41,672 nucleotides of DNA from Pseudomonadota bacterium (lineage in GTDB: Bacteria > Pseudomonadota > Alphaproteobacteria > Acetobacterales > Acetobacteraceae): NCBI GenBank assembly GCA_021801465.1, contig JAJYXY010000014.1, forward strand, positions 1 through 41,672. Reading direction: 5' to 3'. This document shows, one piece after another, positions 1 to 41,672 of the stretch (positions are counted from its first letter, which is position 1; each line of letters begins with the position of its first letter). A program made the position numbers and the translations under genes. The notes beneath the pieces are model-generated. The model searched no databases and was not told the DNA's origin. It saw only the letters and a list, made by a program, of their open reading frames with translations.

Positions 1-125
1 AAACGCTGCCGCCACGGGCCGAACCCGTGGCGGTCAGCGATGACATCAAGCGCCATGAAGCCGATATTATGCCGGTTGCGGCGCATGCGCGGCTCGGGAT
101 TGCCGAGGCCGACCCAAAGCAGCAC
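1..125 (-). CDS. pth: Peptidyl-tRNA hydrolase, N-terminal part (runs off left edge)
   Basis: Minus-strand translation from GTG at 125: [42 protein letters not shown], with Pth signature LGNP...[10 protein letters not shown]; sits next to rplY as is common. Not in the ORF track because it has no stop in the window. Confidence 0.85.
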
Positions 126-144
126 AGCACGATACCGGTCGCGA

Positions 145-852
145 TCAACCCTTCTTGCCGGCCGCCGGCTTGGCGGGTGCCGCCGGCTTGGCGGGGGCCG
201 CTTTTGCCGGCGCAGCACCCTTGGCCGGGGCGGCGGCAGCGGCCGGCGCGGCGGCGCCTTCGGCCACCTCGGCGGTCTCGGCCGCCTTGGTCGGCGCCGC
301 GATGGTCAGGATCACGAAGTCCCGATCGGTGATCATCGGCCGGCAATCGGCGGTGCCCTTGAGATCGGACCAGCGGACATTGTCATTGATGTCGAGGCTC
401 GCGAGATCGGCCTCGAAATATTCCGGCACCTTCTCCGGGTCGCAATAGACGTCGACCGTGTGGCGGACGATGTTGAGCACGCCGCCGCGCTTGATGCCCG
501 GGCTGATCCCGTCGTTACGGACGTGGACGGCAACCGCGACGCGCACCTCTTCGCCGGCGGCGAGGCGCTGAAAATCGATATGGAGCGGCGCATCGCTCAC
601 CGGATGGAACTGTACATCGCGGATCAGGGCGCGGGTTTTTGTCCCGCCGACCGCGACTTCGTAAAGGCGCGAGCGCCAACCGCCGCGATGGATTTCCCGC
701 AGCACCAAACGCGGGTCGAGCGCGATCAGATCGGGCTCTGCTTTTGCACCATAGATGACGCCGGGCACCTTGCCCTCTCGCCGGGTCGCACGCGCCGCCC
801 CCTTACCGGCTCGCGCACGCGCCTCGGCCTCGATGGTCACGAAATTGGCCAT
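145..852 (-). CDS. rplY: 50S ribosomal protein L25/general stress protein Ctc, with Ala/Pro/Lys-rich C-terminal tail
   Basis: [35 protein letters not shown]...[16 protein letters not shown] typical of L25/CTC; adjacent to pth. Confidence 0.95.
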
Positions 853-944
853 GGTTCGCTCCTGCTGGCTGGAATCCGAAAACGCCGGCCTCCAGGGGTG
901 CCGGCGCCGGAGGGCCTTAGCCGATCAGCGGCCGCGGGGCAACC

Positions 945-1529
945 TCATCCGTGCGCCGATGCCGCTTCCTCTGGGCTCAAAAGCCGCCATTGCCGCATGT
1001 TCTCGCGTGGCGGCGCGCAGAAGATCGGCACGCCGTTGGCGGTTCGCACTTGCGCAGACAAGCCCATTTCGGCGCGAACGGCGCGAAACAGCCCGCCATG
1101 CGCGACCACCAGCCAGTGCCGCTCGGCGGCGAGCAACCGATTGACCGCGCGCGCGGCACGGGCGCGGAGTGCGGCGAACGACTCGCCCCCCTCCGGCGTT
1201 GCGTGGCCCGCCACCCAATCGGTAAACCAGGCCGACATCGGCTGGCCTTCCTCGACGCCGAACGCCACTTCGCGCAGATCAGGGACGATCTCGACCGCAA
1301 CCCCGAGCGTCGCCGCGACGATCTCGGCTGTCTCGCGGGCGCGGCCGAGCGGTGAGGCGGCGATCGCCTCGATCCCGCGTGCGCAAAGCGCCGCCGCCGC
1401 CTGACGTGCCTGCGCGATCCCTTGCGCATTCAACGGGATATCGACATTGCCCTGGGCAAGGTTCTGCGCGTTCCAATCGGTCTCGCCGTGGCGGAGAAAC
1501 CAGAACGCCCGTTCGATGATCCCGCTCAA
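945..1529 (-). CDS. Histidine phosphatase (phosphoglycerate mutase-like) family protein
   Basis: N-terminal FLRHGETDWN motif, plus ASPLGRARETA and VVAHGGLFRA. Confidence 0.9.
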   Translation of the reverse strand: MSGIIERAFWFLRHGETDWNAQNLAQGNVDIPLNAQGIAQARQAAAALCARGIEAIAASPLGRARETAEIVAATLGVAVEIVPDLREVAFGVEEGQPMSAWFTDWVAGHATPEGGESFAALRARAARAVNRLLAAERHWLVVAHGGLFRAVRAEMGLSAQVRTANGVPIFCAPPRENMRQWRLLSPEEAASAHG

Positions 1530-1539
1530 GCGATGCGCC

Positions 1540-2154
1540 TCAGGCGAAGCCTTCTTTTTTCAGAACCCGCTGCACCGCAGGCCGGGCGAGCATGCGTTGG
1601 TAATGCGCGGCGAGGTTGGCCGGCAGCGGCTGTTTTCCAGACTGGCGCCAGAACTCGACGTAAAACAGCGCCGCATCGGCGATCGAGAACGGGCCGACCG
1701 CATATTCCTTGCCATCCAGCGCCTTCTCGAGAAGCGCAAGCCCAGTTTCGAAAATCTCGAGACCGCGCTTTTTCACCGCATCCGCATCGGCTTCGCTCGG
1801 GGCAAATTTGCCGGGCGCGAACATGCGCGAAAACCCCTGCATATGCACGGTTGCGACGATGTAATCGATCATTTCGAGCGCGCGCGCCTGCGCCTCCACC
1901 CCTTCTGGCCAGAGTTTCGCGGCGGGATGGGTCTGCGCGAGATAATAGGCGATCGCCGGAAATTCGGTGAGCACCGAGCCGTCATCACGGATCAGCGTCG
2001 GCACTTTCGATTTCGGGTTGTGGGCGGTGAACCCACTCTTCAAATGCTCGCCCTCGCGGAGCGACACTTTTTCGGCCTCGAATGGGGCGCCGATCTCTTC
2101 GAGCAGGATATGAATGCCGATCGAGCAGGCGCCTGGGGAATAAAGCAGCTTCAC
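1540..2154 (-). CDS. Glutathione S-transferase family protein
   Basis: MKLLYSPGACSIGIHILLEEIGAPFEAEKV...NPKSKVPTLIRDDGSVLTEFPAIAYYLA: GST N-domain pattern. Confidence 0.92.
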   Translation of the reverse strand: MKLLYSPGACSIGIHILLEEIGAPFEAEKVSLREGEHLKSGFTAHNPKSKVPTLIRDDGSVLTEFPAIAYYLAQTHPAAKLWPEGVEAQARALEMIDYIVATVHMQGFSRMFAPGKFAPSEADADAVKKRGLEIFETGLALLEKALDGKEYAVGPFSIADAALFYVEFWRQSGKQPLPANLAAHYQRMLARPAVQRVLKKEGFA

Positions 2155-2170
2155 GAGATATACTCCAATT

Positions 2171-3103
2171 TTATTCGAACAACGAGCTGACCGAGCTTTC
2201 GTCGCTGATCCGACGCATCGCCTCGGCGAGCAGGCGGGCGGTCGAAAGCTGACGAATATTATGGGCCAAGCGTACCGCCTCGGTGGCGAGAATACTATCG
2301 GTGATGGTCATCATCGCAATCGGGCTCGCGGTGATGCGGGCGACCGCGCCACCCGAGAGCACGCCATGCGTCGTATAGACGCTCGCCGAGCGGGCGCCAT
2401 TGGCGATCAGCGCCGTCGCCGCGTTGCACAATGTTCCCCCCGAATCGACGATATCATCGACCAGGATGCAATCGCGCTCGGCGACATCGCCGATCACGTT
2501 CATCACCTCCGAAACGCCGGCGCGCTCGCGGCGCTTGTCGATGATGGCGAGGTCGCAATTGAGCCGGGTCGCGATCGCCCGCGCGCGCACGACACCGCCG
2601 ACATCGGGCGAGACGATCATCAGATCCTTGCCATCGAAGCGCTCGCGGATGTCGCGGGTGAAAAGCGGCGCGGCGTAGAGATTATCCACCGGGATGTCGA
2701 AAAACCCTTGGATCTGCCCGGCGTGGAGATCCATGGTGAGAACCCGGTTCGCACCCGCCTCGGTGATCAGATTGGCGACGAGCTTCGCGCTGATCGGCGT
2801 GCGCGGGCCGGATTTACGGTCCTGGCGGGCATAGCCGAAATAGGGGATGACCGCCGTCACCCGCCGCGCCGAGCCGCGCCGGAGCGCATCCAGCGTGATC
2901 AGCAATTCCATCAGATTGTCGTTGGCGGGATACGACGTCGACTGGATCACGAACACATCCTCGCCGCGGACATTTTCGTGAATTTCGACGAACACCTCCA
3001 TATCGGCGAAGCGGCGGATGGAGGCGCTGGTCAGCGGCAAGTTGAGGGAAGCGGCAACGGCCTCGGCCAACGGGCGATTACTGTTGCAGGCGACAATTTT
3101 CAT
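2171..3103 (-). CDS. prs: Ribose-phosphate pyrophosphokinase
   Basis: [17 protein letters not shown]...[24 protein letters not shown]...[18 protein letters not shown]-binding loop. Confidence 0.97.
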
Positions 3104-3184
3104 CTGGCGTGATCCCGAGGCCCCGATCGATCCGGGGATGAAGCGGCTTCTAGCAATGTGACGCGGATGTGTCCAACCGGTGCG

Positions 3185-4201
3185 TCATGGCTGGGTCGGC
3201 TCGCCAAGTGCTGACGGCGGGGATGGGGGCGGCGGCGCGGTCGCTGGTGGCGGGTTCGCGCCTGCTTGGTTTTTGCCGCCGGCAAGCGCGCCCGGCGGCG
3301 GGTGGCGCTGCTTTTCCATCACCTCGCGCATGCCGGCCGCCGCCTGTTGGGCGACGACGATCGCGACGTCGCCCCAATATTGATCAAGGGTGCCGCTCGG
3401 CACCTCGTTGATCTGAATGATGCGGCCGAGATCATGCCCGCTCGCATCACGCATCTGCCAGCTGATCTCAACCCGGCTATTGCCAGCCGCGGCAGGGGCG
3501 ACATGGACTTCGCCGCCGATCGTGAAATCAGCGGCTTTCGGGTCGTTCTCGACGATCACCCCGAGTAGCGGCAGCTGCAGGCGCATCTGATGCGACAGAG
3601 ACGAATCGCCATCCCCCGGCGCGCCGTCGACGCCGAGCACCGCGACCTTCGCCGGGCGATGATAGAGGCTGTTGGGGTCGTTTTGCTTTTGCGCGGCATC
3701 GATGCTGGTGAGCAGCGTCGCAAGTTTGGGCGCAACATCCTCGGCGGCGCTTTGCAGCACCCCGGCATCGCCGCGCGCCCACGATGAAGCCGGCTCGGGC
3801 AGGCCATCGAGGCTCGCGATTTTCACGCCGGCAGGATTGAGAATGGTATAGCGTGGGGTCACCTGGGCGTGTGCCATCTCGGCGCTGGCGATCAGGCGCC
3901 AATCGCCTTTTTTGCCCGGGCCGGCTTGGGCTGGCACTTCATTGCCGAGAAGGGCAACGGCGAGGTCGGCGGCGAAATTCTTGGCATCCGCGCTCGCGAG
4001 CAGGGCCTCGGTCGGGGGCGGCACGACAAGGCGCGGCGGCGGCGGCTCGACGAGTTGCGCGGTCTCGCCGGTTGGCGGCCCGGCGAAGGGATGCGGCACC
4101 GGAACACACCCGGCGAGCGCCGGGGCCAGTGCGGCGAGGCGAAGGGCGGCGAGGCGAAGGGCGGCGAGGCGAAGGGCGGCGAGGCGAAGGGCGCGTTTCA
4201 T
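3185..4201 (-). CDS. Putative lipoprotein, uncharacterised
   Basis: Signal peptide with lipobox LAGC; 338 aa uninterrupted ORF between pgeF and prs on the same strand; signal region built from LRLAA repeats. Confidence 0.75.
   Translation of the reverse strand: MKRALRLAALRLAALRLAALRLAALAPALAGCVPVPHPFAGPPTGETAQLVEPPPPRLVVPPPTEALLASADAKNFAADLAVALLGNEVPAQAGPGKKGDWRLIASAEMAHAQVTPRYTILNPAGVKIASLDGLPEPASSWARGDAGVLQSAAEDVAPKLATLLTSIDAAQKQNDPNSLYHRPAKVAVLGVDGAPGDGDSSLSHQMRLQLPLLGVIVENDPKAADFTIGGEVHVAPAAAGNSRVEISWQMRDASGHDLGRIIQINEVPSGTLDQYWGDVAIVVAQQAAAGMREVMEKQRHPPPGALAGGKNQAGANPPPATAPPPPSPPSALGEPTQP
4131..4190. repeat. Minisatellite: four exact 15-bp tandem copies of gcggcgaggcgaagg
   Basis: Direct reading of 4131-4145, 4146-4160, 4161-4175, 4176-4190, all identical; encodes (LRLAA)n on the minus strand. 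Confidence 0.97.
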
Positions 4202-4202
4202 C

Positions 4203-4967
4203 TCAACGCACGATCACCGACATCTGATGGCCGATCGGCCCACCGCCGGCGAGCGTGCGCCGGCGATGGCTGAAAAATCGCCCGGCGTCAGTCATAGTGT
4301 CGGCAACGGGAAGCGCGATCTCGGCGACACCCGCCGCCGCCAGCCGGGCGGCGCAAAACCCCGGAAGATCGAACTGCCAATGGGCGTGATCGCGGCCCGG
4401 GGCGAAGAAACGCGCATTGGCGGCATCCCGCGCAAGCAACGCCGCGTGAAGATCAGCGCCGACCTCATAAGAGCGCTGGGCGATGCAGGGGCCGATCGCG
4501 GCCCGGATGCGCGCAGGCGCCGCGCCGCGTTCGACCATCGCCGCGACCGTCGCCTCGAGCACCCCGGCAAGCGCGCCACGCCAGCCGGCATGGGCGGCAC
4601 CGATGACGCCGGCCACGGGATCGGCAAACAGCACCGGCGCGCAATCGGCGGTGATGATGGCAAGCGCGATCCCGGGTCGCGCCGTCACCATCGCGTCTGC
4701 TGCCGGCCCCGCGCCGGCAACCCATGGCGCCTCCACCGATACCACCGCAGCGCCGTGGACTTGCGTCAGCCCGACCATGGCGGCGGGATCGGCGCCAAGG
4801 GCGCGGGCGGCGCGGGCGCGATTCTCCATCACGTTCTCGCGCGCGTCTTGCCCGCCGAGGCTACCGTTGAGGGCGGCGAAGGGGCCGGTGGAAACACCCC
4901 CTTCGCGGGTGAAAAACCCATGCCGAGGGCCAAGCGCCGGCACGGTGAGAAAGGGCGGCAGGGTCAC
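4203..4967 (-). CDS. pgeF: Peptidoglycan editing factor PgeF (YfiH/polyphenol oxidase-like)
   Basis: HGFFTREGGVSTGPFAALNGSLGGQD...GLTQVHGAAVV...TADCAPVLFADPVAGVIGAAHAGWRGALAGV. Confidence 0.93.
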   Translation of the reverse strand: MTLPPFLTVPALGPRHGFFTREGGVSTGPFAALNGSLGGQDARENVMENRARAARALGADPAAMVGLTQVHGAAVVSVEAPWVAGAGPAADAMVTARPGIALAIITADCAPVLFADPVAGVIGAAHAGWRGALAGVLEATVAAMVERGAAPARIRAAIGPCIAQRSYEVGADLHAALLARDAANARFFAPGRDHAHWQFDLPGFCAARLAAAGVAEIALPVADTMTDAGRFFSHRRRTLAGGGPIGHQMSVIVR

Positions 4968-5959
4968 GTATCGAATCCTGGAGGGGCTGCGGCGGCAGGA
5001 TGCAGGATCGCGAGCGCTTTGAACAGAAGCCCCATCTGATGCGGTTCGGCCAGACGCTGGGCGCTCGCGAGCAAAGCCGAGGCCCGTGCCGGCGTTTGGT
5101 TACGCGCGAGCTGATGGCTGCGCGGATAAAGCCCGAGACGCGTGAGCAAAACCCCTTGCGCAAGCGGCCCGACCGTTTTCGCGCCCGCATCGCGCGCCGC
5201 CTTGACGAGTGGGGCGAAGGCGACATGGGCGGTCAAATCCGCCTCGCCCAGTCTTTCAAGCGGTGGCGCCGGGCGGCGATCGCGAAGCGCTTGCAAGCTC
5301 TCGCCCGGTGCCGCCTGCGCTGGGCCATAATCGATGAGGAGTGCCGCGCCACCCTCGGCCGCGATGCGGGCGGCGAGGGCGGCGACCCAGTCCCGTGCCG
5401 CCTCGGCGATTTCCATCACCGCCCCCTCCGCCGCGTTTGCGGGCGCGATCTCGGCGAGCAAAGCCGGCGGCGCGGGGCAGATGATCTCAACGAATTGCCC
5501 GCAATCGACATAACGCTCCGCCCAATGCGCGCCACGGCGGACGAATTGGCGGATCGGCAGGGCATCGAGAAATTCATTGGCGAGCAGAATGAGCGGCCCC
5601 GGCGGCAGGGTCGCAAAGGTTTCATGCCAGGCGGCATCGGGCAGTTTTTCCGCCTGTAGGGCGCGGAGCCGGGGCGATGTCTCGATCAAATGGAGGCGAA
5701 GGGCGCAAGCGAAATCGGGGGTGACGGCGGCGATCGCACGCCGCGCATCCGCCATCAGGGTCGCGCGCCCGGGGCCGGCCTCGACCAGCAGGACGGGGTC
5801 CGGCTGGCCGAGGAGCCGCCACGTCTCGGCCGCCCAAAGCCCGAGCAATTCGCCGAAAACCTGGGATAATTCGGGCGCTGTGGTGAAATCGGCGAACGGG
5901 TCGCGGGTCGCGTAATAACGCGCATTGGCCGCCGCCATGAAATGATCGAGCCGCTCCAT
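4964..5959 (-). CDS. SAM-dependent methyltransferase, MidA/NDUFAF7 family
   Basis: ARYYATRDPFADFTTAPELSQVFGELLGLW...LLVEAGPGRATLMADARRA...ANEFLDALPIRQFV; overlaps pgeF start by 4 bp. Confidence 0.92.
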   Translation of the reverse strand: MERLDHFMAAANARYYATRDPFADFTTAPELSQVFGELLGLWAAETWRLLGQPDPVLLVEAGPGRATLMADARRAIAAVTPDFACALRLHLIETSPRLRALQAEKLPDAAWHETFATLPPGPLILLANEFLDALPIRQFVRRGAHWAERYVDCGQFVEIICPAPPALLAEIAPANAAEGAVMEIAEAARDWVAALAARIAAEGGAALLIDYGPAQAAPGESLQALRDRRPAPPLERLGEADLTAHVAFAPLVKAARDAGAKTVGPLAQGVLLTRLGLYPRSHQLARNQTPARASALLASAQRLAEPHQMGLLFKALAILHPAAAAPPGFDT

Positions 5960-6021
5960 CGCCGGTCAGCCCCGGCGCGGGGACAGGGCATCGCGCCCTG
6001 CCCCGCTGCTCGCCGCCCGGA

Positions 6022-6519
6022 TCAGCGCTTGCTGAACTGGAAGCTCCGCCGCGCTTTGGCGTGGCCGTATTTCTTACGCTCGACGACACGCGAATCGCGG
6101 GTGAGAAAGCCCGCGACCTTGAGGATGCCGCGTAATTCCGGCTCGTAATGGGTGAGCGCGCGCGAAATCCCATGCCGCAGGGCGCCGGCCTGGCCAGAAA
6201 GCCCGCCGCCGGTGACGGTGCAGGTGACGTCGAACTGGTTATAGCGGTCAGTGACCAAAAACGGCTGGGTGATCACCATGCGCAACACCGGGCGGGCGAA
6301 ATATTGCCCCACCTTCTTGCCATTGACGGTGATCTCGCCCTTGCCCGGCTTGATCCAGACGCGTGCAACGGCGTTCTTGCGCCGGCCCGTCGCGTAGGAG
6401 CGGCCTTGGGCATCGCGCTTTTGCTCGTGTTTCGGCGCCTCAGGGGCGGTAGTCGCCAATTCCGGCTTGGCGGCAACGATGTCTTTGAGATCGGCGAGCG
6501 TGCGGGTGGTTCCAGACAT
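6022..6519 (-). CDS. rpsI: 30S ribosomal protein S9
   Basis: [24 protein letters not shown]...[19 protein letters not shown]...[17 protein letters not shown]; start set at [11 protein letters not shown] rather than the longer track ORF. Confidence 0.96.
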
Positions 6520-6524
6520 CGGGC

Positions 6525-6989
6525 TTAGCCTCTCTTGTTTTTCGGATTGAGGGCGGCGACGTCGAGCGGGCGCGGCGTCTGTCCGGCATGGGGATGCTCG
6601 GCGCCGGCATAGACATGCAGATTGCGCATCTGCTGGCGCTGCAACGGCCCGCGGGTGATCATGCGCTCGATGGCTTTTTCGACCACCTGCTCCGGCCGCT
6701 TGCCGGAGAGCCGCTGGCGCGCGCTCTGGCCCTTGATGCCACCGGGATAACCGGTGTGGTAATAGAAGATCGCCTGCTCGGCCTTGTTGCCGGTGAGCCG
6801 CACCTTGTCCGCGTTCACGATCACGACATGATCGCCGCAATCGACATGCGGGGTGAATTGTGGCTTATGCTTGCCACGCAGACGCGTGGCGACCAGGGCA
6901 GCGAGACGGCCGAGCACGACGCCCTCGGCATCGATCAGCACCCAGTCCTTCTTCACCTCCGCCGGTTTCAGCGAGAGTGTCGTCTTCAT
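6525..6989 (-). CDS. rplM: 50S ribosomal protein L13
   Basis: [63 protein letters not shown]...; RBS-like GAAGGA upstream; track ORF is over-extended. Confidence 0.96.
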
Positions 6990-7016
6990 GACCCATTCCT
7001 TCTCGAAAGTTGGCGG

Positions 7017-7046
7017 CTTATGCCCGAGGACATGCCAAAGCGTCAA
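7017..7046 (-). promoter_or_regulatory. Putative sigma70-type promoter of rplM-rpsI
   Basis: Minus strand TTGACG (7046-7041), 18-bp spacer, CATAAG (7022-7017), about 30 bp before the rplM ATG. Confidence 0.45.
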
Positions 7047-7076
7047 GCACCTTCGTCGTTTTTTGTTGGCGGTAAT

Positions 7077-7970
7077 ATGATACCACAAGACCTCGAGCCC
7101 GTTCACGTGATCGGCGCGAGCGGCAAGAGCGGGCAAGCGCTGACGAGCCGCCTGCTGCTCTCTGGCCGCCGCGTCGTCCCGGTGGTGCGGAGCCCGCATT
7201 GGCTGCCGCCCGCACCGCTCCGCGAGCACGCTCTGCTCGCGCCGGTGCGGCGCGCTGATCTCAGCGACCGGGCAGCGATGCGTGCAGCAGTTTCGGATGC
7301 GCGCCGCATCGTCAGCACCGCCCATGCCCGCCATACCGAAGCCTTGCTGGCGGCCGCGCCGCCCGCCGCGCGCCTCGTCTTGCTTGGCAGCACGCGGCGC
7401 TTTTCGCGCTTCCCCGACCGCCTCGCCGATGAAATCCGCGCCGGCGAGGCGGCATTTCTCGCCTCCGGCCGCGCCGGCGTGATGCTGCACCCGACGATGA
7501 TCTATGGCGCGACGGGGGAGGAGAACGTCCAGCGCCTCGCCGCCATGCTGCGCCGCCTGCCCTTCCTGCCGCTTCCCGGCGGCGGGCGAAGCCTGATCCA
7601 GCCCATCCATCAAGATGACGTTACACAATCGATCGAAGCCGCGCTCGGCATCGCCTGGGCGGGGCCGGAGACGCTGGTGATCGCCGGCGGCGAGGCAGTG
7701 ACATACGCCGATTTCGCCATCGCCATCGCCACTGCCTGCGGCCTTCCCCGGCCGCGGATCGTGCCGATGCCAGCCTCACTCCTGATGCTCGCAGCCAGGA
7801 TCACCGCCCGCCTTCGCCTCCCGCTTCGCGCAAGCCCCGAGGAAATCCGCAGACTTTTGGAAGACAAGGCCTTCCCCACCACGCCGATGATCGCACGCCT
7901 CGGTGTGCGCCCGATCGGCCTTGCCGACGGGCTTGCGCGCACGTTTCAAGCCGTCAAAATAGATTTTTGA
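7077..7970 (+). CDS. NAD(P)-binding/NAD-dependent epimerase-like (atypical SDR) protein
   Basis: [31 protein letters not shown] Rossmann start; [18 protein letters not shown]; start reassigned from the track ORF beginning at 6588. Confidence 0.8.
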
Positions 7971-7992
7971 ATTTTCGCCGAGGAACCCTCTC

Positions 7993-9174
7993 ATGCCGAT
8001 CATCAACCGCATCGCCGCCTATGCCGACGACCTCACCGCCTGGCGCCGTGATTTTCACGAGCATCCCGAGCTTGGCTTCGAGGAAGTGCGCACGAGCGGG
8101 ATCGTCGCTGAAAAGCTGCGCGAATTTGGGGTCGATGAGGTGGTCACCGGCATCGCCAAAACTGGGGTGATCGGCATCATTCACGGCAAGAATGGCGGCC
8201 AGGGCCGCGCGATCGGGCTCCGCGCCGATATGGACGCGCTGCCCATCCGCGAGGAAACCGGCCTTCCCTACGCCTCGAAGACTCCGGGCAAGATGCATGC
8301 CTGCGGCCATGACGGGCATACGACGATGCTGCTCGGCGCCGCCCGCTACCTCGCCGAGACGCGAAATTTCGACGGCACCGTCTATCTCATCTTCCAGCCC
8401 GCCGAAGAAGGGCTCGGCGGCGGGCGGGAAATGGTGAAAGAAGGGCTTTTCTCGCGCTATGAGATGGAGCGCGTCTACGGCATGCATAACTGGCCGGGGA
8501 TTCCGGAAGGTGTCTTCGCCTGGCGCGAAGGCCCGGTGATGGCGGCGGCGGCGCAGATCGACATCTGCATCACCGGACGCGGCGCCCATGGCGCGCAGCC
8601 GCATAACGGCAACGACCCGATCGTGATCGCAAGCCAGATCGTGACGGCGCTGCAAACCATCGTCTCGCGCCGCGTCGATCCCAACCTCCCGGCGGTGCTG
8701 ACGATCGGGCAGATCGTCGCCGGCGACACCTACAACGTCATCCCGCAGCAGGCGCGGATGAAGGGCACGGCGCGATGGTTCCAGCCGAAAGTGGGCGACC
8801 AGTTGGAACAGGGCGTGCTGCGGCTGGTGCGCGGCATCGCGGAAAGCTTCGGCGCCGACGTCGAGGTCGAATTCCGCCGCACTTATCCGGCGACGGTGAA
8901 CGACCCCGAAGCGACCACCCTCGCCCGCCGCGCCGCCGAGGCGGTGGCAAGCGCGAACGCCGTCCGCCACATGGACCAGCCGACCATGGGCAGCGAGGAT
9001 TTTTCCTTCATGCTCAATGAGAAATCCGGCTGTTACATCATGCTCGGCGGCGGCCGCGGGCGCGAGAATGAACCCATGGTCCACCACCCCGCCTATGATT
9101 TCAATGACGCCATCCTCCCTATCGGCGCCTCTTACTGGGCAACCCTGGTCGAGCAGCAGCTCGCCAGAACGTAA
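7993..9174 (+). CDS. M20 family metallopeptidase/amidohydrolase (hippurate hydrolase type)
   Basis: WRRDFHEHPELGFEE...RADMDALPIREETGLPYASKTPGKMHACGHDGHTTMLLGAARYL...GSEDFSFML. Confidence 0.95.
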   Translation: MPIINRIAAYADDLTAWRRDFHEHPELGFEEVRTSGIVAEKLREFGVDEVVTGIAKTGVIGIIHGKNGGQGRAIGLRADMDALPIREETGLPYASKTPGKMHACGHDGHTTMLLGAARYLAETRNFDGTVYLIFQPAEEGLGGGREMVKEGLFSRYEMERVYGMHNWPGIPEGVFAWREGPVMAAAAQIDICITGRGAHGAQPHNGNDPIVIASQIVTALQTIVSRRVDPNLPAVLTIGQIVAGDTYNVIPQQARMKGTARWFQPKVGDQLEQGVLRLVRGIAESFGADVEVEFRRTYPATVNDPEATTLARRAAEAVASANAVRHMDQPTMGSEDFSFMLNEKSGCYIMLGGGRGRENEPMVHHPAYDFNDAILPIGASYWATLVEQQLART

Positions 9175-9178
9175 AAAA

Positions 9179-9202
9179 AATAACCACATTGTGGCGGTTA
9201 TT
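9179..9202. terminator. Hairpin AATAACC-N10-GGTTATT just after the M20 gene
   Basis: 7-bp perfect inverted repeat next to an A8 run; read on the minus strand the stem is followed by T8. Confidence 0.55.
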
Positions 9203-9315
9203 CTGAAAAACTAGCCGTCGAGACTTTGCTCCTGGGCCTCGCCGCTGGCGGGGCCCTTTGACCTTCTTGGGGGATTGATTACATCACGACCATCACTCAG
9301 ACGAGGTCGTTCCCG

Positions 9316-11121
9316 ATGCCCGCCTCCCCGCCCGATAGCGCCACCCAAAAACGCGCCGCCGAGAGCAAACTCCCTTCCTGGGATCTCGGCGATCTCTATC
9401 AAGGCCCAGAGAGCCCCGAGATCGCGGCCGATCTCGCCGCAGCCGAGAAAGCCGCCAAAGCGTTCGAAAGCGCCCATGCCGGCAAAATCGCCGCACTTTC
9501 GGGTGATGCGCTGGCGGCGGCGATCGCGACCTATGAGCAGATCGAGGAGCGGCTCGGCCGTTTGATCTCTTACGCCCAGCTTCTCTTCGCCGCCTGCTCG
9601 ACCGATGCCGAACGTGGGCGCTTTTATCAGACCATCACCGAGCGGGTGACCGCGACCAGCAGCCATTTATTGTTCTTCACCCTTGAGCTGAACCGGCTCG
9701 ACGAGGCGGCATTGGCGCGCAAACGCGCAGCCCCCGCGCTTGCCCGCTGGCAGCCTTGGCTTGAGGATCTCCGCGTCTTCCGGGACCACCAGCTCTCAGA
9801 CGAGCTGGAAAAACTCTTGCATGAGAAGGAAGTGACCGGCCAGGCCGCATGGAGCCGGCTTTTCGACGAGACCATCGCCGCGCTGCGTATTCCGATCGAC
9901 GGCGAGATGCTGACGGTCAACGCGGCGCTGGAAAAACTCTCCGATCGCGACCGTGGCATACGCGCGCGCGCCGCGCGCGCGATCGGCGAGGTGTTTTCGA
10001 CTAACGTCCGTCTATTTTCGTTTATTACCAACACCCTAGCCAAAGACAAAGAGACGATCGACACCTGGCGCCGCTATCCGCAGCCATGGAGCTATCGCAA
10101 TCGCGCCAATATGGTGGAAGACGAGGTTGTGGCGGCGTTGGAGGAGACAGTGGTCGGCGCCTATCCGCGCCTCTCGCATCGCTATTACGCGTTGAAAGCG
10201 AAATGGCTCGGCCTCGAACGCCTGCAATACTGGGACCGCAACGCCCCCTTGCCTGACGACGAGGATCGGCAAATCCCGTGGGCAGAGGCAACGCGGCGCG
10301 TGCTCGACGCCTATGATGCGTTTTCGCCCGAGCTCGCGGCGACGGCGCGGCCGTTCTTCGAGCGCCCCTGGATCGATGCCGCCCCGAGCCCAGGCAAAGC
10401 CGGGGGGGCCTTCGCCCATCCGACGGTGCCCTCCGCACATCCCTATCTTTTGCTTAATTATCATGGCCGTACGCGCGACGTCATGACGCTTGCGCATGAA
10501 CTCGGCCATGGCGTGCACCAGGTGCTGGCGAGCGCTCAGGGCTATCTGCTCGCGAATACGCCGCTGACTTTGGCCGAGACCGCGTCAGTGTTTGGCGAGA
10601 TGCTGACCTTTCGCGCCCTTCTCGACGCCGAGCGCGATCCCGCCCGGCGGCGGGTGATGCTGGCGGCGAAGATCGAGGACATGCTGAACACCGTCGTCCG
10701 CCAAATCGCCTTTTATCGCTTTGAAAAGCGGCTCCATCTTGCGCGGCGGGAGGGGGAGCTTTTGCCGGCGCAAATCGGTGACATCTGGCTTGAGGTCCAA
10801 CGCGAAAGCCTCGGGCCGGCCTTCGAATTCAGCGACGATTATGCTGTCTATTGGGCCTATATCCCGCATTTCATCCACAGCCCTTTTTATGTCTACGCCT
10901 ATGCGTTCGGCGATTGCCTGGTGAATGCGCTCTACGGCGTGTTTCAGGATGGGCATCCCGGATTTGCCAAGAAATATCTCGATCTCCTGCGCGCTGGCGG
11001 CAGCAAGCGGCACCGCGAATTGCTCGCCCCGTTCGGGCTCGACGCCGCCGATCCGGCGTTCTGGCGTCGTGGCACCGAGGTGATCGCCGGTTTCATCGAC
11101 CAGCTCGAGGCGATGGGCTGA
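9316..11121 (+). CDS. pepF: M3 family oligoendopeptidase F
   Basis: SWDLGDLYQGPESPEI... and zinc motif TLAHELGHGVHQVLA. Confidence 0.93.
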   Translation: MPASPPDSATQKRAAESKLPSWDLGDLYQGPESPEIAADLAAAEKAAKAFESAHAGKIAALSGDALAAAIATYEQIEERLGRLISYAQLLFAACSTDAERGRFYQTITERVTATSSHLLFFTLELNRLDEAALARKRAAPALARWQPWLEDLRVFRDHQLSDELEKLLHEKEVTGQAAWSRLFDETIAALRIPIDGEMLTVNAALEKLSDRDRGIRARAARAIGEVFSTNVRLFSFITNTLAKDKETIDTWRRYPQPWSYRNRANMVEDEVVAALEETVVGAYPRLSHRYYALKAKWLGLERLQYWDRNAPLPDDEDRQIPWAEATRRVLDAYDAFSPELAATARPFFERPWIDAAPSPGKAGGAFAHPTVPSAHPYLLLNYHGRTRDVMTLAHELGHGVHQVLASAQGYLLANTPLTLAETASVFGEMLTFRALLDAERDPARRRVMLAAKIEDMLNTVVRQIAFYRFEKRLHLARREGELLPAQIGDIWLEVQRESLGPAFEFSDDYAVYWAYIPHFIHSPFYVYAYAFGDCLVNALYGVFQDGHPGFAKKYLDLLRAGGSKRHRELLAPFGLDAADPAFWRRGTEVIAGFIDQLEAMG

Positions 11122-12494
11122 TGGCCGATTTTTCCGAGACCGAGGGGCGGCGCGACGGCTCGACCCTGTTTGGCGAAATCAAGCGCATGGCGCGCACCTC
11201 GGGTGCCGTTGGCGGCATCGCCGCCCGCGTCGCCGGCGCCCGGCTGTTTGGCATCCAGACCGATCGCGGCAAGCACGCGGAGGATTTGAAAGTCATTCTC
11301 GGCGGTCTCAAAGGGCCGCTGATGAAGGTCGCGCAATTTCTCTCGACGGTGCCCGATGCACTCCCCGCCGAATATGCCGCCGAACTCGCGGAATTGCAGG
11401 CCAATGCCCCGCCGATGGGCCGCGCCTTCGTCCGCCGCCGGATGGAGAGCGAACTCGGCCGCGACTGGCGCAAGCGCTTCGCGCATTTCGAAGAGGAAGC
11501 CGCCGCCGCGGCCAGCCTCGGCCAAGTGCATCGCGCCAGCCTACCCGATGGCAGCCGGGTTGCCTGCAAGCTGCAATACCCGGATATGCCGAGCACGGTG
11601 GAGGCCGATCTCCGCCAGTTGAAGCTCGCGATGGCGGTCTATCACCGGATGGATAACGCCATCCGCCAAGGCGAAATCTATAACGAAATCGCCGAACGGC
11701 TGCGCGAGGAGCTCGATTATCGGCGTGAAGCGGCCCAGATGCGGCTTTACGGGCAGATGCTGGCCGATCAGCCGATGGTTCACGTGCCGCATCCGGTCGA
11801 GGCCTATTGCACGTCGCGACTGCTCACCATGACCTGGCTCGATGGTGAGCCGCTATTGCGTTGGCTCGGCGAAAATCCGCCGCAGGAGGCGCGCAACCGC
11901 ATCGCGGAGGCGCTGTTTCGCGCCTGGTACGTGCCGCTCTATCGATTTGGCGTGATCCACGGCGACCCGCATCCCGGCAATTACCAGGTGGCGCCGCAAG
12001 GCGGGGTCAATCTGCTCGATTTCGGTGCGATCCGCGTCTTTCCGCCGCGTTTCGTGCGCGGCGTGATCGATCTTTACGAGGCCGTGCGCGATAACGACGA
12101 AGACCGCGCCCACGCCGCCTATGTCTCTTGGGGATTTAGCGATATTACCCGAGAGAAAATGGAAGTGCTCAATCTTTGGGCAAAATTTCTCTACGAGCCC
12201 CTGATGCAAGATCGCCCACGGCGCATCCAGGAGACGAATGACACGCAATTCGGCCGCGCGGTTGCGGAAAAAGTGCATGAGGGTTTGCAACGCACCGGAG
12301 GCGTACAGCCCCCGCGCGAATTTTTGCTCATGGATCGCTCGGCGATCGGACTTGGCAGCGTGTTTTTACGCCTTGGCGCCGAACTCAACTGGCATCGGAT
12401 GTTTCACGAACTGATCGCCGATTTCGATACGGAAGCTCTGGCGGCGCGCCAGAGTGCTGCCCTCGCCGAAGCCGGGGTGCCGGCGCCAACTTAA
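11121..12494 (+). CDS. ABC1/AarF/UbiB family atypical kinase
   Basis: GPLMKVAQFLSTVPDALPAEYAAELAELQ...AAAASLGQVHRASLPDGSRVACKLQYP...GVIHGDPHPGNYQV; start codon overlaps pepF stop by 1 bp. Confidence 0.92.
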   Translation: MADFSETEGRRDGSTLFGEIKRMARTSGAVGGIAARVAGARLFGIQTDRGKHAEDLKVILGGLKGPLMKVAQFLSTVPDALPAEYAAELAELQANAPPMGRAFVRRRMESELGRDWRKRFAHFEEEAAAAASLGQVHRASLPDGSRVACKLQYPDMPSTVEADLRQLKLAMAVYHRMDNAIRQGEIYNEIAERLREELDYRREAAQMRLYGQMLADQPMVHVPHPVEAYCTSRLLTMTWLDGEPLLRWLGENPPQEARNRIAEALFRAWYVPLYRFGVIHGDPHPGNYQVAPQGGVNLLDFGAIRVFPPRFVRGVIDLYEAVRDNDEDRAHAAYVSWGFSDITREKMEVLNLWAKFLYEPLMQDRPRRIQETNDTQFGRAVAEKVHEGLQRTGGVQPPREFLLMDRSAIGLGSVFLRLGAELNWHRMFHELIADFDTEALAARQSAALAEAGVPAPT

Positions 12495-12587
12495 ACCTTC
12501 GTCACACGCGGCCAGACGGAAACCGAGCAGGGCGAAACGCAGCGGGATACAGGCGAGAGCCGTACCCCGCTACCTCGAAAGTCGCGT

Positions 12588-13382
12588 TCAGGCGGCGGCG
12601 ACCGCGCGTTTCGCCATCACCGTGATCAGATGGGCGCGATAGGCGGCGCTGCCGTGGATATCGCTGTTCAACCCCTCGGGCGAAACTTTCACGCCCGCGA
12701 TCGCGTCCGGCGACCAGGATTTGGCGAGCGCCGCTTCCATCTCCGGCACCCGGAACACGCCGTTCTGCCCCGCGCCGGTGACGGCGACACGCACCCCCGC
12801 CGGCCCCTTGGCAACGAACACGCCGACCATCGCGTAACGCGAGGCGGGCTGGCGGAATTTCTCGTAGGCCGACTTCTCGACCGGCAGCGGGAATTCGACG
12901 GCGGTGATGATCTCGTCAGGCTCGAGGGCGGTCGTGAACATGCCCTGGAAGAAATCATCGGCCTTGATCGCCCGCTTATTGGTCTTGATGACGGCACCCA
13001 GCGCCAAGACCGCCGCCGGATAGCAAGCGGAGGGGTCGTTATTGGCGAGCGAGCCGCCGATGGTGCCGCGATGGCGAACCTGATTATCGCCGATCCAGGA
13101 GGCGAGCATGGCGAGGCCCGGGATCGCCTTTTTCACCTCCGCCGAGCGGGCGACGGTCGCGTGCGTCGTCATCGCGCCGATGGTCACGCTGTTGGCAGAG
13201 ACGCTGATCCCCGAAAGCTTGAGGCCGGCGAGGTCGATGACCGCGGAGGGCTTGTTGAGCCGCTGCTTGAGGACGGGGATGAAAGTCTGGCCGCCGGCAA
13301 GAAGTTTGGCCTCGGCGTCGCCGGCGAGAAGCTTCACCGCATCGGCGACGCTGGCAGGTTTCTGATAAGCGAAATCGTACAT
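12588..13382 (-). CDS. coxM: FAD-binding medium subunit of xanthine dehydrogenase/CO dehydrogenase-family enzyme
   Basis: MYDFAYQKPASVADAVKLLAGDAEAKLLAGGQTFIPVLKQRL...VRHRGTIGGSLANNDPSACYPAAVLAL. Confidence 0.88.
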   Translation of the reverse strand: MYDFAYQKPASVADAVKLLAGDAEAKLLAGGQTFIPVLKQRLNKPSAVIDLAGLKLSGISVSANSVTIGAMTTHATVARSAEVKKAIPGLAMLASWIGDNQVRHRGTIGGSLANNDPSACYPAAVLALGAVIKTNKRAIKADDFFQGMFTTALEPDEIITAVEFPLPVEKSAYEKFRQPASRYAMVGVFVAKGPAGVRVAVTGAGQNGVFRVPEMEAALAKSWSPDAIAGVKVSPEGLNSDIHGSAAYRAHLITVMAKRAVAAA

Positions 13383-13391
13383 GCTTGGCTC

Positions 13392-15770
13392 CTATTCCGC
13401 GGCCATCTTCGGCCGGTTGGCCGCAATGATCGACCAGATTTTCTCGGGCGTTGCCGGCATGTCGATATGCCGCACGCCATAGTCCTTGAGGGCATCGACC
13501 ACGGCGTTGATCACCGCGGGCGGGCTACCGATGGCGCCGACCTCGCCGCACCCCTTCGACCCCAGCGGGTTGTGGGTGCAGAGCGTGATTTCGGTGCCGA
13601 CGGTGATGTTGGGGAGATTGTCGGCGCGCGGCATGGTGTAGTCCATGAACGAGCCGGAGAGAAGCTGGCCGTTCGCATCGTAAGCCGCGCCTTCCAGCAG
13701 CGCCTGACCGATCCCCTGCGCGACCCCGCCTTGTACCTGCCCCTCGACGATCATCGGGTTGATTACCCGCCCGACATCATCGACGGCGACGAAGTTGACC
13801 ACCTTGGTCACGCCTGTTTCGGGGTCGATCTCGACTTCACAAACATGGCAGCCGCCGGGATAGGTGAAGTTTTTCGGGTCGTAAAACGCGGTCTCCTCCA
13901 GCCCCGGCTCCAACTCCTCGATCGGATAATTATGCGGGACATAGGCGGCGAGAGAGATTTCGGCGAGCGCCTTCGCTTTGTCGGTGCCGGCGACACGGAA
14001 GGCGCCGTCCTTGAACTCGATATCCTCGACGGAGGCTTCCATCAAATGAGCGGCGATGCGCTTGCCCTTGGCGATGATCTTGTCCATCGCCTTGACCATC
14101 GCCGAGCCGCCGACGGCAAGCGAACGGCTGCCATAGGTGCCCATACCGAAGGGGATTTCGCCGGTATCGCCATGCACCACGTCAACCTGATCGAACGGCA
14201 CACCGAGTTGATCCGCGACGAGCTGCGCAAACGTGGTCTCATGGCCCTGGCCGTGGCTATGGGCGCCGGTGAAGACGGTGACGCTGCCGGTTGGGTGGAC
14301 GCGGATATTGGCGACCTCATAAAGCCCGGCGCGGGCGCCGAGGGCGCCGGCGACATGGCTCGGGGCGATGCCGCAGGCTTCGAGATAGGTGGAAATCCCG
14401 ATGCCGCGCAGCTTGCCGCGCCGCGCCGCCTCTGCCCGGCGCGCCGGAAAGCCCGCATAATCGGCGGCTTTGAGCGCCTCGGCGAGCGTCATTTCGTGAT
14501 TGCCGCTGTCATATTGCAGGGCGACCGGGGTTTGATAGGGATAGGCGTCGGCGGGGATGAAATTCTTCCGCCGCAATTCCACCCGGTCGATCCCGGTCTC
14601 CTGCGCGACGACATCGACCAAGCGTTCGAGCAGAAACGCCGCCTCCGGCCGCCCGGCGCCACGATAGGCATCGACCGGGACGGTGTTGGTGAAGATCGCC
14701 TTGACCTCGGCATAGATCGCCGGGGTTTTATAGACGCCGGCGAGCAGCGTCGCATACAGATAGGTCGGGACGGAGGGCGCGAAGGTCGAGAGATAAGCGC
14801 CCATATTGGCGAGCGTCGAGACCCTGAGCGCAAGGAAATGCCCCTCCTCATCGACCGCCATTTCGGCGTGGCTGACATGATCGCGACCATGCGCATCCGA
14901 CATGAAGCTTTCCGAGCGCTCGGCGGTCCATTTCACCGGCCGGCGCAATTTGCCTGCGGCCCAGGTGACGATCGCCTCCTCGGCATAGTGATAGATTTTC
15001 GACCCGAACCCACCGCCGACATCGGGGGCGATGATACGAAGCTTGTGCTCGGGGATGTGCAAAACGAAGGCGCCCATCAAGAGGCGGATGACGTGCGGGT
15101 TCTGGCTGGTGGTGGAGAGCGTGTAATGGCCGGAGACGTCGCATTCGCCGAGCGCTGCGCGTGGCTCCATTGCGTTCGGGATCAGCCGGTTATTGACGAG
15201 GTCGAGTTTGACCACGTGCTTGGCGCGCGCGAACGCGGCATCGACCGCGCCCTTGTCGCCGATATGCCAGTCATAGCAGACATTGCCGGCGACCTCGTCA
15301 TGCACCAAGGGGGCGCCGGGGGCGCTGGCCGCGCGGATATCGGCAACGCCGGGCAAATCCTCGAAATCGATCACCAGCAATTCCGCCGCGTCCTTGGCCT
15401 GGGCCTTGGTTTCGGCGATCACCACGGCGATCGGGTCGCCGACATGCCGCACCTTGCCGGTGGCGAGCACCGGATGCATGGGCTCGGCCATCGGGCTGCC
15501 ATCCTTGTTGTGGATCTGCCAGCCACAGGGCAGCCCGCCGATGCCATCGGCTGCCATGTCGGCGCCGGTATAAACCGCGATCACCCCGGGCGCGGCGGCG
15601 GCGGCGCTGGAATCGATGCTCTTGATCCGCGCATGCGGGCGATCGGAGCGGCGGATAGCGGCGTAAACCTGGCCGGGGCGGTTCATATCATCGACATAGT
15701 GGCCACGCCCGGCCAAGAACCGGCCATCTTCACGGCGCTTGACGGAAGCGCCAATCCCTTCGAAAGCCAT
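13392..15770 (-). CDS. coxL: Molybdopterin-binding large subunit, xanthine dehydrogenase/CO dehydrogenase family, form II-type motif
   Basis: [25 protein letters not shown]...; loop AYRGAGR (minus strand, 14669-14649) as in form II CoxL rather than the AYxCSFR of form I. Confidence 0.9.
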
Positions 15771-15857
15771 GCAACCCTCCCTTGGGGTCTCGCGCGGATG
15801 CGTATTGTTCTTGCCGCGTCGCGTTACGTGAAAAAATCTCTGTCGCCGATTCCGTGC

Positions 15858-16343
15858 TCAGGCCGCGTGCTTTTGGTGCATCAATGGAAAAGCCGCGGCG
15901 ATCGCCTTGACGATATTGTGATAGCCGGTGCAGCGGCAGAGATTGCCCTCGAGCTCCTCGCGGATTTGCTCTTCGCTCAAGCCTTCCGGGTGTTTTTGCA
16001 CGATGTCGATCGCGCTCATCACCATCCCCGGTGTGCAATAGCCGCATTGCAGGGCGTGGTGCTCGCGGAACATCGCCTGCATCGGGTGCAACGTGCCATC
16101 GGCCGCCGCCAGCCCCTCGATCGTCGTAACCTCGGCCCCGTCAGCCTGAAGCGCAAGCATGGTGCAGGATTTTACCGAATCGCCGTTAACATGCACGACG
16201 CACGCGCCGCACTGGCTGGTATCGCAGCCGATATGGGTGCCGGTCAGGCCGAGTTTCTCGCGCAACAGCTCAACCAGCAGCGTGCGCCCCTCGACCTCGG
16301 CGGACACCGCCTTGCCGTTCACTTTAAGCGAAATTGTCGGCAT
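15858..16343 (-). CDS. coxS: [2Fe-2S] small subunit, xanthine dehydrogenase/CO dehydrogenase family
   Basis: [54 protein letters not shown]...[16 protein letters not shown]...[15 protein letters not shown]. Confidence 0.95.
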
Positions 16344-16509
16344 CTCATCTCCCCTTCACGCCACGTATCCGGTTTCAACGCCCCGCGACTGGCGGGCTGA
16401 TTGCGCGCGAGTGTGCCGGGGCGGCCTTACAGGGTCAAGCGGGGCCAAGGGCGATTTTGCCACGAAAAAGATATGCAAGTCATTGGCGTCCTTCGTTATT
16501 TTTATTCAT

Positions 16510-17058
16510 TCATAACGCCTCAGCGCGTAGCGCCACCACCCGCCCGCCAGTCAGCCGCACCAGCGCCGCCGCCGAGGTCTGAAACAAGTAATCCGGCGCC
16601 CCGGCCGCCGCGAAAATAGGGTCGAGCGCCAAGAGATCCGCGTCGATCACCGTCTCGGGTGCGGTCAGATGGCCGATCGGGGCAACGCCGCCGATCGCGA
16701 AGCCCGTGACCGCCCGCACGAAGCCGGCATCGGCGCGGCCGATCTCGGCGCCTGGGAACAGGGCGGCAAGGCGCCCCGGATCGACCCGGTTGGCACCCGA
16801 GACCAAGGCCAGAAGCGGCGCGTCACCGAGACGAAACACCAGCGATTTGACGATCTGCGCCACAGCACAGCCAACCGCCGCCGCGGCCTCCTCCGCCGTG
16901 CGCGCGCCCGCCGGCGCCGGCCTGATGGTATCGGCATGGCCCGCAGCCAGCAGCGCCGCCCGCACCCGCGCGACCGACCCCGCCGATTTTCCCGCCCGAC
17001 CCGCCATTCCCCCGCTCCCCATTGCCATCGGCACAGCATCGGCCGATATGCCCGCCAT
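16510..17058 (-). CDS. YbaK/EbsC-type aminoacyl-tRNA deacylase-like protein
   Basis: [40 protein letters not shown]...[13 protein letters not shown]; start uncertain, probably internal because 17058 overlaps the hemW start. Confidence 0.82.
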
Positions 17059-18202
17059 GCTCGCACTTTATATCCATTGGCCGTTCTGCCGCGCCAAGTG
17101 CCCCTATTGTGATTTCAACAGCCATGTGCGCGAGCAAGCCGACAGCCGCCGCTTCGTCGCCGCCTTGCGCGCCGAACTCGCCCATGAGGGAGAGCGATTG
17201 GGAAAACGCCGGCTCGCCTCGATCTTCTTTGGCGGCGGCACGCCGAGCCTGATGGACCCCGACGCCGTCGCCGCCCTGATCGCCGATGCGCGGCGGCTTT
17301 TCGCGCCGGAAGACGATCTCGAAATCACCCTGGAAGCCAACCCGACCAGCGTGGAGGCGAAGAAACTCGTCGCCTTCCGTGACGCCGGCGTCAACCGCCT
17401 CTCGCTCGGCATCCAAAGTCTCGACCCTGCCGCGCTTGCTTGGCTCGGGCGGCGCCATTCCGTGGGCGAGGCGATCGCCGCCCTCGAACGTGGGCGGGAA
17501 ATTTTCCCCCGCCTCTCCTTCGATCTCATCTACGCCCGCCCCGGCCAAAGCGTCCCCGCCTGGCGCGGCGAATTGCGGCGGGCGCTCACCCTCGCCGCCG
17601 ATCATCTCTCGCTGTATCAGCTCACCATCGAGCCCGGCACCGCCTTCGAGACCGCCCATGCCCGTGGCGAGATCACCCTCCCCGACCCCGATCACGCCGC
17701 CGCCCTCTACCAGGCGACCGGCGAGGAAGCCGCGCGGTTCGGGCTTTTTGCCTATGAAATCTCCAATTACGCCAAGCGTGGCGCCGAAAGCCGCCACAAC
17801 CTCGCCTATTGGCGCTATCATGATTACGCTGGAATAGGCCCCGGTGCGCATGGCCGGCTTTCACGCGCAGGAGCCCGGCTCGCAACCCGCCGTCACCGCG
17901 TCCCCGAACTCTGGGCCGCGCGCGTCGAGGAGAACGGCCACGGCAGCATCGAGGAGACGCCGCTCACCGCGAGCGAACAAGCCCGCGAAATGCTGCTCAT
18001 GGGCTTGCGGCTCACCGAGGGCGTCGATCTCGCCCGCCTCGCGCGCGAAACCGGGCTGACGCAGGAGATGGCGATCGACAGCGAAACCCTGCGCGCCGCC
18101 TTGGCCGAAGGCTACCTCACATGGCGTGAGACCGGCCGCTTGGCCACCCTTCCCGAAGGGCGCCTTCGCCTCGATGCGCTACTCGCGGCTTTGGTACGTT
18201 AA
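17048..18202 (+). CDS. hemW: Radical SAM heme chaperone HemW
   Basis: LALYIHWPFCRAKCPYCDFNSHV (CxxxCxxC), FFGGGTPSLM, EANPTSVE, NRLSLGIQSLD. Confidence 0.94.
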   Translation: MPAMLALYIHWPFCRAKCPYCDFNSHVREQADSRRFVAALRAELAHEGERLGKRRLASIFFGGGTPSLMDPDAVAALIADARRLFAPEDDLEITLEANPTSVEAKKLVAFRDAGVNRLSLGIQSLDPAALAWLGRRHSVGEAIAALERGREIFPRLSFDLIYARPGQSVPAWRGELRRALTLAADHLSLYQLTIEPGTAFETAHARGEITLPDPDHAAALYQATGEEAARFGLFAYEISNYAKRGAESRHNLAYWRYHDYAGIGPGAHGRLSRAGARLATRRHRVPELWAARVEENGHGSIEETPLTASEQAREMLLMGLRLTEGVDLARLARETGLTQEMAIDSETLRAALAEGYLTWRETGRLATLPEGRLRLDALLAALVR

Positions 18203-18218
18203 AAAGGGGCGGAAAGCT

Positions 18219-18240
18219 GTTCTTTTTTGAAAAAAAGAAC
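18219..18240. terminator. Near-perfect palindrome GTTCTTTTTT-GA-AAAAAAGAAC between convergent genes
   Basis: Inverted repeat read directly; lies between the hemW stop (18202) and the DUF2125 stop (18270). Confidence 0.6.
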
Positions 18241-18269
18241 CAAAAAACTTTTTCCTGAAGGGCTTTGCT

Positions 18270-19328
18270 CTAGGGCGCGCCGAGCCCTTCTCGGGTGAGC
18301 CGAAAAAGCGGGATTCCGCCGGCCGAGACCGTGCCGGCCGACCATGCCAGCGGCAAATCCACCTCCGGTTTGCCGCCCTCGGCCGCCGGGCGCGCGATCA
18401 AGCGCAAAACCGCCCCCAGCGCCTGCGCCGACCCATCCGGGATCATGCCCGCATGCGCAAGGCTCGCGACGGCTGCATCGGGGTCGATAAGATGCAGCAA
18501 ACCAATCCCTTCGGGGGCCAATTTATCGTCGAGGCCGATCTTCGCCTCTCCCGACAGCGCCGCCCCACCCCAGTCCGTGAGCGTCGCCGCCAGCCGCAAA
18601 GCCCCGCCCGCCTGGTGCCAGGCCGCCTCATTCGCCGCGAAATCCGTGCCCGGCGGCAGCGGTGGCGCAAGGCTGAGATCAAAGGAAAGCCGGCCGATAT
18701 GTGGCCCAAACGGCCAGGCGATCGCCGCGGGAAGGCCAATCCCATTGGCTTGGGCATGAACGGTCAGCGTCGGCGGCGCAGCTGGGGAGGAGAGCAAGAA
18801 ATCGATGCGATCAATAGTGAAAATAAGGCCTTGGGCGGCACCTTGAGCGGCCTCGTCGGGCTGCACGGTGACGCGCGCTGCCGAGCCCGCGAGCGGCGCT
18901 GCGGCCTCCGGCTCGGCGGCCAATATGGCATGCAGCTCGGCCGCCTCGGCGGTGATCGCAAGCGGCGGGAGAAAGGCAAGGCGGGCCCGCGCAGTGCCTT
19001 CGGCGGTGATGCGAAGATCACGCGGCGCCATCACGCTGACCGCAAGATCAACCACCGGCAGCGTGAGCGCCATTCCCCCTGGCATCACCCCTGCCCCACC
19101 CTTCAGTGCAACATCCGGCACCGAGAGTCGCGCCTCGAACGGCCAGCCGCCCAGGTGCGGTGGGCCATTTTCCACTACCCACCCCTCCGCCTCGCGCGCG
19201 GCGCGCCAGTTCGCATAATTCTCCGCGATCAGCCCGCCCGCCCAGCGCCAGACGAGATAATCAGCGCCAGCGAGAACGAGCACGCCGAGAACCAAAAGCC
19301 CGAACAGCCAGCGCAGCGCGCGTTTCAT
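18270..19328 (-). CDS. DUF2125 domain-containing protein
   Basis: N-terminal TM then YVWRWAGGLIAEN-like segment (YLVWRWAGGLIAENYANWRAAREAEGWVVENGPPHLGGWPFEARLSV), typical of the alphaproteobacterial family. Confidence 0.8.
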   Translation of the reverse strand: MKRALRWLFGLLVLGVLVLAGADYLVWRWAGGLIAENYANWRAAREAEGWVVENGPPHLGGWPFEARLSVPDVALKGGAGVMPGGMALTLPVVDLAVSVMAPRDLRITAEGTARARLAFLPPLAITAEAAELHAILAAEPEAAAPLAGSAARVTVQPDEAAQGAAQGLIFTIDRIDFLLSSPAAPPTLTVHAQANGIGLPAAIAWPFGPHIGRLSFDLSLAPPLPPGTDFAANEAAWHQAGGALRLAATLTDWGGAALSGEAKIGLDDKLAPEGIGLLHLIDPDAAVASLAHAGMIPDGSAQALGAVLRLIARPAAEGGKPEVDLPLAWSAGTVSAGGIPLFRLTREGLGAP

Positions 19329-19909
19329 GTAAGCAGCCTCGCGATATGTTGGCGCAGCACCGGCAATAGCGCCTCCCCAAACCAGGGATGGGCGCGTTCC
19401 CAGGCGGTGGTGCGCCAGGAAGGATGGGGAAGCGGAAGATAGTGCGGCAAATAGCGGCGAAAATCAGCCACTCTTTCGCCCACCCGCCCGGGCCCGAGGA
19501 CGAAATTCTGCGCATAGCCGCCAACCAGCAGGGTAAGCGCGATCGCGGGCATGAGCGGGCGGAAACGCGGATGCCACAGCGGCGCGCATTCGGGCCGCGG
19601 CGGTGCATCGCCGCCGCGCGCCAGCCGGCCCGGATAGCAAAGACCCACCGGCAGGATCGCGATCCGCGACGCATCGTAAAACACCGCATCCTCGATCCCG
19701 AGCCAGGCGCGCAGCCGCGTGCCGGAGGCATCGGTGAACGGAACACCGCTCTCATGCACGCGCGTGCCCGGCGCCTGGCCGATGATCAAGATCCGCGCGG
19801 TCGCCGAGACACGAAAGACCGGGCGCGGGCCAAGCGGCAGCTGGGCGCTGCAGCGCGTGCATGAGCGCGCTTCCTCCGCCAACGCCGCCAGAGTCTCGCC
19901 CTCAGCCAA
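19325..19909 (-). CDS. Uracil-DNA glycosylase family protein
   Basis: EARSCTRCSAQLPLGPRPVFRVSATARILIIGQAPGTRVHESGVPFTDASGTRLRAWLG; likely TTG start overlapping the thpR stop (track ORF over-extended). Confidence 0.85.
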   Translation of the reverse strand: MAEGETLAALAEEARSCTRCSAQLPLGPRPVFRVSATARILIIGQAPGTRVHESGVPFTDASGTRLRAWLGIEDAVFYDASRIAILPVGLCYPGRLARGGDAPPRPECAPLWHPRFRPLMPAIALTLLVGGYAQNFVLGPGRVGERVADFRRYLPHYLPLPHPSWRTTAWERAHPWFGEALLPVLRQHIARLLT

Positions 19910-20435
19910 GCGCGTAATCCGCTTCTGCGATATAGACCGCGTGCGCCTTGCCCAGCCGCGAGCTGAACAAGGTGAAATGATCGATCGCAATCGGCGCGGT
20001 GCGGAAGAGATTATGGGCCTGCAAAAACGCGGCGAGCTTTTCCCCTGGCGGGTTGTCGAGGCGCGCGAGCGAGACATGCGGCACGAAACGCCGGCGTTCG
20101 GGGGCAAAGCCAGCGCGTTGCAACGCAGTTTCAATCTTGCTTTGCAAGTGATCGAGCGCCGGATTGCGCTCCACCCCGACCCAGAGCGAGGCCGGTTTGC
20201 CAGCCTTCTCGAAGGTACCAACCCCGGCGAGGGTCAGCGAAAACCCTGGCGCACGCAACGCCGCGAGCGCAAAATCCGCGTCATCGGCGCGATGGCCGGG
20301 GATTTCGCCGATGAAGCGCAGCGTCAGATGGTAATTCTCCGCGGTGATCCAGCGCGCGCCTGGCAAGCCACCGGCGAGCAGGGTCAACCGCTCGCGGAGC
20401 GTCCAAGGCAAATCGAGCGCGACGAAAAGGCGCAT
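19902..20435 (-). CDS. thpR: RNA 2',3'-cyclic phosphodiesterase (2'-5' RNA ligase family)
   Basis: MRLFVALDLP...ENYHLTLRFIGE...FVPHVSLARL: two HxT/S-x motifs; start set at 20435. Confidence 0.92.
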   Translation of the reverse strand: MRLFVALDLPWTLRERLTLLAGGLPGARWITAENYHLTLRFIGEIPGHRADDADFALAALRAPGFSLTLAGVGTFEKAGKPASLWVGVERNPALDHLQSKIETALQRAGFAPERRRFVPHVSLARLDNPPGEKLAAFLQAHNLFRTAPIAIDHFTLFSSRLGKAHAVYIAEADYALG

Positions 20436-20445
20436 GCCGGGCCTT

Positions 20446-21108
20446 TCAGTGCCCGACCAGGGCAAGGAGACGCTCAGCATAGGGCAAAATCTGCGCAACC
20501 ACCCGCGTTTCGCCCGCCTCGTTGGGGTGCAGATGATCCGGCTGAGCGAGCGCCGGGTCGCCGGCGACGCCATCGAGGAAAAACGGCTCAAAAATGACCC
20601 CCGGCCGCTCCGCGAGCCGCGTGAACACGGCGCGGAACCGCGCCCCGTACTCGCTGCCCATGTTCGGTGGCGCATACATCCCGCACAGCAAGACCGGGAT
20701 GTGGCGTGCCGCGAGTTTGTCGAGAATCGCGCCCAGATTGGCCTCCATCTCCTCGGGCGGCGTCCCGCGCAGCCCATCATTGGCGCCAAGTTCAACAAGC
20801 GCGGCCTCCGGCGCCGCCGCGCCGTCATCGCCGAGCAGCCAATCGAGCCGCGCCCGCCCGCCGGCGCTGGTATCGCCCGAGACCGCGCCATCCTCGATCA
20901 CCACCGGCCATCCCCGCAAGGCCAAGCCCTGCGCAAGCAACGCCTGAAACCCCGCTTCGGGCGCCAAGCCGTACCCGGCGGCGAGCGAATCGCCCAGCAC
21001 GAGAAGCCGCGTTGGCGCATGGGCCGGGGCCGCGGCCAGGAGAAACAGCGCGCAAACCGCGAGCAACCCCTCGCGCCGGATGAGAGGAATGCCATATGCT
21101 TTCGTCAT
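20446..21108 (-). CDS. SGNH-hydrolase arylesterase/TesA-like
   Basis: Signal peptide then RLLVLGDSLAAGYGLAPEAGFQALL...GAVSGDTSAGGRARLDWLL...ELGANDGLRG...DHLHPNEAGE. Confidence 0.92.
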   Translation of the reverse strand: MTKAYGIPLIRREGLLAVCALFLLAAAPAHAPTRLLVLGDSLAAGYGLAPEAGFQALLAQGLALRGWPVVIEDGAVSGDTSAGGRARLDWLLGDDGAAAPEAALVELGANDGLRGTPPEEMEANLGAILDKLAARHIPVLLCGMYAPPNMGSEYGARFRAVFTRLAERPGVIFEPFFLDGVAGDPALAQPDHLHPNEAGETRVVAQILPYAERLLALVGH

Positions 21109-21814
21109 GGATGCTGAAACCGCTCTCCCCGCCGTTGAAAACGCCCTCACCCCCCTCATTCGTGTCCGCAACCTCTCGCTCACGGTGCCCGCCGCCGCCG
21201 GGCCCGTCAACATTCTTCGCGGGCTCGATTTCGACATCGCGGCGGGAGAGACGGTGGCGCTGCTCGGGCCCTCGGGGTCGGGGAAAACCAGCCTCCTCAT
21301 GCTGCTCGCCGGGCTCGAGCGGCCAACCGCAGGCACCATCAGCCTCGCCGGCGAAGAGTTGGCCGGGCTCAGCGAAGACGCGCTGGCACGGCTCCGGCGG
21401 CGGTATATCGGTATCGTTTTTCAGGCCTTTCACCTGATCTCGAGTATGACCGCGCTCGAAAATGTCGCAGTGCCGCTCGAACTCGCGGGCCGGGCTGATG
21501 CACGCGCCCGCGCCCGCGCCGCCCTCGAGGCGGTCGGGCTCGGCCATCGCCTCACCCATTTACCGAGCACGCTTTCGGGCGGCGAACAGCAGCGCGTCGC
21601 CATCGCCCGCGCCTTCAGCGCCGCGCCGCGCCTCATTCTTGCCGACGAGCCAACCGGCAATCTCGACCAAGCAACGGGGCGCGAGATCATTTCGCTGCTC
21701 TTTGCCGAGCAGCGCGCGCATGCGACCACCCTCTTGCTCGTGACCCATGACCCGGCGCTCGCGGCGCGTTGCGAACGTCGGGTCTACCTCGCCGACGGGC
21801 GCCTCGTTTCGTGA
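21107..21814 (+). CDS. ABC transporter ATP-binding protein, YbbA/LolD type
   Basis: Walker A GPSGSGKT, signature [15 protein letters not shown], Walker [13 protein letters not shown]. Confidence 0.95.
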
Positions 21815-24318
21815 AGCTGGCGGGACGGCTGGCTTTGCGGCAACTGCGCAGCGGTTTGCGCAGCTGGTGGCTGGTGATTGCGTGTCTTGCACTCGGGGTG
21901 GGCGCGATCGCCGCGGTCGGCGAAGTGCGGGCGGGCCTGGCCGCCGGGCTTGCGGCCGATGGGCGGCGGATTCTCGGCGGCGATATCGAAATCGCCTCGG
22001 GCGCGGAGCCGGTTCCGGCCGAGGTGGCAGCGTTTTTGCGCGCGCAAGGGGCGCGGCTTTCCGAGGTGGTGCGGCTCCGCTCCTTGCTGGTTGCCGATAA
22101 TGGTGCGCGGGCGCTGGTCGAGCTCAAGGCGGTCGATGGCGCCTGGCCGCTCATCGGCACCGTGACCCTCGCCCCGGCGCAGCCGCTGGCGGCCGCACTC
22201 GCGCCGCGCGATGGGCGCTTTGGGCTGCTTGCTGAACGCGCCGTCCTCGACCGGCTCGGGGTAACGCTTGGCGCGCGGCTTCGGCTCGGCAACGCCGAAT
22301 TCGTGCTGCGCGGCATCATCGAGGACGAACCCGATCGGGTGGGGAGCGCTGCCCTATTTGGCCCGCGCGTGCTGATTTCCGAGGCAGCCCTCGCGGCAAC
22401 CGGGCTGATCCAGCCCGGAAGTCTCGATGACCACGCCCTCCGCGCCGTCGTTACCGGCGATGGCGCCGGGCTGGCGGCAGCCCTTAAGGCGCGTTTCGCC
22501 GCACTCGGCCTCAGGGTACGCGAGGCGCGAGAGGCGGCGCCGGAACTCACCCGCTTCATCGACCGCATCGCGCTTTTTCTCTCGCTCACTGGGCTCACCA
22601 CGCTGCTCATGGGCGGGATTGGCGTCGCCAACGGGGTTCGCGCCTGGGTCGCCGCGGAGACGCGGAATTTGGCCATTCTGCGATGTCTCGGCGCCACCGA
22701 TCGGCTGCTTTTCAGCCTCGCGGCGCTGGAGGTCGGGGCTTTGGCGCTGATGGGTCTCCTGCTTGGTCTTGCGCTCGGCGCGGCGGCGCCGTTTTTGCTC
22801 GGCGGCCTGTTGCGCCACCTGCTCGGCATTTCTCTCGCCGGCGGTATCGCGCCCGCGCCCTTGCTGCTCGCAGCCCTTTACGGCGCGCTGACGGCGGCGG
22901 TGTTTGCGCTCCGACCGCTTGCGCGCACGCTCCGGATTCCCGGCGCGGCGTTGTTTCGCGAGGCGTCTCTGGCCGAAACGGCGTGGCCCGGTGCCCGCAT
23001 CGCGCTCGCCATCGCGGCCTTTGCCGCGGCGCTCGCCGGGCTGATGCTCGCGGCAACGCCGGATCACAGGCTCGCGATTTGGTTTTGTCTCGCCATTCCC
23101 GCGGCCTTTCTCTTACTTCGTGGTGGCGCGTGGCTGCTGATGCGCCTGGCTCGGCTCGGGCGGCTTTTCGCGTCGCCCGCGCTCCGTCTCGGATTTGCCA
23201 ATCTCTATCGGCCCGGGTCGGCGAGCCCGGTCATTCTGCTCTCGCTAGGGCTTGGCTTATCGACCCTGGCCACGGTTGCGCTGATCGCCGGCAATCTGCG
23301 CCGCGAAATCGGCTCTGAGATGCCGACGCACGCGCCCTCGCTATTTTTCATCGATATTCAGCCAGATGAGCGTGCGCGCTTTCATGCCATCATCGCCGCC
23401 GATCCCGCCGCCGGCGCCATCGAGGAGGTGCCCAATCTTCGCGCTCGTATCACGGCGATCGCCGGTGTCCCGGTCGCGGAGATCAAACCGCGGCCCGACA
23501 TCGCCTGGGTGTTGCGCGGCGATCGCGGCCTCACTTATGCCGCGGCGCCCCCGGCGGGAGCGGTGCTCATCGCCGGCCAATGGTGGCCGGCGGATTATCA
23601 CGGTCCGCCGCTGCTCTCTTTCGATGCCGCCATCGCCGCGGGGCTCGGTCTTCATCTCGGCGATACGGTAACGCTAAGCGTACTCGGCCGGCGGATCGAT
23701 TTCCGGGTCGCCAATCTTCGGGCGATCGATTGGTCGTCGTTCGATCTCAATTTCGTGATGGTGGCGAGCCCCGACCCGCTTACCCACGCGCCGCATAGTT
23801 TTATCGCCGCGCTCCACGCAAGACCGGGGAGCGAGGGGCGGATTTTGCGCACTGTCACCGACGCGCTGCCCAATGTCACCGGCGTGCCACTCGCCGATGT
23901 GCTGGCGAGCGTCGCCGCCTTGCTTGCGCGGATCAATGCCGCATTGCTCGCGACCAGTTCGCTCACGCTGCTCGCCGGTGCCCTGGTGCTCGCCGGGACG
24001 ATGGCGGCGAGCCAGCAGCGGCGGCGGCGCGAGGCGGTGATCCTAAAGACGCTCGGGGCCAGCCGCCGGCAAATTCTGGTCGCCTGGCTCGCCGAATTCG
24101 GCAGCCTCGGCCTCGCCGCCGCCGGCATCGCCGCCCTCATCGGCGGCCTCGCGAGCTATGGCGTGCTGCATTTCATCCTCGATGTCGCGTGGGTGTTTCT
24201 GCCCGGCGCCTTGCTGTGGCCGCTTATCGCAGCACTTGCCCTGATCTTGTTCGTCGGTGCCAGTGCCCTCACCGCCGCGCTCGGCGCGCGGGCGGGACCG
24301 ATGCTGCGGAATGATTAA
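21811..24318 (+). CDS. FtsX-like ABC transporter permease (YbbP type)
   Basis: GTG start overlapping the ATPase stop; multiple TM segments; RNLAILRCLGATDRLLFSLAALE and REAVILKTLGASRRQILVAWLAEF. Confidence 0.92.
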   Translation: MKLAGRLALRQLRSGLRSWWLVIACLALGVGAIAAVGEVRAGLAAGLAADGRRILGGDIEIASGAEPVPAEVAAFLRAQGARLSEVVRLRSLLVADNGARALVELKAVDGAWPLIGTVTLAPAQPLAAALAPRDGRFGLLAERAVLDRLGVTLGARLRLGNAEFVLRGIIEDEPDRVGSAALFGPRVLISEAALAATGLIQPGSLDDHALRAVVTGDGAGLAAALKARFAALGLRVREAREAAPELTRFIDRIALFLSLTGLTTLLMGGIGVANGVRAWVAAETRNLAILRCLGATDRLLFSLAALEVGALALMGLLLGLALGAAAPFLLGGLLRHLLGISLAGGIAPAPLLLAALYGALTAAVFALRPLARTLRIPGAALFREASLAETAWPGARIALAIAAFAAALAGLMLAATPDHRLAIWFCLAIPAAFLLLRGGAWLLMRLARLGRLFASPALRLGFANLYRPGSASPVILLSLGLGLSTLATVALIAGNLRREIGSEMPTHAPSLFFIDIQPDERARFHAIIAADPAAGAIEEVPNLRARITAIAGVPVAEIKPRPDIAWVLRGDRGLTYAAAPPAGAVLIAGQWWPADYHGPPLLSFDAAIAAGLGLHLGDTVTLSVLGRRIDFRVANLRAIDWSSFDLNFVMVASPDPLTHAPHSFIAALHARPGSEGRILRTVTDALPNVTGVPLADVLASVAALLARINAALLATSSLTLLAGALVLAGTMAASQQRRRREAVILKTLGASRRQILVAWLAEFGSLGLAAAGIAALIGGLASYGVLHFILDVAWVFLPGALLWPLIAALALILFVGASALTAALGARAGPMLRND

Positions 24319-24330
24319 CGATCGTTACAA

Positions 24331-24344
24331 TTGATCTCGATCAA
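24331..24344. promoter_or_regulatory. Perfect FNR/FixK-type box TTGATctcgATCAA
   Basis: Exact match to TTGAT-N4-ATCAA in the gap between the FtsX gene and the 44-aa sORF. Confidence 0.65.
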
Positions 24345-24406
24345 GGAAACACGCCCGCCCTGCCGCTCAAATAGCGACCGTATGATGGTTAACAGGGAGG
24401 TGGTCG

Positions 24407-24541
24407 ATGAGCGGTGGAGAAGCGCTGTATCTGGTTTTCGTCGTCGTGACGGCAGCGGTTTTTTCGCTGGCGCTGGCCTGGGTTTCCCGGCAATGCAGTA
24501 AGGGGCAAGTCCTCCTGCCGCCGGAGACTCATAACCACTGA
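24407..24541 (+). CDS. Small membrane protein (44 aa), unannotated in the ORF track
   Basis: ATG with strong RBS (aacAGGGAGGTGgtcgATG); MSGGEALYLVFVVVTAAVFSLALAWVSRQCSKGQVLLPPETHNH*; one predicted TM. Confidence 0.65.
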   Translation: MSGGEALYLVFVVVTAAVFSLALAWVSRQCSKGQVLLPPETHNH

Positions 24542-24636
24542 AGCCGCATACGTGAGCGCCGATTGAGGCGTGGCCAATTCAGGCGTGATTGGCAAGTTTG
24601 GTTCCGCGCCAGCGCCCCCGTCGCTGTCAGCGGGCC

Positions 24637-24673
24637 ATCCTCCGGCCGGGGTTTCATTTCCCGGCCGGAGGAT
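24637..24673. terminator. Strong hairpin: ATCCTCCGGCCGGG-N9-CCCGGCCGGAGGAT, probable bidirectional terminator
   Basis: 14-bp perfect inverted repeat between converging transcription units (sORF + / thiolase -). Confidence 0.75.
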
Positions 24674-24696
24674 TTCTCGTTCCGACTTCCGCAGCG

Positions 24697-25866
24697 TTAT
24701 TTCAGCGGCTCAAGGATCGAGACATAGTTCGCGACCGCAGCCCCACCCATATTGAAGACCGCGCCGAGATCGGCGCGCGGAAGCTGCATCGCCCCGGCCG
24801 AGCCAGTCAGCTGCATCGCCGCGAGCGCATGCATGGAAACCCCCGTCGCGCCGATCGGGTGGCCTTTGGCTTTGAGCCCGCCGGAACGGTTGATCGGCAG
24901 CTTGCCATCAGCGGCCGTCACCCCCTCAAGCGCAAGGCGTGCCCCCTGGCCGGGCTTCGCGAGCCCCATCGCCTCATATTCGATCAACTCGGCGATGGTG
25001 AAGCAGTCATGCGTCTCGACAAAGGAGAGATCCCACACATCGATACCCGCGCCGGCCAGCGCCTGCTGCCAGGCGAGGGTCGCGCCTTCGAACAACACGA
25101 TATCGCGGCGCGACATGGGCAGGAAATCATTGACCTGGGCAGTCGCGCGAAACCGCACCGCTTTGGCCATGGCGCGCGCCGTGTCCTCATCGGTTAGCAC
25201 CATTGCGGCAGCGCCGTCGGAGACCAGCGAGCAGTCACTGCGCTTGAGCGGTGGCGCGACATAGGGGTTTTTCTCACTCACGGTGCGGCAGAATTCAAAG
25301 CCGAGATCGCGGCGCATCTGGGCGAAGGGGTTATCGACACCGTTTTTATGGTTTTTCGCGGCGATCGCCGCCAGCGCGTCCGACTGGTCCCCGAAACGCT
25401 GAAAATAGCGCTCGGCGATGCGGCCGAAAACACCGGCAAAACCGGCCGGAATCTCCGCCTCCTCCCGGCGGTAGCTCGCTTTGAGCAGAATATCGCCGAT
25501 CTCGGGGCCGGGGGTTGCGGTCATTTTTTCGGCGCCGACGACGAGCGCGAAACGGCCACGCCCTGCGGCCAGGAAATCGCGCGCGCCATGCACCGCCGCC
25601 GAGCCGGTTGCGCACGCGTTTTCATAACGCGTCGCCGGCTTAAAACGAAGCTCGGGCACCGCTTGAAAGACCAGGGAGGCGGGGAAATCCTGGCTCGAAA
25701 ACCCATTATTGAAGAGGCCGACGAAAACTGCGTCGATCTCCCCGGGCGCGATCCCGGCGTCGGCGATCGCCTCGCCTGCGACGCGGGCGAAGAGCGCCTC
25801 GATGTCGCCTTCTTCCAGTTTGCCGAAGGGCGAATGCGCCCATCCGACGATGCAAGCCTCGCTCAT
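24697..25866 (-). CDS. Thiolase family protein (acetyl-CoA acetyltransferase)
   Basis: GWAHSPFGKLEEGDIEALFARVAGEAIADAGI...YENACATGSAAVHGARDFLAAG...NRSGGLKAKGHPIGATGVSM. Confidence 0.9.
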   Translation of the reverse strand: MSEACIVGWAHSPFGKLEEGDIEALFARVAGEAIADAGIAPGEIDAVFVGLFNNGFSSQDFPASLVFQAVPELRFKPATRYENACATGSAAVHGARDFLAAGRGRFALVVGAEKMTATPGPEIGDILLKASYRREEAEIPAGFAGVFGRIAERYFQRFGDQSDALAAIAAKNHKNGVDNPFAQMRRDLGFEFCRTVSEKNPYVAPPLKRSDCSLVSDGAAAMVLTDEDTARAMAKAVRFRATAQVNDFLPMSRRDIVLFEGATLAWQQALAGAGIDVWDLSFVETHDCFTIAELIEYEAMGLAKPGQGARLALEGVTAADGKLPINRSGGLKAKGHPIGATGVSMHALAAMQLTGSAGAMQLPRADLGAVFNMGGAAVANYVSILEPLK

Positions 25867-25951
25867 GTTCGTGTTCCTCCATCAGGCCATGATATCAGGG
25901 GCACACGGTATCTCATGCCGGCCTGAAAGCAAACCGCAAGCGGCCGGACGC

Positions 25952-27493
25952 TCAGGCCAGAGGTTCGGGCGGGCCGGCCTCGAAGCTCCGCAGCACTTTT
26001 CCCGAGTCGTGATCCACCTCGTCGAGGCGAACCTCATAGCCCCAGAGATAGGCGAGATGATCGAGCACGCGCTCGGCATCGTCACGCGCCAACATGATCC
26101 CGCGATGGACGCGATTTTGCAAAAGCAGCCGGCGATCGCCATCGAGATCGACATCGACGATTTCGATTTCTGGCTCGTGCTTGACGATATCGAAGCTGTC
26201 GGCGAGCGCGGCGCGGACGGCGCGATAGCCGCGTTCATCGTGGATCGCCTCGACGACGAGATCGGAGCGGCTATCGTCATGGACCGCAAACAGCTTCATC
26301 TTGCGGATCAAGGCTGGACTGAGGAACTGGCGGATGAAGCTCTCATCGCGATAGCCGACCCAGGCTTCGCGCAACGTGCCAAAGGGATCACCATTCCCGG
26401 CGATCTCGGGAAACCATGCCCGGTCTTCCTCGGTCGGGGCTTTGGTGATGCGGGCGATGTCTTGCATCATCGCGAACCCGAGCGCGTAAGGATTGATCCC
26501 GGAAAATCGGGGATCATCGAAATCTGGCTGAAAAACCACGCTGGTATGCGAGTGGAGAAATTCCAGCATGCCGCCATCGTCGAGCACGCCTCGCTCATGC
26601 AGACGGTTCATGATGTGATAATGGACGAAGGTGGCGCACCCCTCATTCATCACCTTGGTTTGCTTTTGCGGATAGAAATACTGCGCGACATGGCGGACGA
26701 TGCGGAGGATCTCGCGTTGCCAGGGCTTCAAGAGCGGTGATTTTTTTTCGAGGAAATAAAGAATGTTTTCCTCGGGCAAGCCGAGCAAGCGGCGGCGCTC
26801 GGCAAGCTCGGGATGGCGCCTCTCCGAGCCCTTGGCATTTGGCAGGGTCCGCCACAAATCATTAAAATTACGCTCTTCGTCGGCACGCCGATCGGCTTCG
26901 CGCCGGGCTTCTTCGGCGAGGTCGAGGCCGCGGCGGCGCGGGTAGCGATTGACCCCTTGGCCCATGAGCGCATGCGCCGCATCGAGCACGCGTTCCACCT
27001 CCGCCTCGCCATATTTGTCCTCGCAGCGCGCGATATAGGCTTTGGCGAAATCCATGTAATCGAGAATGCCGCTGGCATCGGTCCATTGCCGAAAGAGCGC
27101 GTTGTTCTTAAAAAAATGATTATGCCCGAATGCCGCATGCGCTAACACCAGGGCCTGCATCGTCATCGAATTCTCCTCCATGATATAGACGATGCATGGA
27201 TTCGAATTGATCACGATCTCATAGGCGAGACTGCTATAGCCGTTGCGATAAAGCGCCTCATCGCGCGCGAAACGCTTGCCGAAGGACCAATGGCGGTACA
27301 TCAGCGGCAAGCCGATCGAGGAATAGGCGTCGAGCATCTGTTCTGAGGTGATGACTTCGATCTGGTTTGGATAGGTGTCAAGACCGAGCTCGCCCCGCGC
27401 AATCTCTTCGATCAGATCGTGGGCGCGGCGAAGGTCGGAAAAATTCCACTCCTTGCCAGAAGAAATGACAAATTGTTCAGTGCTCGCGCTCAT
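25952..27493 (-). CDS. SpoVR family protein (YcgB)
   Basis: QMLDAYSSIGLPLMYRHWSFGKRFARDE..., EGCATFVHYHIMNRLHE; third gene of the prkA-yeaH-spoVR set. Confidence 0.95.
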   Translation of the reverse strand: MSASTEQFVISSGKEWNFSDLRRAHDLIEEIARGELGLDTYPNQIEVITSEQMLDAYSSIGLPLMYRHWSFGKRFARDEALYRNGYSSLAYEIVINSNPCIVYIMEENSMTMQALVLAHAAFGHNHFFKNNALFRQWTDASGILDYMDFAKAYIARCEDKYGEAEVERVLDAAHALMGQGVNRYPRRRGLDLAEEARREADRRADEERNFNDLWRTLPNAKGSERRHPELAERRRLLGLPEENILYFLEKKSPLLKPWQREILRIVRHVAQYFYPQKQTKVMNEGCATFVHYHIMNRLHERGVLDDGGMLEFLHSHTSVVFQPDFDDPRFSGINPYALGFAMMQDIARITKAPTEEDRAWFPEIAGNGDPFGTLREAWVGYRDESFIRQFLSPALIRKMKLFAVHDDSRSDLVVEAIHDERGYRAVRAALADSFDIVKHEPEIEIVDVDLDGDRRLLLQNRVHRGIMLARDDAERVLDHLAYLWGYEVRLDEVDHDSGKVLRSFEAGPPEPLA

Positions 27494-28782
27494 ACCACGC
27501 CCTCGCTTCGCACGGCTTTATCGCGTGAGAAAAGTTGCCTGAAAACCGGATAAATCTGGCTCCGGTGATTGACCTTACGCATCGCGATCGGCATGCCGGT
27601 TTGCGCGATTCGCTGATAGGCACGCCAAAGTTCAGTCGATCCGCCGTAACGCTCATCCTCCGGCCCAACCTCCAGATAGGCGAAATACTGGCACAAGGGC
27701 AGGATCGACTGTTCGAGCAAAGCGACGGCATGCGCATTGTCGGCGGGCATATTGTCACCGTCGGACGCCTGTGCTGCGTAGACATTCCATTGCTCGCGCG
27801 GATAGCGGGCGCGCAACACCCGGACCATTTCCTCGAGCGCAGTCGAGACAACGGTGCCACCCGATTCGGTCGAAGAAAAAAACGTCTCTTCATCGACTTC
27901 ACGGGCAATGTGGGTGTGACGGATGAACACGATTTCAACCCGCTTGTAGCGGCGGCTGAGGAAGAGATAGAGCAATTTATAAAAACGCTTGGCGAGATCC
28001 TTCATGTGCGCGGTCATCGAACCGGAAACATCCATGAGGCAAAACATCACCGCGCTCGCTGCCGGTCGTGGCACATCCTCGAAGCGGTTATAGCGCACAT
28101 CGATCGGATCGATGAACGGGATGCGCCGGGCGCGGCGGCGGGCATGCTCGATTTCCCCGGCGATTTCGGCAAGCGTCGCGGGATCGGCTGCCTCTTCCTC
28201 GCTCAGGCGGCTGAATTCCGCTTCGCGTGCGGCGATGTCTTCGGGGCGCGGGCGGCGAAGCGCGATACGGCGAGAGAGAGAGTTGCGCATCGTGCGCACG
28301 ACATTGAGATTGGCGGCGGCACCGCTTGTCTGAAATCCCGCACGACGCGGCGTCACCCCTTCGGCTTCACGCAACTCCTTACGCAAAAGATCGGGAAGCT
28401 CGAGATCTTCGAGGAATAGATCGATGAATTCGTCGCGGCTCAAGACGAACTGGAAAGCATCCTCGCTCTCCCCATCGGGCGAGCCGCCACGCCCGCGGCC
28501 TTCACCTTGCGGTGGGCGAGGAATGCGATCGCCCTCGATATATTCCTTGTTGCCGGGGGCGACATGCCAACGCTCTCCCCCCTCGGCGCCGTGATGGAGA
28601 TGCGGCTCGCGTAATGTGTCGGCACGGATGCGGATGCGATTATCAGCCGGGCCGGTAATGCCATCACGTGCCGACGCTTCGCGCACAGCGTCGAGAATCT
28701 GCTTGCGGGCGCGGCGGAGAAAGCGCTGCCGATTGGCGAGACTTTTGCCCTTGGGATTGAGACGTCTGTCGATGATATTCAC
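27490..28782 (-). CDS. YeaH/YhbH (DUF444) family protein
   Basis: MNIIDRRLNPKGKSLANRQRFLRRAR...FCLMDVSGSMTAHMKDLAKRFYKLLYLFLSRRY (VWA-like). Confidence 0.95.
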   Translation of the reverse strand: MNIIDRRLNPKGKSLANRQRFLRRARKQILDAVREASARDGITGPADNRIRIRADTLREPHLHHGAEGGERWHVAPGNKEYIEGDRIPRPPQGEGRGRGGSPDGESEDAFQFVLSRDEFIDLFLEDLELPDLLRKELREAEGVTPRRAGFQTSGAAANLNVVRTMRNSLSRRIALRRPRPEDIAAREAEFSRLSEEEAADPATLAEIAGEIEHARRRARRIPFIDPIDVRYNRFEDVPRPAASAVMFCLMDVSGSMTAHMKDLAKRFYKLLYLFLSRRYKRVEIVFIRHTHIAREVDEETFFSSTESGGTVVSTALEEMVRVLRARYPREQWNVYAAQASDGDNMPADNAHAVALLEQSILPLCQYFAYLEVGPEDERYGGSTELWRAYQRIAQTGMPIAMRKVNHRSQIYPVFRQLFSRDKAVRSEGVV

Positions 28783-28806
28783 GCGCCACTCCGCCTGTTT
28801 GTTCGT

Positions 28807-30753
28807 TCAGCCAGCCTGTTTCGCGCGCATATACCACTCGACCAGGCGACGCACTTGCCGCTCGGTATAGCCACGCGACATCATGCGCTGGACGAACTCA
28901 TTGTGCTTTTTCTCGGTCTCGTTTTCCTTCTTGCTACCGAAGCTGATCACGGGGAGTAATTCCTCGACCTGGCTGAACATGCGCCGCTCGATCACTTCGC
29001 GGATTTTCTCGTACGATGTCCATGCCGGGTTGCGCCCCGCGTTGGCGGCGCGAGCGCGGAGCGAGAATTTCACCACCTCGTTACGGAAATCCTTGGGATT
29101 GGCAATGCCGGCGGGCTTTTCGATCTTCGTCAGCTCAAGATTGAGCAATTCGCGATCCATCAGCTGCCCGGTGTCGGGATCCTTGAAATCCTGATGCTCG
29201 ATCCAGGCATCGGCATAATCGACATAGCGGTCGAACAGATTCTGCCCGTAATCGTTATAGGATTCGAGATAAGCCTTCTGAATCTCATTGCCGATGAACT
29301 CGGCATAGCGCGGCGCGAGTTCGGCTTTGATGAATTCGAGATATTTCTTCTCGACCTCATTGCCGAACTGCTCGCGCCGGATCGCTTGTTCGAGCACATA
29401 CATCAAATGCACCGCATCCGCACCGACCTCTTGGGTGTCGTAGTTGAAGGTCGCCGACAACACCTTGAAGGCAAAGCGCGTGGAGACGCCATCCATACCT
29501 TCATCGAGGCCGGCGGCATCACGATATTCCTGTACGGACTTGGCGTGAGGGTCGGTTTCCTTCAAGCTCTCGCCGTCATAGACGCGCATTTTGGAAAATA
29601 GGCTGCCAGACGCCGGTGGGCGAAGGCGTGAAAGCACAGAGAACCGCGCCAGCATCTCGAGCGTGCCTGGCGCACACGGGCTCTCGGCGAGTTCGCTGCC
29701 CTGGATCAGCTTTTCGTAGATGCGCTCTTCCTCGGTCACGCGCAGGCAATAGGGCACCTTGATTACACAAATGCGATCGATGAAGGCTTCGTTGTTCTTG
29801 TTGTTGCGGAAACTCTGCCACTCTGCCTCGTTGGAGTGGGCGAGAATGATGCCCTGGAAGGGGATTGCACCGATATTCTCGGTGCCGACGTAATTGCCCT
29901 CCTGCGTTGCCGTCAGCAGCGGATGCAGCATCTTGATCGGCGCCTTGAACATCTCGACGAATTCGAGCAGCCCTTGCGTCGCGCGGTTGAGACCGCCGGA
30001 ATAGCTGTAGGCATCGGGATCGTTTTGGCTGTAATGCTCAAGCAGGCGGATATCGACTTTGCCGACCATGCTAGAGATATCTTGGTTGTTCTCGTCCCCC
30101 GGCTCGGTTTTGGTAACACCGACCTGACGCGCGCGCGAGGGATGGAGACGGACCACGCGAAACCGCTCGATATCGCCACCGAACTCATCGAGCCGCTTGA
30201 GCGCCCATGGCGAAAGCAGACCCGTCAGGCGTCGGCGCGGGATGTGATAGCGTTTCTCAAGCTCATCACCCATGAGATCGGGATCGAAAAGGCCGAGCGG
30301 GCTCTCAAACACCGGGCTCACCTGATCGCCGGCTTTGAGGACGTAAATCGGCAATTTCTCCATCAATTGCTTCAGCCGCTCGGCGAGCGAGGATTTACCC
30401 CCGCCGACGGGGCCGAGCAGGTAGAGAATCTGCTTACGCTCCTCGAGTCCTTGGGCGGCGAACCGGAAGAAATTGACGATTCGCTCGATAGTCTCCTCCA
30501 TCCCATAAAAATCCGCGAAGCCGGAATAAACCCGAATGGTGCGGTTCATGAACACGCGGCCGAGACGCGGATCTTTCGCCGTATCGACAATTTCCGGATC
30601 GCCAATGGCGGCCACCATGCGCTCGGCGGCGGTGGCATGGGCCATCGGATCGCCCCGGCAAAGATCGAGATATTCGCTCAGCGACATCTCGCTCTCACGC
30701 TTGCTCTCGTAAGCGCGCCGGGACCGGGAAAACAGCTCTTCGATGAAACTCAT
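28807..30753 (-). CDS. prkA: PrkA family serine protein kinase (YeaG)
   Basis: LGPVGGGKSSLAERLKQLMEKLPIYVLKAGDQVSPVFESPLGLFDP; AAA-PrkA domain pattern; operon context. Confidence 0.96.
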   Translation of the reverse strand: MSFIEELFSRSRRAYESKRESEMSLSEYLDLCRGDPMAHATAAERMVAAIGDPEIVDTAKDPRLGRVFMNRTIRVYSGFADFYGMEETIERIVNFFRFAAQGLEERKQILYLLGPVGGGKSSLAERLKQLMEKLPIYVLKAGDQVSPVFESPLGLFDPDLMGDELEKRYHIPRRRLTGLLSPWALKRLDEFGGDIERFRVVRLHPSRARQVGVTKTEPGDENNQDISSMVGKVDIRLLEHYSQNDPDAYSYSGGLNRATQGLLEFVEMFKAPIKMLHPLLTATQEGNYVGTENIGAIPFQGIILAHSNEAEWQSFRNNKNNEAFIDRICVIKVPYCLRVTEEERIYEKLIQGSELAESPCAPGTLEMLARFSVLSRLRPPASGSLFSKMRVYDGESLKETDPHAKSVQEYRDAAGLDEGMDGVSTRFAFKVLSATFNYDTQEVGADAVHLMYVLEQAIRREQFGNEVEKKYLEFIKAELAPRYAEFIGNEIQKAYLESYNDYGQNLFDRYVDYADAWIEHQDFKDPDTGQLMDRELLNLELTKIEKPAGIANPKDFRNEVVKFSLRARAANAGRNPAWTSYEKIREVIERRMFSQVEELLPVISFGSKKENETEKKHNEFVQRMMSRGYTERQVRRLVEWYMRAKQAG

Positions 30754-31277
30754 CGTCGCTCCGTGGCTCTGTTAGGGAGAGGATGGGGAAAGGCGGTGGA
30801 TACGGCTCCTTCTGCGCCTCAGCAGGTATGTTCTTTTTTTGTTCTAGCTAGTACGCGGTTTTAAGGGCGATTGCGCGGCGGCACAAGGAATATTTTCCGC
30901 GCCACGCCACGCGGGAGCGCCCTCCATGATCAGGCCTTGCGATTCGACGACGTGCCATGCCCATTCCTCGCTGTAATCGCGGCTTGGCGCGGCGGTTTCA
31001 GATAGCGCCGCGCGGCGCCATCGGCATCTCATCATTTATCAGTCTAGCACGAACGTGGTACCGATTACTTAATTTTCCAGCATACCCTCGTAAGCTTTGC
31101 TTCATCCTCATGCTTTGCGGCCTTTCAGCAACACCACCCCTCTGACCATCAGATCGCGTCGAGGAATCCCCACCTCGCTGAACCGATCGGAAAAAGAGCC
31201 GAGACACCATCGCTCGCCTTCGGAGCCCGACAGATCGAAATGTGAAGCAATGAACGTGCCACGGGCGCACGGCGACG

Positions 31278-31313
31278 AAAAAGGGCCGCCCGCCATTTTT
31301 TGGCAAGCGGCCC
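31278..31313 (-). terminator. Rho-independent terminator of the repeat-protein gene
   Basis: Minus strand GGGCCGCTTGCCAAAAAATGGCGGGCGGCCCTTTTT: GC stem followed by T5, 42 bp past the stop codon. Confidence 0.8.
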
Positions 31314-31355
31314 CCAATTCGTCATCACTCTGCCCCTTTTTTGGGGCCTTGCGCG

Positions 31356-31682
31356 TTACTCGCAGTGCGCGGCAGCGAGATTGGTGCTGTCGCTCTCGGT
31401 CGGCGGTTTGCCCTGCGCCAGCGTCGTGTTGCCCTCTTCAGTCGGGGGCTTGCCGGCAGCGAGGGTCGTATTGCCAGCCTCGGTCGGCGGCTTGCCCGCC
31501 GCAAGCGTCGTGTTGCCAGCCTCGGTCGGCGGTTTACCGGCAGCAAGCGAAGTATTGCCAGCCTCGGTCGGCGGTTTGCCCGCGGCGAGATTAGCGCACG
31601 CAGGGTTTGTGCTTCCAGCATGTGCAACGCCAAAACCCGCAAGCAAGGCAGCAGCCGTACCAACAAGAAGAAGATTTTTCAT
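31356..31682 (-). CDS. Small secreted/periplasmic tandem-repeat protein (108 aa; five 14-aa repeats), uncharacterised
   Basis: Sec signal MKNLLLVGTAAALLAGFGVAHA; RBS AGGAG upstream of ATG at 31682 (track start at 31715 has poorer context); repeats LAAGKPPTEAGNTT; own promoter and terminator. Confidence 0.82.
   Translation of the reverse strand: MKNLLLVGTAAALLAGFGVAHAGSTNPACANLAAGKPPTEAGNTSLAAGKPPTEAGNTTLAAGKPPTEAGNTTLAAGKPPTEEGNTTLAQGKPPTESDSTNLAAAHCE
31383..31592. repeat. Five tandem 42-bp units encoding (N/S/T)LAxGKPPTExxxT
   Basis: Read directly: NLAAGKPPTEAGNT/SLAAGKPPTEAGNT/TLAAGKPPTEAGNT/TLAAGKPPTEEGNT/TLAQGKPPTESDST. Confidence 0.97.
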
Positions 31683-31750
31683 GGCCCACAGACTCCTTTT
31701 GTGCTTTGAGATCAAGTGGTGAAGAGATCCCGCTCCTCACTTCGTTTGTA

Positions 31751-31792
31751 CTTATAGAAAGGTTACGTCTGACGCGCCTTGATGCAGATCAG
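31751..31792 (-). promoter_or_regulatory. Putative class II FNR/FixK promoter for the repeat protein
   Basis: Minus strand CTGATctgcATCAA (31792-31779; one mismatch to TTGAT-N4-ATCAA), exactly 22 bp, then TATAAG (31756-31751): spacing expected for a box centred at -41.5. Confidence 0.6.
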
Positions 31793-31916
31793 CATTGTTC
31801 GCGTTTTTTCGACCCTCCGTAGATTGGCCGAGACCATGGGGTTCGCAACTGTCAGGGCGGGAAAATCGGCCATGCGCTAAGCACATTCCAGCGGGGGGGT
31901 GTCGACCTCGTAAAGC

Positions 31917-33854
31917 TTACACCAGTGCCGGCGCTGAAACCAAGCCCGTTTGCATGCCGTCCCCGGGGGCGCGGCGCGCGGGCGCGAGCCTCGCGAGGTC
32001 GGCGGCAACACGCGCCAGCACCGGCGCCCACGCGCCCGGAGCAGTTTGGCGGTAAAGCCTGAGCGTCGGGTACCAAGGGCTGTCATCGCGCCCATGAAGC
32101 CAGCGCCAGCAGCCATCAAAGCGCGAGAGCAGCCAGACCGGAACGCCTAGCCCGCCCGCGAGGTGAATGACCGACGTATCGACGCCGATCACGAGATCGA
32201 GGCCGGCGACGATCGCCGCGGTGTCGGCAAAATCCCTTGCCTCGGCAACCGCGTGATCAAGGGCAAGGCCGGGCGGCGGCGTTTGCATCGCGGCCGCGCC
32301 CTTTTGCAAGCTGACGAAGCGAATGCCGGGGATAGCGCCGAGTGGTGCGAACGCCGCCAAGGGAAGAGACCGGCGACGATCCGCGAAATGCGCCCGCGGC
32401 TCTAGCGGCCGCGGATCACCGGCCCAAACCAGCCCAACCCGAAGCCCCTCCCCGGCCGCCTCGCTTTGTACCCGCGGGGGGCGGGGAAGATAGGGGATCT
32501 CGGCGGGAACGTGCGGAAGTTCGGTGCCGCAGAGATGGGGAAGGCTCATCAGCGGCGCATGGTAATCGGCTCGCGGCGCCGGCGCCCCGGCGATGATCAC
32601 CTCGGCCACGCCATGCACGCCGGCGAGCAGGCGGGCGAGCGGCGCCGGCACTTCCACCAATAATTCGGCACCCATGGCGGCGATCAGCGGCGCGTAGCGG
32701 ATGAATTGCAGCGTATCGCCGAGCCCCTGTTCGGCATGCAGGAGAAGCCGCCGCCCCGCCAGCGCCTCACCACGCCAGGGCGGATAGGGAAAGCGCCGCT
32801 CGATCATCGTTCCCATCCGCCAGCGCCATTCATGCTCGGCCCACCCTTCGCGAAACCGCCCGGCGGTGAGAAGGATGAGGGCGAGGTTATAATGCGCTGC
32901 CGCCGAATCGGGGGCGAGTTCGAGCGCGGCACGGCAGGCGAGTTCGGCCTCCGCAAGCCGCCCCTGATCGCGCAAGGCGGCACCTAGGCCGAGCCAGGCG
33001 GCAGGAAAATCGGCACGCAGACGTAGGGCCTCGCGGAAGTCACGCTCGGCGCCAGTAAAATCGCCGACGGTCAAGCGGGCGTTGGCGAGGTTGGCGGCGG
33101 CCGGCGCAAACTCGGGTGCAAGCTGCCGCGCCCTCTCGCCCGCGGTGATGGCGGCGGGAAGATCGCCGGTTTCTTGGAGAACGGCGCAGAGATTGCTCGC
33201 CGCTTCCGCCATGTCGGGGGCGGCGCGATAACTCTCGGCGGCCTCGCTGCGAAGACCGAGGGCGGCCTTCGCAATCCCCTGGGCGAGATGAAAGCGCCCG
33301 CGCATGGCGGGGGGAAGCCTCTCCACCGCGCCGATATGGTGCAAAGCAACGAGCGCGGCCTCTGGGTTGCCCGCGGCGATCAGCGCTTCCCCCTCGCGCA
33401 GACGGGCGAGCGTAAGCCCCGGCATTTGCGCCGCGTGGGCGAAGGCAGCGGCGGCGGCGAGGTGATCGCCGCGTTCGCTCTCGATCTCGCCGAGCAGAAA
33501 CGCGGCTTCAGCGAAGTCGGGGGTGCTTGCGAGCAGGCTGCGATAAAGCGTTGCCGCTTCCTCACGCCGGCCGAGGGCAGAGAGGGCGCACGCAAGGCGG
33601 CATTGGGCGAGCGGCCAACCCGGGCGAAGCCGCAGCGCCGTCCGTGCCGCTGCCAGCGCCGCCGGCGCGCGCCGCTGCGCGAGTAAGGCGATGCTGAGAT
33701 TGAGATGCGCCTCGGCGAAATCGGGAGCGTGGTGAATGGCGGCAAGCCAGGCTTCGATCGCCTCTTCCCGGCGGTGTTGCTCATAAAGGGAGGCGCCGCG
33801 CTGAAACCAGGTCGCTGCTTCCCCAAGCTCCGTTGCCTTCGGATCGTTTGTCAC
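31917..33854 (-). CDS. TPR-repeat protein with C-terminal glycosyltransferase-like (GT9-type) domain
   Basis: Multiple TPR units (e.g. [34 protein letters not shown]); C-terminal GLRVGLVWAGDP...RRRSLPLAAFAPLGAIPGIRFVSLQKG...VIGVDTSVIHLAGGLGVPVWLLSRF. Confidence 0.88.
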   Translation of the reverse strand: MTNDPKATELGEAATWFQRGASLYEQHRREEAIEAWLAAIHHAPDFAEAHLNLSIALLAQRRAPAALAAARTALRLRPGWPLAQCRLACALSALGRREEAATLYRSLLASTPDFAEAAFLLGEIESERGDHLAAAAAFAHAAQMPGLTLARLREGEALIAAGNPEAALVALHHIGAVERLPPAMRGRFHLAQGIAKAALGLRSEAAESYRAAPDMAEAASNLCAVLQETGDLPAAITAGERARQLAPEFAPAAANLANARLTVGDFTGAERDFREALRLRADFPAAWLGLGAALRDQGRLAEAELACRAALELAPDSAAAHYNLALILLTAGRFREGWAEHEWRWRMGTMIERRFPYPPWRGEALAGRRLLLHAEQGLGDTLQFIRYAPLIAAMGAELLVEVPAPLARLLAGVHGVAEVIIAGAPAPRADYHAPLMSLPHLCGTELPHVPAEIPYLPRPPRVQSEAAGEGLRVGLVWAGDPRPLEPRAHFADRRRSLPLAAFAPLGAIPGIRFVSLQKGAAAMQTPPPGLALDHAVAEARDFADTAAIVAGLDLVIGVDTSVIHLAGGLGVPVWLLSRFDGCWRWLHGRDDSPWYPTLRLYRQTAPGAWAPVLARVAADLARLAPARRAPGDGMQTGLVSAPALV

Positions 33855-34296
33855 GCGGCGATTATGCCAAGGCGCTTTGAACGATGGGTTAACTGCGGGG
33901 AACGAGGGCGCCGATCTGGTTGCTTATTCGCATCGCAATCAATCAAGGAAAAATTTGCCAAATATGAATATAATTTTTCTGCTTATTGTAACTCATATTT
34001 TTCTAAAACTTCTTTGCATTCAACAATTTGTAATTTCAAGAAACAAAGAGAAGAAAATTTCTCAATTATCTGTGAGATAGGCCGCTCACGGTTTTTTTAA
34101 TTGCCATCGTATCGATTGCAAGCATTGTTTATTCATAGTTTCATTTGTGCTGGTTGCTACGTTTTGTGACGCATCGCCGGTTATACGCCGCAGGTCGGGC
34201 GGCATGGCAGACCCCGCGCTGACCGAGCGAGCGGGGGCATCACAGCGCTTCTCTCGCAGCGCTGATCAACTGGAAAGTCAAAGGAGAGTCCATTTG

Positions 34297-35028
34297 ATGG
34301 TTCGGTTTTCACGCGCCTCGCGCATCACCCTGTTTTCCCTGGGCGCATTGTTCGCGCTCACGTCCTGTGGCGCGCCATACGCACCCAAACCCATCGAGAT
34401 GACGCCACCCGATAGTGCCCCCGACCTCGCCTCCATTCCAGGCACGGACATCAAAATGTCGGGTCTCTTTTACAATAATCGCGAGACGCTTCACGACGAG
34501 TTCAGCGGCGAACATGGGCTCTGGCGTGGCCATGTCGTGGTGACGCAATTGACGATATCCTCCAACGACAAAAATCCGACCGACGTGCTAATCGACTCGG
34601 CATATATTTCTTTCAATCACAAGTACTATCCGGCCATTTCTCCGAAAGAAGTTTATGACGTCGCTTGGCCGGCCGCCAATCCTCACGCCCCCTTGAAAGA
34701 GGATTTGTTCAACGCCGCCGTGGTCGGATTCACCGTGATAACGCTTGGCCTTGGGTCCGTGATTTGGGTGTTGCCGACCCCCTTCGCCCAGCCCGCGCCC
34801 GATACCACGCCGTTCGGGCGCGACCTGAATTACAAGGCGCTTACCAACAATATCAGCCTCCAGCCCGGCACGTTTCGCAGCGGATTTCTGTTTTTCCACC
34901 TCCCGCAATCGGTCGATATGACGAAACTCGACGGGGCGCAGATGGTTTTGCATTTCGTTACGAAAACGCCGAACGCGACGCCGCATGAAATTATCTTCAA
35001 CGTGCCGCCGGCCAAGCCCGCTTCCTGA
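34297..35028 (+). CDS. Putative lipoprotein, uncharacterised
   Basis: RBS AAGGAGAG then MVRFSRASRITLFSLGALFALTSCGAPYAPKPIEM: lipobox LTSC; 243 aa; start reassigned from 34147. Confidence 0.75.
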   Translation: MVRFSRASRITLFSLGALFALTSCGAPYAPKPIEMTPPDSAPDLASIPGTDIKMSGLFYNNRETLHDEFSGEHGLWRGHVVVTQLTISSNDKNPTDVLIDSAYISFNHKYYPAISPKEVYDVAWPAANPHAPLKEDLFNAAVVGFTVITLGLGSVIWVLPTPFAQPAPDTTPFGRDLNYKALTNNISLQPGTFRSGFLFFHLPQSVDMTKLDGAQMVLHFVTKTPNATPHEIIFNVPPAKPAS

Positions 35029-35032
35029 GGGC

Positions 35033-37081
35033 TCAGCCGGTTTCTCCCCGTCCGCGCGCGCCCAACAGCCGGAGCGCGAGACGCGCGGCGCGGCCGCGTT
35101 CGCTGGCGAGCGCGGGATCGCGGGCGAGGAGGACGGCAGCGTCGCGGCACGCGATGCGAAGCAGTGCCTCATCGCGCGGCAAGGCGGCGAGGCGAAATCC
35201 GGGCTCGCCGGATTGTCGCGTACCCAGCGCATCGCCGCCGCCGCGCAGGCGAAAATCGGCGTTGGCGATGGCGAATCCGTCTTCGGTGTCGCGCAGCAGC
35301 GAAAGACGCTCTTCCGCCACCTCGCTGAGACCATCCCCATGAATGAGGAGGCAGAAGCTCGGCGCCGTCCCGCGCCCGATCCGCCCGCGCAGCTGGTGGA
35401 GCTGTGCCAAGCCGAACCGCTCCGCGTGCTCGATCACCATCACCGTCGCCGCCGGCACATCGACACCGACCTCGACCACCGTGGTCGCGACCAGGAGCGG
35501 CTTTTCTCCTGCCGCGAACGCGGCCAGCGCCGCCTCGCGCTCGGCCGAACTCTGCCGACCATGGGCGAGCGCAACCCGGCCCGGAAACCGTTCGGCGAGC
35601 ATCGTGAAACGCTCTTCTGCTGCCGCGAGATCGCTCGCCTCGGTCTCCGCGACCAGGGGGCAGATCCAATAAACCCGGGCGCCCGCGGCAAAGGCGCGTT
35701 CGAGCGCCGCGATCACCGCCGGCAGCTGGGCGGCGGCGTGGCGTGTGGTTTTGATTTTCTGGCGTCCAGCGGGTTTACCGATCAGCCGACTAACTGCCAT
35801 CTCGCCCCATTGGGTGAGCAAAAGGGTGCGCGGGATCGGGGTTGCGGTCATCATCAGAATGTCCGGTTTTTGTCCCTTGGCGCCGAGTTCATTGCGTTGG
35901 CCGACGCCGAAGCGATGTTGCTCGTCGATTACCGCGAGCGCGAGATCGTCGAATGTCACCTCGCGTTGAAAGAGGGTGTGGGTGCCGATCACGAGCGGGA
36001 TCGCGCCGCTTGCAAGGCCTGCCAGGATCTCGCGCCGCTCGGCTGCCGCCGTCGCGCCGGTGAGGAGTGCGACCGGCACCGGCGAGAGCGCGGCGAAGGT
36101 GCGGAAATGCTGGCGCGCCAGAATCTCGGTCGGCACCATCAGTGCCGCTTGCGCCCCCGCCTCGGCGGCACGCAGCATGGCGAGCAGGGCGATGATCGTT
36201 TTGCCCGCGCCGACATCGCCCTGCAAAAGCCGCCGCATCGGCCATGGTGCCGCGAGATCGGCGTCGATCTCGGCGAGAACCTGCGCCTGTCCTGGGGTAA
36301 GGTCATGACCGAACGCGGCCAGCGCCCGGGCGCGGAGATGACCATCGCCGATCAGCGCGCGCCCCGGCCGGGCGCGGCGGCGGGCGCGGATGAGGGCGAG
36401 ACGCAGTTGATCGGCAAAGAGTTCGTCATAGGCGAGGCGCTGGCGGGCCAGCGGATCGGGCGGCGTCTGTGGCGCCTGCAATGCGCGGAGAGCGGCGGAA
36501 AATCCCGGCCAGCCGCGTCGGCGGCGAAGTTCGGGGTCGATCCATTCGCCGAACGCAGGCAGCCGCGTCAGCGCCGCCGCCATCGCCTTGCGCACCTGCC
36601 AGGCCGCAAGCCCCGTCGTCAGCGGCCAAACCGGCTCGATCGCCGGGATAAGGGCGGCCTGCGCGGCCGGATGCAAATGGTCGGGATGAACGAAGGCCGG
36701 CCTTCCGGCGGCAAGCGTCACCGCGCCAGAAATCGCAAGCGCGGTGCCGGGCGTAAGGCTGGTCACGCGGGCATGGGGGTGAAAGAACACCAGTTCGGCG
36801 AAGCCCGAGCCGTCGCCGATCACCAGCCGCCAGGGCTGGCGCCGGCTCTCCGGCCGCTCGATGCGCACCAGTTCGGCGATCACGGTCGCGACCTGCCCAG
36901 GGCGGAGATCACTGAGACGCGGGCGCTCGCGGCGATCGATCTGGTGTTCTGGAAGATGAAAGAGAAGATCGATCACCCGCCCGCCGCCGAGTGCGCGCGC
37001 GAGAAGGCCCGCCAGTTTTTCGGCGATGCCGGGAAGCGCGGTGAGCGGCGCAATGAGTGGGGCGAGAGGATCGTTGGCCAC
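35033..37081 (-). CDS. recG: ATP-dependent DNA helicase RecG
   Basis: LTALPGIAEKLAGLLARALGG...RRLLQGDVGAGKTIIALLAMLRAAEAG...VIDEQHRFGVGQR...MTATPIPRTLLLT; start approximate (GTG at 37081 or 37117). Confidence 0.93.
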   Translation of the reverse strand: MANDPLAPLIAPLTALPGIAEKLAGLLARALGGGRVIDLLFHLPEHQIDRRERPRLSDLRPGQVATVIAELVRIERPESRRQPWRLVIGDGSGFAELVFFHPHARVTSLTPGTALAISGAVTLAAGRPAFVHPDHLHPAAQAALIPAIEPVWPLTTGLAAWQVRKAMAAALTRLPAFGEWIDPELRRRRGWPGFSAALRALQAPQTPPDPLARQRLAYDELFADQLRLALIRARRRARPGRALIGDGHLRARALAAFGHDLTPGQAQVLAEIDADLAAPWPMRRLLQGDVGAGKTIIALLAMLRAAEAGAQAALMVPTEILARQHFRTFAALSPVPVALLTGATAAAERREILAGLASGAIPLVIGTHTLFQREVTFDDLALAVIDEQHRFGVGQRNELGAKGQKPDILMMTATPIPRTLLLTQWGEMAVSRLIGKPAGRQKIKTTRHAAAQLPAVIAALERAFAAGARVYWICPLVAETEASDLAAAEERFTMLAERFPGRVALAHGRQSSAEREAALAAFAAGEKPLLVATTVVEVGVDVPAATVMVIEHAERFGLAQLHQLRGRIGRGTAPSFCLLIHGDGLSEVAEERLSLLRDTEDGFAIANADFRLRGGGDALGTRQSGEPGFRLAALPRDEALLRIACRDAAVLLARDPALASERGRAARLALRLLGARGRGETG

Positions 37082-37124
37082 GGGCTGACAGGTCAGAGGG
37101 AGGAAGCTATATGACACGCCAGCG

Positions 37125-37424
37125 ATGACCGATGAAACGCCCCTCGCCGCGGACCTCGACCGCCGCCGCCGCCGGCTCCTGTTCCGCGCGACCCACCGCG
37201 GCACCCATGAGAGCGATCTGCTCATCGGGGGGTTCGTTGCCGCCCGACTCGCGCGCCTGACCCTGGCCGAGATCGAGGCGCTGGAGGCCCTGCTCGAAAC
37301 CCCCGACCCCGTGCTCGCCGATTGGCTCACCGGCCGTGAGCCCATCCCACCCGAGTCGGAGACACCTCTTTTGCGTGCGATGGTGGCGGCGAGCGCCCAC
37401 CCGAGCGGGCGAAATTCCTCATGA
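37125..37424 (+). CDS. sdhE: FAD assembly factor SdhE (DUF339)
   Basis: RRRRRLLFRATHRGTHESDLLIGGFVAARLARLTLAEIEALEALLETPDPVLADWLTG; classic recG-sdhE-mfd neighbourhood. Confidence 0.92.
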   Translation: MTDETPLAADLDRRRRRLLFRATHRGTHESDLLIGGFVAARLARLTLAEIEALEALLETPDPVLADWLTGREPIPPESETPLLRAMVAASAHPSGRNSS

Positions 37425-37434
37425 TCGGCGTGAT

Positions 37435-40400
37435 ATGACTGGGTTGATCACTGTCTATGGCGCGCCCGAAGGCTATGACGCGCTGCTGCTCGCCCGCCGC
37501 CGCGCTGAACACGCGGGTGCGGTGCTGCACGTCGCCCGTGATGACGCGCGCATGGCGCGACTCGCCGATGCGCTCGCCTTTTTTGCGCCGGACATCGAGA
37601 TTTTGCGCGTCCCGGCCTGGGATTGCGTGCCCTATGACCGGGTTTCACCCAACCCCGCGCTGGTCGCCGAGCGCGTCGCGACGCTGAGCCGGCTTCTCGA
37701 GGCGCCGGCGCGGCCGCGGATCGTGCTGACGACGGTCAATGCCCTCATCCAGCGCCTGCCGCCACGCGCCGCCTTCGCGGGCGCCGCCCGCACCCTCGCC
37801 CCCGGTCTCGACGCCGCCCCCGGCCCGCTCGCCGCCTTTCTCGATGCCCACGGCTATAGTCGCACCAATACCGTGATGGAGCCTGGGGAATACGCTGTGC
37901 GTGGCGGCATCATCGATATTTTCGCCGCCGGCGAGGCCGAGCCGGTGCGTCTCGATCTCTTTGGCGACAGCATCGAGCAGATCCGCCGCTTCGACCCCGC
38001 AACCCAGCGAAGCGCCGGCACGGTCGAACGCTTGGTTCTCCACCCGGTCTCGGAACTGCCGCTCGATGCCGCCGCGATCTCGCATTTTCGCAGCCAATGG
38101 CGGGAGATTTTCGGCCCAGAGGCGGCGTCCGACCCGCTTTATGAGGCGGTGTCAGGGGGACGGCGCCATCCTGGGATCGAGCATTGGCTGCCGCTCTTTT
38201 ACCCCGCCCTCGAAACCCTGCTCGATTATCTGCCGCAAGCCTCGGTCAGCCTCGACCACCAGGCCGAGGATGCGCTCGCCGCGCGGCTCGAGACCATCGC
38301 CGATCATTACGCGGCCCGCCAATCGCCGCCGCGCGATGGCGAGACGCCCTATCGTCCGCTGCCGCCCGAACGGCTCTATCTCGACCGCGCCGCCTGGCAA
38401 GCGATGCTCGGCTCGGGGCCGCTCTTTTCGACCAGCCCGTTCGCTGCACCCGAGGCCGCCGGCGCCGCCGCGATCGATGGCGGCGGCCGGCCGGGGCCGG
38501 TCTTTACCCATAGCGCGGGGCCGGAGGGGGATGTCTTCGCGCAGTTCCGCGCCGCCGCCGGGCGCGCGATGGAGGGAGGGCGGCACGTCGTCCTCGCCGC
38601 CTGGTCGCGTGGCTCACGCGAACGCCTCGCCGCGTTGTTGCGCGAACATGATCTCCTCGCCGAGGCGGTCGATGCTTGGGCTGCAATCGCGACGCTGCCG
38701 CCGGGGCGTATCGGCCTCGTCGTGCTCGGGCTCGAGCGCGGCTTTACCGCCCCTGGCCTGATGCTGGTCTCCGAGCAGGATCTGCTCGGCACCCGCATCT
38801 CGCGCCCGCCGCGCCGACGTAAGCGCGCCGACCAATTCATCGCCGAAGCCAGCGAACTCGCCGCGGGCGATCTCGTCGTTCATCAGGACCATGGCATCGG
38901 CCGCTATGACGGGCTGGTCGCGCTGACCGTGAGCGGCGCGCCGCATGATTGTCTGCGTCTGCTTTACGACGGCGATGACAAGCTGTTTCTCCCGGTCGAG
39001 AATATCGAGCTTTTGTCGCGCTTCGGCTCCGAGACCGCCGGCGTCGCACTCGACAAATTGGGTGGCGCAAGCTGGCAGAATCGGAAGGCGCGGGCAAAAA
39101 GCCGGATCCGCGACATGGCCGGCGAATTGATCCGCATCGCCGCCGAGCGCAAGCTTCGTCCGGCCGATGCGCTGTTGCCCGCCGAAGGCGGATTCGACGA
39201 ATTCTGCGCCCGCTTTCCCTACGCCGAAACCGAGGATCAGGCGCGCGCGATCGCCGATGTGTTGGAGGATCTCGCCTCCGGCCAGCCGATGGACCGGCTG
39301 ATTTGCGGCGATGTCGGCTTCGGCAAGACCGAGGTCGCGCTGCGCGCCGCTTATGTCGCCGCGATGGCCGGCACGCAGGTCGCCGTCGTGGTGCCGACGA
39401 CGTTGCTCGCGCGCCAGCATTTCCGCACGTTTTCCGAGCGCTTTCAGGGATTGCCGCTCAAGCTCGCGCAGCTTTCGCGCATGGTTTCCGCCAAGGAAGC
39501 GCACATAGTGCGTGAGGGTGTCGCCAATGGCAGCGTCAACATCGTCATCGGCACCCATGCCCTGCTTGCGAAAAGCATCAATTTTGCCGAACTCGGCCTT
39601 CTCATCATCGACGAGGAACAGCATTTCGGTGTCGCGCACAAGGAGCGCCTGAAACAGCTCAAGGCCGGCGTGCATGTGCTGACGCTGACGGCAACGCCGA
39701 TACCGCGCACGCTGCAACTCGCGTTGACGGGCGTGCGCGAAATGAGCGTGATCGCGACACCGCCCGTCGATCGTCTCGCCGTTCGCACCTTCATCATGCC
39801 GTTCGATGGCGTGGTCGTCCGCGAGGCGATCCAGCGCGAGCGGTTTCGCGGCGGACAGATTTTTTGCGTCGTCCCACGCATCGAGGAATTAGGCCGCATG
39901 GCGCAGCGTCTGCGCGACATCGTGCCCGAGGCGCGGCTCGCCGAGGCGCACGGGCGGCTCGCGCCGAGCGCGCTCGAGCGGGTGATGGGGGAGTTCAGCG
40001 ATGGCCGCTACGACATCCTGCTCGCGACCAACATCATCGAAAGCGGCCTCGATATGCCGGCGGTCAATACGCTGATCATCTATCGCGCCGATCTCTTTGG
40101 CTTGGGCCAGCTCTATCAATTGCGCGGCCGGGTTGGGCGCGGCAAGCAGCGCGGCTATGCCTATCTCACCTGGCCGGCGACGCAGACGCTTTCGGCTGCC
40201 GCTGAGAAGCGTCTTTCGGTGATGCAGACCCTCGATAATCTCGGCGCCGGCTTCACGCTCGCCAGCCACGATCTCGATATTCGCGGCGCCGGCAATCTGC
40301 TCGGCGAGGAGCAATCGGGCCAGATTCGCGAGGTCGGGATCGAGCTTTACCAGCAGATGCTCGAAGATGCCGTCGCCGAATTGCGGGCGCGCACCGGGCG

Positions 40401-40881
40401 CGGGCGCGAGAGTGAGCGGGATTGGACGCCGAATATCAATCTCGGCCTGCCGGTTTTGATCCCGGAGACCTATGTCAGCGATCTTTCGGTCCGGCTCGGG
40501 CTTTATCGCCGGATCGGCGCGCTCGCGACCGATGCCGAAAGCGAGGCTTTGGCCGCCGAACTCGTCGACCGCTTCGGCCCGCTTCCGGCCGAGGTCGAAA
40601 ATCTCCTCCAGGTGGTAGCGCTCAAGCGCGCGTGCCGCGAAGCCGGGGTCGAGCGGCTGGAAGCCGGGCCGAAAGGCATGGTGCTGAGCTTCCGCGGCAA
40701 TGCCTTTGGCAACCCCGCCGGGCTGATCGCCTGGCTCGGCGCCAAGCGCAACGATATCCGTCTCCGCCCCGACCACAAGCTCGCCATCGTGCGCGAGATG
40801 ACCGTAAGCGCGCGCACGGCCACCGCGCGTGATCTGCTCCGCCAGCTCGTCCGCCTCACCCGCCAGGCAAACGCGGCGTAA
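37435..40881 (+). CDS. mfd: Transcription-repair coupling factor Mfd
   Basis: LVVHQDHGIGRYDGL..., ICGDVGFGKTEVALRAAYVA, IIDEEQHFGVAHKERLK, TLTATPIPRTLQLAL; start reassigned from 37336. Confidence 0.96.
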   Translation: MTGLITVYGAPEGYDALLLARRRAEHAGAVLHVARDDARMARLADALAFFAPDIEILRVPAWDCVPYDRVSPNPALVAERVATLSRLLEAPARPRIVLTTVNALIQRLPPRAAFAGAARTLAPGLDAAPGPLAAFLDAHGYSRTNTVMEPGEYAVRGGIIDIFAAGEAEPVRLDLFGDSIEQIRRFDPATQRSAGTVERLVLHPVSELPLDAAAISHFRSQWREIFGPEAASDPLYEAVSGGRRHPGIEHWLPLFYPALETLLDYLPQASVSLDHQAEDALAARLETIADHYAARQSPPRDGETPYRPLPPERLYLDRAAWQAMLGSGPLFSTSPFAAPEAAGAAAIDGGGRPGPVFTHSAGPEGDVFAQFRAAAGRAMEGGRHVVLAAWSRGSRERLAALLREHDLLAEAVDAWAAIATLPPGRIGLVVLGLERGFTAPGLMLVSEQDLLGTRISRPPRRRKRADQFIAEASELAAGDLVVHQDHGIGRYDGLVALTVSGAPHDCLRLLYDGDDKLFLPVENIELLSRFGSETAGVALDKLGGASWQNRKARAKSRIRDMAGELIRIAAERKLRPADALLPAEGGFDEFCARFPYAETEDQARAIADVLEDLASGQPMDRLICGDVGFGKTEVALRAAYVAAMAGTQVAVVVPTTLLARQHFRTFSERFQGLPLKLAQLSRMVSAKEAHIVREGVANGSVNIVIGTHALLAKSINFAELGLLIIDEEQHFGVAHKERLKQLKAGVHVLTLTATPIPRTLQLALTGVREMSVIATPPVDRLAVRTFIMPFDGVVVREAIQRERFRGGQIFCVVPRIEELGRMAQRLRDIVPEARLAEAHGRLAPSALERVMGEFSDGRYDILLATNIIESGLDMPAVNTLIIYRADLFGLGQLYQLRGRVGRGKQRGYAYLTWPATQTLSAAAEKRLSVMQTLDNLGAGFTLASHDLDIRGAGNLLGEEQSGQIREVGIELYQQMLEDAVAELRARTGRGRESERDWTPNINLGLPVLIPETYVSDLSVRLGLYRRIGALATDAESEALAAELVDRFGPLPAEVENLLQVVALKRACREAGVERLEAGPKGMVLSFRGNAFGNPAGLIAWLGAKRNDIRLRPDHKLAIVREMTVSARTATARDLLRQLVRLTRQANAA

Positions 40882-40897
40882 CACGCGGCTCTCGCGT

Positions 40898-40911
40898 TTG
40901 ATCTCGATCAA
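40898..40911. promoter_or_regulatory. Perfect FNR/FixK-type box TTGATctcgATCAA
   Basis: Exact TTGAT-N4-ATCAA match, identical 14-mer to 24331-24344, 75 bp upstream of the ATG at 40986. Confidence 0.55.
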
Positions 40912-40985
40912 TGCCGGGCGGTCTTGGCGCGACCAAGTCGAAGGATCGCGGTTTTTCCGCCCTTTGGCTGCCCGGGAGATCGAAC

Positions 40986-41672
40986 ATGGCTTATCTCAAT
41001 CTTCCCGCATTGAATGCGGTCTCGGCCGAGGCGTTTCAGCACCAACGCCCCTATCCTTGGACGCGGATGCAAAACACGCTCACCGATGATGGCTGGGAGG
41101 ATTTGCGCGCGCATTTGCCCGACATGGCGCAGTTTCAGCGCATGGTCGGCGTCAAGCGCGCCCATGGTCAGGCGCCGCATAACCGCGGCATTCTGCACTA
41201 TGTCGAGGGGATGGCGGTCGCGCCGCCCTGGCGGGAATTCATCGCCGAATTGCACGGCCCCGCTTATGACGCGTTCCTCCGCCGCATGCTCGGCTTCGGG
41301 CCGCGGCAGAAATACATCCTCACCATGGAATGGTATTACGCTTGGCAAGGCTGCTCGGTCTCGCCGCATTGTGATGCGCGCCGCAAAATCGCAACGCATA
41401 TCTTCTTTTTTGCCAATGACCAGGATTGGCCGCGTGAGTGGGGCGGCGATATCCTGATTCTCGACGATGAAGGGCGCTACAAAGCCCATTCGGCGCCGGG
41501 TTTCGAGGATCTCAAGGTCGCGGCTTCGCTTGATCTTCGCAACAACGGCAGCCTCCTCTTCCAGCGCACCGAGCATTCCTGGCACGGCGTGCGCCCGCTG
41601 CAGGCGCCGCGCCCCGATGTCTATCGCAAACTCTTCATCGTCACCGTGAATGTGCCATCGTTCCAGGTCTGG
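40986..41672 (+). CDS. 2OG-Fe(II) oxygenase-like protein (partial, runs off right edge)
   Basis: MAYLNLPALNAVSAEAFQHQRPYPWTRMQNTLTDDGWEDLRAHLPDM...SVSPHCDARRKIATHIFFFANDQDWPREWGGDILILDD...TEHSWHGVRPL: HxD...H pattern; open to window end, so missing from the ORF track. Confidence 0.78.
   Translation, partial: MAYLNLPALNAVSAEAFQHQRPYPWTRMQNTLTDDGWEDLRAHLPDMAQFQRMVGVKRAHGQAPHNRGILHYVEGMAVAPPWREFIAELHGPAYDAFLRRMLGFGPRQKYILTMEWYYAWQGCSVSPHCDARRKIATHIFFFANDQDWPREWGGDILILDDEGRYKAHSAPGFEDLKVAASLDLRNNGSLLFQRTEHSWHGVRPLQAPRPDVYRKLFIVTVNVPSFQVW

Follow-up and report, generated by a model that had tools for sequence, protein, structure and literature searches.

We asked whether an open reading frame built almost entirely of a 14-residue repeat, found in a 41,672-nucleotide stretch of bacterial DNA (the window), is a real gene and, if so, what its product might do. 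As judged from the sequence comparisons below, the repeat protein represents a real, narrowly distributed family that has not been described before; its frame is unusual, and control by oxygen is well supported by the sequence. The host genus of the window is Acidibrevibacterium, an acid-mine genus of the Acetobacteraceae (PMC9583776). One plasmid contig of G001, the nearest relative with a complete genome, matches NZ_CP029177 of Acidibrevibacterium fodinaquatile at 100% identity, and therefore we assign the window to a species of that genus.

The coding sequence lies on the minus strand (31356..31682) and specifies 108 amino acids plus a stop codon. Its translation is identical, letter for letter, to that given in an earlier sequence-only reading of this DNA, which confirms the layout described there: a signal peptide, five 14-residue repeats and two flanking cysteines. 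That reading had placed the gene at 31356-31715. The end at 31356 stands, but 31715 is an in-frame upstream TTG, and the likely start codon is the ATG at 31682, which is common to the orthologues and has a ribosome binding site, AAAAGGAG (31693..31700, minus strand), 10 nt to its 5' side; the orthologues also have a purine-rich site. A Sec-type signal peptide of 22 residues, MKNLLLVGTAAALLAGFGVAHA (31617..31682, minus strand; predicted cleavage between AHA and GS), was judged by eye and by its conservation among the orthologues. The mature chain then runs from GSTNPACA through the five units to NLAAAHCE. In order, the units are NLAAGKPPTEAGNT, SLAAGKPPTEAGNT, TLAAGKPPTEAGNT, TLAAGKPPTEEGNT and TLAQGKPPTESDST, with the consensus TLAAGKPPTEAGNT (31383..31592, minus strand); Tandem Repeats Finder places the array at 31395-31582 with a period of 42. 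Two cysteines, mature residues 7 and 85 of 86, stand one on each side of the repeat block (codons 31596..31598 and 31362..31364, minus strand); there are no others, and both are invariant in six orthologues. Elsewhere in the window, a perfect 15-bp tandem repeat of 4.2 copies, MKRALRLAALRLAALRLAALRLAALAPALAGC (4131-4193), lies in a putative lipoprotein gene (3185-4201, minus strand), in the part that codes for the signal peptide.

Is the array maintained for the sake of the peptide that it encodes? Among the five units of the window, pS is 0.58 and pN is 0.13, that is, silent sites are saturated and the peptide is kept. The pN/pS ratio is 0.22 for the repeat units; between orthologues it is 0.17 for the signal region and 0.06 for the C-terminus. 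At the DNA level, the units are 75% identical among themselves and 75-79% identical to the units of other species. Since divergence within the window equals that between species, the array appears to be old and preserved by selection on the peptide rather than newly expanded. On these comparisons the repeat peptide is under purifying selection. A chance low-complexity reading frame is excluded because the orthologues keep the signal, the repeat and both cysteines, and because the units differ mostly silently; on this point the earlier view that the gene is real holds. One could argue that the true product is instead an antisense frame, as 140 codons are open on the plus strand over the array (31300-31722) and show a similarly low pN/pS of 0.25. 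However, the third positions of this frame face those of the sense frame, so a low ratio is to be expected, and promoter, ribosome binding site, signal peptide and terminator are all on the minus strand and all conserved. We give the antisense frame next to no weight.

Orthologues were found in four of the five other genomes of the genus, with 6, 7, 6 and 7 units, and in one genome outside it (G137, genus g133), with 11 units of the type LAAGKPPTMENNTQ. The sequence-only reading had made its case depend on homologues with a conserved signal peptide and repeat in related genomes. Such relatives exist: counting the window, there are six orthologues with fixed ends and 5-11 units per genome. The same TPR gene precedes the orthologues upstream, also in G137, where the TPR protein is 63% identical. 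In G003, the remaining genome of the genus (a draft, about 90% complete), the best-matching TPR gene has an MscL-like gene behind it, and hence the repeat gene is missing from the matching place. A partial copy of the repeat gene begins at the edge of contig L024. In the G137 orthologue (L036 / L091), KPPTMENNT and RPPSEEDNT units alternate, and the next genes code for a cupredoxin and an FTR1-like iron permease, not for PrkA. In the window, homologues of prkA, yeaH and spoVR, apparently one operon (25952-30753), lie downstream of the repeat gene, with a terminator between.

A search of 398 genomes of Acetobacteraceae gave no further member of the family (G173, discussed below, carries a separate set of proteins). 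No member was seen in an order-level genome sample, nor in a class-level sample searched with a profile of the repeat block. Neither viral contigs nor plasmids contained a true relative; the plasmid matches were YadA-like low complexity and an unannotated stretch. Several candidates were rejected. The match in L025 reads like an ADP-ribosylglycohydrolase that has the peptide KGKPPTEAGN in common with the repeat, which we took as chance. The matches in G015, G020, G024, G041, G052, G058, G086, G098, G577, G700 and G704 had weak E-values, as had those in G176 and G199, which on reading were other repeats or other genes. The distribution of the gene is thus narrow and patchy. Because it is missing in most of the family and at the matching place in G003, it seems dispensable where it is absent.

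The protein could not be assigned to any family. The best Pfam match scored 13.1 bits against a cut-off of 25.6, the best NCBIfam match 15.6 bits against a cut-off of 2500, and the best PDB match, a human complement receptor, had an E-value of 0.022, so that no significant solved relative was found. The orthologues likewise matched no described family, and we found no description of the repeat protein in the literature. The suspicion that this is not a described family is therefore borne out by these searches. A bacterial lipoprotein was considered and ruled out: there is no lipobox with a cysteine at +1, as the first cysteine is mature residue 7, in the context NPAC and with no L-x-x-C.

Next, we considered the two cysteines. 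In all six orthologues, they are the only ones, the first at mature residue 6-7 and the second no more than 1-3 residues from the end. A comparable frame was seen in four exported two-cysteine repeat proteins of another acetobacterial genus, g52 (three paralogues in G056 and one in G173). These have a Sec signal, a cysteine at mature residue 7-8, at least four tandem units of 14 or 17 residues (AEAEGGGVGSxNLxTRK or ADSEGGNPAFATRK) and a second cysteine 1-5 residues, or 2-6 positions, from the end. Like the Acidibrevibacterium family, they combine the signal, the end cysteines and tandem repeats with a near-neutral charge; on the other hand, their unit sequence and their neighbours (glnD, a DegP-like protease and others) are different. 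Of the g52 loci (L066, L067 and L068 in G056, L065 in G173), two lie behind glnD, and the copy at L066 faces the gene of the DegP-like protease. About 1% of proteins would show such a frame if two cysteines were placed at random, where only two independent cases are to be counted because the members within each set are related. The end-to-end disulfide raised as a possibility in the sequence-only reading becomes more plausible with end cysteines in 6/6 orthologues and in four proteins with a different repeat, and from this pattern we infer that a single disulfide may close the repeat protein end to end.

Are the two sets homologous? A first hint of homology between the KPPTE and AEAEGG families (E 4e-7) was discarded: the opposite strand there reached 3e-6 as well, and the common 14-residue period must therefore have inflated the value. 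A profile comparison of the Acidibrevibacterium family with the g52 set gave a 3% probability of homology. Either the same design came about twice or the two sets share a very remote ancestor. It is possible, if doubtful, that the cysteine-clasped repeat is a recurrent acetobacterial envelope design, in which the repeat is hydrophilic but otherwise free in sequence and copy number and is held in a loop by one end-to-end disulfide, the ends being the conserved functional part; in Acidibrevibacterium it would be made when oxygen falls.

We then asked how the gene is controlled. The sole conserved block upstream of it is [CT]TGATC-N3-[AG]TCAA, present in 6/6 orthologues including that of G137. 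In the window it reads CTGATCTGCATCAA (31779..31792, minus strand) and is an FNR/FixK-type operator. Exactly 22 nt after it comes a -10-like hexamer, TATAAG (31751..31756, minus strand), and in 6/6 orthologues the distance from box to TA-rich hexamer is exactly 22 nt. Sites of class II FNR-type activators are centred at -41.5. The 22-nt spacing puts the box at this position, with a predicted transcription start at about 31744, so that both sequence and location agree with a class II FNR/FixK operator (YTGAT-N4-RTCAA near -41.5). The operator also fits the FnrL consensus, (T/C/A)TGA-N6-TCAA (PMC4634722).

The pattern of the box occurs at 28 sites in the genome, against none for a reversed pattern, whose value as a control is limited because it contains CTAG. 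Among the genes that follow the same box are those of a CydD-type exporter, UbiT, a PHA synthase and the 6-hydroxycyclohex-1-ene-1-carbonyl-CoA dehydrogenase of the benzoyl-CoA pathway; the remaining sites look intragenic or ambiguous. As far as gene content can tell, cydD, ubiT, the PHA synthase gene and the benzoyl-CoA pathway gene are in keeping with an oxygen-poor regulon. The genome thus holds other anaerobic targets and also encodes a putative cognate regulator, an FNR-like protein with Cys-X2-Cys-X7-Cys, one further cysteine and an ETISR recognition helix; in NCBIfam it comes closest to FixK, FnrL and Fnr, in each case under the curated cut-off. Two further boxes in the window are perfect palindromes. 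The first, TTGATCTCGATCAA (24331-24344), stands 22 nt before TCAAAT, and behind it is a 44-residue open reading frame at about 24407-24541 (MSGGEALYLVFVVVTAAVFSLALAWVSRQCSKGQVLLPPETHNH) without a Pfam match. The second (40898-40911) is upstream of a 2OG-Fe(II) oxygenase-like gene (40974-41663). At L124, the same kind of box lies between ubiT and a gene whose product is similar, by eye, to the 2OG-Fe(II) oxygenase-like protein.

Downstream of the gene, an intrinsic terminator is predicted from a 14-bp GC-rich stem and a U-tract (about 31277..31314, minus strand), with a folding z of -6.0 against shuffled sequences. Similar terminators occur 3' of the gene in four orthologues of the genus (G001, G002, G004 and G005). 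A simple consensus scanner found neither promoter nor terminator; note that its promoter scan covers sigma-70 -35 sites only, and that the folding contradicts its terminator result. The promoter and terminator that the sequence-only reading had ascribed to the gene thus both have conserved counterparts, and the conserved box supports its hint at low oxygen. From the box, its geometry, the regulator, the other targets and the terminator, we therefore take low-oxygen activation of a monocistronic gene as the best reading of the sequence.

Combined with the low-oxygen promoter, the invariant two-cysteine frame might suggest a redox switch, in which the disulfide would close the clasp in the presence of oxidant and open it under oxygen-poor or reducing conditions; the span of the chain, and with it the binding to a partner, would change accordingly. 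However, neither a partner nor a sign of reversible reduction was seen, a structural disulfide accounts for the same pattern, and the four g52 analogues have no FNR-type box in the 400 nt upstream of their genes. We regard such a switch as distinctly unlikely.

What would the chain between the cysteines look like? The mature protein of the window has no aromatic residue, a fraction of charged residues (FCR) of 0.15, a net charge of -3 and a GRAVY of -0.64. At 0.429, against 0.426 for the Uversky line, it falls barely on the ordered side of the charge-hydropathy plot. Of the ten clasped proteins, six are clearly on the disordered side and that of G001 marginally so, and the window protein and two others are slightly above the line. 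Two AlphaFold models built from four-sequence alignments reached pLDDT values of 42 and 45 and pTM values of 0.25 and 0.33, where with so shallow an alignment a low pLDDT is no proof of disorder. Taken with the models, this agrees with a repeat protein that may be largely disordered.

On the other hand, both models place a strand of 3-4 residues at the equivalent position of each unit (in the seven-unit model, in every unit), and the length of the unit is constant within the family. This would fit a short beta-solenoid with one coil per unit, in which the cysteines cap the ends or link molecules head to tail into fibres, giving a structural or binding rod in the envelope. Against it stand the low pLDDT and pTM values, the Gly-Lys-Pro-Pro that recurs in every unit, a supply of no more than one or two hydrophobic residues from each unit to form a core, and the lack of a solved relative in the PDB search; moreover, Jorda et al. 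(2010, as cited in PMC7230257) reportedly noted that near-perfect repeats tend to be unstructured. We consider a solenoid unlikely.

Two further roles had been suggested in the sequence-only reading, and neither fits well. Binding of a metal or cofactor in the periplasm would suit an acid, metal-rich habitat, and in G137 most units contain methionine and the cupredoxin and iron permease genes follow. The units of the window, however, hold no His, Cys or Met, glutamate ligands are weak at low pH, and the G137 neighbours are not shared by Acidibrevibacterium, where prkA follows; we think such a role improbable. A multi-core precursor of a modified or cleaved peptide (RiPP-like) would explain a leader-like signal in front of identical units, and the TPR gene gives a weak hint with a sub-threshold match to a peptide-modification model. 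However, the immediate neighbours are the TPR protein and the prkA-yeaH-spoVR operon, with no candidate tailoring enzyme among the neighbours examined, there is no cleavage motif between the units, the cysteines are outside them, and the signal directs export by Sec. This makes a peptide precursor very improbable.

Tentatively, we propose as quite possible that a fall in oxygen induces the repeat protein, which is then exported and closed into a loop by a single disulfide, and that this disordered loop serves the acidic periplasm as a protectant or spacer. The FNR-like regulator would switch the gene on as oxygen drops, and Sec would export the chain into the acidic periplasm. There it would remain mostly disordered, being a perfect repeat that is hydrophilic, almost neutral and rich in Pro, Gly and Thr. 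Oxidation of the two end cysteines would then give a closed loop of about 80-165 residues that could work in bulk, against aggregation or by crowding, with its ends guarded against exoproteolysis and its unit number free to vary. The hydrophilic, aromatic-free chain, its charge-hydropathy at the boundary of disorder and the low pLDDT fit such a chain; nothing among the observations, however, is specific to protection as opposed to another role. The gene and its control appear well supported: over two genera, the alignments contain the gene, an export signal, a repeat under selection, two end cysteines and a predicted class II FNR-type promoter. Induction, periplasmic localisation, the disulfide, disorder and a protective role are what we infer beyond this.

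Small exported repeat proteins are usually passed over as low complexity. Here, the conserved, predicted oxygen-responsive promoter, the strong selection on the repeat peptide and the invariant two-cysteine frame turn an orphan into a testable member of an acidophile's anaerobic regulon. Should the clasp prove to be a disulfide, nature would offer in this periplasmic protein a disordered chain closed by a covalent bond, with relevance to envelope stress at low pH and to protein design.

We wanted to know whether known systems resemble this protein. Bd0108 of Bdellovibrio is an exported disordered protein whose one disulfide is a central CXXC and which acts with its partner Bd0109 in pilus control (PMC4267844). 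Both proteins are Sec-exported, periplasmic (as predicted here) and of similar size, with one disulfide (again predicted here) and no known family; Bd0108 differs in having the central CXXC in place of an end-to-end clasp, and a long tandem array is not reported for it. Hydrophilins and LEA-like proteins, of which Zmo0994 is an example, are defined by more than 6% glycine and a hydrophilicity index above 1 (PMC7448490). With 11.6% glycine and a hydrophilic, repeat-like chain, the repeat protein resembles them, but its hydrophilicity, taken as the negative mean Kyte-Doolittle value, stays under 1 (GRAVY -0.64 in the window, -0.64 to -0.92 in the ten proteins), Pfam finds no LEA motif in it, and it has the cysteine clasp. 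Asr of E. coli is of repetitive composition and strongly basic. It is an example of a small, disordered protein of the periplasm that serves as a major stress chaperone (PMC10746267). Unlike Asr, the repeat protein is near-neutral, has two end cysteines and FNR-type, not acid-specific, control, and the Pfam acid-shock repeat model is absent among all its matches up to E 10. Both, however, are small and Sec-exported, with few hydrophobic residues and a stress-type promoter, and the repeat protein may likewise be periplasmic and disordered. By analogy, Asr may serve as a precedent for the mode of action of the repeat protein and not as its relative.
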